A stretch of 64,000 nt of DNA, taken from NCBI GenBank assembly GCA_016215605.1, contig JACRJB010000030.1:1-64000 (forward strand), given 5' to 3'. Shown piece after piece: positions 1 to 64,000 of this stretch (position 1 is the first letter of the stretch; each line of letters begins with the position of its first letter). Below the pieces are notes generated by a model, which was not told the origin of the DNA, did no database searches, and saw nothing but the letters and a program-made list of their open reading frames with translations. The stretch comes from Rhodopseudomonas palustris. Its GTDB lineage: Bacteria > Pseudomonadota > Alphaproteobacteria > Rhizobiales > Xanthobacteraceae. A program made the position numbers and the translations under genes.

Positions 1-1
1 G

Positions 2-130
2 CCGCCACAGCCCGTTGACGCAGATCGTTCGAAAGAGGTCGGACCATCCATGCTGGCCTCCGATCCAGCCAGCATCTTGAATCACAAACCGCCACTCGAC
101 GGAATCCCCTCCGATTCAATTAAGCGATGA
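2..130 (+). CDS. possible C-terminal end of an unidentified gene (partial)
   Basis: The frame starting at base 2 is open from the window edge to a TGA at 128-130, giving about 42 residues that end in Ile-Lys-Arg. The predicted peptide is polar and proline-rich and matches no family I recognise. The local sequence is less GC-rich than the rest of the window. It could be the tail of an upstream gene or chance, because 42 codons is short for an open frame in high-GC DNA. Confidence 0.25.
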   Translation, partial: PPQPVDADRSKEVGPSMLASDPASILNHKPPLDGIPSDSIKR

Positions 131-196
131 ACCGCTCTAGCTCACTGCATCTGCAGTCTCCAAGCCCACTGCGCGATCCTTACTGGCACTGACTAA

Positions 197-338
197 CCTC
201 TCCCCGCGCGCGGGGAGAGGTCGACCGGCGAAGCCGGGCGGGTGAGGGGGCGTTTCCGCGAGGTCGAGACTCAGTGCCCGTGTCGCCCCTCACCCCAACC
301 CTCTCCCCGCAAGAGCGGGGCGAGGGAGCGCGCCGTGC
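197..338. repeat. palindromic intergenic repeat, family A (copy 1)
   Basis: Two hairpin ends of the type CTCTCCCCGC...GCGGGGAGAG enclose a variable middle and the words GCCGGGCGGGTGAGGG and CCCTCACCCCAACC. The same architecture recurs near 3199, 7293, 9444, 9912, 10051, 12824, 13048 and 36385. The stretch 131-429 holds this repeat and nothing else I recognise; it lies beyond the 3' end of the flavin hydroxylase gene. Confidence 0.85.
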
Positions 339-429
339 TCGGGGCTGACCTTCGATCAGCAGTCACGCTGATACGCGGAAACTTCAAGCTGATGCCCGCG
401 GCAAAACCACGCTGATGCGGTGGCGGTAA

Positions 430-2112
430 CTACGCCGCTTGCGCCAGCTTCGCCTTGCGGCCGAGCAGCTTGTCGGCGAGTCCGTCCGCATCTGCCGGCA
501 CCGCGTCGCCGCGCCAGGCGATGTGCTGGTCGGTGCGGACCAGCAGTAGCGCGTGGTCGTACAGCGCGGCGGCACCGGGGGCGATGTCGACGACGGCGAC
601 CGGCGCGCCGGCGCGGCGCAGCGGGTCGACCAGCGCGTCGACGTCGATCGACGGATCGCGCCGCAGCAGCGTGTAGCCCGGGCCGATCGCGTCGGTGATC
701 GGGCGTCCGTCCGGCAGACGCGAGAATGGCACCCGGCAGCCCGGCACGCTCGACGGCGTGAACTCCGCCATCGAATAGGCCGGCGGCGGTGCGCCGTCAT
801 AGGCGATGATCGGCGAGCGGTCGTAGAAGTAACCGAAGTTCAGCCCGCCGCAGCAATATTGCTGGACGTTGAGATCGTACGCCGCCTGGCCGACCCGCTG
901 ACGCACCGCGTCGCCTTCGGGGCCCGGCGCCTCGACCTCTTCCGGCACGGCGCGGCGCTGGCTCAGCACCTTGCCGGCCATGTCCATGGCGAAATGCGAG
1001 ACCTGTTCGGTGATCGGCAGCCGCTCCGCCTCGTAGGCGTCGAGGATGTCGGGCGACGCCCAGCGCTGCAGCACGGCGCCGAGCAGCCAGGCGAGGTTGG
1101 TGGCGTCGGCGATGCCGGCGTTCATGCCGTAGCCCGCATAGGGCATCCACAGATGCGCCGCATCGCCGCAGATGAAGGCGCGGCCGTCGCGAAATCTGTC
1201 GGCGACCAGCCGGCGGCCGACCCAATCCTCCTTGGTGAGGATCTCGTAGTCGAACTCCGGGCCGACGCCCAGAATGGTGCGGATCGACCAGTCGCGATCG
1301 ACCGAGTCGAAGGTCTCTTCGGCGCGGTTGAGGTGATTGTGGATCAGCCAGGTCTCGCGGCCGTCGATCGCCACCACCGTGCCGCAGCGCCGGGGATTCA
1401 GCGCCAGCGTCATCCACGCCGGCTCGCCGAGCATCGCCAGCAATTGCGGCGCGCGGATGTAGGTCGACTGCACGCTCTGGATCACCGGCGTGCCGGAGAG
1501 CTGCGCGCCGATCGCCTTGCGCACGCTCGAGCGCGCGCCGTCGCAGCCGACCAGATAGTCCGCCGCGATCGTCAGGCTCGCGTCGCTGTCGAGGTCGCGC
1601 AGCGTCGCCGTGATGCCGTGACCGTCCTGGGTGAAGCCTTCGAATGCGGTGCGATTGAGGATGGTGACGCCGTCGGTCGCGGCGGCGTGCGCGAACAGCA
1701 CCGGCTCGAGATAGATCTGGTTGATGCGGTGCGGCGGTTCCGCGGTCGGCCAATGCGTATCGGGGCCGTCGGTCGCGGTGTAGCGGTCGCGCCGCGCCGG
1801 GATCTTGATCCGCGACATCTCGATGCCGGTCGCGGTGGTGCGATAGGCGCAGTCGTTGGGGAAGTCGGCCGGCAGGCCGGTGTCGCGCAGTTGCTGCGCG
1901 AGTCCGAGCCGCCGGAACACTTCCATCGAGCGCGCCGAGACGTGGTTGCACTTGACGTTGGGCGGCTCGCCGGCGCTGCGGGTTTCCACCACGGTGATGT
2001 CGAGCCCGCGCTGCGCGAGATCGATCGCGAGCGTCAACCCGACCGGGCCGGCGCCGACGATGAGAACGCTTGACTTGGAAGGGGCGGTCGACTTGGAGTG
2101 AGCCTGCATCAT
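430..2112 (-). CDS. FAD-dependent aromatic monooxygenase (PheA/TfdB/MhpA-type hydroxylase)
   Basis: A 560-residue cytosolic single-component flavin hydroxylase that would use NAD(P)H and O2 to hydroxylate an aromatic or related substrate. The N-terminal Rossmann fold has GAGPVG at residues 20-25. The DG motif (VGCDGARSSVR) lies near 187-196 and the GD motif (GDAAHLWMP) near 315-323, in the order expected for class A flavoprotein hydroxylases. The C-terminal third resembles the thioredoxin-like domain of phenol hydroxylase relatives. Two ATGs in tandem (2112 and 2109) are possible starts. It is transcribed away from a Bug-type solute receptor gene with only 45 bases between them, which suggests a shared regulatory region and a shared substrate. 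The substrate cannot be read from sequence. Confidence 0.9.
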   Translation of the reverse strand: MMQAHSKSTAPSKSSVLIVGAGPVGLTLAIDLAQRGLDITVVETRSAGEPPNVKCNHVSARSMEVFRRLGLAQQLRDTGLPADFPNDCAYRTTATGIEMSRIKIPARRDRYTATDGPDTHWPTAEPPHRINQIYLEPVLFAHAAATDGVTILNRTAFEGFTQDGHGITATLRDLDSDASLTIAADYLVGCDGARSSVRKAIGAQLSGTPVIQSVQSTYIRAPQLLAMLGEPAWMTLALNPRRCGTVVAIDGRETWLIHNHLNRAEETFDSVDRDWSIRTILGVGPEFDYEILTKEDWVGRRLVADRFRDGRAFICGDAAHLWMPYAGYGMNAGIADATNLAWLLGAVLQRWASPDILDAYEAERLPITEQVSHFAMDMAGKVLSQRRAVPEEVEAPGPEGDAVRQRVGQAAYDLNVQQYCCGGLNFGYFYDRSPIIAYDGAPPPAYSMAEFTPSSVPGCRVPFSRLPDGRPITDAIGPGYTLLRRDPSIDVDALVDPLRRAGAPVAVVDIAPGAAALYDHALLLVRTDQHIAWRGDAVPADADGLADKLLGRKAKLAQAA

Positions 2113-2157
2113 CGCTGTCCATACTAATCAGAACAAAATCGTCAGGGAGGACCATAG

Positions 2158-3174
2158 ATGCTTCGATTGCTCATGCAAGATGGGCCGCGCGCTCGCGCGC
2201 TGCGCTGGAACTTGCTGCCGCTGATCAGTGTGTTGGCGCTGCTGATTGTTGCACTGCCCGCGTCGGCGCAAAGTTATCCGGACCGGCCGATCAAGATCAT
2301 CGTGACATTTCCGCCCGGCGGAAGCGCCGACATCGTGATCCGCGCGTTGCAGCCGGCGATCGCCGCCGAACTCGGTCAAACCTTGGTGATCGAGAACCGT
2401 GCCGGCGCCGGCGGCAATATCGGCATCGGCGCCGTGGTGCAGTCGCCGCCCGACGGCTACACGCTCGGTGTCGCGGCGGCCGGCGTGCTCACCGTCAATC
2501 CGCATCTCAATCCGTCGGCGATGAATTTCGATCCGCTCAAGGACCTCGCGCCGGTGACGCTGCTGGCGCAGATCCCGTTCGTGCTGGTGTCGTCGCCGCA
2601 GGCCACGCTGCCGTCGCTGAAGGATGTGATCGCGGCGGCGAAGGCGAAGCCCGGCACGCTGTCGGTCGGCCATGGCGGCAACGGCACCGCGATGCATCTG
2701 ACTGCGGCGCTACTCGAGCAGAAGGCCGGTATCGACCTGCAACTGGTGTCCTATCGCGGCACGGCGCCGGCGACGACCGACGTGCTCGCCGGCCATGTGC
2801 CGCTGGCGGTGCTGGATATCCCGGCCTCGCGGCAGCTGATCCTCGACGGCAAGCTGACCGCGCTCGGCGTCTCGGCCGCCAAACGGGTCGGCTTCCTGCC
2901 CGATGTGCCGTCGCTCGCCGAACTCGGCGTCACCGATTTCGAATCCGTCGGCTGGTTCGGTCTGGTGGCGCCGGCCGCGACGCCGCCGGAGATCGTCGCC
3001 CGCCTCAACGCGGCGTTCGTCAAGGCGCTGCGCGATCCGTCCGCGGTCGAGAAGATCCGCACGCTCGGCGCCGAGCCGTCGCCGACCAGCTCGGCCGACT
3101 TCGCCGCTTTCATCCGCAGCGAAAACAGCAAATGGGCCGCCGTGATCGCGGCCGCCGGCATCAAGGGAGATTAG
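2158..3174 (+). CDS. tripartite tricarboxylate transporter substrate-binding protein (Bug/TctC family)
   Basis: A 338-residue periplasmic solute receptor. A positively charged, hydrophobic signal peptide ends at Ala-Ser-Ala (35-37), followed by the family-typical start YPDRPIKIIVTFPPGGSAD. The motif ENRAGAGGNIG and the region around GHGGNGTAMHL are standard for Bug proteins, as is the total length. A clear ribosome-binding site, AGGGAGGA, sits 6-7 bases before the ATG. No TctA/TctB membrane components lie nearby, which is usual for the hugely expanded Bug families of Bradyrhizobium and Rhodopseudomonas. Divergent to an aromatic hydroxylase, so it may bind the same organic acid. Confidence 0.92.
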   Translation: MLRLLMQDGPRARALRWNLLPLISVLALLIVALPASAQSYPDRPIKIIVTFPPGGSADIVIRALQPAIAAELGQTLVIENRAGAGGNIGIGAVVQSPPDGYTLGVAAAGVLTVNPHLNPSAMNFDPLKDLAPVTLLAQIPFVLVSSPQATLPSLKDVIAAAKAKPGTLSVGHGGNGTAMHLTAALLEQKAGIDLQLVSYRGTAPATTDVLAGHVPLAVLDIPASRQLILDGKLTALGVSAAKRVGFLPDVPSLAELGVTDFESVGWFGLVAPAATPPEIVARLNAAFVKALRDPSAVEKIRTLGAEPSPTSSADFAAFIRSENSKWAAVIAAAGIKGD

Positions 3175-3198
3175 CGCCGCGACGCAGGCACGAGCTAA

Positions 3199-3350
3199 CC
3201 TCTCCCCGCGCGCGGGGAGAGGTCGCCCGGCGGAGCGCAGCGAAGCCGGGCGGGTGAGGGGGCGCTTCGACGGGGCCGAGCCTCTGTGCTCGCGTCGCCC
3301 CTCACCCCAACCCTCTCCCCGCAAGAGCGGGGCGAGGGAGCCTGCCGTGC
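3199..3350. repeat. palindromic intergenic repeat, family A (copy 2)
   Basis: Nearly the same as the copy at 197-338, with both terminal hairpins and the GCCGGGCGGGTGAGGG and CCCTCACCCCAACC words. It fills most of the 346-base gap 3175-3520. The remainder (3351-3520) is leader for ribB, in which I see no FMN riboswitch. Confidence 0.85.
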
Positions 3351-3520
3351 AACCGGGAGAGGAGGCGCGCCCTCACAGGGATGGAGTGCGACGCTGTGCA
3401 TTCTTGTCCTGTGCTGCGCGTTCCGCTGTGCGGTCCTCGCAACCGGCCCCGCAGCGGCGCGGGTTGCGTCGCCGCGCGGGCTGCGTCATATGGTCGGCTC
3501 TTGTCTCCAGAGAGTAGGCC

Positions 3521-4600
3521 ATGGCGCACCCGATCCAGGACGTTCTGCAAGCCTTCGCTGCCGGCGAAATCGTCGTCGTCACCGACGATGACGATCGCGA
3601 GGGCGAGGGCGATCTCGTCGTCGCCGCCTCGCTGTGCACCGCCGAGAAGATGGCCTTCATCATCCGCCACACCTCCGGCATCGTCTGCGCGCCGATCACC
3701 ACGGACGACGCGCGGCGGCTCAGGCTCGACCCGATGGTCGCGCACAACGACAGCAACCACACCACCGCCTTCACGGTCTCGATCGACTACAAGCCCGACA
3801 ACGGCACCGGCATCTCGGCGGACGAACGCGCCTCGTGCTGCCGCGCGCTCGCCAATCCGAACGCCGGCGCCAACGACTTCGCGCGCCCGGGCCACATCTT
3901 CCCGCTGATCGCGCGCGACGGCGGCGTGCTCTTGCGCTCCGGCCACACCGAGGCCGCGGTCGATCTGTGCAGGCTCGCCGGCCTGCCGCCGGTCGGCGTC
4001 ATCAGCGAGCTGATGAACGACGACGGCACCGTCACCAAGGGCGCGCAGGTCGTTGAATTCGCCCGCAAGCACAACCTCAAGCTCGTCACCATCGCCGACC
4101 TGATCGCGCATCGCCAGGCGCGCGAGAAGCTGATCGAGCGCGTCGCGACTTTCCCGATGGAAAGCCCGATCGGCCCGATGCAGGGCTACGCCTATCGCTC
4201 GCCGTTCGACAGCATCGCCCACCTCGCCTGCGTCTACAACGGCATCGGCGACGGCCGGAACGTGCTGACGCGGTTCCACAAGCCGAACATCGTCAAGGAC
4301 ATCTTCACCGGCCCGCGCCGGATGGAAGCGGTGCTCGATCATTTCAAGAAGAACGGCTCCGGCGTGCTGATCTATCTGCGCGACGGTGCCGCCGGCGTTC
4401 CGGTGGCGCCGATCGACGAGCCGAAATCGGCCGAAGCCGATCGCCACCGGCAGTGGCGCGAGATCGGTGTCGGCGCGCAGATCCTGCGCGACCTCGGCGT
4501 GTCGTCGATCCGGCATCTCACCTCGTCGCAGATGGACTACAAGGGCCTGTCGGGTTTCGGCATCGAGATCGTCGGCAACGAGCACCTTGAAGGCACCTGA
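3521..4600 (+). CDS. ribB: 3,4-dihydroxy-2-butanone 4-phosphate synthase with degenerate GTP cyclohydrolase II-like domain (RibBX type)
   Basis: The first ~205 residues are a complete DHBP synthase, which converts ribulose 5-phosphate to the four-carbon precursor of riboflavin. The acidic motif DDDDREGEGDL is at 22-32, and the downstream block with HTEAAVDL and GVISEL is intact. The second half aligns in layout with GTP cyclohydrolase II, but the zinc-binding cysteine cluster is absent: where CHSECLTGD...CDCG is expected the protein has RFHKPNIVKDIFTG. GTP cyclohydrolase II activity is therefore unlikely. This arrangement has been described in Proteobacteria as RibBX, in which the X domain has no known activity. 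The 359-residue length fits. It stands alone before gcdH. Confidence 0.9.
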   Translation: MAHPIQDVLQAFAAGEIVVVTDDDDREGEGDLVVAASLCTAEKMAFIIRHTSGIVCAPITTDDARRLRLDPMVAHNDSNHTTAFTVSIDYKPDNGTGISADERASCCRALANPNAGANDFARPGHIFPLIARDGGVLLRSGHTEAAVDLCRLAGLPPVGVISELMNDDGTVTKGAQVVEFARKHNLKLVTIADLIAHRQAREKLIERVATFPMESPIGPMQGYAYRSPFDSIAHLACVYNGIGDGRNVLTRFHKPNIVKDIFTGPRRMEAVLDHFKKNGSGVLIYLRDGAAGVPVAPIDEPKSAEADRHRQWREIGVGAQILRDLGVSSIRHLTSSQMDYKGLSGFGIEIVGNEHLEGT

Positions 4601-4657
4601 CCAACGTTTTAGCTTCAGCTCGTCGCAGCACGCGGCAGCGTCGTGAAAGGATGATCG

Positions 4658-5872
<1,215 letters not shown>

Positions 5873-5875
5873 GCT

Positions 5876-6018
5876 CTGTGTCCCGGACGCGATGCAGCGC
5901 GCTAGCGCTGCTTCGCAGAGCCGGGACCGCAACAAAGTATCCCGTCGCGAAGGTCCCTGTTCTGCGGCGCATCACTTCGCTTCGCTCGTGCTGCACCGCG
6001 CCCGGGACACGCGGTCGG
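5876..6018. repeat. inverted-repeat intergenic element (GTCCCGGAC type)
   Basis: Begins TGTCCCGGACGCGATGCAGC and ends in the approximate inverted complement GCACCGCGCCCGGGACAC, with an internal hairpin around GCGCTAGCGC. It directly follows the gcdH stop. Only one copy was noticed in this window, so family membership is inferred from form. Confidence 0.6.
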
Positions 6019-6044
6019 ATGGGCGACAACTAACAACAAGTAGT

Positions 6045-6127
6045 CGTAGGATGGGTTGAGCGCAGCGAAACCCATCGCGCCGGCGGAGTTGCGATTGTTG
6101 GGTTTCGCTGCGCTCAACCCAACCTAC
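6045..6127. repeat. palindromic repeat, family C (copy 1)
   Basis: GTAGGATGGGTTGAGCGCAG with CGAAACCCATC, a short spacer, then the inverted complement ending AACCCAACCTAC. The same design is seen at 7183-7266 and, diverged, at 15338-15438. It lies just upstream of the metallo-hydrolase gene. Confidence 0.85.
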
Positions 6128-6147
6128 GATAACAACACGGGGAGCCC

Positions 6148-7086
6148 ATGAGCGACGCCAAGGACAGCGACACCTCCGACGACGTTCCGTTCAACCGCGA
6201 CTTCCCGCTGAAGCCGGGCGTGGTCGAGGAGATCCGGCCCGGGCTGCGCCGGGTGTTGTGCAACAACCCGTCGCCGTTCACTTTCACCGGCACCGTCAGC
6301 TACATCATCGGCACCGGCAAGGTCGCGATCGTCGATCCCGGGCCGGACAACGAGGCGCACGCGCAGGCGCTGATCGACGCGGTGAAGGGCGAGACCGTCA
6401 CCCACATCCTGGTCACCCACACGCATAAAGACCATTCGCCCGGCACGCCGCGGCTCAAGGCCGCGACTGGCGCCACTGTCTATGCCGAAGGCCCGCACCG
6501 CGCCTCGCGGCCGTATTTCGAGAGCGAGACGGTGTCGACCGAATCCGGCGCCGACCGCAATTTCAGACCCGACGTGACGATCCGCGACGGAGATTTGATC
6601 GAGGGCGACGGCTGGGCGGTCGAGGCGGTGGCGACGCCGGGCCACACCGCCAACCACATGGCGTTCGCCTGGAAGCAGCGCGACGCGATTTTCGTCGGCG
6701 ACCACATCATGGGCTGGTCGACCTCGATCGTGGCGCCGCCGGACGGCTCGATGGTCGACTACATGGAGTCGCTCGACCGCCTGATGGCGCGCCCCGAGCA
6801 GCTGTATCTGTCCGGCCACGGCGCCGAGATCCTCGAAGGCCCGCGCTATTCGCGCTTCCTCAAGCGCCACCGCCAGGCCCGCGAAGCCTCGATCCTGCAC
6901 CGGCTCGCCAAGGGCGAGACCGACATCCCCACCATGGTCCGCGCCATCTACATCGGCATCGACCCCCGCCTGATCAACGCCGCCGGCTACTCGGTGCTGG
7001 CGCATCTCGAAGACCTGGTGATCCGCGGCATCGTCACTACGGATGGCGATCCGCTGATCGGGGGCAGGTACCGGCTGGCGAAGTAA
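6148..7086 (+). CDS. metallo-beta-lactamase-fold hydrolase (glyoxalase II/LACTB2-like)
   Basis: A 312-residue soluble hydrolase with two bound metals. The signature HxHxDH is H91-T-H93-K-D95-H96, followed by the third metal motif GHTANHM and the fourth metal histidine in SGHGAEI. The C-terminal ~60 residues form the winged-helix-like tail typical of the LACTB2 branch (LxxLxxGxxxIPTMV). GGGGAGCCC precedes the ATG. LACTB2-like proteins hydrolyse thioesters or RNA, so the substrate here is unknown. No obvious operon partners. Confidence 0.88.
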   Translation: MSDAKDSDTSDDVPFNRDFPLKPGVVEEIRPGLRRVLCNNPSPFTFTGTVSYIIGTGKVAIVDPGPDNEAHAQALIDAVKGETVTHILVTHTHKDHSPGTPRLKAATGATVYAEGPHRASRPYFESETVSTESGADRNFRPDVTIRDGDLIEGDGWAVEAVATPGHTANHMAFAWKQRDAIFVGDHIMGWSTSIVAPPDGSMVDYMESLDRLMARPEQLYLSGHGAEILEGPRYSRFLKRHRQAREASILHRLAKGETDIPTMVRAIYIGIDPRLINAAGYSVLAHLEDLVIRGIVTTDGDPLIGGRYRLAK

Positions 7087-7131
7087 TTGGGCGTTGCCCT
7101 AGGTTTGCCCTTGCTTGTCGACGCACCCACC

Positions 7132-7170
7132 CGTCATCGCCGGACTTGATCCGGCGATCCATCTTCTTCG
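7132..7170. repeat. half of a palindromic element (CGTCAT...CCGGCGATCCATC)
   Basis: CGTCATCGCCGGACTTGATC and the following CCGGCGATCCATCTTCTTCG match the outer part of the element that closes the long repeats at 17072-17781 and 59580-60263. The other arm is missing, so this looks like a truncated copy. Confidence 0.55.
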
Positions 7171-7182
7171 AAAAAGTAAATT

Positions 7183-7266
7183 CGTAGGATGGGTTGAGCG
7201 CAGCGAAACCCATCTGGTGTCTTGCGCGGGGCGATGGGTTTCGCCGAAGGCTCAACCCATCCTACG
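7183..7266. repeat. palindromic repeat, family C (copy 2)
   Basis: Same arms as 6045-6127: GTAGGATGGGTTGAGCGCAG at the left and the complement CAACCCATCCTACGG at the right. Confidence 0.85.
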
Positions 7267-7292
7267 GACTGACCGAGTCCGTGCCCGTGTCT

Positions 7293-7340
7293 CCCTCACC
7301 CCAACCCTCTCCCGCAGGCGGGAGAGGGAGCGCGCTGTGC
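7293..7340. repeat. palindromic repeat, family A (right half only, copy 3)
   Basis: CCCTCACCCCAACCCTCTCC followed by the CGCAGGCGGGAGAGGGAG hairpin and the GCGCGCTGTGC tail. It abuts the 3' end of the DUF1499 gene. Confidence 0.75.
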
Positions 7341-7385
7341 GGGTGGTCGGCTTTGTAGCTGAACTCGACGCGTTGCTGAGCACCA

Positions 7386-8237
7386 CTACTTCTTCTGCCC
7401 CGCCTTACCCTTCGCCGGTTGCTTCGGCGCCGGCTCGGGTTTCGGCGTCGGGGCGTTCTCGGCGGCGGTGGTGATGTCTTCGCTGAGTTTGGCGATCCGC
7501 GCGGCGTTGCTGCCGAGGTCGCTTTCGAAATAGCGCGAGGCGGAGCGCAGATCGATCCGGGCGCCGTCGCCGTCGGGCAGGATGCGGATCGCGACGTCTT
7601 CGGGCAGGCCCATCACCGCGGTGCGCGCCACCGCCTCGATGTGGCCCTCGCGCCGCGGCAGTTGCGGCGGCCGCGCGTCCACCACCCGCCATTTGCGCTT
7701 GTTGATCAGCGCCAGCGTGATGTCGTAGGCGCGCTGCACCGGCAGATCGACCTGCACGGTCTCGAGGCTCGGATAGGCGGCGTGCTGCAGCTCGGCGGAA
7801 TACAGGCCGGCATAGACCGCGGTGTTGGTGCCGTCGCCCTGCCGCAGCCGCGCCAGCGTCTCGAATTTCGGCGGGTCGATCGAGTCGGTGGTGATGTCGT
7901 GAATCGCCGGCAGGGTGCGATAGTGCCAGCCGAGATAGGCCGGGTAGGCGAGGATCAGCGCGTCGATCAGCAGCGCCAGCAGGATCCGCGCCATGCCGCG
8001 CGAGCCGTTCTGCCAGATCGAGGCGAAGCCGGCCAGCGCCAGCAGGATCGACAGCCCGGCCAGCGCCAGCGCGCCGAAGAAGGTCACGATCGCCGGCCGC
8101 ACCTCGAGCAGATCGAACCGCACCAGCAGCGTCGACACCACCGCGGCGATCGCGGCGAACACCGCCAGATAGCGCGCCCAGCTGGCGAGGCGCGAGACGG
8201 GCTCCATCTGATAGGGAGCGGAAAACCTGCGCGCCAT
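7386..8237 (-). CDS. DUF1499 domain membrane protein
   Basis: A 283-residue protein of unknown function. Three or four hydrophobic segments fill the first ~125 residues (about 22-42, 50-72 and 78-105), followed by a soluble DUF1499 domain containing DITTDSIDPPKF and the late DVAIRI and SASRYFESDLGSNAARI blocks that define the family. The last ~25 residues are Lys/Pro/Ala-rich and low complexity. The membrane-anchored layout with a C-terminal DUF1499 domain is common in Nitrobacteraceae. No role is established. Confidence 0.85.
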   Translation of the reverse strand: MARRFSAPYQMEPVSRLASWARYLAVFAAIAAVVSTLLVRFDLLEVRPAIVTFFGALALAGLSILLALAGFASIWQNGSRGMARILLALLIDALILAYPAYLGWHYRTLPAIHDITTDSIDPPKFETLARLRQGDGTNTAVYAGLYSAELQHAAYPSLETVQVDLPVQRAYDITLALINKRKWRVVDARPPQLPRREGHIEAVARTAVMGLPEDVAIRILPDGDGARIDLRSASRYFESDLGSNAARIAKLSEDITTAAENAPTPKPEPAPKQPAKGKAGQKK

Positions 8238-8494
8238 CGGGTCCGTTCTGCCGGGTCAAAGCGTGTTCGCGCGCAGCGGAAATCACCTCGCGTGAACAAG
8301 CCGTTGAGACCATGGCGGGCGTGGAATTTCAAGACCCGAATGCTGCAGCGGCCGGCCCAATCCGGGCGGTGGCGCGGTGATTGTCGCGGATGCCGCAATA
8401 GTGTCTTGCCGCCGGTCCGTCTTCTGCCGGCGCGCCGTCACGCCAGATCAGCGGTGTCGCCACTCCGGCTCCATCTCCCAGCGAGGACACATCG

Positions 8495-9379
8495 ATGACC
8501 ATTCACACCGCGCGCGCCGCATCCACCGCCATCCGCACCGTCACCGTGGAGGGCGTCGAGCTGTTCTACCGCGAGGCCGGCGACAGAGCTCTGCCGACGC
8601 TGCTGCTGCTGCACGGCTTTCCGACCTCCTCGCACATGTTTCGCGATCTGATCCCGCGTCTGTCCGACCGCTACCACATCGTCGCACCGGACCTGCCCGG
8701 CTTCGGCTTCTCGGAGGCGCCGGATCGCAGCCGCTTCGCCTACACCTTCGACAATCTGGCCCGCATCGTCGGGGCGTTCACCGAGGCGCTCGGGTTGCAG
8801 CGCTACGCGCTCTACATCTTCGACTACGGCGCCCCGGTCGGCCTCCGGCTGGCGCTGGCGCATCCGGAGCGGGTCACCGCGATCATCTCGCAGAACGGCA
8901 ACGCCTACGAAGACGGGCTGAGCGACGGCTGGAGTCCGATCCAGCGCTATTGGCGCGAGCCGAGCGACGCCAACCGTGACGCACTGCGCGCGTTCAACAC
9001 GCCGGAGGCGATCAGGCAGCTGCAATATCTCCACGGCACCCCGGCCGATCGGCCGGTCGCACCGGAAACCTGGACGCTCGATTCCGCCTTGCTGGCGCGC
9101 CCCGGCAACATCGACATTCAGCTCGACCTGCTGCTCGACTATGCCAGCAACGTCGCGCTGTATCCGGCATTCCAGAGCTACTTCGCCACCCACAAGCCGC
9201 CGCTGCTCGCGGTGTGGGGCCGGAACGATCCGTTCTTCCTGCCGGCCGGCGCCGAAGCCTATCGCCGCCACATCCCCGATGCCGAGGTGCAATTGCTCGA
9301 CACCGGCCACTTCGCCCTGGAAACCCACGCCCCCGAAATCGCGACGGCGATCCGGGATTTCCTGGCACGCAAGCTGTGA
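8495..9379 (+). CDS. alpha/beta hydrolase (haloalkane dehalogenase/epoxide hydrolase-like)
   Basis: A 294-residue alpha/beta-fold hydrolase. The oxyanion-hole motif HGFPTSS is near residue 40, the nucleophile is Asp110 in IFDYGAPVG (not serine), the late acid lies in GRNDPFF and the base is His272 in TGHFALE. An aspartate nucleophile places it with haloalkane dehalogenases and epoxide hydrolases rather than esterases. GCGAGGACACATCG precedes the ATG. The substrate is unknown. Confidence 0.88.
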   Translation: MTIHTARAASTAIRTVTVEGVELFYREAGDRALPTLLLLHGFPTSSHMFRDLIPRLSDRYHIVAPDLPGFGFSEAPDRSRFAYTFDNLARIVGAFTEALGLQRYALYIFDYGAPVGLRLALAHPERVTAIISQNGNAYEDGLSDGWSPIQRYWREPSDANRDALRAFNTPEAIRQLQYLHGTPADRPVAPETWTLDSALLARPGNIDIQLDLLLDYASNVALYPAFQSYFATHKPPLLAVWGRNDPFFLPAGAEAYRRHIPDAEVQLLDTGHFALETHAPEIATAIRDFLARKL

Positions 9380-9443
9380 GGGAGGCGACAGGCGGTTAGC
9401 ACCTTCGCGCAGACGAGCGGGGAGGTTAGGAGGCCGACGACGA

Positions 9444-9510
9444 GCACGGCAAGCTCCCTCTCCCCGCCCTTCTGCGGGGAGAGGGTTGGGGTGAGGGGCT
9501 GGGCACGGCC
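9444..9510. repeat. palindromic repeat, family A (partial, inverted, copy 4)
   Basis: GGCAAGCTCCCTCTCCCCGC, the TTCTGCGGGGAGAGGG arm, then TTGGGGTGAGGGGCTGGGCA, the inverted form of the family A right end. It separates the convergent hydrolase and DUF559 genes. Confidence 0.75.
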
Positions 9511-9528
9511 TCGCCGCGCGGCGCACGA

Positions 9529-9906
9529 TCAGGTCGGCGCGCCGAAAGCAGCATCCTCCAGTCGGCGTTGTAGCTCAGCCGCGATCGTCTCGATCACACC
9601 CGCCATATTGCTGAGCACGTCGTTGTTCCAGAACCGCAGCACCCGATAACCCTGCTCGCGCAGAAATCGGTCGCGGATCACATCGCGGTGCGAGTCGGCG
9701 TGCTGACCGCCGTCAGCCTCGATGACGATCATGCGTTCACGGCAGACGAAATCACAGATGTAAGGACCGATCGGATACTGGCGGACGAATTTGCAGCCGC
9801 CGACCTGGCGGTTGCGCAGGCGATTCCACAGAACGGTTTCGGCGTTGGTCTGATCGCCGCGCAGTCGCCGTGCGAATGTGATGGGCTTCCGGTTCGGCCC
9901 GCGCAT
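9529..9906 (-). CDS. DUF559 domain protein (Vsr/PD-(D/E)XK endonuclease-like)
   Basis: A 125-residue protein of the DUF559 family, related by fold to very-short-patch-repair and restriction nucleases. Visible landmarks are ARRLRGDQTNAETVLW, the GGCKFVRQYPIGPYICDFVC strand region, IVIEADGGQH (the probable metal-binding Asp/Glu core) and the closing GYRVLRFWNNDVL. ATG 9906 was chosen because longer versions read through the repeat at 9912-9986. DUF559 proteins are often stand-alone genes near mobile or repetitive DNA. Nuclease activity is inferred from fold. Confidence 0.85.
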   Translation of the reverse strand: MRGPNRKPITFARRLRGDQTNAETVLWNRLRNRQVGGCKFVRQYPIGPYICDFVCRERMIVIEADGGQHADSHRDVIRDRFLREQGYRVLRFWNNDVLSNMAGVIETIAAELQRRLEDAAFGAPT

Positions 9907-9911
9907 TGCCA

Positions 9912-10100
9912 CGCCCCTCACCCGCCCGACTTCGCTGCGCGAAGCCGGTCGACCTCTCCCCGCCAAAGAGCGGGGAAAGGTTAGGACAACCGCTGCGTTA
10001 ATTCAAATTTCCAGCTTCAGGGTGCGAACGTATTCGTGGCCACAAGTCGCAGCCCGCTCCCTCTCCCCGCACAAGGGCGGGGAGAGGTCGAGTCCGTAGC
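9912..10100. repeat. two partial family A palindromes (copies 5a and 5b)
   Basis: At 9912-9986 the order is CCCCTCACCCGCC, GCGAAGCCGGTCGACC and a TCTCCCCGCC...GCGGGGAAAGG hairpin. At 10051-10100 a second hairpin is CCCTCTCCCCGC...GGCGGGGAGAGG. They occupy the gap between the DUF559 gene and the acyl-CoA ligase gene. Confidence 0.7.
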
Positions 10101-11728
10101 TACGCCGCCGCGTTCGGCAGGCTGTAGGTCTTGAACTGATCGCGCAGTGCGGTCTTCAGGATCTTGCCGGTCGCGGTGTGCGGGATCGCGTCGACGAACA
10201 CGATGTCGTCGGGCATCCACCATTTGGCGATCTTGCCGTCCATGTATTGCAGGATCTCGTCACGGGTGCAGGTGACGTCGGGCTTGAGCTGGCAGATCAG
10301 CAGCGGCCGCTCGTCCCATTTCGGGTGATACACGCCGATCACCGCCGCTTCCGCCACCTTGGGATGGCCGACCGCCAGGTTCTCAAGGTCGATCGACGAG
10401 ATCCACTCGCCGCCGGACTTGATCACGTCCTTGGAGCGGTCGGTGATCCGCATATAGGCGTCGGCGTCGATGGTGGCGACGTCGCCGGTGTCGAAGAAGC
10501 CGGCGTCGTCGAGAATCTCGGTGTCGACCCGGAAGTAGGCCTTCGACACCGCCGGGCCCGACACTTTCAGCCGGCCGAAGGTCTTGCCGTCCCACGGCAC
10601 GTCCTTGCCGGCATCGTCGGTGATCTTCATCTGCACGCCGAACGGCGGATAGCCCTGGGTCGAGAGCCGGTCGAGCCGGTCGTCGCCTGTGGTCTGGTCG
10701 AACGGCGGCTTCAGCGTCGCCAGCGTGCCGAGCGGGCTCATCTCGGTCATGCCCCAGGCGTGGCGCGCCTCGGCGCCCATGTCGACGAACGCCTTGATCA
10801 TCGAGCGTGGCATCGCCGAGCCGCCGCACACCACCATCTTCAGATGCGGCAGCGTCAGCTTTTCCTTCTGCATGTATTGCAGCAGCATCAGCCACACCGT
10901 CGGCACGCCGGCGGTGTGCGTCACCTTCTCGGTCGACAGCAGCTCGTAGACCGAGGCGCCGTCGAGCTTGGCGCCGGGCATCACCAGCTTGGTGCCCATC
11001 GACGGCGCCGAGAACGCGATGCCCCAGCTGTTGGCATGGAACAAAGGCACCACCGGAAGCATGGTGTCGGCGGCGCGGGTGCCGAGCGCGTCCGGGTTGT
11101 TGGCCATCAGCGCGTGCAGGACGTTGGAGCGATGCGAATACAACACGCCCTTCGGATCGCCGGTTGTACCAGACGTGTAGCACATCGCCGCGGCGGTGTT
11201 CTCGTCGAAGGTTCCCCAGGCGAAGTCGCCGTCGGCCTGCTTCAGCCACTCTTCATACGCGACGGCATTCTTCAGCGTGGTCTGCGGCATGTGCTCGGCA
11301 TCGGTGAGCACCACGTAGCGCTCGATGCTCGGCATCTGGTCGGCGATCTTCTCCAGCACCGGGATGAAGGTGAGGTCGGTGATCATTACCCGGTCCTGGG
11401 CGTGATTGACGATCCAGGCGATCTGGTCCGGAAAAAGCCGCGGATTGACCGTATGGCAGACCGCGCCGATTCCCATGATGCCGTACCAGCATTCCAGATG
11501 CCGGGCGGTGTTCCAGGCGATCGTCGCGACGCGGTCGCCGAGCTTGATGCCGGCGCGATCCAGCAGCTGGCTCACCTTGAGCGCCCGTTGATGGATCTGC
11601 GCATAGGTGGTGCGGACGATCGGCCCCTCGACCGAACGGGTGACCACCTCCTGGTTGCCGTGGACCTGAGCCGCATGCTCGATGATCCGGTGACACAACA
11701 AAGGCCAGTCTTGCATCAGTCCAAGCAT
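10100..11728 (-). CDS. medium/long-chain acyl-CoA ligase (DmdB-like AMP-forming)
   Basis: A 542-residue ANL-superfamily ligase that activates a carboxylic acid to its CoA thioester via an acyl-adenylate. The phosphate-binding loop [17 protein letters not shown], the A5 motif [10 protein letters not shown], the A8 region [21 protein letters not shown] and the catalytic lysine in [11 protein letters not shown] are all intact. The length and the [12 protein letters not shown] block fit the branch annotated as 3-methylmercaptopropionyl-CoA ligase or fatty acyl-CoA ligase. The true substrate is open. GAGGAACGC lies before the ATG. Confidence 0.92.
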
Positions 11729-11815
11729 AAACGCGTTCCTCCTGATTGTTATCCCTCATGGATTGGCGGCGACCTTAGCGCGGAGACAGCCGGGCGAAAA
11801 CGGTCTTGTCGCAAT

Positions 11816-12796
11816 TTGTTCCGCGGCAAAGCGCCGGCGCTGTGGCTGCTGATCGCGCTGGTTGCGCTCGGCGCGCCGGCCGCGTGGGCGCGGGACAAGA
11901 TACCGCTGCCGAAGCCGCGCCCGGCCGAAGCGCCGGCCGTCGCCGCGCGCGCCGCGGAGAAGCCGGGCGCCGATGCGCCGCAGACGGAGGCGGCGAAGCC
12001 GCCGCCGAAGCCCGAGCCGCCGCCGCCGACCGCGTGCCGGCTGGCGCTGACCGATGCGATCGCGATCGCGCCGAGCATTCCGGACATCACCGGCCCAGGC
12101 AGCTGCGGCGGGCCGGATCTGGTCAGGCTCGAAGCCGTCGTGTTGCCCGACGGCAGCCGGGTCGCGGTGACGCCGGCGGCGACGCTGCGCTGCCCGATGG
12201 CGAGCGCGCTGGCCGCCTGGGTCCGCGACGACATCGCGCCGCTCGCGGCCACGCTGGACTCCCGGATCGCCGCGCTCGACAATTTCGACTCCTACGATTG
12301 CCGCGGTCGCAACCGGGTGTTCGGCGCCAAGCTGTCCGAGCACGGCCGCGCCAATGCGCTCGACATTCGCGGGCTCAAGCTCGCCAACGGCCGGCTGCTG
12401 TCGCTGACCGACCGCACCACGCCGCGCGCGGTGCGCGAGAGCGTGCTGCAATCGGTCTGCGCGCGGTTCTCCACTGTGCTCGGCCCGGGGTCGGACGGCT
12501 ACCACGAGGACCACATCCATCTCGATCTCGCCCAGCGCCGCGGCGGCTACAAGATGTGCCAGTGGGACGTCTGGGAGCCGCTGCCGGCGATCGCGCCGCT
12601 GCTGCCGGCGCCGCGGCCCGACGAAGCCCCGCCGCGCGAGGTCGCCGACAGACCGGCCGAACCGGACCGCGCCGCGCCGCCGCCGGCCGCCCCGGAGCAG
12701 GCCGAACCGGCGGCCGAACAGCCCGAAGCCGAGCAACCGCCGCCGCCGGCGAAGAAGTCCGCCAAGAAGAAGCGCCGGACCGAACAGCGGCTGTGA
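11816..12796 (+). CDS. extensin-like family secreted protein
   Basis: About 326 residues. A hydrophobic signal sequence (LWLLIALVALGAPAAWA) is followed by a Pro/Ala/Lys-rich stretch, the extensin-like domain (about residues 75-255) and a second Pro/Ala/Glu-rich tail ending in Lys/Arg. The domain shows CRLALTDAIAIAP, GPGSCGG, LRCPMASALAAWV, FDSYDCRGRN, SEHGRANALDI and the His pair in GYHEDHIHLDL, with conserved cysteines suited to the periplasm. No ATG lies in a sensible place. TTG 11816 is the only start that puts the signal peptide at the N-terminus, so the start is uncertain. Divergent from the acyl-CoA ligase. A role in peptidoglycan modification is inferred from the metallo-peptidase-like fold. 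Confidence 0.8.
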   Translation: MFRGKAPALWLLIALVALGAPAAWARDKIPLPKPRPAEAPAVAARAAEKPGADAPQTEAAKPPPKPEPPPPTACRLALTDAIAIAPSIPDITGPGSCGGPDLVRLEAVVLPDGSRVAVTPAATLRCPMASALAAWVRDDIAPLAATLDSRIAALDNFDSYDCRGRNRVFGAKLSEHGRANALDIRGLKLANGRLLSLTDRTTPRAVRESVLQSVCARFSTVLGPGSDGYHEDHIHLDLAQRRGGYKMCQWDVWEPLPAIAPLLPAPRPDEAPPREVADRPAEPDRAAPPPAAPEQAEPAAEQPEAEQPPPPAKKSAKKKRRTEQRL

Positions 12797-12823
12797 TTGC
12801 GGCAGGGGTGGCAGGCGGCACAG

Positions 12824-13212
12824 TGCAACCTCTCCCGCTTGCGGGAGAGAGCCTGCCCTCGGGCTTGACCCGAGGGTCGGACCGGCGGAGCGCCGCGAAG
12901 CCGGGACGGGTGAGGGCCCTCCGCTCCACGAATCGCTGGCTCTCGGCCCGCGTCGCCCTCACCCCAACCCTCTCCCGCAAGCGGGAGAGGGAGCGCGCCG
13001 TGCGTGAGGGGGCTTCCGCAACAACAAAAGAGCCGGAGCAGCCGGCACAGCGCAACCTCTCCCGCTTGCGGGAGAGGTCGGCCCGGCGGAGCGTAGCGAA
13101 GCCGGGACGGGTGAGGGCACTCCGCTCCGCGAGTCGCAGGCTCACTGCCTGCGGCGCCCTCACCCCAGCCCTCTCCCGCAAGCGGGAGAGGGGGCGCGCC
13201 GTGCCTGAGGGG
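12824..13212. repeat. two tandem copies of family A repeat (copies 6 and 7)
   Basis: 12824-13018 and 13048-13212 are direct, diverged copies. Each opens CACAG(T/C)GCAACCTCTCCC plus GCTTGCGGGAGAG, passes GCGAAGCCGGGACGGGTGAG and closes CCTCACCCCA(A/G)CCCTCTC plus CGCAAGCGGGAGAG. The copies are separated by a short CAACAAAAGAGCCGGAGCAG spacer. They fill most of the 499-base gap after the extensin-like gene; no coding sequence is seen there. Confidence 0.85.
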
Positions 13213-13226
13213 GGCGCTTGCGCCAT

Positions 13227-13254
13227 AAAAAAAAGCGCCGGACCAGCCGGCGCT
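13227..13254 (-). terminator. rho-independent terminator of the L,D-transpeptidase gene
   Basis: On the minus strand the stem GCGCCGGC(TGG)TCCGGCGC is followed by a run of eight T residues. It begins about 40 bases after the stop codon of the gene at 13296-13973. Confidence 0.85.
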
Positions 13255-13295
13255 TTCGCTTCGATCGGGGCGGCGCCGCTGCGCCGCCGGATCGC

Positions 13296-13973
13296 TTACT
13301 GCATCACGTTGGTGCCGCCCTGCAGCGCCATCTTGGAGTTGTACGGCGAGTCGCCGTGCTTCGGCTCCAGCACCACCACGATCGCGCCCATCTTGACCCG
13401 GTTGTACAGGTCGATGACGTCCTCGTTGGTCATGCGGATGCAGCCCGACGAGATCGAGGCGCCGATGTATTCCGGCTGGTTGGTGCCGTGGATGCGGAAC
13501 AGCGTGTCCTTGCCGCCCGAATACAGATAGATCGCGCGCGAACCCATCGGATTGTCCGGGCCGGGGGCGACGAATTTCGGCACGCCGAGGCGGGAGATTT
13601 CGCCCGGGGTCGGATGCCACGCCGGCCATTCGGCCATCGCGCCGACCTTGGCGATGCCGGACCAGGCCATCGCCTCTTCGCCGACGGTGATGCCGTAGCG
13701 GATCGCCTTGCCGCCGTCCTGCACGTAATAGAGATAGTGGTTGTCGGAATCGACCACGATCGAGCCGGGCGCTTCCTTGCGGTGATAGTCGACGATGGCG
13801 CGGCGGAACGCTTCCGGCACCGGCGTCTTGACGTAAGACACCTTGGAGAGCAGCTCCTTGTCGCGCGGCTTGAACACCGTCGCCGACGTCTCCTGATAGG
13901 TCGTCTGGTTGCACGCCGACAACAGGAGACCGGCGCAAACCAGCAGTCCGAGCTTCATTCCGAGAGACGCCAT
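13296..13973 (-). CDS. L,D-transpeptidase lipoprotein (YkuD domain)
   Basis: A 225-residue cell-envelope enzyme expected to make 3-3 peptidoglycan crosslinks or to attach proteins to peptidoglycan. A short lipoprotein signal ends in LLLSAC, so it should be lipid-anchored and face the periplasm. The catalytic motif HGTNQPEYIGASISSGCIRM contains the His and the nucleophilic Cys (SGCIRM). The end carries a QGGTNVMQ tail. ATG 13973 is preferred over an upstream GTG (13997) because it places the signal at the N-terminus. A good terminator follows. Alphaproteobacteria use such enzymes heavily, often in paralogous sets. Confidence 0.9.
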   Translation of the reverse strand: MASLGMKLGLLVCAGLLLSACNQTTYQETSATVFKPRDKELLSKVSYVKTPVPEAFRRAIVDYHRKEAPGSIVVDSDNHYLYYVQDGGKAIRYGITVGEEAMAWSGIAKVGAMAEWPAWHPTPGEISRLGVPKFVAPGPDNPMGSRAIYLYSGGKDTLFRIHGTNQPEYIGASISSGCIRMTNEDVIDLYNRVKMGAIVVVLEPKHGDSPYNSKMALQGGTNVMQ

Positions 13974-13997
13974 TATCGTTCCAATCGAAATCGGCAC

Positions 13998-14334
13998 GCC
14001 AATGCGGGCCGGAAAATAACATCGCGCAGCGACGATCAGGCTACGACCAAGCTACGATTCTTGGGCTTTAGTATCGCTGAAAGCTGCCGATTGACCAGCA
14101 TTTCTGCGAGAGTTCCGCAACGCGGGGTGATGGTTGTTGCATTTCTGCCGCAGAGATCGGGTAGGTGATTAACTTCCAGGCAAGACCTGTGGCGGCGACG
14201 CCGCATGGGCGGGTCTTGTTGCTCAGCCGACAGAAACCGTCCCGGCGCGCGTCCGCGCACCTTGCCAACCCCTGCGGAGTTGCGGCACTCCAGAGCCGCC
14301 TCCGCCCTCACGCCCCGCCAGATCCGGAGTCTGC
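13998..14334. other. intergenic region between divergent ldt and corA
   Basis: A 337-base gap with no gene. It must hold both promoters, but no convincing -35/-10 pair was read. The only notable structure is the hairpin at 14181-14218, listed separately. A second small hairpin possibility is GGAGTTGCGGCACTCC near 14276. Confidence 0.6.
14181..14218 (+). promoter_or_regulatory. strong hairpin in the corA leader region
   Basis: CAAGACC pairs with GGGTCTTG around an inner GGCG(GCGA)CGCC stem, about 115 bases before the corA start. It could be a leader structure, or a terminator-like or repeat-derived palindrome. There is no following T run. No known magnesium riboswitch consensus was recognised. 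Confidence 0.35.
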
Positions 14335-15315
14335 ATGCTCGCGCTCTTCGCTCCCGCCGACGCCGCCCTCAAGCGCGCCGCCTCGCCAGATCTCGACGCG
14401 CTGCCCGAGGAGGCGGTGTGGATCGACCTCGACAAGCCGACGCCGGACGAGGATCGGGCGGTGGAGAAGCTGGCCGGGATCGCGGTGCCGACCCGCGAGG
14501 ACATGCAGGAGATCGAGATCTCCAGCCGGCTCTATATCGAGAACGGCGCCCGCTACATGACCGCCAGCTTGATGTGCGGCGCCGACACCACCTCGCCGCG
14601 GCTGTCGCCGGTCACCTTCATCCTCGCCGGCCGCCGGCTGGTGACGGTGCGCTACGACGAGCCGCGGCCGTTTCCGGTGGTCGAGAACCGGCTGGCCCGC
14701 ACCCCGTCGTTCAGCGCCACCGGCGAGACCGTGCTGCTGGAGCTGCTCGACGCCGTGATCGACCGCTGCGCCGACATCCTGGAGCGCGCCGGCGCCGACG
14801 TCGACGACGTCAGCCGCGAGATCTTCGAGCCGGAGGGCGCCGCCCGCACCGGCCACCCCAAGCGCTATTCCGACATCCTGATCGCGATCGGCCGCAAGGG
14901 CGACTTGGTCTCCAAGGTCCGCGAGAGCCTGGTGTCGATCGGCCGCCTGGTCGCCTTCCTCACCGTCGAGGGCGAGGGCCTGAAATGGCCGAAGGACAGC
15001 CGCACCCAGCTCAAGACCATGCAGCGCGACGTGATCTCGCTGACCGACCACGCCAGCTACCTGTCGAACAAGATCACCTTCGTGCTCGACGCCATGCTGG
15101 GCGTCGTCAATCTCGAGCAGAACAACATCATCAAGCTGTTCTCGGTGATGGCCGTCGTCCTGATGCCGCCCACGCTGATCGCTTCGGTCTACGGCATGAA
15201 CTTCAAGTTCATGCCCGAACTCGAATGGGCCCACGGCTACACCATGGCGCTCGGCATGATGCTGATGGCCGCGGTGCTGCCGTACATGTTCTTCAAGTGG
15301 AAGAAGTGGTTGTAG
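14335..15315 (+). CDS. corA: magnesium/cobalt transporter CorA
   Basis: A 326-residue inner-membrane channel for Mg2+ (and Co2+). A large cytosolic N-terminal domain is followed by two C-terminal transmembrane helices. The signature YGMNF (GMN at 287-289) ends the first helix, and the periplasmic loop FMPELEW follows. The second helix is rich in Met/Leu and ends FKWKKWL, the typical short basic tail. Its length is close to the classical CorA size. Its 3' end abuts a family C repeat and then the accessory patch. Confidence 0.94.
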   Translation: MLALFAPADAALKRAASPDLDALPEEAVWIDLDKPTPDEDRAVEKLAGIAVPTREDMQEIEISSRLYIENGARYMTASLMCGADTTSPRLSPVTFILAGRRLVTVRYDEPRPFPVVENRLARTPSFSATGETVLLELLDAVIDRCADILERAGADVDDVSREIFEPEGAARTGHPKRYSDILIAIGRKGDLVSKVRESLVSIGRLVAFLTVEGEGLKWPKDSRTQLKTMQRDVISLTDHASYLSNKITFVLDAMLGVVNLEQNNIIKLFSVMAVVLMPPTLIASVYGMNFKFMPELEWAHGYTMALGMMLMAAVLPYMFFKWKKWL

Positions 15316-15337
15316 GGCGATTAGTTACGGGTGATCC

Positions 15338-15438
15338 GTAGGGTGGGCAAAGCGAAGCATGCCCACCATTCTTCACAGGAAAACGGCGCCTGCCGAAGCA
15401 ACGTGGGCACGGCGCAAGAGCGCCTTTGCCAACCCTAC
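15338..15438. repeat. palindromic repeat, family C (diverged copy 3)
   Basis: GTAGGGTGGGCAAAGCGAAG and CATGCCCACC at the left, with GCCTTTGCCAACCCTAC at the right, an imperfect inverted partner. It marks the boundary between corA and the low-GC gene and touches that gene's stop codon. Confidence 0.7.
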
Positions 15439-16448
15439 TGGTGCTGGCCGCCCAAAATGTCATCGTCGATAAATTTCGGATTGAAGTCCGCAACAGCGGT
15501 CAGAGGATCGATTGGTGGCCCCCAAATTGCTCGGCGCTCTCGTTCGTGAAGCGTCCAAAAATTTGTGAGCCCAGTTCTGTTAGCAAAATGCGGCCAAAGG
15601 CCTTGGTCGGAAACAATGCGACTTAGTGTTGTGCGCGCCACATGCTCAATGACTGCTTCATTTCGCATAATGTTTAGTCGAGTGGTTCTATCGAAAGGTT
15701 CCAACATTAGGTCTTCGTGAAGATGTTCCACTTGGCCTCGCATCTCGTATATTTCACCCATTATATCGTGGTGCGTCGGCCCGATAAATAGTTCGGATCG
15801 ACTCTTGAATTGCTTTCTTGAATTGCCGGGATCGCATAGCAGTAGTCCCTCAATGCACCGTGCGTACTGATGGAGTCGGTTCAATAAATCTCTCTTCGTC
15901 CGAGTTTCCACGTAGAGGTTGAGTGCTCTGAAAAGCCGCCAATGGCTGGGGCCTTCGGCGATGGAATTTGCTAATTCCAGCTGGTGGGCAATCCTTGCCG
16001 CCTCTTCAAGGTCAAACGCTCTTACCTCGGGGTGCGGACGAAAATCATTCGGAATAGGCGCGTCCAATTCGTAGATTTCTCGAATGCCTGTTTCGTTGTC
16101 TTCCCATGAGCCGGTGATGACTACGGGGGCATGAGTCGTTGCAAATGTGGAAGTCAGCAGTAGCCCCACGAAGAACCTTCGGACGTTTCGCGCTAGAATC
16201 TGGTTCTCTGCATCGAGTGCTTCAGGCTGTTTCGAGCGAAGCTTGCTCAAAACGAAGATATCACACTCTTCTATTTCCTCTGTACGAATGGTGCCGAGCC
16301 ACTCTCTCCAATGTGGCGGGAGTTCGAATTTAGACTTCTCCACGAGATCGAAGTTTGGCGCAACTGTTCTCGGTTCGACGGTCGGACCTTCAAGATTTAT
16401 GCTCAAGCCAAGTAGGGCGTACTTTTCGTTTTCAGCCAGCCAATCCAT
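15435..16448 (-). CDS. low-GC accessory protein with a HEPN/ApeA-like C-terminal region
   Basis: A 337-residue soluble protein of no firmly recognised family. A hand count gives 24 G/C in the 60 bases at 15661-15720, far below the neighbours, and codons rich in A/T are used throughout, a sign of recent acquisition. The middle has a GLLLTSTF...VVITGSW strand pair. Towards the end, LHQYARCIEGLLLCDPG, then RSELFIG, then YEMRGQVEH resemble the helices of HEPN/ApeA-type domains, with R237-x4-H242 fitting the Rx4-6H ribonuclease motif. If correct, it could be an RNase of a defence or toxin system. This is inference from pattern only. ATG 16448 was chosen; an in-frame TTG at 16499 is possible. Confidence 0.75.
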   Translation of the reverse strand: MDWLAENEKYALLGLSINLEGPTVEPRTVAPNFDLVEKSKFELPPHWREWLGTIRTEEIEECDIFVLSKLRSKQPEALDAENQILARNVRRFFVGLLLTSTFATTHAPVVITGSWEDNETGIREIYELDAPIPNDFRPHPEVRAFDLEEAARIAHQLELANSIAEGPSHWRLFRALNLYVETRTKRDLLNRLHQYARCIEGLLLCDPGNSRKQFKSRSELFIGPTHHDIMGEIYEMRGQVEHLHEDLMLEPFDRTTRLNIMRNEAVIEHVARTTLSRIVSDQGLWPHFANRTGLTNFWTLHERERRAIWGPPIDPLTAVADFNPKFIDDDILGGQHQ

Positions 16449-16545
16449 TTGATTATCACTTTGCCCTTCTTTGTCTGTGATGCGTTGACGGTTTGGCAAA
16501 GTTCAACCCGCTGTCCGGCCGACGCAATCCACTTCGCTATTGCGC

Positions 16546-16737
16546 CTACGAACCCGCCTGCTTCGGGTCGTCGGATTTCGGTCGGCCGCTTTGGAGTAGC
16601 TTGCCGTCGTGATACAGGTCGGCGCGGGCGAAGTCCTCGTCCGTCAACTCCGGAATCTCGTCGTATTCCTCGGCGGTGATGACGTGGGTATCGATTGTCT
16701 TCAGGTCGCTGCCCAAAGTGCGCTTGTTCGCGGTCAT
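16546..16737 (-). pseudogene. truncated BrnA-type antitoxin
   Basis: Sixty-three residues beginning MTANKRTLGSDL and running through HVITAEEYDEIPELTD and GRPKSDDPKQ, which is the N-terminal half of BrnA-like antitoxins. In that family the sequence continues after PKQ into the ribbon-helix-helix DNA-binding part (a strand followed by a TGPGWQ segment). Here the frame ends two codons later at TAG, and neither other frame restores the missing part. No BrnT toxin gene precedes it; the upstream DNA is repeats. It is probably a decayed remnant of a toxin-antitoxin pair. Its stop is about 100 bases before the ATG of the HEPN-like gene on the same strand. Confidence 0.65.
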
Positions 16738-16833
16738 GATTTTGCTCGTCGACCTGTGGCAGAGGCCGAGCAGCCTATTCCGCGCTGGGATCGGCGCAAG
16801 TGGTTGTGCAACTGCATCTTGCGACATCCCCCA

Positions 16834-16990
16834 CGTTCGTCGTTCCGGGGCGCGAGCGTAGCTCGCGAACCCGGAATCCATATCCCCTGAACTCGCGGTG
16901 AGGCGCAGCGCCGCAACCATCGTGCCTTGCCGCCCAGCGCGGTGGTTATGGATTCCGGGTTTGCGCTCCGCGCGCCCCGGAATGACGAAC
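16834..16990. repeat. palindromic repeat, family B (copy 1)
   Basis: Outer arms GTTCGTCGTTCCGGGGCGCG and GCGCCCCGGAATGACGAAC are inverted complements. Inner arms GAACCCGGAATCCATA and TATGGATTCCGGGTTTGC also pair. The same nested design is found at 21485, 29707, 35437, 35803 and 38644. Confidence 0.88.
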
Positions 16991-17071
16991 GAGAGGGGTT
17001 TTTGTGCGGGCAGTCGCCGTCCGTCGGGTGCGTCGCGTCCAACGACGCGATCGTCAAAGGGGCTTGCGGCG

Positions 17072-17781
17072 CCTCTTGACAATAGTCCTAGTGTGATTAT
17101 AGTCCGCATCGTCCTGTCCGTGAGGGGCGCTTCGCGAGGCGTCGTACAAGCGGGACAGATCGACGGGCCGGGTAACCGGTCCGGAACGATGGTTCGACGA
17201 AGCCGGCATTGCGCTGGCGGAGTCGGACGGACGCGGCGTCCTGCGCGTTGCGGTTCGCACCCGCACGTCCGGGAGGCTTCGGGGACCCGTCCGGGCCTAC
17301 TACGAGGCTCTGCGACTTGTTAGTTCGCTGCACGGGGGCAGGCGAAGGCGGCGAAATCCGCCGGACCGTGGGGTTTCATTACCCTTGCCTGTCAACGGAA
17401 GCACGGGCCCGAAGACAGAAAGCGCCGCGGTGGGCGCGCCGGAAGGCGTTACGCGATGGTCGCAAGCCATCGCGAGAAACCACCAAACCCCGCGCCGACC
17501 GGCGCGCCCCCACCCCTCGCTGTGACAGCGACGGGTGCAAAAACTCGGGCTCAGCGGAGCCGCGAGACGAATTTCGCGTGGCTGTTTGATAGTTGAATCG
17601 GGGATCGCGATGAGGCGACGAATTCGCTCCGCCGACAGCCGTCATCCGCGGGCTCGACCCGCGGATCCATCGCGCGCGGAGCGCGCTGACTGAAGTACGT
17701 CTTGCGAAGAGGATGGATTGCCGGGCCTTCGCCGCGCCGAAGGGGCTTCGGCCCCGCAGGCGGGTCAAGCCGGGCAATGAC
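17072..17781 (+). repeat. long repeated element, copy 1 (family D, promoter-bearing)
   Basis: About 0.7 kb, nearly matched by the reverse complement of 59580-60263. Conserved blocks are the promoter (17076-17103), about 130 bases following it, and the segment from about 17430 to the end, which itself closes in a large palindrome (GCCGGGC...GCCCGGC type arms with GGGGCTTCGGCCCC inside). The stretch from about 17275 to 17430 has diverged. A reading frame after the promoter contains WFDEAG and [16 protein letters not shown] in both copies, but codon bias does not convince me that it is a protein. It occupies much of the 1.2-kb gene-free stretch 16738-17958. Confidence 0.85.
17076..17103 (+). promoter_or_regulatory. 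sigma-70-type promoter at the head of long repeat copy 1
   Basis: TTGACA at 17076-17081, 16 bases, then TATAGT at 17098-17103. The same hexamers and spacing occur in copy 2 on the minus strand. Transcription would start near 17110 and read into the element. Confidence 0.7.
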
Positions 17782-17799
17782 TTCGTTCAACAGGCGCTG

Positions 17800-17945
17800 C
17801 TTTCCTTGTGGGAGAGGGTGCCTGAGACGCGGAGCGTCGAAGGCGGGTGAGGGGGAGCGTGATGCGCATGCCGTTCCTCGCGGCTTACCCCTCATCCGGC
17901 GCGGCGTTGCCGCGCCACCTTCTCCCACAACGGGAGAAGGATGAA
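17800..17945. repeat. palindromic repeat, family A-like (TTGTGGGAGAGG variant)
   Basis: CCTTGTGGGAGAGGGTGCCT and GGCGGGTGAGGGGG at the left; CCCCTCATCCGGCGCG and CACCTTCTCCCACAACGGG at the right. A related copy is at 60278-60410. It lies between the long repeat and tadA. Confidence 0.75.
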
Positions 17946-17958
17946 GGGGGCACACGCT

Positions 17959-18405
17959 TCACCGCCGCGCCCGGAAAAATTCCCGCAGCATCGCGGCGGC
18001 TTCGCGTTCGCCGACGCCGGAATAGATTTCCGGGGCGTGGTGGCAGGTCGGCTGGCCGAAGAACCGCACGCCGCTCTCGACCGCGCCGCCTTTCGGATCG
18101 AACGCGGCGAAATACAGCCGCCGGATCCGCGCGAACGAGATCGCGCCGGCGCACATCGTGCACGGCTCCAGCGTGACGTAGAGATCGCAATCGACCAGCC
18201 GCTCGCTGCCGAGTTTTCGCGCGGCCTCGCGGATCGCCAGCAGTTCGGCATGGGCGGTCGGGTCGCGGTCGGTCAGCGTGCGGTTGCCGGCGGTGGCGAT
18301 CACCGCGCCGGCGCGGACGATGACGCAGCCGATCGGCACTTCGCCGGCCTCGGCGGCGGATTGCGCGGCGGCCAGCGCCAGATCCATGAAAGAGGGCGTC
18401 GTCAT
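17959..18405 (-). CDS. tadA: tRNA-specific adenosine deaminase TadA
   Basis: A 148-residue zinc enzyme that converts A34 to inosine in tRNA-Arg(ACG), needed to read CGN codons. The zinc site and proton shuttle are His52 and Glu54 in TAHAEL, with Cys82 and Cys85 in PCTMCAGA. Bacterial TadA length and the FDPKGGAVES loop are normal, and the ATG follows a weak ribosome-binding site. It is divergent from the pseudouridine synthase gene, a common arrangement in related genomes. Confidence 0.95.
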   Translation of the reverse strand: MTTPSFMDLALAAAQSAAEAGEVPIGCVIVRAGAVIATAGNRTLTDRDPTAHAELLAIREAARKLGSERLVDCDLYVTLEPCTMCAGAISFARIRRLYFAAFDPKGGAVESGVRFFGQPTCHHAPEIYSGVGEREAAAMLREFFRARR

Positions 18406-18579
18406 ATGGCTCGTATCGTCCCGAAAACTCTGCTAGGAGACCCCATTCAGCAAAAGTGGATGCCGGTTTTGCGTCGACCATGCGCCTTCGATGAGAGCGC
18501 GCGTCAACGTCCTGCGAGCCCGTTCCCGACCGCTTGAGCCCCATTCCGATCCCGACCGGATCCTGCAGAAAGACCAGTC

Positions 18580-20859
<2,280 letters not shown>

Positions 20860-20862
20860 GCG

Positions 20863-21426
20863 ATGCGCGTGATCGGCGGGCGGCTGCGGGGCCGCAACCT
20901 GGTGGCGCCGTCGTCGCAGGGCATCCGCCCGACCGCGGATCGGCTGCGCGAGTCGCTGTTCAACATCCTGATGCACGCCTACGACAATCCGGTTCAGGAT
21001 GCCCGCGTGCTCGACCTGTTCGCCGGCACCGGCGCGCTCGGCATCGAGGCGTCGTCGCGCGGGGCAAAGTTCGTTCTGTTCGTCGACAACGGCGCCGAAG
21101 CCCGTGCGCTGCTGCGCGCCAATGTCGAGGCGCTCGGCCTCGGCGGCGTCAGCAAAGTGTATCGCCGCGACGCGACCAATCTCGGCCCGGCGCATCCGGT
21201 CGAGCCGTTCAGTCTGGTGTTCCTCGATCCACCCTATCGCATGCAGTTCGCGGAGAAAGCGCTGGCCTCGCTACGCGACGGCGGCTGGCTTCTGCCGGAG
21301 GCGCTGCTGATCGTCGAGGAAGCCAAGGACGCAGGCTTCGTCGCGCCAGAGGGCTTCGCCGAGCTGGAACGGCGTGCGTATGACGACACGGAGTTCACGA
21401 TGCTGCGGTTCGGCGCAGCTAAGTAA
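20863..21426 (+). CDS. rsmD: 16S rRNA (guanine(966)-N(2))-methyltransferase RsmD
   Basis: A 187-residue class I methyltransferase. RIIGG-type start (MRVIGGRLRG), RPTADRLRESLFN, the SAM-binding loop DLFAGTGALG (51-60) and the catalytic DPPY (122-125) are all intact. It modifies G966 of 16S rRNA in the assembling 30S subunit. It is directly coupled to the upstream pseudouridine synthase, making a two-gene rRNA modification operon. Confidence 0.95.
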   Translation: MRVIGGRLRGRNLVAPSSQGIRPTADRLRESLFNILMHAYDNPVQDARVLDLFAGTGALGIEASSRGAKFVLFVDNGAEARALLRANVEALGLGGVSKVYRRDATNLGPAHPVEPFSLVFLDPPYRMQFAEKALASLRDGGWLLPEALLIVEEAKDAGFVAPEGFAELERRAYDDTEFTMLRFGAAK

Positions 21427-21484
21427 CAAGTCGTTCGTCTCAGTAACAACCCGCTCGTCAACGTTTGCGCACCACCTCTCCACG

Positions 21485-21632
21485 AGTCATTCCGGGGCGC
21501 GCGCAGCGCGAACCCGGAATCCATAACCACTGTCCTCGCTGTAAGGCGAGGCGTTCCGACGCGGTGCTTCACCGAGAACTCAGGGAGTATGGATTCCGGG
21601 TTCGCGAGCTGCGCTCGCGCCCCGGAATGACT
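21485..21632. repeat. palindromic repeat, family B (copy 2)
   Basis: GTCATTCCGGGGCGCGCGCA with GCGAACCCGGAATCCATAAC, about 50 bases, then TATGGATTCCGGGTTCGCGA and the closing GCGCCCCGGAATGAC. It lies between convergent rsmD and prmB. Confidence 0.9.
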
Positions 21633-21706
21633 CGCGGAGAGGTCGGGGCTGGACGTCGGCTATGGGGGCTCAACGTCGGCGATGGTGGTTGTTTCGAACT
21701 AACTAC

Positions 21707-22765
21707 CTACAGATCCGCCGCGGCGATCCAGAACACTTCGCCGTCGGAGTCTTCGCTGTCGAGCCACAGCAGCGGCAGATGCGGGAAGTGGTGTTCGATC
21801 GCGGGGCGGCAGCGGCCGACTTCGCACAGCAGGCCGCCTTCCGGCGTCAGATGATCCTTCGCCTCGGCGAGAATCCGGCGGACGATGTCGAGGCCGTCGT
21901 CGCCGCCGTCGAACGCCATCGCTGGTTCGGCGCGGCATTCGGCCGGCAGATTCGCCATGCCGTCGGCGTCGACGTAAGGCGGATTGGTGATGATCAGGTC
22001 GTAGCGCGCCTCGCCGAGCGGCGCGAACAGGTCGCCGTGATGCAGCGTGATGCGTTCGCCGAGGTGGTGGTCGCCGACATTGCGGGTGGCGACGGCGAGC
22101 GCGTCCGTCGACAGATCGACCGCGTCGATCGTCGCGTTGGGGAAACTGCGCGACGCCAGGATCGCGAGGCAACCGGAGCCGGTGCACAGATCGAGCACGC
22201 GCTCGACAGCGTCCGGATCGTCGATCAGCGAGGTCTCGCCGCCGTCGAAATGCGAGTCGAGCAGTTCGCCGATGTAGGAGCGCGGCACGATCACCCGCTC
22301 GTCGACATAGAACGGCACGCCGCGCATGTAGATCTTGTTGACGAGGTAGGCGGCCGGCAGCCGCGTCACGATGCGGCCGGCGATCAGATCGAGGATCACT
22401 TCGGACTCGGCGAAGGTGACGCGCGTCGTGGCGAACATTTCGAACTGATCGGGATGCAGGTGCAGCGCCTCGCCGATCAGGAAGGCGGCTTCGGCGATCG
22501 GATCGGTGGTGCCGTGCGCGAACACCACGCCGGCTTCGGCGAAGCGGCTGACTGCGAAGCGCAGGAAATCGAGCACGGTGACGAGTTCGCCCGGCATGAC
22601 GGCGAACGTATCGTGCTCGAGCAACAACGGCATCGCGATTGCGGCGCGGCGCTTCGCTGGGCGGTCCTTGCCGCGCTGGGCCGATTTGTTCTTTCCCGTC
22701 GAAGGTTTGGCCTTCGCGGGCTTCGATGTCGCGGCTTTGGTCTTCGCCTTGGTGGTCTTCGCCAT
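21707..22765 (-). CDS. prmB: ribosomal protein L3 N(5)-glutamine methyltransferase PrmB
   Basis: About 352 residues. An N-terminal Lys/Ala-rich tail (about 45 residues) precedes the PrmB/HemK fold: the helical domain with LIGEALHLHPDQF, the SAM loop LDLCTGSGCLAI and the catalytic NPPYVDADGM. It methylates a glutamine of ribosomal protein L3. ATG 22765 overlaps the moaE stop codon (TGATG) and follows AAGGA, suggesting translational coupling; ATG 22780 upstream is the alternative. It is the last gene of the minus-strand run pgsA-moaD-moaE-prmB. Confidence 0.9.
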   Translation of the reverse strand: MAKTTKAKTKAATSKPAKAKPSTGKNKSAQRGKDRPAKRRAAIAMPLLLEHDTFAVMPGELVTVLDFLRFAVSRFAEAGVVFAHGTTDPIAEAAFLIGEALHLHPDQFEMFATTRVTFAESEVILDLIAGRIVTRLPAAYLVNKIYMRGVPFYVDERVIVPRSYIGELLDSHFDGGETSLIDDPDAVERVLDLCTGSGCLAILASRSFPNATIDAVDLSTDALAVATRNVGDHHLGERITLHHGDLFAPLGEARYDLIITNPPYVDADGMANLPAECRAEPAMAFDGGDDGLDIVRRILAEAKDHLTPEGGLLCEVGRCRPAIEHHFPHLPLLWLDSEDSDGEVFWIAAADL

Positions 22766-23232
22766 CAATCCTTGCCCCATCGCGCGGCGGCCGCGTCGTC
22801 GCGGTCGTGCGCCTCGACCCAGCGTGTGCCGTCGGCACGTTCTTCGCGCTTCCAGAACGGCGCGTTGGCCTTGAGATAATCCATCAGGAATTCGGCCGCC
22901 GAGAACGCCGCCTGGCGATGCGCAGAGGCGGCCAGCACCAGCACGATGTTGTCGCCGGGTAGCATCCGGCCGACGCGGTGCACGATGGTCAGCCCGGTGA
23001 CCGGCCAGCGCTTGATCGCTTCGGCGGCGTGGCGGCCGATCTCGTCCTCGGCCATGCCGGGATAATGTTCGAGCGTCAGCGCCGCGACATCATCGCCGTC
23101 GTCGGCGCCGCGGCAGATGCCGGAAAAGCTCACCACCGCGCCGATGTCGGTGCGCCCCTTGGTCATCGCCGCGATCTCGGCGGCGATGTCGAAATCGGCT
23201 TCCTGGATACGGATCGTCACCGGAACGGTCAT
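22765..23232 (-). CDS. moaE: molybdopterin synthase catalytic subunit MoaE
   Basis: A 155-residue large subunit of molybdopterin synthase, which adds two sulfurs (from MoaD thiocarboxylate) to precursor Z. Conserved landmarks are GAVVSFSGICR, LEHYPGM, HRVGRMLPGD and the active-site lysines Lys121 and Lys128 in LKANAPFWKRE. The length is normal. It begins 24 bases after moaD and overlaps prmB by its stop codon. Confidence 0.95.
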   Translation of the reverse strand: MTVPVTIRIQEADFDIAAEIAAMTKGRTDIGAVVSFSGICRGADDGDDVAALTLEHYPGMAEDEIGRHAAEAIKRWPVTGLTIVHRVGRMLPGDNIVLVLAASAHRQAAFSAAEFLMDYLKANAPFWKREERADGTRWVEAHDRDDAAAARWGKD

Positions 23233-23256
23233 GGGATCATCCCGTGCGCGGCGCGC

Positions 23257-23508
23257 TTAGCCGCCGGTCATCGGCGGAAAGAAGGCGATCTCGCGGGCGC
23301 CGGCGATCGGCGTGTCGGGGCGCGCATGGGTGCGGTCGAGCGCGGTGCGGATCACCGCCGGCTTCTCGAACGCGAAGGCATAGCCTTCGCCGCGCGCCGA
23401 CAGCCAGCCGATCAGATCGGACACGGTCGCGACCTCGGCCGGCGGTTCGACGGTTTCTTCCTCGAGGCCGATCCGCTCGCGCACCCAGGCGAAATACTTC
23501 ACCTTCAT
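23257..23508 (-). CDS. moaD: molybdopterin synthase sulfur carrier subunit MoaD
   Basis: An 83-residue ubiquitin-like sulfur carrier. It ends in the obligatory Gly-Gly (FPPMTGG), which is adenylated and thiocarboxylated before use by MoaE. MKVKYFAWVRERIG and VATVSDLIGWL match the family. The ATG overlaps the pgsA stop codon (ATGA), so translation is coupled to a phospholipid enzyme with which it has no functional link, an arrangement common in Rhizobiales. Confidence 0.95.
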   Translation of the reverse strand: MKVKYFAWVRERIGLEEETVEPPAEVATVSDLIGWLSARGEGYAFAFEKPAVIRTALDRTHARPDTPIAGAREIAFFPPMTGG

Positions 23509-24128
23509 CGCGAGTCCTCCTCGATCAAATGATGGATGCCGGCGCGGAAATAGTCGTAGCCGGTGTACATCGTCACCAGTGCCGAGATCCACAGAAGCAT
23601 CAGGCCGATCTGGGTGGTGTAGGGCAGCACCTCGTCGCCGGCGTCGCCGGCGAGCAGGAAGCCGATCGCCACCAACTGCACCGTGGTCTTCCATTTCGCC
23701 AGCTTGGTCACCGGGACGCTGACCCGCAGCGCGGCGAGATATTCGCGCAGGCCCGACACCAGGATTTCGCGGCACAGGATCACGATCGCGGCCCACAGCG
23801 TCCAGCCGTGGATGATGCCGTCGGCCGCGAGCATCAACAGGCAGGATGCTACCAGCAGCTTGTCGGCGATCGGGTCGAGCATCCGGCCGAACGCCGAATG
23901 CTGGTCCCAGATCCGGGCATAATAGCCGTCGAGGAAATCGGTGATCGCCGCGGCGATGAACACCGCCAAAGCCACCCAGCGCAGCGCGAGCGGGCCGCCC
24001 AGGATCGACTGCGCATAGATGCAGCCGACCACGACCGGAATCGCCGCGATACGGGCGTAGGTCAGGATATTCGGAAGCGTCAGCGACTTCGCTCCCCGCG
24101 CCGGCGCCCTGGTCGAAACATCGTTCAT
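23505..24128 (-). CDS. pgsA: CDP-diacylglycerol-glycerol-3-phosphate 3-phosphatidyltransferase
   Basis: A 207-residue inner-membrane enzyme of phosphatidylglycerol synthesis. The CDP-alcohol phosphotransferase signature D-G-x2-A-R-x8-G-x3-D-x3-D is visible in FLDGYYARIWDQHSAFGRML followed by DPIADKL. Opening TLPNILTYARIAAIPVV and four or more hydrophobic segments are typical. ATG 24128 gives the normal N-terminus. It is followed, overlapping by 4 bases, by moaD and preceded by uvrC on the same strand. Confidence 0.94.
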   Translation of the reverse strand: MNDVSTRAPARGAKSLTLPNILTYARIAAIPVVVGCIYAQSILGGPLALRWVALAVFIAAAITDFLDGYYARIWDQHSAFGRMLDPIADKLLVASCLLMLAADGIIHGWTLWAAIVILCREILVSGLREYLAALRVSVPVTKLAKWKTTVQLVAIGFLLAGDAGDEVLPYTTQIGLMLLWISALVTMYTGYDYFRAGIHHLIEEDSR

Positions 24129-24264
24129 CGAGCTTACCAATACTGCCCGCGCCGGAAGGTCAACTCCCACAAGGGCGGTCCCCGATCCGTATCAGGAAAA
24201 GGTGAAATCCGCATGCGCCCCGATGGTTGGCGCCGCAGCCGACTTTGGTCGAGCGCACGGCGGC

Positions 24265-26346
24265 TCAGCCCGGGCCCGGATGAAAGAAATCGAAGATCCG
24301 GCGGGCGCTTTCGGCGCTGATTCCCGGAACCTTGCCGAGGTCGGCGATCGAGGCGCGTTCGATCTCCTTGAGCGTGCCGAAATGGTGCAGCAGCGCCCGC
24401 TTGCGGGTCGGGCCGATGCCGGGAATCTCCTGCAGCCCGGCCTCGCGAATGTCCTTCTTGCGCAGCTTCCGGTGCGAGCCGATCACGAAGCGGTGGGCCT
24501 CGTCGCGCAGCCGCTGGATGAAATACAGCACCGGGTCGCGCGGCTCGAGCTTGATCGCTTCGCGCTCCGGCATGAACAGCGTCTCGCGGCCGGCGTCGCG
24601 GTCCGGACCCTTGGCGACGCCGAGCAGCGTCACCTCGGCGCCGAGGCCGAGCTCGGCCAGCACGCCGCGGGCGGCGTTGAGCTGGCCGCGGCCGCCGTCG
24701 ATGATCACGAGGTCGGGCCAGAGCGGGGTCTCGTCGTCCTTGGCCGGCGTCTCGCCTTCGGCGCGGGCCGCGACCAGCCGCTTGAACCGGCGCTGCAGCA
24801 CCTCGCGCATCATCGCGTAGTCGTCGCCCGGGGTGAGGCCTTCGGAGCGGATGTTGAACTTGCGGTACTGGTTCTTGATGAAGCCGTCCGGGCCGGCGAC
24901 GATCATGGCGCCGACCGCGTTGGTGCCCTGGATGTGGCTGTTGTCGTAGACCTCGATCCGCTGCGGCGGCTTCGGCAGGCCGAGCGTGGCGGCGAGGCTC
25001 TGCAGCAGCCGGGTCTGGGTCGCGGTGTCGGCGAGCTTGCGGCCGAGCGCCTCGCGCGCATTTGTGGCGGCGTGCGCAACCAGCTCTTTCTTCTCGCCGC
25101 GCTTGGGCACCGAGATCTCGACCTTGTGGCCGGCCTTGATGCACAGCGCATTGGCCAGCAGCTCGCACTCCTCGATGTCGTGCGACAGCAGGATCAGCTT
25201 CGGCGGCGGCTTGTCGTCGTAGAATTGCGCCAGAAAAGACGCCAGCACTTCCTCGGGCGTGAACGACTTCTCGGCGCGCGGGAAATAGGCGCGGTTGCCC
25301 CAGTTCTGCCCGGTGCGGAAGAAGAACACCTCGACACAGGAATAGCCGCCCTCCTGATAGATCGCGAACACGTCGGCTTCTTCGACGGTGCGCGGGTTGA
25401 TGCCTTGCTGGGACTGGATCGCCGACAGCGCCGCGAGGCGGTCGCGATACAGCGCGGCGGTCTCGAATTCGAGCTCGTTCGAGGCCTTCTCCATTTCGAC
25501 GGCGAGTTCCTGCTTCACCGCCCGGCTGCGGCCGGACAGGAAGTCGGTCGCCTCGCGCACCAGCTCGGTATAGCCGGGGAAGTCGACTTCGCTGGTGCAT
25601 GGGCCGGCGCAGCGCCGGATTTGATACAGCAGGCAGGGCCTTGTGCGGCTCTCGAAGAACGAATCGGTGCACGACCGCACCAGGAAGGCGCGCTGCAGCG
25701 CCGTGATGGTGCGGTTGACCGCGCCGACCGAGGCGAACGGCCCGAAATAGCGGCCGGGCCGGGTCTGCGCGCCGCGATGCTTGAGGATCTGCGGCGCCCA
25801 ATGGTCGCCGGTGATCAGGATGTAGGGAAACGACTTGTCGTCGCGCAGCAGCACGTTGAAGCGCGGTCGCAGCTGCTTGATCAGGTTGGCTTCGAGCAGC
25901 AGCGCCTCGGTTTCGGTCGAGGTCGAGATGATCTCCACCGTCACGGTCGCGGCGATCATCCGGGCGATCCGCAGCACGTGCCCGGTCGGCCGCGCATAGG
26001 ACGACAGCCGCTTCTTCACGTTCTTGGCCTTGCCGACATAGAGCACATCGTGTGCGGCGTTCAGCATCCGGTAGACGCCCGGCGAAGTCGGCGCCAGGCG
26101 AACCGCCTGCTCGATCGCGGCGCGACCGACCGCGAGCGGGCCGTCGGCCGGTTCGGCGCTGTCGTCCTCGATCTCAGGCAGCCGCGCCTCGTCGTCCTCG
26201 TCGACGGTCAGCGAGGCGGTGGCGGCGTCGATGTCCTGCGCGCCGGGCGCGGGGCGGGGCTTCGGATCGGGCGAGACCGGCGATACGGACGGATCCGCGG
26301 GCGATGCGGCCGCGATCTCGCGGGTCTCGGCAGGGTCTTGATTCAT
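24265..26346 (-). CDS. uvrC: excinuclease ABC subunit C
   Basis: A 693-residue dual-incision nuclease of nucleotide excision repair. After an acidic, Ala/Pro-rich extension of about 80 residues comes the GIY-YIG nuclease (GVYRML...[13 protein letters not shown]), then the Cys-containing segment [13 protein letters not shown], the UVR helix pair ([21 protein letters not shown]), the RNase H-like C-terminal nuclease ([24 protein letters not shown] and [12 protein letters not shown]) and two helix-hairpin-helix motifs ([12 protein letters not shown] and [12 protein letters not shown]). All catalytic landmarks are intact. The extension is longer than in E. coli; similar ones occur in other Nitrobacteraceae. 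Confidence 0.95.
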
Positions 26347-26646
26347 GGTCCTAAATTAGGTGGTCGGGCCGGCCGGTGCCAGCGCGGCGCAGCGGAACCC
26401 ACATCCCAGGCGCGCCTTCGGCCGGCGCCACGCTGTCGCCGCGATGCTTGGAAAGTAAGACTTTGTTAAGAACGACGACTGGAACCGCGGCCGGTTTAAC
26501 AGCCGCTTAACTTAAAACTCTCGATAAATCTTACCGGAAAAAAGTGGAAATCCGTAACCATCCCGGATGCTTTTTCCCGCGGCCAGAGCTGGCCGATGGC
26601 TGGACGGACGGCGCGCGAAAGCTGCGCTGCCGTCGAGGAGAGTAAG
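26347..26646. other. intergenic region between uvrC and the outer-membrane protein gene
   Basis: A 300-base divergent gap. The right part (about 26456-26545) is AT-rich for this genome and probably holds the promoter of the outer-membrane gene, but no clear hexamer pair was found. No gene seen. Confidence 0.5.
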
Positions 26647-27270
26647 ATGCGTAAACTTGTGATGGCGGCGGCGACCATTCTCGCCGCAGGAGCGTCGACG
26701 GCACAGGCGGCCGATATGGGCTATTACGGCTCGCGGGCGCCCTACACCGTCAATCAGCCGCTGAACGCTTTCAGCTGGGCCGGACCGTATCTGGGCGGCA
26801 ACCTCGGCTATTCCTGGGGCAACGTCACCAACAACATCACCAAGCCGTCCGGCTTCTCGGGCGGCGTGCAGGGCGGCTACAACTGGCAGAACGGCAACAT
26901 CGTCTTCGGTCTCGAGGGCGACATCCAGTTCTCGACCGCCGACGACACCTTCGCGCCGTACAAATTCTCGAACCCCTGGTTCGGGACGGCTCGCGGCCGT
27001 GTCGGTTACGCCATGAACGACGTGCTGCTCTACGCCACCGGCGGTCTCGCGTTCGGTCAGTTGAAGGGGCAGAACCTGCTGTCGACCGAGAGCCACACGT
27101 CTGCGGGCTGGACCGTCGGCGCCGGCGCCGAATTCGCCTTCGCGCCGAAACTCAGCGCCAAGGTCGAATATCTCTACGGCAGCCTGTCGACCAACAACTT
27201 CATCATCACCGGCGCCCCGAACGGCTACAATTTCGGCGTCATCCGCGCCGGCATCAACTACCACTTCTAA
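26647..27270 (+). CDS. outer-membrane beta-barrel protein (Omp25/Omp31-like)
   Basis: A 207-residue surface protein with a signal peptide ending Ala-Gln-Ala-Ala (about residue 22) and a transmembrane barrel of eight strands: alternating aromatic/glycine segments such as WAGPYLGGNLGYSWG, SGGVQGGYNWQNG, GRVGYAMNDVLLYATGG and AKVEYLYG. It ends in aromatic Phe (GINYHF), the sorting signal for the outer membrane. Rhizobiales carry many paralogues of this group, the most abundant outer-membrane proteins in Brucella and Bradyrhizobium. GAGGAGAGTAAG is a strong ribosome-binding site before ATG 26647. A perfect terminator follows. Confidence 0.94.
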   Translation: MRKLVMAAATILAAGASTAQAADMGYYGSRAPYTVNQPLNAFSWAGPYLGGNLGYSWGNVTNNITKPSGFSGGVQGGYNWQNGNIVFGLEGDIQFSTADDTFAPYKFSNPWFGTARGRVGYAMNDVLLYATGGLAFGQLKGQNLLSTESHTSAGWTVGAGAEFAFAPKLSAKVEYLYGSLSTNNFIITGAPNGYNFGVIRAGINYHF

Positions 27271-27317
27271 AGGTCGCGACGCCTTCTTCGCGAGCAAGAA
27301 ACTCGGCGAACAACATT

Positions 27318-27345
27318 CCCGGCCCTCGTGGCCGGGATTTTTTTT
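27318..27345 (+). terminator. rho-independent terminator after the outer-membrane protein gene
   Basis: CCCGGCC-CTCGT-GGCCGGG followed by A and eight or more T residues, 47 bases past the stop codon. Confidence 0.92.
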
Positions 27346-27574
27346 GGGAAATGCAGCGAGCGGCAACGCCGCGCCGTCGGCCGCGCGCGACCGCTTGCCG
27401 GCGTCACTCTCCGAACGATCCGCGTGCAGTTGCGAGCCGCGATGGTTGGCGGTCGATCCCACGCACATGCGCGGTCGCCGTGGCTCGTATCGCTACGCCG
27501 TCACTGGCAGGTCTCAAATCCCGTCGCGTCGTCGTCGCGGCTTTCGCGCTCGGTCCTGACCAGCCGGCGACGGA
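27346..27574. other. intergenic region, nothing recognised
   Basis: Between the terminator and the cold-shock gene I see no gene, repeat family or strong structure. Open frames here show no family resemblance. Confidence 0.5.
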
Positions 27575-27787
27575 CTACGAAATCACCAGATTGACCGCCT
27601 TGGGGCCCTTGCCCTTCTTGTCTGGCTCGACCTCGAATGAAATACGCTGACCTTCGGTCAGATCCTTCAAGCCGGCACGCTCGACTGCAGTGATATGAAC
27701 AAATACATCGCGGCCCCCGTCATCCGGTTTGATGAACCCGTAGCCGCGTTCTCCATTGAAGAACTTCACCGTTCCCGTCATAGGCAT
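27575..27787 (-). CDS. cold-shock domain protein (CspA family)
   Basis: A 70-residue single-domain RNA/ssDNA-binding protein. RNP1 (GYGFIKP) and RNP2 (VFVHITA) are intact, with the classical TGTVKFFNGERG opening and a closing KAVNLV. ATG 27787 is preceded at the right distance by GGGAGGAG; longer frames read into the leader. The 200-base leader 27788-28000 may be regulatory, as in other csp genes, but no conserved box was identified. Confidence 0.95.
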   Translation of the reverse strand: MPMTGTVKFFNGERGYGFIKPDDGGRDVFVHITAVERAGLKDLTEGQRISFEVEPDKKGKGPKAVNLVIS

Positions 27788-28049
27788 TCCGGAAACTCCT
27801 CCCGCATGCTTTCCGTCGCGCGCCGGCGCTTCGGTGCGACCTGGCATTGCGCTGCCGGAAAGCTTGGCCGAGAGCAGGACCTGCTGATTCCGCCGGTCCG
27901 AGGTAGTACGGCCTTGTCACTCCGCCGCCCCCATTCGCGGAAGCGGAACGTAAAGCCAGTCCAATGAACTCAGCATAATACGGATTTGCGCGGATTGACT
28001 ACGGCTCAATTGCGACTTTTCGCGGCAACGAAGGTCACTGCTCGAGTAG

Positions 28050-28913
28050 TCAACCGCGAGGTAGCTCGAGCCGATAGCGGCTGACGCCGCCCTGGCCCAG
28101 CGGTCTTTCCAGCTCGGGAAGAACGACTCTCAACTCCGACGCCAGCGTCCACGGCGGATTCACCACCAGCAGCCCGGTGGAGGTCAGCGCGCCGTCCGGC
28201 TGTTGCGGTGCGACGCTGAACTCGAGGCGCAGGCATTTGCCCTCGCCGCCGGCCGCGGCGACGGTTGCGACGCGGTCGGCCAGCGTCTCGGTGGCGCGGC
28301 GGTTCTTCACCGGATACCACAGAAGATAGATCCCGGTCGGCCATTTCGCGTAAGCCGTGCTCACGCCCGCGGCCAATCGTTCGAATTCGTCCTTCTTTTC
28401 GAACGGCGGGTCGATCAGCACCAGGCCGCGGCGCTCCTTCGGCGGCACGAACGCCGTCAGCGCCTGCCAGCCGTCGAGATCGACCACCCGCGCCTGGGTA
28501 TCGCGGCGCAGCGCATTGATCAGCTGCTTGCGCGCCACCGGCTCCAGCTCGCTGGCCACCATGGAGTCCTGCGGCCGCAGCAGGGCGCGGGCGATCAGCG
28601 GCGATCCCGGATAGGCGGTCAGGTCGCGCTGCGGGTTGAAGGCGCGAACGATGTCCAGATAGGGCTTGATCAGTTCGCCCGCCTCGTCGGTGAACCGGGC
28701 CTGCAGCACCCGGGCGATCCCGGTGGTCCACTCGCTGCCGCGGCGAGCTTCGTCGCTGGTCAGGTCGTACAGCCCGGCGCCGGCGTGGGTGTCGATCACC
28801 CGGAACGGCGCCGGCTTCTCCTGCAGATAGGTCAGGATCCGGACCAGAACGATGTGCTTGATGACGTCGGCAAAATTGCCGGCGTGAAAGGCGTGGCGAT
28901 AGTTCATCGGCAT
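28050..28913 (-). CDS. rlmJ: 23S rRNA (adenine(2030)-N(6))-methyltransferase RlmJ
   Basis: A 287-residue methyltransferase. The N-terminal NYRHAFHAGNFADVIKHI is diagnostic of RlmJ (formerly YhiR). It is followed by DTHAGAGLYDL, SPLIAR and the catalytic LIDPPFEKKDEF. It methylates A2030 of 23S rRNA. The start is ATG 28913 or ATG 28907 (MNYRH); both are close to family length. Confidence 0.94.
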   Translation of the reverse strand: MPMNYRHAFHAGNFADVIKHIVLVRILTYLQEKPAPFRVIDTHAGAGLYDLTSDEARRGSEWTTGIARVLQARFTDEAGELIKPYLDIVRAFNPQRDLTAYPGSPLIARALLRPQDSMVASELEPVARKQLINALRRDTQARVVDLDGWQALTAFVPPKERRGLVLIDPPFEKKDEFERLAAGVSTAYAKWPTGIYLLWYPVKNRRATETLADRVATVAAAGGEGKCLRLEFSVAPQQPDGALTSTGLLVVNPPWTLASELRVVLPELERPLGQGGVSRYRLELPRG

Positions 28914-29232
28914 TCCCTAGCAGTCGGCGGCGCGGCCCGCCATGGCGACGGCGGGCGATGGCCGGACGGTCCCCGATCATGCGCCCGTAAGAATACGGGG
29001 GATTTGCGGGATCGCGAGAAATATGCGGAAAGCCGCCATTCGCGGTCGTTTCCGTAGCCTCGACCGTGACGCTCCGACGACGCCCGGTTAACGGGCTGTT
29101 TAATCAGCGGTGCTAGTTCTGGTCTCCGGATGGGGCCGGACGTTTCGAACGTCGGGTCGTCCTGAGAACCACAATTTAGCCCACCGTTTGGGGCGTTTCG
29201 GCGCACCGAGGCGGTGCCCCTGGGAGTTGAAG
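28914..29232. other. intergenic region between rlmJ and cheY-like gene
   Basis: A 319-base divergent gap without a gene. A small palindrome ACGTTTCGAACGT occurs near 29139. No promoter was assigned with confidence. Confidence 0.5.
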
Positions 29233-29628
29233 ATGGCGGTTGATTTGTCAATGTCGGTCCTGGTGGTGGACGACTACAGCACCATGATCCGGATCATTCG
29301 TAATCTTCTGAAGCAGCTCGGCTTCGAGCACATCGACGACGCCAGCGACGGCTCGGCCGCGCTCGAGAAGATGCGGACCAAGAAGTACGGCCTGGTGATC
29401 TCGGACTGGAACATGGAGCCGATGACCGGCTACGACCTGCTCAAGGAAGTCCGCGCCGATCCCAATCTGTCGCAGACGCCGTTCATCATGATCACCGCGG
29501 AATCCAAGACCGAGAACGTGATCGCGGCGAAGAAGGCGGGCGTGAACAACTACATCGTCAAGCCGTTCAACGCGGCGACGCTGAAGACCAAGATCGACGC
29601 GGTGTTCCCGGATCACGTCGCGGCGTAA
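29233..29628 (+). CDS. CheY-like single-domain response regulator
   Basis: A 131-residue receiver domain without an output domain. The acidic pocket is Asp13-Asp14, the phosphorylation site Asp58 (ISDWN), with Thr87 (MITAE), Tyr106 and Lys109 (YIVKPF), the full CheY set at CheY spacing. The sequence with MEPMTGYDLL and NNYIVKPF is close to chemotaxis CheY that binds the flagellar motor switch, but no che or flagellar genes lie in the window, so it is an orphan copy. The ATG is preceded by GGGAGTTGAAG. A terminator follows. Confidence 0.93.
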   Translation: MAVDLSMSVLVVDDYSTMIRIIRNLLKQLGFEHIDDASDGSAALEKMRTKKYGLVISDWNMEPMTGYDLLKEVRADPNLSQTPFIMITAESKTENVIAAKKAGVNNYIVKPFNAATLKTKIDAVFPDHVAA

Positions 29629-29660
29629 CGCGCCTCGAATCCGCTTTTGGTTTGAGAAGA

Positions 29661-29686
29661 CGCGCTCCGAAAGGGGCGCGTTTTTT
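29661..29686 (+). terminator. rho-independent terminator of the cheY-like gene
   Basis: CGCGCTCC-GAAA-GGGGCGCG followed by six T residues, 32 bases after the stop codon. Confidence 0.9.
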
Positions 29687-29706
29687 GTTGCTATTTGCAT
29701 CTCCCC

Positions 29707-29822
29707 GTCATTCCGGGGCGCGCGCAGCGCGAACCCGGAATCTCGAGCTGTTCATCCGGCGCCGGGTGCAACAACCGCTGGATTCCGGGTTCGCTCGCTG
29801 TCGCGAGCGCCCCGGAATGACG
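29707..29822. repeat. palindromic repeat, family B (copy 3)
   Basis: GTCATTCCGGGGCGCGCGCA with GCGAACCCGGAATCTC at the left, GGATTCCGGGTTCGCTCG and GCGCCCCGGAATGACG at the right. Confidence 0.9.
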
Positions 29823-29844
29823 TGCCAAATTCAGCGCTGCGCGC

Positions 29845-30699
29845 TTACCACCGCAGTTCCCGCGTCAGCGCCAGCGGCGGGTGGCCGAACAGCTCGGTCA
29901 CGGCGGCGGAGTCCAGCCGGTCGATGCCCTCGAAGGCGTCGGAATGGATGCCGCGGGTGACGAACAGCAGGTCGATGCCGTAGCTCTGCGCGCCGGCGAG
30001 ATCGGTGCGGACCGAATCCCCGATCGCCAGCACGCGCTGGCGCGGCGTCTCGGCGTCGCGCAGGCCGTGCGCGATCGCCATCGCGCGGTCGTAGATCGGC
30101 CGGTGCGGCTTGCCGTAGAAGATCACGTCGCCGCCGAGTTCGCGATACAGCTCGGCGATCGCGCCGGCGCAATAGATCAGCCGGTCTCCGCGCTCGACGA
30201 CGATGTCCGGATTGGCGCAGACCAGCGTCAGCTTGCGCGCCAGCGCCTCGCCCATCATCGCGCGATAGTCCTCGGCGGATTCGGTCTCGTCGTCGAACGG
30301 GCCGGTGCAGATGATGTAGTCGGCCTTGTCGAGCGGGGTCAGCACCGCGTCGAGGCCGCGATAGATCGAATTGTCGCGATCCGGCCCGAGCCAGAACACC
30401 GACTGGCCGGGATGCTCGGCGACGTAGTTGCGGGTCAGGTCGCCCGACGAAACGATGGCGTCGTAGCAATCGTCCGGCACGTGCAGCTTGCGGAGCTGGC
30501 GCTGCACCGAATCCGCCGGGCGCGGCGCGTTGGTGATCAGCACCACGGTGCGGCCTTGCTGGCGCGCCGTGCGCAGCGCCTCGCAGGCTTCGGGGAACGA
30601 CTCCAGGCCGTTGTGCACGACGCCCCAGATGTCGCTGAGCACGACATCGACGGACCCGACCAGCTCACGCAGGTGCTCGACGAAACGCAGCGTGGTCAT
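29845..30699 (-). CDS. HAD-superfamily hydrolase, TIGR01459 type (NagD-like)
   Basis: A 284-residue predicted phosphatase of the NagD-like branch (class IIA HAD). Motif I is SDIWGVVHNG, the variant typical of this family, with the nucleophilic Asp. Motif II is the threonine in LITNAPR, and motifs III-IV are near YGKPHRPIYD and AIGDSVRTDLAGA. The closing FVTRGIHSDAF fits. Substrate unknown. Its stop precedes a family B repeat, and its start is 12 bases after the stop of the EAL-protein gene on the same strand. Confidence 0.9.
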   Translation of the reverse strand: MTTLRFVEHLRELVGSVDVVLSDIWGVVHNGLESFPEACEALRTARQQGRTVVLITNAPRPADSVQRQLRKLHVPDDCYDAIVSSGDLTRNYVAEHPGQSVFWLGPDRDNSIYRGLDAVLTPLDKADYIICTGPFDDETESAEDYRAMMGEALARKLTLVCANPDIVVERGDRLIYCAGAIAELYRELGGDVIFYGKPHRPIYDRAMAIAHGLRDAETPRQRVLAIGDSVRTDLAGAQSYGIDLLFVTRGIHSDAFEGIDRLDSAAVTELFGHPPLALTRELRW

Positions 30700-30711
30700 G
30701 CGGTGAAGCGG

Positions 30712-32199
30712 TCAGACGGGGCCGACGGCGCGGCGCGCCAGCGCCGCGATGCCGGACGTGGCGCGCGGCGTATCGATCCGGGCGGGTTCGCCCTTCGGGG
30801 AGGGGCCTGCATCATGCGGAGGGGCGATGTCCTGCTTGGCCTTGTCGCCGGGTGGGATGGGCGCAGGCGATGGGGCGGTCTCGGGACGCAGCGGACGGGG
30901 CGCTGCGAACAAGAACCCCTGCCCAAACCGCACATCGTAGTCAAGCAGGTCGACCACGGCGCGTTCCCCCTCGATCCGCTCGGCGATCAGGTCGATGCCG
31001 AACCGGCCGAGCAGGTCGGACAGGTCCGCGGGGTGGATGTCGGCGGCCGGCTTTTCCCGCTGGTCGAGCAGCAGCGCCGCCGGCACCTTGATGAAGCGCA
31101 CGCCGCGGTCGGCGAGCTCGCGCGGCTCGAACCGCAGGTCGGTGACGTGGTCGATCGAGAACCGGAAACCGCGCTGCGCCAGCGCCGCGAGGTGCTCGAT
31201 CTCGAGCGGTCCGAGATTGCGCAGCGTGCTCTGCTTGAACTCCAGCACGAACGACGGCGCCAGCGCCCGGTTGGCCTCGAGGAAATCCAGGCATTGCGCG
31301 AACGCTTCGGGATCGGACAGCGTCGCGGCGGCGATATTGACGAACACGCCGACTTCCTTGTTGCGCACCATCAGGCGGCGCAGCACCTGCACGGCGCGCA
31401 ACATCACCGCGTGGTCGATCTGGCCCATCAGCCCGGCGGTTTCGGCGATGCTGAGGAATTCGTCGGCGGTCAGGATCTGATCCTTGCCGTCGCGCAGCCG
31501 GGTGACGATCTCGTAGAACCGCACCTTGCGCTGCGGCAGGCTCACCAGCGGCTGCAGATAGATGTCGAGCCGGCCGGCCTCCAGGCCGGCCTTCACCGCG
31601 GTCAGGACCTCCGCCGGGTCGCGCGCCGGCTTCGGTGCTGCCGGCAGCGTCGTCGCCGGGGCGGGGGCGAGTTCGCTCAGGGTCATCGGTTCGGGGGCGG
31701 CCGAGACGCTCTGCTGATCCTCGACTCGGGCTTCCGGATCGAGCATCGGCTCCCGGCGCGGGGCGGCGGCCGGTGGCGGTCCGCCTTGGGCGGCCGACGT
31801 CAGCAGGTCCTCATGGGTGGCGACCGAGGCGGCGAGCTGCTTCACCAGCAGCCCCAATTCGCCGATCTCGCTCATGGCGACCTGGGTGCGGTCCTGGCTG
31901 GCCGCATTGGCCGCCATCACCTTGGCCTCGACCGCCGCCAGCCTTCGGCCGAATTCGGCGATCTGGCGGGCGAGGTCGGCGGTGCCGCGCGACAGGTCGG
32001 CGACCTGGTGGCTGGCGTCGGTGCGATCGCGCAGCCGCATCGAGACGGCATTGTACAGGATGAACAGGGTCAGCGTCGCCAGCGCGACGATCGCCGACTC
32101 GATGCCGCTGAATCCGGCAATCGAATACACCACCGTGCCCAGTGACACGGAGATCAGCACCATGCAGATCGCGATAAAAATGGTCGAGATTCGGATCAT
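30712..32199 (-). CDS. membrane protein with a degenerate EAL domain
   Basis: A 495-residue inner-membrane protein. Two hydrophobic helices lie at about 5-25 and 32-52, followed by a coiled-coil-like Ala/Asp-rich stretch (60-130), a Pro/Ala-rich linker and an EAL-like domain (about 205-455). EAL is a cyclic-di-GMP phosphodiesterase fold, but here the first motif reads YEIVTRL (near 229) instead of EALLR, and DDFGTG is replaced by IDHVTD (near 350). LVNIA-, IKVP-, IAERIE- and QGF-type positions are partly kept. Loss of one of the metal-binding aspartates suggests it binds c-di-GMP or a partner rather than cleaving it. The C-terminal ~40 residues are Pro-rich. It is 12 bases from the HAD gene, so probably co-transcribed. 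Confidence 0.88.
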   Translation of the reverse strand: MIRISTIFIAICMVLISVSLGTVVYSIAGFSGIESAIVALATLTLFILYNAVSMRLRDRTDASHQVADLSRGTADLARQIAEFGRRLAAVEAKVMAANAASQDRTQVAMSEIGELGLLVKQLAASVATHEDLLTSAAQGGPPPAAAPRREPMLDPEARVEDQQSVSAAPEPMTLSELAPAPATTLPAAPKPARDPAEVLTAVKAGLEAGRLDIYLQPLVSLPQRKVRFYEIVTRLRDGKDQILTADEFLSIAETAGLMGQIDHAVMLRAVQVLRRLMVRNKEVGVFVNIAAATLSDPEAFAQCLDFLEANRALAPSFVLEFKQSTLRNLGPLEIEHLAALAQRGFRFSIDHVTDLRFEPRELADRGVRFIKVPAALLLDQREKPAADIHPADLSDLLGRFGIDLIAERIEGERAVVDLLDYDVRFGQGFLFAAPRPLRPETAPSPAPIPPGDKAKQDIAPPHDAGPSPKGEPARIDTPRATSGIAALARRAVGPV

Positions 32200-32239
32200 C
32201 CAGCGCCGATTTTCCTGCCGATCCCGCCATCATTGGTGA

Positions 32240-32274
32240 TTCGGCGGACGAGTCCACTGGATTCGTCCGCCGAA
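32240..32274 (-). terminator. strong hairpin between the aminotransferase and EAL genes
   Basis: TTCGGCGGACGA pairs perfectly over 12 bases with TCGTCCGCCGAA across an 11-base loop. It lies just past the stop of the minus-strand aminotransferase gene. There is no U tract, so it may be a factor-dependent terminator or a 3'-end stabiliser. Confidence 0.5.
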
Positions 32275-32296
32275 GGCGGGAGCGCGGCAGGCGGCG

Positions 32297-33643
32297 TCAG
32301 GCGATGGCGCGGATCACACGGCCGACCTTGTCGACGATTTCGCCGATATGGTCCTCGCTGAGGATCAGCGGCGGGGTCAGCGCCAGGGTGTCGCCGGCGA
32401 TCCGCAGCATCAGATCGTGGTCGTGGAACGCCGAGTTCATCGCCTCGAAGCCGCGCTTGCCGGGACCGTCGGCCGTCGGCGCGAGGTCGATGCCGGCGGT
32501 GAGGCCGACGGTGCGGATGTCGAGAACGTTCGGCTCCGACTTCAGCGACATCACCGCATCGGCGAATTTCGGCTCCAGCGCCTTGGCGTGCTCGAACAGC
32601 TTTTCGTCACGATAGATGTCGAGCGTGGCGAGGCCGGCCGCGCAGGCCAGCGGGTGCGCGGAATAGGTGTAGCCGTGGAACAGCTCCACCGCGTAATCCG
32701 GGCCGGTCATGAAGGCATCGTGGATTTCGCTGGTGGCGATCACGCCGCCCATCGGCACCGCGCCGTTGGTGACGCCCTTGGCGAAGGTGATCATGTCCGG
32801 GGTGACGCCGTAGCGCTCGGCGGCGAAGGCGTGGCCGAGCCGGCCGTAGCCGGTGATGACCTCGTCGAAGATCAGCAGGATGCCGTGCTTCTTGGTGATC
32901 TCGCGCAGCTTCTTGAGATAGCCCTTCGGCGCCGGCAGCACGCCGGTGGAGCCGGCCATCGGCTCGACGATCACCGCCGCGATGGTGTTGGCGCCGTGCA
33001 GAGCGACGAGGCCCTCGAGCGCGTCGGCGAAATGCGCGCCGTACTCCGGCTCGCCCTTGCTGAAGGCCTGCTTGTCGCGATCATAGGTCGCAGGCAGATG
33101 GTCGACGCCGTTGAGCAGCGTGCCGAACATCTTGCGGTTGTTGCCGATGCCGCCGACCGCGGTGCCGCCGAAGCCGACGCCGTGATAGCCGCGCTCGCGG
33201 CCGATGAAACGGGTGCGCGAGCCCTGGCCGCGGATCTGCTGCCAGGCCATCGCGATCTTCAGCGCGGTGTCGGCGGCTTCCGAGCCGGAATTGCAGAAGA
33301 ACACGTGGTCGAGGCCTTCCGGCGCCAGATCGGCGATTCGGCTGGCGAGCTCGAACGCCTTCGGCTGGCCGAACTGGAACGGCGGCGAGAAGTCGAGCGC
33401 GTCGGCCTGGGCGGCGATCGCCGCGGAAATCTGGGCGCGGCCGTGGCCGGCGTTGCTGCACCACATGCCGGCGGCGGCGTCGATGATCTTGCGCCCGTCC
33501 GTGGTGAAATAGTGCATGTCCTTGGCGCCTGCGATCATCTTCGGCGCGCGCTTGAAGGCCCGGTTCGCCGTGAACGGCATCCAGAACGCCTCGAGGTCGT
33601 TCGGCACGTTGACGGCGGAATTGGGCTTGCTCTTGTCTAACAT
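32297..33643 (-). CDS. class III aminotransferase (omega-amino acid:pyruvate type)
   Basis: A 448-residue PLP-dependent transaminase. FWMPFTANRAFK and MIAGAKDMHYFTTDGR open the protein; FFCNSGSEAADTALK, ERGYHGVGFGG, IFDEVITGYGR and the PLP lysine Lys289 in TFAKGVTNGAVPMGG follow. This set is typical of beta-alanine/omega-amino acid:pyruvate aminotransferases, which move the terminal amino group of beta-alanine or similar amines to pyruvate. GAGGAG precedes ATG 33643; an upstream ATG at 33655 is less likely. Divergent from hisS. Confidence 0.93.
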   Translation of the reverse strand: MLDKSKPNSAVNVPNDLEAFWMPFTANRAFKRAPKMIAGAKDMHYFTTDGRKIIDAAAGMWCSNAGHGRAQISAAIAAQADALDFSPPFQFGQPKAFELASRIADLAPEGLDHVFFCNSGSEAADTALKIAMAWQQIRGQGSRTRFIGRERGYHGVGFGGTAVGGIGNNRKMFGTLLNGVDHLPATYDRDKQAFSKGEPEYGAHFADALEGLVALHGANTIAAVIVEPMAGSTGVLPAPKGYLKKLREITKKHGILLIFDEVITGYGRLGHAFAAERYGVTPDMITFAKGVTNGAVPMGGVIATSEIHDAFMTGPDYAVELFHGYTYSAHPLACAAGLATLDIYRDEKLFEHAKALEPKFADAVMSLKSEPNVLDIRTVGLTAGIDLAPTADGPGKRGFEAMNSAFHDHDLMLRIAGDTLALTPPLILSEDHIGEIVDKVGRVIRAIA

Positions 33644-33860
33644 AACGCTCCTCATGCATGCGCAGGCTGGGTTTTCGGGCGGCGCGGCAAGCTAGCAGCT
33701 TCGGGCGATGGCGGAAACGCCGCGAGCCAGCAATTTTCCGTGGGTCTACCATCTGCGATAGACCATGCTCGATGCGCGGATTTGCGCTGGATCACACAAC
33801 CCAGCCTTGCTGCGGAGCAGGGCGGCTGGTACCAACCCGGCCCGAGGCTGAAAGACGACA

Positions 33861-35435
33861 ATGGCTGAAAAACCGAAGAAACCGCAGAAACTCCGCGCCC
33901 GGCTGCCGCGCGGCCTGGCCGACCGCGGCCCCGCCGAGATCGCCGCGACGCGCGCGATGGTCGAGACCATCCGCGAGGTCTACGAACGCTACGGCTTCGA
34001 GCCGGTCGAGACCCCGGCGTTCGAATACACCGACGCGCTCGGCAAGTTCCTGCCCGACCAGGACCGCCCCAACGAGGGCGTGTTCTCGCTGCAGGACGAC
34101 GACGAGCAGTGGATCAGCCTGCGCTACGACCTCACCGCGCCGCTGGCGCGCTACGTCGCCGAGAATTTCGACGCGCTGCCGAAGCCGTATCGCAGCTACC
34201 GGTTCGGCTGGGTGTTCCGCAACGAGAAGCCCGGCCCCGGCCGCTTCCGCCAGTTCATGCAGTTCGACGCCGACACGGTGGGCTCCGGCTCGCCGGCCGC
34301 GGACGCCGAGATGTGCATGATGGCCGCCGACACGATGGAAGCGCTGGGCATTCCGCGCGGCAGCTACGTGGTGAAGGTGAACAACCGCAAGGTGCTGGAT
34401 GGGGTGCTGGAGTCGATCGGGCTTGGCGGCGACGAGAACGCCGGGCGTAGGCTCACGGTGCTGCGAGCGATTGATAAGCTGGACAAATTCTCCATCGAAG
34501 ACGTCAAGAAGCTCTTGGGCCCAGGGCGTTGGGACGGCGGTGAAGAAGGCAAGGGCGATTTCACAAAGGGTGCCGAGCTAAACCCTGAACAACTGAAGCT
34601 AATCGAAGGCTATCTCGCGGTTGCAAAATTGGAGGAAAAGCAGGCGGCCGATTTTGCCGCTTCAGGGATCGGATTTCCAGCAAGCGCTACACTAGATGCT
34701 TTAGAAGAGATATTTGGCAGCAATGCCACTGCTAAAGCCGCAATTGATGAGCTGCGAGTAATCGCCGATCTCTTTGAAGCAAGCGGCTATGGCAATGGTC
34801 GTATTGTTATAAGTTCATCCGTCGTCCGCGGCCTCGAGTACTACACCGGCCCGGTCTACGAGGTCGAACTGCTGCTCGAGACCAAGGACGAGAAGGGCCG
34901 GCCGGTCCGGTTCGGCTCGGTCGGCGGTGGTGGGCGTTACGACGGCCTCGTCTCGCGTTTCCGCGGCGAGCCGGTGCCGGCGACAGGGTTCTCGATCGGC
35001 GTGTCGCGGCTGCAGGCGGCGCTGACGCTGATCGGCAAGCTCGGGACCCGGCCCGCGACCGGCCCGGTGGTGGTGACAGTGTTCGACCGCGAGCGCCTCG
35101 CCGACTACCAGAAGATGGTGTCGCAGCTCCGCGCCGAGGACATCCGCGCCGAGCTCTATCTCGGCAATCCGAAGAACATGGGCAACCAGCTCAAATACGC
35201 CGACAAGCGCAACTCGCCTTGCGTGATCATCCAGGGCTCCGACGAGAAGAACGATCCGGACGGCCCGCAGGTGATCGTCAAGGACCTGATCCTCGGCGCC
35301 GAACTCGCCGCGCTGGACAAGGATCGCGACGACTATCTGCAGCGCCAGGCCGACGCCCAGCGCAAAGTGCCGCAACTCGGGATGATCGACGAAGTGCGAC
35401 GGATCCTGGCGCGGCACGACGTGACGTGGCGGTAG
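33861..35435 (+). CDS. hisS: histidyl-tRNA synthetase
   Basis: A 524-residue class II synthetase that charges tRNA-His. Motif 1 and 2 regions ([31 protein letters not shown]), the histidine-binding [13 protein letters not shown], the [11 protein letters not shown] motif and the C-terminal anticodon-binding domain are complete. The enzyme is of the longer alphaproteobacterial type with an insertion domain (about residues 190-320). That insertion, at 34440-34822, has A/T-rich codons quite unlike the rest: I counted 89 G/C in the 180 bases at 34621-34800 (about 49%) against 46 of 60 at 35041-35100. The frame is unbroken, so this looks like replacement of an internal segment, not damage. Confidence 0.95.
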
Positions 35436-35436
35436 C

Positions 35437-35540
35437 CGTCGTTCCGGGGCGCGCCGTCAGGCGCGAACCCGGAATCTCGCAGTTCAGGGCACCATGAGAT
35501 TCCGGGTTCGCGAGCTTCGCTCGCGCCCCGGAATGACGAA
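35437..35540. repeat. palindromic repeat, family B (copy 4)
   Basis: CGTCGTTCCGGGGCGCGCCG with GCGAACCCGGAATCTCGC at the left; GAGATTCCGGGTTCGCGAGC and GCGCCCCGGAATGACGAAC at the right. It separates hisS from the tautomerase gene. Confidence 0.88.
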
Positions 35541-35575
35541 CAAAACAACTTACAAAACGCAGGGAGAACATCACG

Positions 35576-35779
35576 ATGCCCGAGATCACCGTCAACATGG
35601 CCGAAGGCCGCACCGCCGAGCAGAAGGCGGCGATGATGCGCGACATCTCGCAGGCGCTGGTGACGCATCTCGGCGTCAAGGCCGAGGACGTGGTGATCCA
35701 GATCAACGAAGCCCCGCTCGGCAACAAGATGAAGGGCGGCAAGACCTTCATCGAGCGCAAGGCCGAGCAGGCGAAGTAA
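35576..35779 (+). CDS. 4-oxalocrotonate tautomerase family protein
   Basis: A 67-residue small enzyme of the tautomerase superfamily. The catalytic proline is exposed as residue 1 after removal of the initiator Met (MPEITVN). The length, the RTAEQKAAMMRDISQALV helix and the VIQINEAPLGN strand fit the 4-OT group, which forms hexamers and isomerises unsaturated keto acids. CAGGGAGAACATCACG precedes the ATG. It stands between two family B repeats, with no catabolic operon around it. Confidence 0.92.
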   Translation: MPEITVNMAEGRTAEQKAAMMRDISQALVTHLGVKAEDVVIQINEAPLGNKMKGGKTFIERKAEQAK

Positions 35780-35802
35780 GCGCTTTCCCAAAAACCTCTC
35801 GT

Positions 35803-35954
35803 TCGTCATTCCGGGGCGCTCACGAAGTGAGCGAACCCGGAATCCATAACCACCGTGCTTGCGGTTGGCCGCTGACTTGCCACGCCCGTTGTCATCGCTG
35901 ACACTGGGCGTATGGATTCCGGGTTCGCGCTTCGCGCGCCCCGGAATGACGAAC
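35803..35954. repeat. palindromic repeat, family B (copy 5)
   Basis: GTTCGTCATTCCGGGGCGCT and GCGAACCCGGAATCCATAAC at the left; TATGGATTCCGGGTTCGCGC and GCGCCCCGGAATGACGAAC at the right. It ends 30 bases before the thioesterase start. Confidence 0.9.
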
Positions 35955-35984
35955 GTTAAGTCATGGGCGAAGCAAGAGGCCGCA

Positions 35985-36386
35985 ATGGACGCGCGCGATA
36001 TTCTCTCTGCCGGCATGAGCGCCGAGCGGCAGATCACGGTGGCGCCGGAGCAGACGGTGCAGCATTTCGTGCCGGATATGCCGGCGGTGTTCGCGACCCC
36101 GATGATGATCCTCGAAATGGAAATGGCCTCGGGCGAGGCGATCCAGCCGAAGCTGCCGCAAGGCTGGGTCACGGTCGGCACCGGCGTCGACATCCGCCAT
36201 CTCACGCCGGCGCTGGTCGGCCATGTGGTGCGGACGGTGTCGAAGGTCACTGCCGTCGACCAGCGCACCGTCAGCTTCGAGGTCGCCTGCTGGGTCGGCG
36301 CGCGCAAGATCGGCGACGGCAAGCACATTCGAGGCCTGATCGACGTCGAAGCCTTCACCAGGCGGTTCAAGGATTGGTCTTCTTAA
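35985..36386 (+). CDS. thioesterase family protein (FlK-like hot-dog fold)
   Basis: A 133-residue single hot-dog domain. VAPEQTVQHFVPDMPAVFATPMMILEMEMAS, then GWVTVGTGVDIRHLTPALVGHVV and DQRTVSFEVACWVG match the thioesterase family that includes fluoroacetyl-CoA thioesterase FlK; most members act on other short acyl-CoAs. ATG 35985 was chosen because the frame upstream is repeat DNA. No neighbours indicate the substrate. Confidence 0.88.
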   Translation: MDARDILSAGMSAERQITVAPEQTVQHFVPDMPAVFATPMMILEMEMASGEAIQPKLPQGWVTVGTGVDIRHLTPALVGHVVRTVSKVTAVDQRTVSFEVACWVGARKIGDGKHIRGLIDVEAFTRRFKDWSS

Positions 36387-36552
36387 CCTCTCCCCGCCCT
36401 TCTGCGGGGAGAGGTCGATCCGCATCGTAGATGCGGATCGGGTGAGGGGCGTGGCACTGCGCTCAACTCACCGCATGCATACGCGGGACGTCCGCAGCCC
36501 CTCACCCCAACCCTCTCCCCGCAAGAGCGGGGCGAGGGAGCAGGCCGTGCGT
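36385..36552. repeat. palindromic intergenic repeat, family A (copy 8)
   Basis: ACCTCTCCCCGCCCTTCTGC and GGGGAGAGG, CGGATCGGGTGAGGGGCG, then CCCTCACCCCAACCCTCTCC and the GCAAGAGCGGGGCGAGGGAG arm. It lies between convergent genes. Confidence 0.85.
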
Positions 36553-36560
36553 GTTGCGCC

Positions 36561-38627
36561 TCAACGTCCCTCGCGCAGCCACGTTGCCGCGAATGCGCCG
36601 AGGAGCAGCAGCAGGCCGATCAGGCCGGTGAACACCGGCAGCACGCCGACGCCGCGGACGACGCTGGCGTCGCGCATCCGGACGCCGAGCCAGCCGTCGC
36701 CGCGGAACAGCGTGGCGGACTGCACCGGCACGATCCGCGGCAGCTCGACGCTGCCGCTGTCGGCGATCCGCCGCGCGTCGCCGCCGGTCGCCTGCGCCAG
36801 CGGCTTCAGCGTGTCGGGGGTCGAGGTGACCTCGGAGAACTCCTTCGGGTTCACCGGGCCGACATTGATCAGCGCCTTCAGCGTGCCGTCGGTCGCCTGC
36901 CACAGGCCGAGTTCGTCGGCCGGCAGCGTGGCGCGCCAGGTGCCGGGATCGTTCGAGGCCAGCGTCAGCTGCTTGGTCTGGCCGGACGGCGAGGTGATCG
37001 TGACCGGCGGCACGGCGTCCGCCATGGTCTGACGGATCACCTGCAGATCCTTGCCCTCGACCTTCAGCCGCAGCGCCTCTTCGTCGAGATCCGGCTGCTT
37101 CATCAGCCAGTGCGACATCCGCCGCAGCAGATCGAGATGCGGGCCGCCGCCCTCGTAGCCGCGCGCCCACAGCCAGATGTGGTCGCTCAGCAGCAGCGCG
37201 ACGCGGCCCTCGCCATAGTGGGAGAGCAGCAAGAGCGGCGCGTTGTCGGCGCCGGTCATCAGCGGCGGCGTCGTGGTGTTGCGGGTGTCGACGGTGCGGA
37301 AGAAGCGGCTCCATTTCGGCGGCTCCGAGTTCGAGCCTTCCAGCCCACGCGTCACCGGGTGGCGTTTGCCGGCGTCGCTCAGATGCGCATAGAACGGCTT
37401 CTCGGTGACGCCGACCGGCTCGGCCGGCAGCAGGCTGTCGAGCGGCGTCCGCCAGATCGAGGTGGTCGAGGCGTAGTCCGGTCCGGCCGACACCAGCACC
37501 GCGCCGCCGTTCTTCACATAGCGGGCGATGTTGTCGAAATAGGCGATCGGCAGCACGCCCTGGCGGGCGTAGCGATCGAAGATGATCAACTGAAATTCGT
37601 TGATCTTCTGCTGGAACAGCTCGCGGGTCGGAAACGCGATCAGCGACAGTTCGTTGATCGGCGTGCCGTCCTGCTTCTCCGGCGGCCGCAGAATGGTGAA
37701 GTGAACGAGGTCGACGCTGGCGTCGGACTTCAAGAGGTTGCGCCAGGTGCGCTCGCCGGAATGCGGCTCGCCCGACACCAACAGCACCCGCAGCTTGTCG
37801 CGCACGCCGTCGATCGACACCACGGCGCGGTTGTTGACCGTGGTCAGTTCGTTCTCGACCGGCGAGGCCTCGATCTCGACGATGTTCGGGCCGGCGTGCT
37901 TGATGTCGACGTCGACATTGATGGTCTGGCCGCTGGCGACGCTGCGCTCGCTCAGCGTCTCGCCGTCGCGGCGGATCACGACGCGGGCGCGCTCGCCGCT
38001 GATGCCCTGATCGTCGAGCCGGTAGGTGATGGTCTGGGTCTGGCCGACGATGCCGAAGCGCGGGGCGGCGACGATCGCGATGCGGCGATCGCGTTCGTTG
38101 CTGCGGCCGGTGATCAGCGCGTGCACCGGCGCCTGGAAGCCGAGCGCCGCGGCATTGGCCGGAACGTCGTGGACGCGGCCGTCGGTGATCAGGAAAGCGC
38201 CGGCGACCCGGTCGGTCGGCACGTCGGACAGCGCCGAGGTCAGCGCGCCGAACAGCTTGGTGCCGTCGGTCTCGCCATCGGCCTGGCCGGCCTCGACGAC
38301 GCGGACCTCGACGCCCTTGAGCTGCTTCAGCCGCTCGACCAGCGCCTGCTTGGCCTGCTCGGCCTCCTGGGTGCGGCTGCCGAAATTCTGGCTCGGGCTC
38401 TTGTCGACGACGACGGCTGCGACGCTCGACAGCGGCTCGCGCTCCTCGCGGGTGAAGGACGGGTTGGCCAGCGCCAGCACGATCAGCGCCAGCGCCGCGA
38501 TCCGGACCAGCGCCCCGCGCGAGCGCCCCAGCAGCAGCACGAGCGCGATCACCGCAATCGCGACGAGCGCAACCCACAGCACGGCCGCAGGAACCAGAGG
38601 CGCGAAGGCGATGCCGTATTGCATCAA
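36561..38627 (-). CDS. large membrane protein of the MoxR-DUF58-BatA type operon
   Basis: A 688-residue protein with hydrophobic helices at about 8-32, 38-56 and 658-680. Between them lies a large extracytoplasmic or soluble portion. A von Willebrand-like segment (VVVDKSPSQNFGSRTQ to FLITDGRVHDVP) and a glutamine-amidotransferase-like segment (VLLVSGEPHSGERTWRNLL, then VKNGGAVLVSAGPDY) are visible. This architecture is standard for the last gene in MoxR-DUF58-DUF4159 clusters of alphaproteobacteria; no enzyme activity has been shown. It is on the same strand as the DUF4159 gene, but a family B repeat (38644-38746) separates them. Confidence 0.85.
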   Translation of the reverse strand: MMQYGIAFAPLVPAAVLWVALVAIAVIALVLLLGRSRGALVRIAALALIVLALANPSFTREEREPLSSVAAVVVDKSPSQNFGSRTQEAEQAKQALVERLKQLKGVEVRVVEAGQADGETDGTKLFGALTSALSDVPTDRVAGAFLITDGRVHDVPANAAALGFQAPVHALITGRSNERDRRIAIVAAPRFGIVGQTQTITYRLDDQGISGERARVVIRRDGETLSERSVASGQTINVDVDIKHAGPNIVEIEASPVENELTTVNNRAVVSIDGVRDKLRVLLVSGEPHSGERTWRNLLKSDASVDLVHFTILRPPEKQDGTPINELSLIAFPTRELFQQKINEFQLIIFDRYARQGVLPIAYFDNIARYVKNGGAVLVSAGPDYASTTSIWRTPLDSLLPAEPVGVTEKPFYAHLSDAGKRHPVTRGLEGSNSEPPKWSRFFRTVDTRNTTTPPLMTGADNAPLLLLSHYGEGRVALLLSDHIWLWARGYEGGGPHLDLLRRMSHWLMKQPDLDEEALRLKVEGKDLQVIRQTMADAVPPVTITSPSGQTKQLTLASNDPGTWRATLPADELGLWQATDGTLKALINVGPVNPKEFSEVTSTPDTLKPLAQATGGDARRIADSGSVELPRIVPVQSATLFRGDGWLGVRMRDASVVRGVGVLPVFTGLIGLLLLLGAFAATWLREGR

Positions 38628-38643
38628 GTACTCCCTTTGCTGC

Positions 38644-38746
38644 CGTCATTCCGGGGCGCGCCTCTCGGCGCGAACCCGGAATCTAGAGGTTCAGGGCATC
38701 TCGGGATTCCGGGCTCGCGAGCTGCGCTCGCGCCCCGGAATGACGT
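38644..38746. repeat. palindromic repeat, family B (copy 6), inside an operon
   Basis: CGTCATTCCGGGGCGCGCCT with GCGAACCCGGAATCTAG at the left; GGGATTCCGGGCTCGCGA and GCGCCCCGGAATGACGTG at the right. It lies between two co-directional genes of the MoxR operon rather than at an operon end. Confidence 0.9.
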
Positions 38747-38769
38747 GTGGACGGCGGAATGACCTTGCA

Positions 38770-41595
38770 TCACTGCCCCAGCCGCTCGATCAGGGCCGGC
38801 GCATGCACCTGGTCGGCTTTGTAGTTGCCGGTCAGGGTGTACATCACGATGTTGACGCCGGCGCGGAAGGCGAATTCGCGCTGGCGCGGTTCGCCCGGCG
38901 TCAGCGGCAGCATCGGCTGGCCGTCGGGCCGCATCGCCCAGGCGCCGGCGAAATCGTTCGAGGTGATGATGATCGGCGACACGCCGTCGCCGCCGCGCGC
39001 CGGCCGCGCAGTGTCGTCGTCGTCGCTCTCGCGCGGCAGGGTTTCGACCCAGGTCTCGCCGGAGGTGAAGCGGCCAGGGAAGTCGCGCAGCAGATAGAAC
39101 GTCTTGGTCAGCACGTGCTCGCGCGGCACCGGCTCGAGTTCGGGCACGTCGAGCGACGACAGCACGTTGCGTAGCGTCAGCATCCCCGGCGTCTGCGAGG
39201 CGCCGTTCGGGCCCGCCGGCGCCTCGATCGCGTCGCGGGTGTCGAAGATCACGGTGCCGCCCTGCTTCATGTAGGCGTCGATCTTGTTGAGCGCGTCCTG
39301 CGGCGGCTTCGGCGCGCCCGCGATCATCGGCCAGTAGATCAGCGGGAAGAACGACAATTCGTCGCGCGCCGGATCGACGCCGATCGGCTCGCCGGCTTCC
39401 AGCGCGGTGCGCTGCGCCAGAAACAGCGTCAGCCCGTTCATCCCGGCTTTGACGATCTGGTCGACGTCGGCATTGCCGGTGATCACGTAGGCAAGATGGG
39501 TCTGCGACGTCGCCTTGATGGCGAAGTCGTCCTTCGGGCCGTCGGCGTAGGACGGCTGAGGCATCGTCGCCAGCGGCAGTGCGAACAGCAGCGCCAGTGC
39601 GGTGGTCACCGCGCGACGGCGCCGCATCAGCAGCGCGGCGAGGCCGCCGCCGATCAGCGCCACGATCAGCGCGTCGAGCCCGAACAGCCCGAGCGCGGAG
39701 GCGAGCAGCATGCCGCGCAGATCGCGCGGCTCGGCATTGGTGTAGTTCGCGCGCCGCGCCGCGATCGCCGCGGTGTCGAGCGGCGCGATGCGGTCGGCGG
39801 ACGCCAGCGTATTGACGGCGATCGGGCCGTCGGCGGGACCGTAGAAGCCGGGCGGATGATCGGCGCTGCCGCGTTCCCGCCAGTCGGTCGGGATCGGCTT
39901 GGCCGAGGCCGGCGGCGGTCCGAACGCGCCGAAGCCGTCGAGCGTCCGCAGCGGCGCTACCGTCTCTGCGGCATTGGCCTCGGCGGCGACGCCGGCGCCC
40001 GGCGTCGAGGTGTAGCCCGACATGTCGACCAGCCTCCGCAGCATTTCGACGAAGGTGCCGGACATCGGCAGGTCCGACCAGCGCATGTCGGCGCTGACGT
40101 GGAACAGCGTCACCAGACCCTTGCCGCGATGCTCGCCGGTGACCAGCGGCGTGCCGTCGGCGAGCGAGGCCCAGCTCTTGGTCGCCAGCACCGCGTCGGG
40201 CTCGGCCAGCACCTGGCGGTTGACGGTGACGTCGGGCGGCACCGCGATCCCCGCGAACGGCCCATCGGCGGCGAACGACGCGAGATGCTGCGGCTTTTCC
40301 CAGGTCAGGCTGCCGCCGAGACTGCGGCCGCCATTGCGCAGCTTCACCGGCACCAGATCGTCGTCGGTCTGCCGCGCGAGGCGGGGGCCGGCGAACCGCA
40401 CCAGCACGCCGCCCTGCTCGATCCAGGCATCGAGCCGCTGGCGTAGTTCCGGCGACAGCGCGCCGACATCGGCCATCACCATCATCGGCAGCTTCTGATC
40501 GAGGAATTGCGTGATGACCTGCTGCGGCGCGGCGCGGTCGCCGAGCCGGACGTCGGCGAATGGCGACAGCGCGCGGGCGAGATAGAAGGTCGGTGCCAGC
40601 AGCGGCTGCGCGGTGTCGGTGCTCGCGCCGGAGACGATGCCGATGGCGCGGCGGCGCCAGCGCTTGTCGAGCAGCTGCACCGCGCCGGCGGAGCGCTCGC
40701 CGGCGATCTCCAGCCGTGCAATGTCGTTGCGCAGCTCGACCGGCAGTTCGAACGCCGCATCGGTCTCGCGATCCAGCGGCGGGAAGTTGAAGCGCGCTTC
40801 GCCGATCGGCGCGCCCTTGGCGTCGAGTGCGCGCACCGTGCCGGTGTCGATGCCGCCCGCCTGCGCGCGCAGCACCTTCACCGTCATCTTGGCGGCGGCG
40901 TTCTCGGCAGCGGCGAGGGCATGCGCCGGCGGCGCGCCGCCTTCGACGATGGTGACGCTGCGGTTCTGCACCAGCTTGTTCAGGCCTTCGACGAATTCGC
41001 TGCCGCGGCCGGTGTCGACGCCGTCGGTCAGCCAGACGATCTCGGCGTCGGCGGAGGTCTTCAGGAAGCGCTCGATCGGCGCCAGCGCTTCGACGCGCTC
41101 GACCGCATAGGGCTTCGGCGAAAGCTGGCGCAGCGACACCCGTGCGGTGCCGGCCGGCATCAGCACCGGATCGCGGGTCGCTTCCGACAGCGGCACCAGC
41201 GCCACCGCGCGACGCGAACTGTCGGCCTCGGCGATCAGTTCGTCGGCGGCCTTGATCCGCATCTCCCAGTTCGACGCCGAGCTCCAGCCGTCGTCGAGCA
41301 GGATCAGCAGCGGGCCGGCGCTGTTGCCGGCGGCGGTCTGCGGATTCCAGATCGGGCCGGCGAGCGCGATGATCACCAGCGCCGCGGCGAGCATCCGCAG
41401 CGCGGTCAGCCACCACGGCGTGCGCGACGGGGTTTCTTCCTTGGGCGAGATATCGAACAGCAGCCGGGTCGGCGGGAAGTCGATCCGGCGCGGCCGCGGC
41501 GGCGTCACGCGTAGCAGCCACCACAGCGCCGGCAGCGCGAGCAGGCCGATCAGCAGCAGAGGTTGGGCGAAGGACAAAGGCAGACCGCCGATCAT
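38770..41595 (-). CDS. DUF4159 protein with N-terminal BatA domain
   Basis: A 941-residue membrane protein. The BatA-like N-terminus (LSFAQPLLLIGLLALPALWWLL and WWLTALRMLAAALVIIALAGP, two helices) leads into a von Willebrand A-like region (LLILLDDGWSSASNWEMR). A further pair of helices is near 640-665 and 680-695. The final ~220 residues are DUF4159, a class I amidotransferase-like fold of unknown use (FFPLIYWPMIAGA, GGTVIFDTRDA). It overlaps the upstream DUF58 gene by 4 bases (ATGA). Work on MoxR clusters suggests chaperone-like maturation or stress roles, but a function for this protein is not established. Confidence 0.9.
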   Translation of the reverse strand: MIGGLPLSFAQPLLLIGLLALPALWWLLRVTPPRPRRIDFPPTRLLFDISPKEETPSRTPWWLTALRMLAAALVIIALAGPIWNPQTAAGNSAGPLLILLDDGWSSASNWEMRIKAADELIAEADSSRRAVALVPLSEATRDPVLMPAGTARVSLRQLSPKPYAVERVEALAPIERFLKTSADAEIVWLTDGVDTGRGSEFVEGLNKLVQNRSVTIVEGGAPPAHALAAAENAAAKMTVKVLRAQAGGIDTGTVRALDAKGAPIGEARFNFPPLDRETDAAFELPVELRNDIARLEIAGERSAGAVQLLDKRWRRRAIGIVSGASTDTAQPLLAPTFYLARALSPFADVRLGDRAAPQQVITQFLDQKLPMMVMADVGALSPELRQRLDAWIEQGGVLVRFAGPRLARQTDDDLVPVKLRNGGRSLGGSLTWEKPQHLASFAADGPFAGIAVPPDVTVNRQVLAEPDAVLATKSWASLADGTPLVTGEHRGKGLVTLFHVSADMRWSDLPMSGTFVEMLRRLVDMSGYTSTPGAGVAAEANAAETVAPLRTLDGFGAFGPPPASAKPIPTDWRERGSADHPPGFYGPADGPIAVNTLASADRIAPLDTAAIAARRANYTNAEPRDLRGMLLASALGLFGLDALIVALIGGGLAALLMRRRRAVTTALALLFALPLATMPQPSYADGPKDDFAIKATSQTHLAYVITGNADVDQIVKAGMNGLTLFLAQRTALEAGEPIGVDPARDELSFFPLIYWPMIAGAPKPPQDALNKIDAYMKQGGTVIFDTRDAIEAPAGPNGASQTPGMLTLRNVLSSLDVPELEPVPREHVLTKTFYLLRDFPGRFTSGETWVETLPRESDDDDTARPARGGDGVSPIIITSNDFAGAWAMRPDGQPMLPLTPGEPRQREFAFRAGVNIVMYTLTGNYKADQVHAPALIERLGQ

Positions 41596-42533
41596 GCGCC
41601 GAGCCCCGCTTTGACGCCGCGCTCGACGCCCTTGGCGGTGGTCATGCCGGCGTGCAGGAACAGCAGCAGCTCGGCGGCCGAGCGGCTTGTGGTGTGAGTC
41701 GAGAACAGCCAGTCGAGCTTGCCGGTCTCGGTCCGGATCGTGTCGCGATGTGCCGCGACCAGAGCCACGTAGTCGGTCGCCCAGGTCTCGGCGCGGCCCG
41801 CCGTGATCGCGCCGCCGCCTTCGGGCTCGACGAATTCGACGCGGCCGGCGAACGGAAAGCTCTCTTCGGACGGATCGACCACCTGCACCAGCGAGCCGTG
41901 CGCGCCGGAGGCCGACAGGCCGGCCAGCATCTTCTGTATATCGCCGATCGGCGACCAGAAATCCGACAGCACCACGATCTCGGCCAGTGACGACGGCACG
42001 AAGGACGGCGGCAGGCTGTCGCGCGTATGGGTGTCGTGCAGAATCGCCTGCGCCATCTTGTCGATCACATTGTTACTCGAGGTCGGGTTCATCAGCCCCG
42101 GAACGCCGACGCGCTCGCCGCCCGCGACCAGCAGTTCGGCCAGCGCGAAGGTGACGATCAGCGCGCGTTCGAGCTTGCTGTCGCGCACGCCCTTCGACGC
42201 ATAGGCCATCGAGGCGGAGCGGTCGGGCCACAGCCAGACGGTGTGCGCGGCTTCCCACTCCAGTTCGCGGACGTAGAGATGATCGTCGCGCGCCGAGCGG
42301 CGCCAGTCGACGTTCTGTCCCGGCTCGCCGGAGACGAAGCGGCGATACTGCCAGAAGTTCTCGCCGGCGCCGGCGCGGCGGCGGCCGTGCAGACCGTGGG
42401 TGACGTTGTTGGCGATGCGGCGGGCTTCGAGCATCAGGCGCGGCAGCGACGCGGCGAGCGACCGGCTTTCGCCATCCGCGCGCCTGACTGCCAGCGTCTC
42501 CTTGTTCGGCTGCTCGGGCGCCTGCGCCATCAA
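41592..42533 (-). CDS. DUF58 domain protein
   Basis: A 313-residue soluble protein, the standard partner of MoxR ATPases. The DUF58 core GRRRAGAGENFWQYRRFVSGEP and VDWRRSARDDHLYVRELEWEA is present, followed by WLWPDRSASM, the MIDAS-like beginning of a von Willebrand fold. Start and stop overlap the neighbours by 4 bases on each side, showing tight translational coupling. Confidence 0.93.
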   Translation of the reverse strand: MMAQAPEQPNKETLAVRRADGESRSLAASLPRLMLEARRIANNVTHGLHGRRRAGAGENFWQYRRFVSGEPGQNVDWRRSARDDHLYVRELEWEAAHTVWLWPDRSASMAYASKGVRDSKLERALIVTFALAELLVAGGERVGVPGLMNPTSSNNVIDKMAQAILHDTHTRDSLPPSFVPSSLAEIVVLSDFWSPIGDIQKMLAGLSASGAHGSLVQVVDPSEESFPFAGRVEFVEPEGGGAITAGRAETWATDYVALVAAHRDTIRTETGKLDWLFSTHTTSRSAAELLLFLHAGMTTAKGVERGVKAGLGA

Positions 42534-43534
42534 CCGATCCGGCTCTTGAGCTGCCGGATCACGTCCGGAATGGTGCGGCCTTCGGCGCGCGCCGAGAAGG
42601 TCAGCGCCATACGATGCTTCAGCACCGGCTCGGCGAGGTCGAGCACGTCGTCGATCGACGGCGCCAGCCGGCCATCGAGCAGCGCGCGGGCGCGCACCGC
42701 CAGCATCAGCGATTGGCTGGCGCGCGGGCCGGGGCCCCAGGCGATCAGCTTGCCGAGATCGCCGGCCTCCGGACCCGGACGCGCTGAGCGTACCAGCGAC
42801 AGGATCGCCTCGACGACGGAGTCGCCGACCGGCAGGCGGCGGACCAGCCGCTGCGCCGACACCAGCATCTCGCTGTTCATCGACGCCTTCGGCGCGCTCT
42901 GCTCGGCGCCGGTGGTGTCGAACAGGATGCGGCGCTCGGCGTCGCGGTCCGGATAGTCGACGTCGATCTCCATCAGGAAACGGTCGAGCTGTGCTTCCGG
43001 CAGCGGATAGGTGCCTTCCTGCTCCAGCGGGTTCTGGGTGGCGAGCACGTGGAACGGCTTCGGCAGATCATGCCGGGCGCCGGCGACGGTGATGTGCTGC
43101 TCCTGCATCGCCTGCAGCAGCGCCGACTGCGTGCGCGGGCTGGCGCGGTTGATTTCGTCGGCCATCAACAGTTGCGCGAACACCGGGCCGGCGATGAAGC
43201 GGAACGAGCGCTTGCCGGCGGCGGTCTCGTCCAGCACTTCGGCGCCGAGAATGTCGGACGGCATCAGATCGGGCGTGAACTGCACGCGCTTGGCGTCGAG
43301 CCCGAGCACGACGCCCAGGGTTTCCACCAGCTTGGTCTTGGCGAGCCCGGGGACGCCGATCAGCAGCGCGTGGCCGCCGGCGAGGATCGTGACCAGCGTG
43401 TTCTCGACCACGCGGTCCTGGCCGAAGATGACGGTGGCGATCGCCTCCTTGGCGGCGCGAACGTCGGCTGCGACCTGTTCGGCAGAACGCACGATGACGT
43501 CTTCGAGCTTCTCGACACTGTCCGCGCCTGCCAT
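42530..43534 (-). CDS. MoxR family AAA+ ATPase
   Basis: A 334-residue ATPase of the MoxR group, which act as chaperones or metal-insertion factors with von Willebrand proteins. Walker A is GVPGLAKTKL, Walker B LLMADEINRASP, sensor 1 LATQNPLEQEGTYPLPEAQLDRF, and sensor 2 with the ATP-lid near the C-terminus. It is the first gene of the four-gene operon; the leader 43535-43777 is shared with the divergent DUF1285 gene. Confidence 0.95.
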   Translation of the reverse strand: MAGADSVEKLEDVIVRSAEQVAADVRAAKEAIATVIFGQDRVVENTLVTILAGGHALLIGVPGLAKTKLVETLGVVLGLDAKRVQFTPDLMPSDILGAEVLDETAAGKRSFRFIAGPVFAQLLMADEINRASPRTQSALLQAMQEQHITVAGARHDLPKPFHVLATQNPLEQEGTYPLPEAQLDRFLMEIDVDYPDRDAERRILFDTTGAEQSAPKASMNSEMLVSAQRLVRRLPVGDSVVEAILSLVRSARPGPEAGDLGKLIAWGPGPRASQSLMLAVRARALLDGRLAPSIDDVLDLAEPVLKHRMALTFSARAEGRTIPDVIRQLKSRIG

Positions 43535-43777
43535 TCGGTCTCTCCTGTCGACGCTTCGGAAACACCCGAGCGCGGGTTGCGTGCGATCGCCGTCGCCATG
43601 CTAGGCTGTTCGCCCCGGAGAAGCGAAGGCCATGGTTTCATTGACCAAATCTTTCCCCACATTATGGGCAACGCGATGTTGCGCGCATCACGATGTGGAG
43701 AGGCGAACCGCGCCGCACGTTGGAGCTTATCGTGCAGCTATCGTGCCAAACCGGGAGTGCAAGGGTCAGTGAAAACA

Positions 43778-44389
43778 ATGGCGAACCAAGGGCAGGGCGC
43801 GAACCGCGATCTCGACGGATTGACCAAGGTGGCGCGCGAGGCGGCCGACGCCGCGACGAGCGGCAGGGGCCTGCCGCCGGTGCATCTGTGGAATCCGCCG
43901 TTCTGCGGCGATCTCGATATGCGCATTGCCGGCGACGGAACCTGGTTCTATCTCGGCACGCCGATCGGCCGGCCGGCGCTGGTGCGGCTGTTTTCCACCA
44001 TCCTCAAGCGCGAGAACGGCAAGCACTTCCTGGTGACGCCGGTCGAGAAGGTCGGGATCAAGGTCGACGACGCGCCGTTCCTGGCGGTCGAGATGGCGAA
44101 GGACGTGGATTCGCGCGGGCCGCTGCTGCGCTTCCGCACCAATGTCGACGACTGGGTCGCCTGCGACGCCGATCACGGGCTGCGCTTCGAAGCCGCGGCA
44201 GACGGCGGGATGGTGCCGTATCTGCACGTTCGCGGCGATCTCTGGGCCAAGGTGACGCGGGCGTTGTATTACGATCTGGTTGACATCGGCGAGGAGCGGG
44301 TGGTCGATGGTCGTCCGAGATTTGGAATTGCTTCGGGCGGCGCGTTCTTCACGATGGCCGATGCGGAGCAGATGAGGGAAGCATTTTGA
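43778..44389 (+). CDS. DUF1285 family protein
   Basis: A 203-residue cytosolic protein of unknown function. LPPVHLWNPPFCGDLDMRIAGDGTWFYLGTPIGR and LVRLFSTILKRENGKHFLVTPVEKV are diagnostic of DUF1285, as is LYYDLVDIGEE near the end. ATG 43778 was taken because longer frames read into the leader. It overlaps the downstream NUDIX gene by 4 bases, so the two are coupled. Confidence 0.9.
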   Translation: MANQGQGANRDLDGLTKVAREAADAATSGRGLPPVHLWNPPFCGDLDMRIAGDGTWFYLGTPIGRPALVRLFSTILKRENGKHFLVTPVEKVGIKVDDAPFLAVEMAKDVDSRGPLLRFRTNVDDWVACDADHGLRFEAAADGGMVPYLHVRGDLWAKVTRALYYDLVDIGEERVVDGRPRFGIASGGAFFTMADAEQMREAF

Positions 44390-45063
44390 ACGAGCCGATG
44401 ATGGGGATTGAGTCTGCCTCGGGCAGCATCAGTTCGGCCGACTTCTTCGATCGCGCTCACCGGCGGCTGCGGTTCGACGTGCCGCCCGCGCTGACCGACG
44501 CCAGCGTGATTCCCGCCAGCGGCGATCACGGCACCGACAGGATGTTGCGCCTGATCGCGGAGGAGCGGCCGATCCGCCCGGCCGCGGTGCTGATCCCGGT
44601 GATCGAGCACGCCGAGCCGACCGTGCTGCTGACGATGCGCGCCGCGCATCTCAACGATCATGCCGGCCAGATCGCGTTTCCCGGCGGCAAGATCGACGCC
44701 ACCGACAACTCGCCGCTCGACGCCGCGCTGCGCGAGGCCGAAGAGGAAATCGGCCTCGACCGATCCTATGTCGAACCGATCGGCTATCTCGACGTCTATG
44801 GCACCGGCTTCGGCTTCCGCATTCTGCCGACGGTGGCGCGGGTGCGGCCGGGGTTCGAACTGACCATCAACAAATCCGAAGTCGACGACGCCTTCGAAGT
44901 GCCGCTGTCGTTTCTGATGGATCCCGGCAATCACCAGCTGCACAGCAAGGAATTCCGCGGCGCGCAGCGCTCCTACTACGCGATGCCGTTCGCCGAACGT
45001 TACATCTGGGGCGCCACCGCAGGCATCCTGCGGATCTTGTACGAGCGGATCTGCCTGCCATGA
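44386..45063 (+). CDS. CoA pyrophosphatase (NUDIX hydrolase)
   Basis: A 225-residue NUDIX enzyme. The NUDIX box begins GGKIDATDNSPLDAALREA and closes EEEIGLD, fitting Gx5Ex7REUxEExGU, and the preceding LTMRAAHLNDHAGQIAFPGG is the CoA-pyrophosphatase (UPF0035) signature, so it probably splits CoA or its derivatives. The start is TTG 44386, which overlaps the previous stop (TTGA) and follows AGGGAA; ATG 44398 is an alternative. It overlaps the next gene by 4 bases. Confidence 0.93.
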   Translation: MNEPMMGIESASGSISSADFFDRAHRRLRFDVPPALTDASVIPASGDHGTDRMLRLIAEERPIRPAAVLIPVIEHAEPTVLLTMRAAHLNDHAGQIAFPGGKIDATDNSPLDAALREAEEEIGLDRSYVEPIGYLDVYGTGFGFRILPTVARVRPGFELTINKSEVDDAFEVPLSFLMDPGNHQLHSKEFRGAQRSYYAMPFAERYIWGATAGILRILYERICLP

Positions 45064-45323
45064 TCCGTGCCATTCTGACGGAAGTCGCGGTTTTCCTCAT
45101 CCCCTTCGTGCTCTACGCGGCCTTCCTGGTCATCACGCGTTCGGCGCTGATGCACCGTTCGTCCTGGCCGCTGCGCGTCGTCGGCTGGCTGCTGCTGTCG
45201 GCGCTCGCGCTGGTGATCCTCAGCCTGCTGCTGCTGGTGCACTACTCCGGCGCGCCGCCGGGCACGACCTACGTGCCGGCGCATATCGAGGATGGCCGGC
45301 TCGTGCCCGGAGTCGAAAAATGA
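45060..45323 (+). CDS. small membrane protein (DUF6111)
   Basis: 87 residues with two transmembrane helices (about 8-30 and 40-62) and a short polar tail including TTYVPAHIEDGRLVPG. This is the DUF6111 pattern found beside CCA transferase genes in Rhizobiales. Function unknown. It overlaps both neighbours by 4 bases. Confidence 0.88.
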   Translation: MIRAILTEVAVFLIPFVLYAAFLVITRSALMHRSSWPLRVVGWLLLSALALVILSLLLLVHYSGAPPGTTYVPAHIEDGRLVPGVEK

Positions 45324-46576
45324 GCGGCGCGGCGGTGCGACCCGACGCGCCGTGGCTGCACGTCGGCCCGGCCGCCCGGGTTCTCGCACTGCTCAATGGC
45401 GACGGCGAGGAGGCCCGCGTCGTCGGCGGCGCGGTGCGCAACGCGCTGCTGGAGCTGCCGATCGGCGACGTCGACATCGCCACCACGGCGCTGCCCGAGG
45501 AGGTGATCCGCCGCGCCCGCGCTGCCGGCATCAAGGCGGTGCCCACCGGCATCGAACACGGCACCGTCACGTTGGTGCTTGACGGTCACGGCTTCGAAGT
45601 CACCACGCTGAGGGAAGACGTCGAGACCTTCGGCCGCAAGGCCAAGGTCGCGTTCGGCCGCGACTGGGTGCGCGACGCGCAGCGCCGCGACTTCACCATC
45701 AACGCGTTGTCGATGTCCGCCTCCGGGCTGGTGCACGATCATGTCGGTGGCCTCGAGGATATCGCCGCACGGCGGGTGCGCTTCATCGGCGATCCGGACC
45801 AGCGCATCGCCGAGGATTATCTGCGCATCCTGCGATTCTTCCGGATTCACGCGGCCTACGGCGTCGGTGCGCCGGATCGGGACGGGCTGCTCGCCTGCAT
45901 CTGCGGCCGCGCCGGCCTGGCCACGCTGTCGGCCGAGCGGATGCGGATGGAGATTCTCAAGCTGATGGTTGCAGATGGCGCGCTGGAATCGGTGGTGGCG
46001 ATGGCCGATGGCGGCCTGCTGCTCGCCGTGCTCGGCGGTGTCACCTATCCGGGAACCTTCGCGGCGATGATGGCCGCCGAGGCGGCGCTCGGCCTCGACG
46101 CCGACCCGGTGCGGCGGCTCGGCGCGCTGGCGGTCGCGGTCACCGAGGACGCCAAGCGGCTGTCGCAGCGGCTGCGGCTGTCGAACGTCGAGACCAAGCG
46201 GCTCGACTCGATGGGACATCGCTGGTGGCGGCTCGCCGGCATGGACGAGGCGACCGCCCGGCGCCGGCTGTATCGGCTCGGCGAGCCGCGTTTTCACGAC
46301 CGCATGATGCTGGCCTGGGCCCGGGCCGGGCGCCACGCCGATCCGGCGCCGTGGCGCGACCTGATCGCGCTGCCGCAGCGCTGGCGCGCGCCGGCGTTCC
46401 CGCTGAAAGCCGCCGATTTCATCGCCCGCGGCTTCGTCGCCGGCCCCGCGCTCGGCCACGTGCTGACGTTGGCCGAAGACGCCTGGCTGGCCGCGGATTT
46501 CCCGGTCGAGGAGAGCCGGCTGCAGACGATCGCCGACCAGACCGCGGCACGGTTCGCCCGCGATCATCTGCTGTAG
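45320..46576 (+). CDS. cca: CCA-adding tRNA nucleotidyltransferase
   Basis: A 418-residue class II nucleotidyltransferase that builds or repairs the CCA end of tRNA. The head has VVGGAVRNALL and the catalytic pair in GDVDIAT; RRDFTINALSMS, then DPDQRIAEDYLRILRFFR (neck) and the helical body with ERMRMEILKL follow. Being the only such enzyme in view, it is probably a true CCA enzyme, but the family also includes poly(A) polymerases. Last gene of a four-gene overlapping operon. Confidence 0.94.
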   Translation: MSGAAVRPDAPWLHVGPAARVLALLNGDGEEARVVGGAVRNALLELPIGDVDIATTALPEEVIRRARAAGIKAVPTGIEHGTVTLVLDGHGFEVTTLREDVETFGRKAKVAFGRDWVRDAQRRDFTINALSMSASGLVHDHVGGLEDIAARRVRFIGDPDQRIAEDYLRILRFFRIHAAYGVGAPDRDGLLACICGRAGLATLSAERMRMEILKLMVADGALESVVAMADGGLLLAVLGGVTYPGTFAAMMAAEAALGLDADPVRRLGALAVAVTEDAKRLSQRLRLSNVETKRLDSMGHRWWRLAGMDEATARRRLYRLGEPRFHDRMMLAWARAGRHADPAPWRDLIALPQRWRAPAFPLKAADFIARGFVAGPALGHVLTLAEDAWLAADFPVEESRLQTIADQTAARFARDHLL

Positions 46577-46592
46577 CCGGTCGCCGAAACCG

Positions 46593-46623
46593 GCGCGGCC
46601 CCGGACCACCGCCAGGGCCGCGC
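46593..46623. terminator. hairpin between convergent cca and DUF2158 genes
   Basis: GCGCGGCCC pairs with GGGCCGCGC over 9 perfect bases with a 13-base loop. No T tract on either side. Position between convergent stops suggests a shared terminator. Confidence 0.5.
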
Positions 46624-46660
46624 GACTTCACGGAAAGTGCCGAATTCGGCCGAAGGGTGC

Positions 46661-46894
46661 TCAGGCGACCTTGCTGGCTTCGGTGTCGTCGTCAGCGTCG
46701 TCCTCGGCATCATCCTCAGCGTCGTCGTCGCTGACCTCGATGGTTTCGAGCACGGCGGGCGGCAGACCTTCGCGGAACAGATCGCCTTCCTCGCCCATCC
46801 ACACGCACACCACTTCGTCGGCACGGGTTTCCGCCACCGTCATTGCCTGGCCGCCGGATTTCAGAATCACGACGTCGCCCGCCTTAAAGTCCAT
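46661..46894 (-). CDS. DUF2158 family small protein (YodC-like)
   Basis: 77 residues. The first ~40 form the DUF2158 barrel (FKAGDVVILKSGGQAMTV and VVCVWMGEEG). The last ~25 are almost wholly Asp, Glu and Ala (a repeated DDAE unit), making a strongly acidic tail. Function unknown in all relatives. ATG 46894 has a modest ribosome-binding site; the gene is alone. Confidence 0.88.
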   Translation of the reverse strand: MDFKAGDVVILKSGGQAMTVAETRADEVVCVWMGEEGDLFREGLPPAVLETIEVSDDDAEDDAEDDADDDTEASKVA

Positions 46895-46975
46895 GTTTGG
46901 CTCCCGCTTGAAGTGTTGACCACGCGGCCGAGCCTAACGAAGCGTCGTGACACGCTGATCACGCCGACGCGGCGC

Positions 46976-47608
46976 CTAACGGATCCCGATCACTTTGTGG
47001 GTCTGGACGCTGAGCCGCCATTGCGGGTGGCGCAGGCAGTAGTCGATCGCCAGGCGCGTATTGTCGTCCCGCCCCGGCGCGTCCATCGGCTGCAGCGAGA
47101 ACCGCTCGAAGCCGAGCCCGGCGAACTGCTCGGGCAATGCGCCCGGCTGCGGGAACACCAGCTTGAGCTCGTTACCGCACTGCACGCGGAGCGGCGCGCC
47201 GGCTTTCGGACTGACACAAAGCCAATCAATTCCGAGGGGTGGTTCGATTGTACCATTGGTTTCGACGCCGATGGCGAAGCCGCGCTTGTGCAGCGCATCA
47301 ATTAGTTCCGCATCGAGTTGCAGTAACGGTTCGCCGCCGGTGATCACGACGTAGCGGTCCTGATCGTCGCCGGTCCATTGCGCTGCAACAACGGCGGCGA
47401 GCTGATCGGCGTCGGCGTAACGGCCGCCCAGCGTGCCGTCTGTGCCGACAAAGTCGGTGTCGCAGAATTTGCAGACCGCCTGATCGCGATCCTGCTCGCG
47501 GCCGGTCCACAGATTGCATCCCGCAAATCTGCAGAACACCGACGCGCGCCCGGCATGCGCGCCTTCGCCCTGCAGGGTCAGGAAGATCTCTTTCACCGCG
47601 TAGCTCAC
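46976..47608 (-). CDS. queE: 7-carboxy-7-deazaguanine synthase
   Basis: A 210-residue radical-SAM enzyme of queuosine precursor synthesis (6-carboxytetrahydropterin to CDG). The cluster-binding motif is CX14CX2C: the first Cys is in AGCNLW, the other two in CKFCDTDF. This is the expanded spacing known from the Burkholderia enzyme rather than the usual CX3CX2C. ITGGEPLL and ETNGT are present. The neighbouring trmL gene is a tRNA wobble-base enzyme; no other queuosine genes are in the window. Confidence 0.94.
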   Translation of the reverse strand: MSYAVKEIFLTLQGEGAHAGRASVFCRFAGCNLWTGREQDRDQAVCKFCDTDFVGTDGTLGGRYADADQLAAVVAAQWTGDDQDRYVVITGGEPLLQLDAELIDALHKRGFAIGVETNGTIEPPLGIDWLCVSPKAGAPLRVQCGNELKLVFPQPGALPEQFAGLGFERFSLQPMDAPGRDDNTRLAIDYCLRHPQWRLSVQTHKVIGIR

Positions 47609-47621
47609 GCCGTCGTGTCCT

Positions 47622-48074
47622 TCATCCGTGTCGGGTCTGGCGAAGTGCCTCGCCGACCACCAGCGCCGCGGCCATCGCGACGTTCAGCGAGCGCATCGCC
47701 GGCTGCATCGGGATCACCACGCGCGCGTCGGCGGCAGCGGCGACTTCGTCCGGTACGCCAGCGCTTTCCCGGCCCAGCAGCAGCACGTCAGTAGATCGGT
47801 AATGCTGTTCGAGATAGGGGGTTACACCTTTCGTTGTAAGTAAAATCACCCGGCAGTCGGCATCTCGCCGCCATTGCACGAATTTTGACCAGGAATCGTG
47901 ACGAACGATGCTGACCTGATCGAGATAGTCCATTCCCGCGCGGCGGAAATGCCGGTCCGAGGTGGGAAATCCGGCGGGCTCGATGATGTGAGCTTCGACG
48001 TTCAAACACGCGCAAAACCGAAGAAGAGTCCCGGTATTCTGCGGAATGTCGGGCTGGTACAGGGCGATCCGCAT
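47622..48074 (-). CDS. trmL: tRNA (cytidine(34)-2'-O)-methyltransferase TrmL
   Basis: A 150-residue SPOUT-fold methyltransferase. IALYQPDIPQNTGTLLRFCACL opens it, and the knotted C-terminus has LLLGRESAGVP, VIPMQ and RSLNVAMAAALVVGEALRQ. It 2'-O-methylates the wobble base of tRNA-Leu. ATG 48074 follows AGGGAG at the right distance. The stop is 13 bases before queE, so the two wobble-modification genes form an operon. Confidence 0.94.
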   Translation of the reverse strand: MRIALYQPDIPQNTGTLLRFCACLNVEAHIIEPAGFPTSDRHFRRAGMDYLDQVSIVRHDSWSKFVQWRRDADCRVILLTTKGVTPYLEQHYRSTDVLLLGRESAGVPDEVAAAADARVVIPMQPAMRSLNVAMAAALVVGEALRQTRHG

Positions 48075-48349
48075 CCCGTAATGCTCCCTAGCAACTGAAT
48101 CATAACTTGCGGCGTGACACGACAATTCGTCCGAATTGTCGGGCTGCGGTGATTAGCCCTTCGCGGGCTTGCGCTCTACCGGCAAGGGTGCCAATAGATC
48201 GATTCTGAACTGTCTGTTTCTACCTGACCGGCTGTGATAAGCGGCCAAGGGACGCGTGGGCTGCGGACTTCGGCGGCCCTCTCGGGCGATCGTTTTCGCA
48301 CATCGCCGAGACCGCTTCGCCGGCCGCAGAGATGAAAGGGCTTTGGATC

Positions 48350-48877
48350 GTGACGACAGAGACTTCGGCGGAACCGACACGCCGTGATTTTCTCTACATC
48401 GCAACCGGCGCCGTCGCCGCGGTCGGCGCGGCAGCGGCCGTATGGCCGTTCATCGCGCAGATGAACCCGGACGCATCGACCATCGCCGCCGGCGCGCCGA
48501 TCGAAGTCGATCTGACCCCGATTGCCGAAGGGCAGGACATCAAGGTGTTCTGGCGCGGCAAGCCGATCTACATCATGAACCGCACCAAGAAGCAGGTCGA
48601 GGAAGCCCGCAGCGTCGCGCTGTCGGCGCTGCCCGATCCGCAGACCGATCAGGAACGCACCAAGGAAGGCCACGAGCAGTGGCTGGTCGTGATCGGCATC
48701 TGCACCCATCTCGGCTGCATTCCGATCGCCCATGAAGGCAGCTACGACGGCTTCTTCTGTCCGTGCCATGGTTCGCAATACGACTCCTCCGGCCGCATCC
48801 GCCAGGGGCCGGCGCCGCTGAACCTGCCCGTCCCGCCCTACCAATTCGTCTCCGACTCCAAAATCCAGATCGGCTGA
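48350..48877 (+). CDS. petA: ubiquinol-cytochrome c reductase iron-sulfur (Rieske) subunit
   Basis: A 175-residue Rieske protein of the cytochrome bc1 complex. Twin-arginine-type N-terminus (PTRRDFLYIATGAVAAVGAAAAV) provides the uncleaved membrane anchor. The 2Fe-2S ligands are in CTHLGC and CPCHGSQYD, with the disulfide cysteines present. GTG 48350 follows AAAGGG at 9 bases and gives the usual length; an in-frame ATG 48332 is possible. It is 44 bases before fbcH. The complex passes electrons from ubiquinol to cytochrome c2 in respiration and, in phototrophs, cyclic photosynthetic flow. Confidence 0.95.
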   Translation: MTTETSAEPTRRDFLYIATGAVAAVGAAAAVWPFIAQMNPDASTIAAGAPIEVDLTPIAEGQDIKVFWRGKPIYIMNRTKKQVEEARSVALSALPDPQTDQERTKEGHEQWLVVIGICTHLGCIPIAHEGSYDGFFCPCHGSQYDSSGRIRQGPAPLNLPVPPYQFVSDSKIQIG

Positions 48878-48921
48878 CGCCGTCCAGCGGCTTCCATAAT
48901 TATTTTGCTTAGGATCGCATC

Positions 48922-50991
48922 ATGAGCGGACCCTCGACCTATCAGCCACAAAGCCCCTTCATGAAGTGGCTTGAGCAGCGCCTGCCGATCGCGGGCCTTG
49001 TTCACTCGTCCTTCATCGCCTACCCGACGCCGCGCAACCTGAACTACTGGTGGACGTTCGGCGCCATCCTGTCGATGATGCTCGCGGTGCAGATCGTGAC
49101 CGGCATCGTCCTGGCGATGCACTATACGCCGCATGTCGACCTCGCCTTCGACTCGGTCGAACGACTGGTGCGCGACGTCAATTACGGCTGGCTGCTGCGC
49201 AACATGCACGCCGCCGGCGCTTCGATGTTCTTCGTCGCGGTCTACATCCACATGCTGCGCGGCCTGTATTACGGCTCCTACAAGGCGCCGCGCGAAGTGC
49301 TCTGGATTCTCGGCGTGATCATCTACCTGCTGATGATGGCGACCGGCTTCATGGGCTACGTGCTGCCGTGGGGCCAGATGAGCTTCTGGGGCGCCACCGT
49401 GATCACCAACCTGTTCTCGGCGATCCCGTTCGTCGGCGACAGCATCGTGACGCTGCTGTGGGGCGGTTATTCGGTCGGCAACCCGACCCTGAACCGGTTC
49501 TTCTCGCTGCATTATCTGCTGCCCTTCGTGATCGCCGGCGTGGTCGTGCTGCACGTCTGGGCGTTGCACGTCACCGGCCAGAACAATCCGGCCGGCGTCG
49601 AGCCGAAGACCGAGAAGGACACCGTGCCGTTCACGCCGTATGCGACCCTGAAGGACGCGTTCGGCATGTCCTGCTTCCTGGTGTTCTTCTGCTGGTTCAT
49701 CTTCTACATGCCGAACTATCTCGGTGACGCCGACAACTACATTCCGGCCAATCCGGGCGTGACGCCGCCGCACATCGTGCCGGAATGGTACTACCTGCCG
49801 TTCTACGCGATCCTGCGCTCGATCCCGAACAAGCTGATGGGCGTCGTGGCGATGTTCGGCGCGATCATCGTGCTGCTGTTCCTGCCCTGGCTCGACAGCG
49901 CCAAGGTCCGGTCGTTGCGCTATCGTCCGCTGGCGAAGCGGTTCTTCTGGGGCTTCGTCGCGACCTGCCTGATGCTGGGCTGGCTCGGCGCCAAGCCGGC
50001 GGAAGGCATGTACACCATCCTCGGCCGCATCTTCACCTTCTTCTACTTCGCCTACTTCCTGATCGTGCTGCCGCTGCTGTCCCGGGTCGAGAAGACCCTG
50101 CCGCTGCCGAACTCGATCGCCGAAGACGTGCTGAACAAGGGCAAGGTTGTTGGCACGACGGCGGCGAGCCTGTTCGCCGCGGTGCTGGCCGGAACGATGT
50201 TGTTCGGCGGCGTCCAGAGCGCCAAGGCGTCGGAAGGCGGCGAAAGCCCGCCGTCCCTGAGCTGGAGCTTTGCCGGCCCGTTCGGAACCTACGATCGCGC
50301 CCAATTGCAGCGTGGCTTCAAGATCTACAAGGAAGTCTGTTCGGCCTGCCACTCGCTGAAGTTGCTGCAGTATCGCAACCTTGCCGAGCCGGGCGGCCCG
50401 AGCTTCACCCTGGATCAGGCCAAGGCGATCGCCGCCGAAGCCTCGATCAAGGACGGCCCCAACGACGCCGGCGAGATGTTCGAGCGTCCCGGCCGCCTTG
50501 CCGACACCTTCCACTCGCCGTTCCCGAACGAGCAGGCGGCGCGTGCGGCCAATGGCGGCGCCGTCCCGCCGGACATGTCGCTGCTCGCCAAGGCGCGCTC
50601 CTATCCGCGCGGCTTCCCGCAGTTCATCTTCGATTTCTTCACCCAGTTCCAGGAACAGGGCCCGAACTACATCGATGCGCTGCTGCAGGGCTATCAGGAC
50701 ACGCCGCCGGAAGGCTTCTCGCTGCCGGACGGATCCTACTACAACAAGTGGTTCCCTGGCCATTCGATCAAGATGCCGCCGCCGATCTCGGACGGTCAGG
50801 TCACCTATGACGACGGCAGCCCGCAGACGCTTCCGCAATACGCCAAGGACGTCACCGCCTTCCTGATGTGGGCCGCCGAGCCGCACCTCGAAGCCCGCAA
50901 GCGCCTCGGCCTGCAGGTCATGATCTTCCTGATCATCCTGTCCGGCCTGCTGTACTTCACCAAGCGCAAGGTCTGGTCGAACGTGCACTGA
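48922..50991 (+). CDS. fbcH: fused cytochrome b/cytochrome c1 of the bc1 complex
   Basis: A 689-residue precursor later cut into two subunits. Residues 1-~420 are cytochrome b: eight hydrophobic helices, heme-ligating His pairs (around [13 protein letters not shown] and [15 protein letters not shown]) and the quinone-site PEWY (287-290). A short linker with a second signal sequence (near [10 protein letters not shown], cleavage after Ala-Lys-Ala about 436) leads into cytochrome c1 with the heme-binding Cys473-x2-Cys476-His477 and a C-terminal membrane anchor ([13 protein letters not shown]). The b-c1 fusion is characteristic of Bradyrhizobium and Rhodopseudomonas, and is a good taxonomic marker here. 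A terminator follows at 51025. Confidence 0.97.
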
Positions 50992-51024
50992 GCGCGAACG
51001 ACCCGGACGACCAACGTGTGACAG

Positions 51025-51047
51025 AAAGCCCCTTCGGGGGCTTTTTT
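51025..51047 (+). terminator. rho-independent terminator of the petA-fbcH operon
   Basis: AAAGCCCC-TTC-GGGGGCTTT followed by three more T residues, 34 bases after the fbcH stop. Confidence 0.92.
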
Positions 51048-51150
51048 GTTATGCGACGTCCGCGATGCGCCGCCGCGCCTCGGGCGATTGCATCTCCTTG
51101 TCACTGCGGACAGAATGCCCGCAATCAAGTGCGACTCAGACGGAGGAAAC

Positions 51151-51825
51151 ATGGGCACGATCATCACCTTCAAGCGTCCCGACGGTCAGGATGCCAGCGG
51201 CTATCTCGCCAACGCCGCGCGCGGCAACGCACCGGGCGTGGTCGTGATTCAGGAATGGTGGGGACTGTCCGAGCAGATCAAGGGACTGACCGATCGCTTC
51301 GCTTTGGCCGGCTTCGATGCGCTCGCGCCCGATCTCTACAAGGGCAAGGTGGTGCCCTATCACGACACAGAGGCCGCCAACAAAGAGATGGGCTCGCTCG
51401 ACTTCATGGATGCGACCACGCAGACCGTGCGCGGCGCGGCGGCCTATCTGGCGCGCAACGGCGCCAAGGTCGGTCTCACCGGCTTCTGTCTCGGCGGTGC
51501 GGTCACCGTGATCGGCGCGTGCAAGATTCCGGAACTCAGCGCTGCGGTTGTGTTCTACGGCATTCCGCCGGAGCAGGCGGCGAAGCCGTCCGAGGTCCGG
51601 GTTCCGATGCAGGGCCATTTCGCCAACCGCGACGATTGGTGCACGCCGCAGGTGGTCGATGCTTTCGAAAAGGGGCTGAAAGAAGCCGGCAAGAGCGCCG
51701 AATTCTTCCGCTACGACGCCGACCACGCCTTCGTCAACGAGCAGCGCGCGGCGGTTCACGACCGCGAAGCGGCGGAACTCGCGTGGTCGCGCGCGACGCA
51801 GTTCTTTGGAAAGCATCTCGGCTGA
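51151..51825 (+). CDS. dienelactone hydrolase family protein
   Basis: A 224-residue alpha/beta hydrolase. The nucleophile is cysteine in GFCLGGAV (rather than Ser), the acid is in NRDDWCTP and the base is His in DADHAFVNE, the dienelactone-hydrolase triad. VVIQEWWGL is the family's N-terminal motif. CGGAGGAAAC precedes ATG 51151. It could act on dienelactones from chlorocatechol or, more likely in this setting, another small ester; no aromatic operon adjoins it. Confidence 0.92.
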   Translation: MGTIITFKRPDGQDASGYLANAARGNAPGVVVIQEWWGLSEQIKGLTDRFALAGFDALAPDLYKGKVVPYHDTEAANKEMGSLDFMDATTQTVRGAAAYLARNGAKVGLTGFCLGGAVTVIGACKIPELSAAVVFYGIPPEQAAKPSEVRVPMQGHFANRDDWCTPQVVDAFEKGLKEAGKSAEFFRYDADHAFVNEQRAAVHDREAAELAWSRATQFFGKHLG

Positions 51826-51915
51826 ACGGCCGCTGCCTGTAAAATTTGACCGTTCGGCTGAAGAGTTGGAAGAAGAGTTTGCTGCGATAAGGCTGTCAGA
51901 TCTACGAGGACAGCA

Positions 51916-52137
51916 ATGGTTGACAAAGTCGCAACACCCGGTCGCAACATCATCGACTTCGCAAACTATCAGCGAACGCAGCGAGTTGGCCAGGCTCCGA
52001 CGATGAGCGGCCAGTTCTGCCGCCACTGCGGCGCGCCGCTGTTCGAAGGCGATTCCGAGGACGATTGCTCGAGCGCCGGACTCAGCTTGCAGGGCCCCGG
52101 CCGGTCGAGGCCGCCGCGCCGCTTCCGCGCCGACTGA
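51916..52137 (+). CDS. small protein with one CxxC knuckle
   Basis: 73 residues, unrecognised. A GQFCRHCGAPLFEG knuckle has two cysteines as in zinc ribbons, and one further Cys lies in the acidic stretch EDDCSS. The rest is polar with a Pro/Arg-rich end. ACGAGGACAGCA precedes the ATG. Zinc binding by a single knuckle would need a dimer or the third Cys. Bradyrhizobium-type genomes have similar short proteins, so it is probably a real but uncharacterised gene. Confidence 0.6.
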   Translation: MVDKVATPGRNIIDFANYQRTQRVGQAPTMSGQFCRHCGAPLFEGDSEDDCSSAGLSLQGPGRSRPPRRFRAD

Positions 52138-52157
52138 GCGCGGACCACCAACAACGC

Positions 52158-52182
52158 AACGGGGCGATCGCTCGCCCCGTTG
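52158..52182. terminator. hairpin between convergent genes
   Basis: CAACGGGGCG-ATCGCT-CGCCCCGTTG, 10 perfect pairs with a short loop, midway between the stops of the CxxC protein and the SDR gene. No T tract. Confidence 0.55.
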
Positions 52183-52210
52183 CTGTCAGCAGACCCGCGG
52201 TCCGCTGAAG

Positions 52211-52987
52211 CTAAACGTGCTGACCGCCGTTGATGTGGATCTCCGCGCCGTTCACGTAGGACGAGGTCTCGGTACACAGCACGTAGATGATCTTGGCGAC
52301 TTCGTCCGGCGTGCCCAGGCGGCGCAGCGGGATGTCTTCTTCGACGATCTTCTCGGTGCCCGGCGACAGGATCGAGGTGTCGATCTCGCCAGGGGCGATC
52401 GAATTGACCCTAACGCCGATCCGGCCGAAATCCGACGCCATCTCCCGCGTCAGGGCGGCGAGCGCCGCCTTCGAGGTGGCATAGGCTGCGCCGGCGAATG
52501 GATGCACCCGCGATCCGGCGATCGAGGTGACGTTGACGACCGAGCCCTTGGCCGCCTTCAACTCCTCGATCAGTCCGCGCGCCATCATGATCGGCGCGAA
52601 GAAATTGACGTGGAAGACGTGTTCCCAGGTGTCCATTTCGGTGTCGATCGACCCCAGCCGGCCGCCGCCGGCGGCTTTCGGCGAGATCGCGGCATTGTTC
52701 ACCAGCGCATGCAGCTGATCGCCGTCGAGACGCTCGCGGATCTCGTCGATGCCGCGCAGCGTGTCGCCGCGGTCGCCGAGATTGATCTGGATGTGATCCT
52801 CCGGGCCGGCGCCCCAGGGGCACTCCTCCGGGAACGGGTGGCGCGAGCAGGTGATCACCCGCCATCCGGCGCTGGAGAAGCGGATCACCGTGGCATGGCC
52901 GATGCCGCGGCTGGCGCCGGTCAGAATCATCGTCCGGCGCTGCGCATTGCTGTCGGGCGCGCGCGGTTTCGGGGTCTCGGGGCTCAT
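52211..52987 (-). CDS. short-chain dehydrogenase/reductase
   Basis: A 258-residue NAD(P)-dependent oxidoreductase. Cofactor loop [11 protein letters not shown], the NNAAIS motif, Ser in SIAGSR, the catalytic Tyr-x3-Lys in YATSK and the PGEIDTSI block are complete. An N-terminal extension of about 18 residues precedes the fold. The start overlaps the pdxH stop by 4 bases, so they are co-translated; a role with pyridoxal metabolism is suggested by context only. Confidence 0.92.
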
Positions 52988-53622
52988 GGATACAGCCTTG
53001 TCTTGGTCCAGGGTTGGGCCGGGGTGTCCCGGCTGAATTCAATGCGGTCGTGCAGGCGGAACGGGCGGTCGTGCCAGAATTCGATCCGCGATGGCGTGAT
53101 CCGCCATCCGCTCCAGCCCGGCGGGCGCGGGACCTCGCCGACCAGATGGCGCGCGGCGACCTTGGCGATCGCCTGCTCGAACGCGAACCGGCTTTCGAGC
53201 GGTTGCGACTGTTTGCTGGCCCAGGCGCCGATCTGGGCCTGCTTCGGCCTTGTGGCGAAATAGGCGTCGGCCTCGGCATCGCTCACCGGCGTCACGGTGC
53301 CCCGGATCCGCACCTGCCGGCGCAGCGACTTCCAGTGAAACAGCAGCGCTGCCTTGGGGTTGGCGGTGAGTTCGCGGCCCTTCTGGCTGGCGATGTGGCT
53401 GTAGAACACGAAGCCGTCCTCGTCGTAGCCCTTCATCAGCACCATTCGGACGTCCGGGAGGCCGTCGGGATCGACTGTTGCCAGCGCCATCGCGTTGGGA
53501 TCGTTGGGCTCCGATCCATTCGCTTCTGCAAACCATTCAGCAAACAACGCAAATGGATTCTCTGCCGCGGTGAAATCACCGGGCGTTAACTGACTCTGTT
53601 GTTTGATGAAGGTATCGCTCAT
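52984..53622 (-). CDS. pdxH: pyridoxamine 5'-phosphate oxidase
   Basis: A 212-residue FMN enzyme that makes pyridoxal 5'-phosphate from its pyridoxamine or pyridoxine forms. Landmarks are [37 protein letters not shown] and the C-terminal [22 protein letters not shown] with the PLP-binding arginines. ATG 53622. It is followed by, and overlaps with, the SDR gene. Confidence 0.95.
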
Positions 53623-53637
53623 GCGAGGGAATCCGAC

Positions 53638-54132
53638 TTGTGCTTCGCCGCCATCCGAAACGCGCTGGCAGCTCTGTATAGGCCAGACCTATATAGGGCA
53701 CGCAATTGCGTTGGCCTATCGACGATAGCGATTCTAACGGCGTCGGGCCTCGGCGGCTGCAGCGTCGGCGGTAAAGACGCGGCGTTTGCCCAAATGGACA
53801 GCAGCGATCTCACCGGTTCGATCCGGGCGCTGGCGCCGGCGTCGGAGGATGGCCCGACCGAGGCAGATCTCGCGCTGGCGCGCATCGCCGCCTCCGACGT
53901 GTTGACCAAGGGCGACAAGGACTCCAGCCAGCCCTGGGAGAATCCGGCGACCGGTGCGCGCGGTTCGGTCACCCCGCTCGCCGCGGTCTACACTGCCGAT
54001 GGCCGCTCCTGCCGCGATTTCCTCGCGAGCTACGTCAAGGACAGATCGGAAAGCTGGATGCAGGGTGCGGCCTGCCGCGCGGCGCAGGGGCACTGGGAAA
54101 TCCGTTCGCTGAAGCCGTGGCGGCGCGGCTGA
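53638..54132 (+). CDS. RT0821/Lpp0805-type surface lipoprotein
   Basis: About 164 residues. A hydrophobic segment with TASGLGGC suggests a lipoprotein signal; then a disordered stretch containing SDLTGSI, and the C-terminal domain with [25 protein letters not shown] and [12 protein letters not shown], which define the RT0821/Lpp0805 surface protein family (related to 17-kDa antigens of Rickettsia). No ATG is available upstream: TTG 53638 follows GAGGGA at 7 bases and is the likeliest start, but it is uncertain. Divergent from pdxH. Confidence 0.82.
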
Positions 54133-54242
54133 CAGCCGGCGAATACGCCCGAAAGCGGTTGCAAAAGCGACACAAACACCCCAGATGAAGCGCCAATGGG
54201 CGGTCTGCCCATCAGACGAATTCCTTGAAGGAGACGAGACGG

Positions 54243-55223
54243 ATGCGCGACCCCTATGAGGTCCTGGGGGTGCAGCGGGACGCCAGTGCTGCCGCCATCA
54301 AGAGCGCCTATCGCAAGCTGGCCAAGAAGCATCACCCCGACGCCAACAAGAACGATCCCAAAGCCGCCGCCCGATTCTCTGAAGTCAATTCGGCCAACGA
54401 GATCATCGGCGACGAAGCCAAACGCAAGCAATACGACCGCGGCGAGATCGACGCCGAGGGCAAGCCGCGATTCCAGGGCTTCCCCGGCGGCGGCGCGCGC
54501 GGCGGACGCGCGGGCGGTCCCGGCGGCGGCTTCGAGCAGTACACTTTCCGCGCCGGCAGTGGCGGCGGCGGATTCGCCGGCGGCGCGGGCGGCGGGTTCG
54601 AGGACATTCTGAATTCGATGTTCGGCGGCGCGGCCGGCATGCGCGGCGGTCCGCGCGGCGGCGCGCAGGGCTTCGATTTCGACACCGGCGGCTTCGCCCC
54701 GGACCTCGACCAGAGCGTCGCGATGACGGTGACGCTGGAAGAGGCGGCCAAGGGCACCGAGAAGCGGGTCCGGCTGCCGACCGGCAAGGAGCTCAACGTC
54801 AAGATCCCGGCCGGCGTCGGCCCGGGTCAGCAGATCCGGCTGAAGGGCCAGGGCGAAAGCGCGCCCGGCCATCGTCCCGGCGACCTGCTGATCACCGTCA
54901 ACTACGCCGCGCACCCGCACTTCAAGGTCGAGGGCAACGATCTGCGGCTCGAACTGCCGATCACGCTGTACGAGGCGGTGCTCGGCGCCAAGGTGCGGGT
55001 GCCGACGCTGACGGGCGCGATCGAATTGTCGATCCCGAAGAACACCTCGAGCGGTCGGATCTTCCGGCTGAAGGGCAAGGGGCTGCCGAAGAACGGCGCG
55101 GCCGGCGATCTGTTCGTCACCACCCGCATCGTGCTGCCGGACGGCCACGACGCCGAGCTGGAAGCGCTGATGCAGAAATGGCGCGACGGCCACCCCTATC
55201 ATCCGCGCAGCGATCTGGGTTGA
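54243..55223 (+). CDS. DnaJ-like co-chaperone (CbpA/DnaJ C-terminal type)
   Basis: A 326-residue J-protein. The J-domain (1-70) has the diagnostic HPD in KKHHPDANKND. It is followed by a Gly/Phe/Arg-rich linker (about 80-150) and the two C-terminal substrate-binding domains. There is no cysteine-rich zinc region, which separates it from true DnaJ and places it with CbpA-type (type II) co-chaperones for DnaK. AAGGAGACGAGACGG precedes the ATG. Confidence 0.93.
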   Translation: MRDPYEVLGVQRDASAAAIKSAYRKLAKKHHPDANKNDPKAAARFSEVNSANEIIGDEAKRKQYDRGEIDAEGKPRFQGFPGGGARGGRAGGPGGGFEQYTFRAGSGGGGFAGGAGGGFEDILNSMFGGAAGMRGGPRGGAQGFDFDTGGFAPDLDQSVAMTVTLEEAAKGTEKRVRLPTGKELNVKIPAGVGPGQQIRLKGQGESAPGHRPGDLLITVNYAAHPHFKVEGNDLRLELPITLYEAVLGAKVRVPTLTGAIELSIPKNTSSGRIFRLKGKGLPKNGAAGDLFVTTRIVLPDGHDAELEALMQKWRDGHPYHPRSDLG

Positions 55224-55230
55224 GCCTCCT

Positions 55231-55310
55231 CGTCATTGCGAGGAGCGAAGCGACGAAGCAATCCAGCCCGGTGCACTGAGCTGGATTGCTTCGCTTCGCT
55301 CGCAATGACG
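55231..55310. repeat. palindromic intergenic element (CGTCATTGCGAGGAGCG type)
   Basis: CGTCATTGCGAGGAGCGAAG and CGAAGCAATCCAG at the left pair with CTGGATTGCTTCGCTTCGCT and CGCAATGACG at the right, a near-perfect 80-base palindrome. One copy seen in the window; the type is common in related genomes. Confidence 0.85.
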
Positions 55311-55329
55311 GGTGGTGCGGCGGTGCTAT

Positions 55330-56151
55330 CTAAGCGCTCGCCTCCGCCACGAACGCATCCAGCAGCGCGTTGAAGCGTTCGGGTTGCTCCCATTGCGGCA
55401 GATGTCCCGCGCCCTCGATCACCTGCACTTGTCCGCGCCACAGCGTCGGCATCGTCAGCGTGTCGAAATACGCGCCGTTGACCAGCTGCTCCTGTGCGCC
55501 GTGCAGCACCGCGAGCGGCTGTCGCAGGCCGGCGGCGACTGCGACTTCGTCACGAAAACCGCCGGGGCGAATGCTGGCGGCGAGCTGGCCGCGGGCGCGG
55601 CCGTCGGTGCGCAGCACGTCGGCGACCATCTCGGCCGGCAGATCAGTGACGCCGGGCCGGAACGCGGCGGCGACATAAGCCTGCGCCTGTTCGTCGTTCA
55701 GCTCGGGCTGGAAGGTGTAGGCCATCGCCGGCGTCGGCAGGAACGCCTGGTCCATCGCCGGCGGAAAGCTGATCGGCGGGGTGCCGTAGATCGCAAAGCC
55801 GCGGGCCTGCGCGAGGTCGGGCGCGGCCTCCAGCACGATGTGGCCGCCGAGACTCCAGCCGACGAACACCGCCTCCGCGGCGTCGAGCCTGGCGACGATG
55901 TCGTGCAACACCGCCGCATAGCCGGGCAAATTGTAGGTGGCGGCCGGATCGGCGGCGTCGGCGGATTCGCCGTGGCCGGGCAGATCGGGCACCAGAATGC
56001 GGTATTTGGCGCCGAGCGGGCTGTCGAGCTGCGGCGCGAAGGCGCGCGACGAGGCTGAATTGCCGTGGATGATGACGATGGTCGGCCCGCTGCCGGCGGA
56101 CTGGCGGTAGGCGATCCGCCCGGCGGCGGTGTCGATCGTTGAACTCTGCAT
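55330..56151 (-). CDS. alpha/beta hydrolase
   Basis: A 273-residue serine hydrolase of the general esterase/peroxidase group. HGNSASSRAF is the oxyanion loop, the nucleophile is Ser in GWSLGGH, and the late acid/His pair is in HGAQEQLV and GAGHLPQWEQPE. ATG 56151 is chosen over a TTG nine codons upstream. Substrate unknown. Confidence 0.88.
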   Translation of the reverse strand: MQSSTIDTAAGRIAYRQSAGSGPTIVIIHGNSASSRAFAPQLDSPLGAKYRILVPDLPGHGESADAADPAATYNLPGYAAVLHDIVARLDAAEAVFVGWSLGGHIVLEAAPDLAQARGFAIYGTPPISFPPAMDQAFLPTPAMAYTFQPELNDEQAQAYVAAAFRPGVTDLPAEMVADVLRTDGRARGQLAASIRPGGFRDEVAVAAGLRQPLAVLHGAQEQLVNGAYFDTLTMPTLWRGQVQVIEGAGHLPQWEQPERFNALLDAFVAEASA

Positions 56152-56453
56152 GGATGGTGTCCCTCGCACTTGCAGCAAGGATACAATACCAGCGTACCGA
56201 TTTTGGGAAGGCCGACTGGGCTGACGGCGGCAGCTGTGCGCCCCGAAAGGGTGCGGCCTCGGCGCGGGGGATCAGCGCGACCCCGGCCAAGGCCGCAGTG
56301 CGCCGATCGGCGGATCAGACGCGATCACATCATTATGAGTCGGTCGGACGATAGTGAGGCGCAGCGATGGTGGAATCGGCGATTATCAATGTCGAAATTG
56401 GGACTACGCCGATTCCGGGTCAATAATTCCCGCCGTCTCCAACTAATTGCCAA
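56152..56453. other. intergenic region, nothing recognised
   Basis: 302 bases upstream of the hydrolase and downstream of the anti-sigma gene. It is less GC-rich toward 56330-56453. I see no gene, repeat family or terminator with a T tract. Confidence 0.5.
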
Positions 56454-57227
56454 CTAACCGCCGGTCTTCTCGGTCTGGTCGTAGACCTGTTTGGCCACCT
56501 GGCTCAGCCGCTCCTTGTCGGTCGGGCCGGACAGCACGTAGCCGACGCCACGGTCGGCCCAGAACAGCGCGCCGTCGCGCTGGTCGCTGGCGTAGCGCAT
56601 CTGCGTCGCATCGGTCTTGGCGCGCGAGCTGTACAGCGTGAAGCGCTCGCCGCTGGCGCCTTCGTACATCAGGAAGGCGGCCGGCGCGTCGGGCCCGGGC
56701 AGCAGCCGCCCGCCGACCAGTTTCAGTCCGGTGCCTTCCAGCTCGGGCGCCTTGACCGCGTAGCCGACCCGCTTCGACAGCCATTGCTGCAGATGCGCCC
56801 GCTCCGAGCCCTCGACTTCCACCGGATGCCGAACCTCGACGACGTAGAGCCGGTGCGCATCCAGCGCATCGACGGTGAAGCTGCGGAAGGTGCTCGGCGT
56901 GGCCGCGGCGCCGCGGGCCAGCCAGCCGGCGCCGCCGCCGACGATGAACGCCGCCAGCGTCGCCGCGATCGCGCCGCCGATCCAGCGCCGCGGCAGCGGC
57001 GCGCTCAGCCGGTCGAGCTGTAGCCGTGGCGGCACCGGCTCGTCGAGCACGCGGTCGTAGCGGGCGTGCAGCGCCTCGGCCATCGCCCGCCACGAGGCGA
57101 CCCGTTCGGCATCCGCCGGATGCGCCGCCAGCCAGGCGTCGACGTCGGCCTGCCGCTCCGCCGGCAATTCGCCGTCCACATAGGCGTGCAGTTCGTCTTC
57201 GGTGACGGGAATGCGGGGCTCAGTCAT
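56454..57227 (-). CDS. anti-sigma factor (transmembrane)
   Basis: 257 residues. A cytosolic N-terminal anti-sigma domain (about 1-80, with ELHAYVDGELPAER), one transmembrane helix (about 82-105) and a periplasmic domain ending in VYDQTEK. The HAYVDGEL start is typical of anti-sigma factors paired with ECF sigma factors. It begins 30 bases after the sigma gene and would sequester it at the membrane until a signal releases it. Confidence 0.92.
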   Translation of the reverse strand: MTEPRIPVTEDELHAYVDGELPAERQADVDAWLAAHPADAERVASWRAMAEALHARYDRVLDEPVPPRLQLDRLSAPLPRRWIGGAIAATLAAFIVGGGAGWLARGAAATPSTFRSFTVDALDAHRLYVVEVRHPVEVEGSERAHLQQWLSKRVGYAVKAPELEGTGLKLVGGRLLPGPDAPAAFLMYEGASGERFTLYSSRAKTDATQMRYASDQRDGALFWADRGVGYVLSGPTDKERLSQVAKQVYDQTEKTGG

Positions 57228-57257
57228 GGGCGTTGGTCTTCTGCATCTTGCGTTGTC

Positions 57258-57746
57258 TCATTTCACCCGCCTCAGCATCGGGCGCTCGCCGTCGAGGCTG
57301 GCGCGGATCGCGGCGCGGGCGCGGGCGAGGCGGGACATCACGGTCCCGATCGGCACCCCCTGGATATCCGCGACTTCGCGGTAACTGAGGCCCTCGAGCA
57401 CCACCAGCAACAGCACGGCGCGCTGCTCTTCGACCAGCATCGCCAGCGCGCGGGCGATGTCGCTGCCCTCCGCCTCGGTGCCGCTGGCGTCCGCCCCGGT
57501 GTCGGTCAACGGCATCAGCGGCGGCCGGCGCGCCAGCGCGCGGCGGCGGTTGCGGTTGAGGTTGGTCAGGATGGTGTAGAGCCAGCTCCGCAAGTCGCCG
57601 CCGAGAAACAGCTTTTCCGAACGCAGCGCCCGCACCAGGGTATCCTGCACCAGATCGTCGGCGATGTCGGGGTCGCGCGCCAGCGCGCGGGCGTAACGCC
57701 GCAGTGCCGGAATCATCGCTTCGACGCCGTCCCGAAAATCGTCCAT
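57258..57746 (-). CDS. ECF-family RNA polymerase sigma factor
   Basis: A 162-residue sigma factor with only regions 2 and 4. Region 2 has RYARALARDPDIADDLVQDTLVRAL and DLRSWLYTILTNLNRNRRR; region 4 has LLVVLEGLSYREVADIQGVPIGTVMSRLARARA, the helix-turn-helix that contacts the -35 element. ATG 57746 is preferred to an upstream GTG at 57794. It is the operon partner of the membrane anti-sigma gene; signal and regulon are unknown. It is not the phyR-nepR general stress arrangement. Confidence 0.93.
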   Translation of the reverse strand: MDDFRDGVEAMIPALRRYARALARDPDIADDLVQDTLVRALRSEKLFLGGDLRSWLYTILTNLNRNRRRALARRPPLMPLTDTGADASGTEAEGSDIARALAMLVEEQRAVLLLVVLEGLSYREVADIQGVPIGTVMSRLARARAAIRASLDGERPMLRRVK

Positions 57747-57951
57747 CGTTCCGATCGCCCCGAACCGGCGTTCCGCGCGGCCGTGTTCCGACACCGTCAG
57801 TGGCGCCGGGAATCATAACACCATCGGACGGCGCCTATTCCATCGCCCGAAGACCGCGCCGAAACGGCTGAATTTGCTGCGAAGATGGGGGCTGTACCCG
57901 GCCCGGCCGCTGGTGTAGGTCCAGAGCCCAATCAAGGCGATAGGACACGAA

Positions 57952-58770
57952 ATGGCGAGCGATTCAGGCCTGATGCAGGGCAAGCGTGGGGTGATTCTGG
58001 GCGTGGCCAACAACCGCTCGATCGCCTGGGGCATCGCCAAGGCCTGCCGCGCCCACGGCGCCGAGATCGCGCTGACCTGGCAGGGCGACGCGCTGAAGAA
58101 GCGGGTGATGCCGCTGGCGGCCGAGCTGGACGGCATTCTGGTCGGACATTGCGACGTCACCGATCCGGCGACGATCGACGCGGTGTTCGACGAGCTGAAG
58201 GCCAAATGGGGCAAGATCGACTTCGTCGTCCACGCCATCGCGTTCTCCGACAAGGACCAGCTCGACGGCCGCTATGTCGAGACCACCGCCGACAACTTCT
58301 CCAAGACGATGCTGATCTCGTGCTACTCGCTGACCGCGATCGCGCAGCGCGCCGAGAAGCTGATGCCGGACGGCGGCTCGATCCTGACGCTGACCTATTA
58401 CGGCGCCGAGAAGTGGATGCCGCATTACAACGTGATGGGCGTCGCCAAGGCCGCGCTGGAAGCCAGCGTGCGCTATCTCGCCGCCGACCTCGGCGAGAAG
58501 AACATCCGCGTCAACGCGATCTCGGCGGGCCCGATCAAGACGCTGGCGGCGTCCGGCATCGGCGACTTCCGCTACATCCTGAAATGGAACGAATACAATT
58601 CGCCGATGCGCCGCACCGTGACGATCGAGGAGGTCGGCGACAGCGCCTTGTACTTCCTGTCCGGCCTGTCGCGCGGCGTCACCGGCGAGATCCACCACGT
58701 CGATTCCGGCTACCACGTCGTCGGCATGAAGCGCCCCGACGCGCCGGATATTTCGCTGGCGAAGGACTGA
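57952..58770 (+). CDS. fabI: enoyl-ACP reductase FabI
   Basis: A 272-residue NADH-dependent reductase completing each cycle of fatty acid synthesis. The atypical SDR cofactor region GVANNRSIAWGIAKA and the catalytic Tyr-x6-Lys in YNVMGVAK, plus the preceding TYYGAEKWMPHY, are diagnostic of FabI, the target of triclosan-type inhibitors. It is 11 bases before the phosphatase gene. Rhizobiales usually carry two fabI genes; only one is in this window. Confidence 0.95.
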   Translation: MASDSGLMQGKRGVILGVANNRSIAWGIAKACRAHGAEIALTWQGDALKKRVMPLAAELDGILVGHCDVTDPATIDAVFDELKAKWGKIDFVVHAIAFSDKDQLDGRYVETTADNFSKTMLISCYSLTAIAQRAEKLMPDGGSILTLTYYGAEKWMPHYNVMGVAKAALEASVRYLAADLGEKNIRVNAISAGPIKTLAASGIGDFRYILKWNEYNSPMRRTVTIEEVGDSALYFLSGLSRGVTGEIHHVDSGYHVVGMKRPDAPDISLAKD

Positions 58771-58781
58771 TCGCGCCCTCC

Positions 58782-59402
58782 ATGCCGCGGCCCGTGATCT
58801 ACTACATCCGCCACGGCCAGACGGAATGGAACGCCGCCGGCCGGTTCCAGGGCTCGCAGGACATCCCGCTCAACGAGCTCGGGCGGGAGCAGGCCGCGCG
58901 CGCCGGCGGCATTCTCAACGAGCTGATGACGCAGCATGGCCACACGCCGGGCGACTTCGGGTTCGTCTCCAGCCCGCTCGGACGGGCCCGCTCGACCATT
59001 GAATTCGTGCGCACCCGGCTCGACCTGCCGCCGGCGGACTACGCGCTCGACGACCGGCTGCGCGAGATCGGCTTCGGTCATTGGGAGGGGACGACCTTGC
59101 GTGAGCAGGAAGCCTTGCATCCCGAGCTGTTTGCCGAGCGTCTGCTGGACAAATGGGGAATTCCGGCGCCCGGTGGCGAGAGCTACGCCGAGGTCACGCT
59201 GCGCGTCCGCGACTGGGTCGACAGCCTGACCGGCGACACGGTCGCGGTCGCCCATGGCGGCACCGCCCGCGCCCTGATGGTGGCGCTCGGCGTCGAAACC
59301 ATCGCCGGCGCCGCCGATCTGCCGATCGAGCAGGGCGCGGTCTATGTGTTCAGGGATGGCGGACTGACGGTCGTCCGCGGTGGGAACGGGGCGGGGACCT
59401 AG
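58782..59402 (+). CDS. histidine phosphatase family protein (phosphoglycerate-mutase-like)
   Basis: A 206-residue enzyme with the phosphohistidine motif IRHGQTEWN and the second catalytic His in AHGGTARAL; SSPLGRARST and the Glu in REIGFGHWEG complete the pocket. The group contains cofactor-dependent mutases and many small-molecule phosphatases. It is co-transcribed with fabI, a conserved pairing in Nitrobacteraceae. Confidence 0.92.
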   Translation: MPRPVIYYIRHGQTEWNAAGRFQGSQDIPLNELGREQAARAGGILNELMTQHGHTPGDFGFVSSPLGRARSTIEFVRTRLDLPPADYALDDRLREIGFGHWEGTTLREQEALHPELFAERLLDKWGIPAPGGESYAEVTLRVRDWVDSLTGDTVAVAHGGTARALMVALGVETIAGAADLPIEQGAVYVFRDGGLTVVRGGNGAGT

Positions 59403-59435
59403 CTTCGTGATGACGGCGGTACCGCAAATACAAGC

Positions 59436-59550
59436 CGTCATCACCCGCGGATGCGGGTGATCCAGGATCGCAGAGTGCTTGCGGCAGACGCACGGCCAAC
59501 TAACGGATGCTCTGGACTACTGGGGCGCCCGGTCGAGCCGGGCGATGACG
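59436..59550. repeat. inverted-repeat intergenic element
   Basis: GTCATCACCCGCGGATGCGG and GTGATCCAG at the left, CTGGACTACTGGGGCG and GAGCCGGGCGATGACGG at the right, imperfectly complementary. It follows the phosphatase gene. Confidence 0.55.
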
Positions 59551-59579
59551 GAAGTAAGTGGGCCAGCTAACAACGCTTC

Positions 59580-60263
59580 GTCATTGCCGGGCTTGACCCG
59601 CCTGCGGGGCCGAAGCCCCTTCGGCGCGGCGAAGGCCCGGCAATCCATCTTGTTCGCAAGATGATCTTCGTTCAGCGCGCTTCGCGCGCGATGGATGCGC
59701 GGGTCGAGCCCGCGCATGACGGGAGTGAGGGTGGCGAAGGCTGCGCCTATCGCGAGGTCCGATTCAACTATCAAACAGCCACGGCTCTTCGTTCTCGCGG
59801 CTCCGCTGAGCCCGAGTTGTGCACCCGTCGCTTCACAGCGAGGGGTGGGGGCGCGCCGGTCGGCGCAAAGGTGGTGAGTGTCGCGATGGCTTTGCGGACC
59901 ATCGCGCAACGCCTTCCGGCGCGCCCACCGCGGCGATTTTGGGCGTCGGGACCGTTCTTCCGGGAACACAGCGGAGCGGGATCTCCCCGGCCTTGCTGCA
60001 CCCGTCCAGCCACGAAAGCGGCAGCCGCTCGTAGTAGCGGCGGACGGTGACCTTCTGCCTCCCGGACGTGCGGGTGCGAACCGCAACGCGCAGGACGCCG
60101 CGTCCGTCCGACTCCGCCAGCGCCATGCCGGCTTCGTCGAACCATCGTTCCGGGCTGGTTACCCAACCCGCCGATCTGTCCCGCTTCAAAAGCGCCCTCG
60201 AGAAGCGCCCCTCACGGACAGGACGGTGCGGACTATAATCATAATAGGAAGATTGTCAAGAGG
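59580..60263 (-). repeat. long repeated element, copy 2 (family D, promoter-bearing, inverted)
   Basis: The reverse complement of this segment matches 17072-17781 over most of its length, including the promoter, the following about 130 bases (CCTGTCCGTGAGGGGCGCTT, then WFDEAG- and [16 protein letters not shown]-coding sequence) and the closing palindrome. The middle has diverged and is partly replaced. Here the frame after the promoter stays open for ~118 codons. Together with the short element at 59436 and a family A-like repeat at 60278 it fills the 1.07-kb gap before aroC. The two copies are inverted relative to each other about 42 kb apart. Confidence 0.85.
60232..60259 (-). promoter_or_regulatory. 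sigma-70-type promoter at the head of long repeat copy 2
   Basis: On the minus strand TTGACA (60254-60259), 16 bases, TATAGT (60232-60237), identical in hexamers and spacing to copy 1. It reads away from aroC, into the repeat. Confidence 0.7.
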
Positions 60264-60277
60264 ACCGGCGGCGCCTT

Positions 60278-60410
60278 CCTTCTCCCCTTGTGGGAGAAGG
60301 TGGCGCGGACGCAGTCCGCGACGGATGAGGGGGCGCAGCGCCCGTGGCACCCCTCACCCGGCGAGCTTCGCTCGCCACCCTCTCCCACAAGGGGAGAGGG
60401 TTTGGGTCGG
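60278..60410. repeat. palindromic repeat, family A-like (TTGTGGGAGAAGG variant)
   Basis: CCTTCTCCCCTTGTGGGAGA at the left, GACGGATGAGGGGGCG, then CCCCTCACCCGGCGAGC and ACCCTCTCCCACAAGGGGAG at the right. Same type as 17800-17945. Confidence 0.8.
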
Positions 60411-60471
60411 TTTGACCCTGTCCGGCCGGCGCGTTACCACACCGGCGCATGTCTCGAGAGGCGGGTCCGCC

Positions 60472-61557
60472 ATGTCGTTCAATACTTTCGGCCATCTATT
60501 TCGCGTCACCACCTTCGGCGAGAGCCATGGGGTGGCGATCGGCTGCGTGGTCGATGGCTGTCCGCCGCTGATCCCGCTGACCGAGGCCGACATCCAGGGC
60601 GATCTCGACCGTCGCCGGCCCGGCCAGTCGCGCTTCACCACCCAGCGCCAGGAAGCCGATCAGGTGAAGATCCTGTCCGGCGTGATGGCGCATCCGGAGA
60701 CCGGGGTGCAGGTCACCACCGGCACGCCGATCGCGCTGATGATCGAGAACACCGACCAGCGCTCCAAGGACTATTCGGACATCCAGAACAAGTTTCGGCC
60801 CGGCCACGCCGACTTCACCTACGAGGCGAAATACGGCATCCGCGACTATCGCGGCGGCGGCCGCTCCTCGGCGCGCGAGACCGCGAGTCGCGTCGCCGCC
60901 GGCGCGGTGGCGCGCAAGGTGATTGCCGGCATGAGCGTGCGCGGCGCGCTGGTGCAGATCGGCCCGCACAAGATCGACCGCGACAAGTGGGACTGGGCCG
61001 AGATCGGCAACAACCCGTTGTTCTGTCCGGACAAGGAAGCCGCTGCGCTGTTCGCCGATTATCTCGACGGCATCCGCAAGTCGGGCTCGTCGATCGGCGC
61101 GGTGATCGAGGTGGTGGCCGAAGGCGTCCCGGCGGGCCTCGGTGCGCCGATCTACGCCAAGCTCGATACCGACCTCGCCGCGGCGCTGATGAGCATCAAC
61201 GCGGTCAAGGGCGTCGAGATCGGCGACGGCTTCGCCACCGCGGCGCTGACCGGCGAACAGAATGCCGACGAGATGCGGATGGGCAATCACGGCCCGCAAT
61301 TCCTGTCCAACCACGCCGGCGGCATTCTCGGCGGCATCTCGACCGGCCAGCCGGTGGTGGCGCGGTTCGCAGTGAAGCCGACGTCGTCGATCCTGACCCC
61401 GCGCAAGACCGTCGATCGCGGCGGCCACGACACCGACATCCTCACCAAGGGCCGCCACGATCCCTGCGTCGGCATCCGCGCGGTTCCGGTCGGCGAGGCG
61501 ATGGTCGCCTGCGTGCTGGCCGACCACCTGCTGCGCCATCGCGGCCAGGTCGGCTGA
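60472..61557 (+). CDS. aroC: chorismate synthase
   Basis: A 361-residue FMN-dependent lyase, the last step of the shikimate pathway. The three family signatures are intact: [38 protein letters not shown], and the C-terminal [32 protein letters not shown] opens the protein and ATG 60472 gives the normal start. It stands alone between repeat DNA and a cyclase gene. Confidence 0.97.
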
Positions 61558-61588
61558 GGCAGTTTTCTTTGGGGCTTCTGACCGGCAG

Positions 61589-61698
61589 GACCTCATGGTG
61601 AGGAGGCGCGAAGCGCCGTCTCGAACCATGGGCGGCGGGCACTGCGCGGCCCCATCCTTCGAGACGCCCGACTTCGCCGGGCTCCTCAGGATGAGGAA
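61589..61698. repeat. palindromic intergenic element (CCTCATGGTGAGGAG type)
   Basis: GACCTCATGGTGAGGAGGCG and CGTCTCGAACCATG at the left; ATCCTTCGAGACGCCCGA and GGGCTCCTCAGGATGAGG at the right. Elements of this shape are widespread in Nitrobacteraceae. It lies between aroC and the cyclase gene. Confidence 0.75.
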
Positions 61699-61818
61699 TC
61701 AGTGCTTGTTGAAAAGGCCGTATCGCTCAGTTCCGCCGGTGTGTCGGCTCAGCGTCTGGGGATCTGCCATGAGCGGTGCCCCGGTGCCAATCGGGCACCG
61801 GTCCGCTAGGATGGCCCG

Positions 61819-63018
61819 ATGCAATCCCAACGGTTCAACGACCTGATCGATTGGCTGATCGACGGCGCGCGCTCCGAGCCGGAGCCGGTCGCGATGATGA
61901 CGCGCACCTGCGAGCGGCTGGTCGAGGCCGGGCTGCCGCTGTACCGCGTCGGCGTGTTCGTCGAGACGCTGCATCCGGACATCTACGGCTACGGCTTCGT
62001 CTGGCGCGACGGGCAGGAGACCGTCACCAGCGAAACCACGGTCGACGTCGAGAGCCTGGAAGAGTATCAGCGCAGCCCGCTGAAGCTGATGTACGACAGC
62101 GCCGCCGAAGTGCGCTTCCGGCTCGACGACGACGCCAGCCGCGCGTTCCCGTTCTTCGACGAGATGCGCCACGAGGGCGTCACCGACTATTTGGCCCTGC
62201 CGCTGATCTTCATGGACGGCGCCATCAACGGCATCAGCTTCACCACGCGCCGGCCCGGCGGCTTCAGCGCCGCCGACCTCGTCGCGATGCGGCGGCTGAG
62301 CGGGCCGCTGTCGCGGCTGATCGAGGTGATCAGCCTGCGCGAGATCGCCACCACGCTGCTCGACACCTATGTGGGCAACCGCGCCGGCGCGCGGATTCTG
62401 TCCGGCCAGATCCGGCGCGGCCACGCCGACACCATGCGCGCCGCGATCTGGCTGTCGGATCTGCGCGGCTTCACCGCACTGTCGGACCGGCTGCCGCCCG
62501 AAGTGGTGGTCAAGCTGCTGAACGCTTACTTCGATTGCCAGGTCGGACCGATCCTGCGCAACGGCGGCGAAGTGCTGAAGTTCATGGGCGACGGCCTGCT
62601 CGCGGTGTTTCCGATCGCCGCCGACGGCGGCGACGAGGCCGAGGTCTGCGCCCGGATGCTCGCCGCCGCGCAGGAATGCCGCGGCACCGTCGCGGCGATG
62701 AACTACATCGAGGGCAACCACGTCATCGAGGGCTTCCGCTTCGGCGTCGCGCTGCATGTCGGGCAGGTGCTGTACGGCAATATCGGCGGCGGCAACCGGC
62801 TCGACTTCACCTGCATCGGCCCGGCCGTCAATCTCGCCGCGCGGCTGGAGCGGATCGCCGGCCGGCTCGGCCGCACCGTGGTCGCCTCGTCGGACTTCAT
62901 CGGCCTGTGCGGCGACGGCTTCGTCGAGATCGGCGAGTTCCCGATCGAAGGCCTGTCGCACACCGAACGGGTCTACGGCCTCGAAGTCGAGACACTGCAG
63001 GCCGCCGAGGGATTGTAG
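61819..63018 (+). CDS. class III adenylate/guanylate cyclase
   Basis: A 399-residue cytosolic protein. The first ~190 residues form an unassigned sensor-like domain (reminiscent of GAF folds, with RVGVFVETLHPDIYGYGFVWRDG and YLALPLIFMDGAINGISFTTRRPGGFSAADL). The C-terminal ~200 hold a class III cyclase: metal-binding Asp in LSDLRGFTALSD and in KFMGDGLLAVFP, substrate Lys in VLKFMGD, a later DFTCIGPAVNLAARLE with the transition-state Asn and Arg. All catalytic positions are kept, so activity is expected; the Lys and Asp pair favours ATP over GTP. No transmembrane segments. Confidence 0.93.
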   Translation: MQSQRFNDLIDWLIDGARSEPEPVAMMTRTCERLVEAGLPLYRVGVFVETLHPDIYGYGFVWRDGQETVTSETTVDVESLEEYQRSPLKLMYDSAAEVRFRLDDDASRAFPFFDEMRHEGVTDYLALPLIFMDGAINGISFTTRRPGGFSAADLVAMRRLSGPLSRLIEVISLREIATTLLDTYVGNRAGARILSGQIRRGHADTMRAAIWLSDLRGFTALSDRLPPEVVVKLLNAYFDCQVGPILRNGGEVLKFMGDGLLAVFPIAADGGDEAEVCARMLAAAQECRGTVAAMNYIEGNHVIEGFRFGVALHVGQVLYGNIGGGNRLDFTCIGPAVNLAARLERIAGRLGRTVVASSDFIGLCGDGFVEIGEFPIEGLSHTERVYGLEVETLQAAEGL

Positions 63019-63041
63019 TTCGCGCGGAGCGGCCCGCTGCC

Positions 63042-63908
63042 TCAGCCCTCATCCCACCACGGATATTGCGACGGCATGTCCTGCGAGACCTTGCCGGGAA
63101 ACGCCGGCGCGCGCTTGTCAAAGAAGGCGGCGACGCCTTCGCGGACGTCGGGATGACGGCCGCGCTCGATCGACATCGCGCCGTCGATCGCCAGTACTCC
63201 GTATGGGTCGGGAGCGCCGGCGAACCGCCACAGCATCTGCCGGGTCAGCGCAACCGAGACGGGCGAGCTCTGTTCGGTGAGTTCGCGCGCGATCTCCTTG
63301 GCGCGTTCGAGGATTTGCTCGGGCGCGGTGAGTTCGCTGACAAGCCCGCCGCGGAGCGCTTCTTCCGCCGCAAAGATGCGGCCGGAGATCGCCCAGCGCA
63401 GCGCCTGCGGCAGCCCGACCAGCTTCGGCAGAAACCAGGCGCTGCCGGCTTCCGGGACCAGCCCGCGCTGCGCGAAGATGAATCCGATCTTGGCGCCGGT
63501 CGCCGCGATGCGGACGTCCATCGGCAGCGTCATGGTGATGCCGATGCCGACCGCCGGGCCGTTGATCGCGGCGATCGACGGCTTGCGACAGCGGAAGATC
63601 GCGTCGACGAAGCCGCTGCCCGAGCGCGGCGCGCCGCTGGTCAGCCGGTTGCCGAACACGCCGGCGCCGTGGTCGCCGGAGGTGTCGAAGCTGGAGGCGC
63701 CGCCTGAGACGTCAGCCCCGGCGCAGAACGCGCGGCCGGCGCCGGTGACGATAACGGCGCGGACGTCATCATCGGTGTCGGCCTGGCGAAACGCCGCCTC
63801 GATCTCGCTGCCCATCGCGCCGGTGTAGGCGTTGAGTTTGTCGGGCCGGTTCAGCGTGATCACCAGAATCGCGCCATCCATGCTGCAGGTGATTTGTTCG
63901 GTGTCCAC
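63042..63908 (-). CDS. enoyl-CoA hydratase/isomerase family protein
   Basis: A 288-residue crotonase-fold enzyme. The oxyanion hole is formed by AGADVSGG and the NGPAVGIGIT segment, with Glu in LVPEAGSAW where catalytic acids are found in this family. The GTG start 63908 follows AGGACGATCAAC. An insertion of about 30 residues follows the first oxyanion motif (SSFDTSGDHGAGVFGNRL). It may act in beta-oxidation of acyl-CoA made by ligases such as the one whose gene ends just upstream. Confidence 0.9.
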   Translation of the reverse strand: MDTEQITCSMDGAILVITLNRPDKLNAYTGAMGSEIEAAFRQADTDDDVRAVIVTGAGRAFCAGADVSGGASSFDTSGDHGAGVFGNRLTSGAPRSGSGFVDAIFRCRKPSIAAINGPAVGIGITMTLPMDVRIAATGAKIGFIFAQRGLVPEAGSAWFLPKLVGLPQALRWAISGRIFAAEEALRGGLVSELTAPEQILERAKEIARELTEQSSPVSVALTRQMLWRFAGAPDPYGVLAIDGAMSIERGRHPDVREGVAAFFDKRAPAFPGKVSQDMPSQYPWWDEG

Positions 63909-63953
63909 GTTGATCGTCCTGAAGGTGAGAGCAGGGAGGCGCGATCCGCGCCG

Positions 63954-64000
63954 TCAGATCGTGCGCCCGGCGTCGCGCCAGAACGGCTCCTTCAGCTTGC
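63954..64000 (-). CDS. C-terminal end of an acyl-CoA ligase-like gene (partial)
   Basis: Only the last ~15 codons are in the window, ending KLKEPFWRDAGRTI and TGA (63954-63956). A short tail with LKEPFW and basic residues is usual at the C-terminus of acyl-CoA ligases. The rest is beyond the window edge. It is 45 bases upstream of the enoyl-CoA hydratase on the same strand. Confidence 0.55.
   Translation of the reverse strand, partial: KLKEPFWRDAGRTI

What the first reader, a model, noticed from the sequence alone, without database searches (positions are those of the whole stretch)
17072..17781. A ~0.7-kb repeated element that begins with its own strong promoter (pair with 59580-60263)
Two inverted copies 42 kb apart share a TTGACA-N16-TATAGT promoter, then about 130 well-conserved bases and a conserved 3' half ending in a large palindrome, with a diverged middle. 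The sequence right after the predicted start can fold: CTGTCC and GGGACAG pair in both copies, with a further CCGG/CCGG hairpin in copy 1. Conservation of promoter plus structured ends and a variable centre is what a multi-copy non-coding RNA family, or a mobile cassette with a fixed frame and variable payload, would look like. A frame encoding [16 protein letters not shown] is shared but does not look like a typical protein.
Basis: seen in the sequence. Interest (0 to 1): 0.78.

Follow-up and report, generated by a model that had tools for sequence, protein, structure and literature searches.

The report
Multi-copy folded RNA gene family
The repeat looks like one copy of a roughly 500-letter folded RNA gene, with its own strong promoter, that related bacteria carry in several to about twenty copies; its job is unknown and I found no earlier description of it.

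Summary
Two inverted copies (17075-17593 +, 60260-59765 -) start at a TTGACA-N16-TATAGT promoter and end at GTGGCTGTTTGA; the palindrome further on (about 17613-17781) is a separate dispersed repeat. In 49 copies aligned from 14 genomes, the promoter (TTGACA-N16-TATA[GA]T) is exact in 43. Helices are supported by compensatory changes, including the CTGTCC/GGGACAG stem. The sense strand folds better than shuffles (z -3.8, -4.3); the antisense of copy 1 does not (z -1.3). The GRGVLRV frame is not coding: third codon positions vary least and most indels shift the frame. A covariance model of the core hits 14 of 16 genomes of the genus (7-20 matches each) and 24 of 39 sampled genera of the family. 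Rfam has no match. The 'variable centre' is two haplotypes shuffled between loci. The last conserved bases match the boxA region of rRNA leaders in related genomes. I conclude it is a new stand-alone, multi-copy structured ncRNA gene family. Transcription is not shown; function and the boxA role are inferred. A mobile cassette with payload is not supported, though some loci are gained or lost.

The parts
17076..17103 (+). Copy 1 promoter, TTGACA-N16-TATAGT; predicted start about 17109-17111
   Evidence: TTGACA-N16-TATA[GA]T exact in 43 of 49 aligned copies
17075..17593 (+). Copy 1, whole unit (promoter + about 485-nt RNA gene)
   Evidence: alignment of 49 copies: similarity starts at the -35 hexamer and stops just after GTGGCTGTTTGA
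17108..17161 (+). 5' domain, outer stem CTGTCC/GGGACAG
   Evidence: compensatory changes across families
17162..17232 (+). Extra domain (seen in the genus and in G020): two hairpins, the first capped by a GNRA-type loop
   Evidence: absent from most of the distant members printed
17233..17428 (+). Core closed by GCGGCG/CGCCGC, with a three-way junction
   Evidence: covariance model R1 match, E 5.6e-38; covariation
17429..17514 (+). 3' domain, long GC-rich stem GGTGGGCGCGCC/GGCGCGCCCCCACC
   Evidence: sequence; an equivalent stem seen in distant relatives by eye
17578..17593 (+). boxA-like end, GTGGCTGTTTGATAGT
   Evidence: GGCTGTTTGA occurs only twice in the window, at both unit ends, 0.05 expected; rRNA leaders of related genomes carry GCTGTTTGAC
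60232..60259 (-). Copy 2 promoter, TTGACA-N16-TATAGT
59765..60260 (-). Copy 2, whole unit
60173..60227 (-). Copy 2 5' domain
59930..60101 (-). Copy 2 core (type II middle)
   Evidence: R1 match, E 1.7e-37
59771..59780 (-). Copy 2 boxA-like end, GGCTGTTTGA
17613..17781 (+). Separate dispersed palindromic repeat lying after copy 1 (not part of the unit)
   Evidence: I2; 28 of 56 own-genome match rows cover only this part
59580..59748 (-). Same separate repeat after copy 2
   Evidence: I2

Best explanation
Each copy is a stand-alone gene for a non-coding RNA of about 485 nt. SHOWN by sequence: a near-invariant promoter; a conserved multi-domain fold (5' stem-loop, a two-hairpin domain in this genus, a three-way-junction core, a long GC-rich 3' stem, small hairpins) whose core and 5' stem are supported by compensatory changes; no conserved reading frame; 7-20 core matches per genome in 14 of 16 genomes of the genus, many at orthologous intergenic places; exchange of sequence between copies; an end that matches the boxA region of rRNA leaders in related genomes. 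INFERRED: the promoter is active, the RNA is abundant, and it acts in trans as a folded scaffold or binding RNA, with many copies kept for dosage and partly homogenised by gene conversion, as rRNA operons are. The boxA-like end is proposed to load NusB/NusE(S10)/SuhB onto the transcribing polymerase, protecting this long untranslated GC-rich transcript from Rho or assisting its folding. The molecular target is not known.
For: TTGACA-N16-TATA[GA]T exact in 43 of 49 copies. Core alignment of 24 sequences: 94.6% of cells paired against 84.8% in shuffles and 36-53% when slid; 88 cells changed on both sides against 30.5 +/- 4.2. Outer 5' helix on 18 sequences from several families: 94.2% paired against 84.7% shuffled and 42-69% slid; 20 cells with double changes against 7.5. 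GNRA-type loops in 37 of 49 copies over stems CCGG/CCGG, TTGG/CCAG, CTGG/CCAG. Sense-strand folding z -3.81 and -4.34; antisense of copy 1 -1.32. Codon-position divergence 0.118/0.173/0.072 in the shared 16 codons (0.178/0.213/0.164 over the open frame), and 348 of 402 indels, counted over copies, not multiples of three. Genus 14 of 16 genomes; family 25 of 40 genomes, 24 of 39 genera, own included. Orthologous loci differ by 0.131 on average, within-genome paralogs by 0.128-0.144; the nearest neighbour is the ortholog for only 2 of 38. GGCTGTTTGA exact at the end of 42 of 49 copies, shared with rRNA leaders. In 18 of 29 loci the nearest predicted downstream ORF points towards the unit, so it is mostly not a leader of a gene.
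Against: No transcript evidence could be obtained. No terminator-like site was found on the transcribed strand after either unit, so the 3' end is unknown. boxA normally lies early in a transcript (recalled); here it is last. The own genome gave no 16S match, so its own rRNA leader was not seen. In G264 the unit ends in GCTCATTGAAAATTGAATC while its rRNA leader has GCTGTTTGACATC; G337's rRNA leader has GCTGTTTGACAAG but its units, like the other f32/f42 members read, lack the motif. Diverged paralogs in G012 and G001 (L066, L067, L069, L082, L085) also lack it in the stretch printed. In the 5'-helix test two of five measures do not clearly exceed shuffles: pairs with double changes 5 against 3.6 (76 of 500 as high) and pair types 9 against 10.4. 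Concerted evolution is modest: within-genome distances 0.128-0.144 against 0.143-0.152 for non-orthologous copies of different genomes. 2 of 16 genomes of the genus and 15 of 40 in the family gave no match, so it is not universal. The long 3' helices hardly vary, so covariation there is weak.
Confidence: 0.62

Rival explanations
1. A selfish, non-autonomous dispersed element that happens to be transcribed and structured; copies spread and are kept by self-propagation, not by a cell function.
For: Many copies, uneven copy number between species, three G012 sites lacking the element in G001, neighbouring palindromic repeats, a decayed copy in G001 (L202).
Against: No terminal inverted repeat or target duplication seen by eye and no transposase among 8 ORFs scanned near the window copies; 10 of 17 G012 copies have a both-flank counterpart in G001 or G000; promoter and helices are strongly constrained. 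An RNA-copying route would lose the upstream promoter, which is part of the unit. No match in plasmid or phage records, and none in viral contigs for an exact 28-base pattern of a sister subtype.
Confidence: 0.2
2. A cis-acting antitermination leader: promoter, structured RNA and boxA drive read-through into whatever follows, like an rRNA leader.
For: In most copies the unit ends in the rRNA-type boxA motif and little is conserved after it.
Against: In 18 of 29 loci the nearest predicted downstream ORF is on the opposite strand (crude ORF calling, some loci are orthologs of each other); downstream sequence is often a palindromic repeat; the core is more widely conserved than the boxA end.
Confidence: 0.12
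3. A purely DNA-level repeat (REP/BIME composite or recombination hot spot) with incidental folding.
For: Neighbouring REP-type repeats; copies have been points of exchange: L076 in G001 joins the upstream flank of L058 and the downstream flank of L055 of G012.
Against: Strand-specific folding energy, conserved promoter, GNRA-type loops and compensatory changes.
Confidence: 0.04
4. A short protein gene (the [16 protein letters not shown] frame).
For: Open frame of 133 codons in copy 1.
Against: Third codon position varies least (0.072 against 0.118 and 0.173), 348 of 402 indels shift the frame, frame length differs widely among 49 copies. The Pfam scan of the frame did not run.
Confidence: 0.01

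Closest known systems
Large structured bacterial ncRNAs of unknown function: OLE, ROOL, GOLLD (PMC12286853, passages seen)
   Same: Long, elaborately folded, non-coding, recognised by covariation, function poorly understood.
   Different: No Rfam match. ROOL and GOLLD are described there as encoded in phages and prophages, often near tRNA islands; this family is in dispersed chromosomal intergenic places, 7-20 matches per genome in 14 of 16 genomes of the genus, with exchange between copies and an rRNA-type boxA end.
Ribosomal RNA operon leaders with boxA (Nus factor complex; PMC5725501, passages seen)
   Same: sigma70-type promoter, structured untranslated RNA, the motif GGCTGTTTGA, loci exchanging sequence.
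   Different: boxA is at the end and no rRNA follows; I noticed no other similarity in the leaders printed, but did not test it by alignment.
Multi-copy sRNA families of Bradyrhizobium, BjsR5/6/7/10 (PMC5082802, abstract and passages seen)
   Same: Imperfect genomic copies of an RNA gene in related bacteria.
   Different: Described there as having up to four imperfect copies; sequences not compared here.
REP elements Br-REP1/Br-REP2 of Bradyrhizobium and Rhodopseudomonas (PMC5082802, passages seen)
   Same: Dispersed intergenic palindromes in 3'-UTRs.
   Different: Tens of bases long; they correspond to neighbours of the unit, not to the unit.

Membership tests
Any Rfam 15 family | Covariance-model match at gathering score, or any convincing match | tested here: not met
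   0 matches in the window; in 13 loci only two sub-threshold matches, neither in the core
Large structured ncRNA gene (general kind) | Own promoter | tested here: met
   consensus match and conservation only; activity not tested
Large structured ncRNA gene (general kind) | Helices kept by compensatory changes | tested here: met
Large structured ncRNA gene (general kind) | No protein-like constraint | tested here: met
   the Pfam scan of the frame failed on stop codons
Large structured ncRNA gene (general kind) | Transcript detected | not testable with these tools
   no transcriptome on hand
rRNA-type boxA antitermination signal | Sequence shared with the rRNA-leader boxA of the group | tested here: met
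   GGCTGTTTGA in 42 of 49 copies and in the 16S leaders of G012, G001, G020; GCTGTTTGAC in 8 of 8 leaders printed. 12 genomes were asked for 16S, 8 gave a usable leader, the own genome did not
rRNA-type boxA antitermination signal | Kept, or changed together with the host rRNA boxA, in other families | tested here: not met
   G264: unit GCTCATTGAAAATTG, rRNA GCTGTTTGACATC; G337: rRNA GCTGTTTGACAAG, motif not seen in its units
rRNA-type boxA antitermination signal | Binding of NusB/NusE and effect on Rho | not testable with these tools
   needs a bench experiment
Mobile element (IS, MITE, cassette) | Terminal repeats or target-site duplication at a clean empty site | tested here: inconclusive
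   three G012 sites lack the element in G001 but the surrounding intergenic DNA is rearranged or, at L065, identity runs to TTGACAGG and then stops, compatible with insertion or deletion; no terminal repeats seen by eye
Mobile element (IS, MITE, cassette) | Linked transposase or presence on phages/plasmids | tested here: not met
   none in Pfam scans of 8 ORFs near the window copies; other loci not scanned for transposases
Cis-regulatory leader | Consistently upstream of a co-directional gene | tested here: not met
   nearest predicted downstream ORF on the opposite strand in 18 of 29 loci

The most novel reading that the evidence does not exclude
A previously undescribed abundant RNA of Hyphomicrobiales that is organised like ribosomal RNA: many dispersed, strongly promoted genes that exchange sequence, whose transcription uses the Nus-factor boxA machinery, making a ~485-nt folded RNA that forms a major unknown ribonucleoprotein.
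Probability: 0.3. Interest if true: 0.92.

Novelty: new variant of a known kind. Interest (0 to 1): 0.74.

Why it matters
Large structured bacterial RNAs are few, and those studied have surprised (OLE, ROOL and GOLLD form RNA-only complexes, PMC12286853). This one has matches in 24 of 39 sampled genera of one family, with up to 20 matches in a genome, and an rRNA-type boxA end that I know from no other stand-alone ncRNA (recalled, not searched exhaustively). If it is expressed as its promoters suggest, it would be a prominent RNA that annotation has missed, and a natural test of whether Nus factors serve untranslated RNAs other than rRNA; PMC5725501 states that its own search did not consider non-coding RNAs.

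Tried and rejected
Protein gene: rejected by codon-position and indel pattern; two attempts at a Pfam scan of the frame failed because the stretches held stop codons and were not pursued. Known RNA: no Rfam match. Leader of downstream genes: rejected as the general rule by gene orientation. Plasmid or phage element: no match (one search used a sister-subtype pattern that the window copies themselves do not contain).

The RNAalifold structure of the 28-sequence alignment included the promoter and paired it with the boxA end (columns 10-13 with 559-562); I hold that pairing to be spurious and do not use it.

Literature: ten searches, seen as titles and abstract openings; nothing in those listings describes this RNA. 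Passages of four papers were seen; in PMC8632094 the words Rhodopseudomonas and Rhizobiales do not occur. Madhugiri et al. [quoted passage not shown]

Sensitivity limits: the order search (397 genomes, 11 positive, own included) and the class search (385 genomes, only the own genome positive) scored only 6 candidates per genome, so absence outside the family is weak evidence. The covariance model was built from 24 of the copies it then finds.

Full report
WHAT IS THERE. The two copies exist as described and are 82% identical over the reported length. Copy 1 runs from the -35 hexamer at 17076 (+) to about 17593, copy 2 from 60259 (-) to about 59765. The stretch after that (about 17613-17781; 59748-59580) is also shared by the two copies but is a separate dispersed repeat: of 56 match rows in the own genome, 28 cover only that part (40 of 183 candidates scored). 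The window is part of an unnamed 5.79-Mb genome in 78 contigs. An exact 28-base core pattern of a sister subtype (not present in the window copies themselves) occurs in 46 stretches of named genomes, 33 of them Tardiphaga (15), Pseudolabrys (10) or Rhodopseudomonas (8), the rest mostly unnamed Hyphomicrobiales/Rhizobiales. The host is therefore probably of that group; its genus is not established.

A FAMILY OF COPIES. With a 529-base query the closed genomes G012 and G001 have 21 and 18 matches, of which 17 and 12 are close to full length. I aligned 49 distinct copies from 14 genomes (two duplicate rows, L021 and L022, dropped; L006 and L009 are cut slightly by contig ends). Mean pairwise identity is 0.36-0.52 before the -35 hexamer, 0.83-0.97 from the promoter through the 5' domain, and falls to 0.31-0.49 after the end. 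The promoter is TTGACA-N16-TATAGT in 34 and TTGACA-N16-TATAAT in 9 of 49 copies. By blastn with the reported 710 bases, 29 of 61 related genomes have a match, in some only through the separate repeat.

IT LOOKS LIKE AN RNA, NOT A PROTEIN. In the shared 16 codons the three positions differ by 0.118, 0.173 and 0.072 between copies (0.178, 0.213, 0.164 over the whole open frame), so the third varies least; 348 of 402 indels relative to copy 1, counted over copies, are not multiples of three; frame lengths differ widely. On the RNA side, both window copies fold much better than dinucleotide shuffles on the sense strand (z -3.81 and -4.34, no shuffle as good); the antisense of copy 1 does not (z -1.32, 10 of 100 shuffles as good). 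The core (GCGGCG...CGCCGC, window 17233-17428 and 60101-59930) contains a three-way junction. On 24 sequences from several genera 94.6% of cells pair, against 84.8% in shuffles and 36-53% when partners are slid, and 88 cells are changed on both sides against 30.5. Two further measures of that helix do not clearly exceed shuffles: pairs with double changes (5 against 3.6) and pair types (9 against 10.4). As the tool warns, shuffles do not keep relatedness; the slid controls do, but favour a structure derived from the same sequences. A hairpin in the extra domain keeps a GNRA-type loop in 37 of 49 copies while its stem changes between CCGG/CCGG, TTGG/CCAG and CTGG/CCAG; copies 1 and 2 themselves show this change.

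DISTRIBUTION. A covariance model of the core (R1) finds 14 of 16 genomes of the genus with 7-20 matches each, some of them fragments at contig ends; the two negatives are 4.1-Mb genomes. In the family it finds 25 of 40 genomes, 24 of 39 genera; in the order 11 of 397 genomes, 9 of 142 genera, at low sensitivity, including members of other families whose loci I read. These keep the same order of domains by eye, but several have a different upstream motif. In the class sample (385) only the own genome scored. No match in plasmids or phages, nor in viral contigs for the sister-subtype pattern. Rfam 15: none.

HOW THE COPIES EVOLVE. Of 17 G012 copies, 10 have a counterpart copy matching on both flanks in G001 or G000. 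Yet orthologous copies (20 pairs, mean distance 0.131) are about as different as paralogs within a genome (0.128, 0.144, 0.139), and only slightly closer than non-orthologous copies of different genomes (0.143-0.152); the nearest neighbour is the ortholog for 2 of 38 copies, another copy of the same genome for 23, and something else for 13. At some orthologous loci the middle has switched type: L001 is type I and L064 type II; L004 type II and L057 type I. I read this as gene conversion between copies, which also explains the 'variable payload'. Copies also recombine: L076 in G001 joins the upstream flank of L058 and the downstream flank of L055 of G012. Presence varies: the sites of L049, L050 and L065 in G012 lack the element in G001; the flanks of L062 lie apart in G001 with no element found; the locus of L053 holds a decayed copy in G001. 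None of these gives a clean insertion with a target duplication.

THE END OF THE UNIT. GGCTGTTTGA occurs twice in the 64-kb window, exactly at the two unit ends (0.05 expected), and in 42 of 49 copies. The 16S rRNA leaders of G012, G001 and G020 contain GGGCTGTTTGACAAGT, and 8 of 8 leaders printed contain GCTGTTTGAC, in the part of the leader where boxA is expected (recalled). The own genome gave no 16S match. The gamma-proteobacterial boxA consensus is GYTCTTTAANA (PMC5725501, passage); GCTGTTTGACA differs at two positions. Against the reading: in G264 the unit end differs from its own rRNA motif; G337 has the motif in its rRNA leader but not in its units; the f32/f42 members read and several diverged paralogs in G012 and G001 lack it.

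CONTEXT. By a crude ORF call on 30 loci (29 with an ORF downstream), the nearest downstream ORF is on the opposite strand in 18 and on the same strand in 11, so the unit is mostly not a leader. Of 8 ORFs scanned near the window copies, four have a Pfam family: a CorA-type transporter, a pseudouridine synthase with S4 domain, Cons_hypoth95 and a histidine phosphatase, with no common theme.

CONCLUSION. The best-supported reading is a new, multi-copy, structured ncRNA gene family with its own promoter. What it does is inferred: an abundant trans-acting folded RNA whose transcription may use the rRNA Nus-factor machinery. The family identification is strong (about 0.85 in my estimate); the mechanism is weak (about 0.3), hence the combined 0.62. 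It differs from OLE, ROOL and GOLLD in copy number, location and the boxA-like end. I did not find it in print (ten searches, listed under Tried and rejected), but one directly relevant paper was not available.

Noticed in passing
window 16829-16991, 21472-21638, 29730-29793, 35435-35955, 38642-38751: Paired inverted copies of GATTCCGGGTTCG...CGCCCCGGAATGAC, 12 motif hits (up to 1 mismatch) in the window against 0.21 expected; resembles the Br-REP2 consensus quoted in PMC5082802.
   Followed up: partly
window 17613-17781 and 59580-59748: A dispersed palindromic repeat (GTCATCCGCGGGCTCGACCCGC...CCGGGCAATGAC) that lies just after both window copies of the RNA unit and has many solitary copies in the own genome.
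   Followed up: partly
L123, L125, L127, L128, L133, L135, L140, L145 (just upstream of the 5' domain): In other families the TTGACA promoter is replaced by a shared CTTATCCCCGCCCTCCnAACCTCCCnTATACT-like motif, with GGGGATA-n-TTATCCCC as an inverted repeat in several: possibly a regulated promoter (by eye).
   Followed up: no
L085 (G001:C1:2805513-2805755): A copy carrying two insertions of a small hairpin repeat (ATCGCA..CAAGTTTACGCAG..CTGCTATG) in opposite orientation inside or at the edge of the core (by eye).
   Followed up: no
window 228-338, 3240-3350, 7283-7346, 12875-13213: Other dispersed repeats, several with CCTCTCCCGC/GCGGGAGAGG-type palindromes.
   Followed up: no
window 18580-20856 (+): Pseudouridine synthase (S4 + PseudoU_synth_2) whose gene holds direct DNA repeats at 19005-19378, by eye a KRPYTPR-like low-complexity stretch.
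   Followed up: no
G001 C1:3559300-3562000 (L194): The G001 counterpart of the L050 site holds an apparent transposase gene between palindromic repeats and no RNA unit (transposase named by eye, not by search).
   Followed up: no
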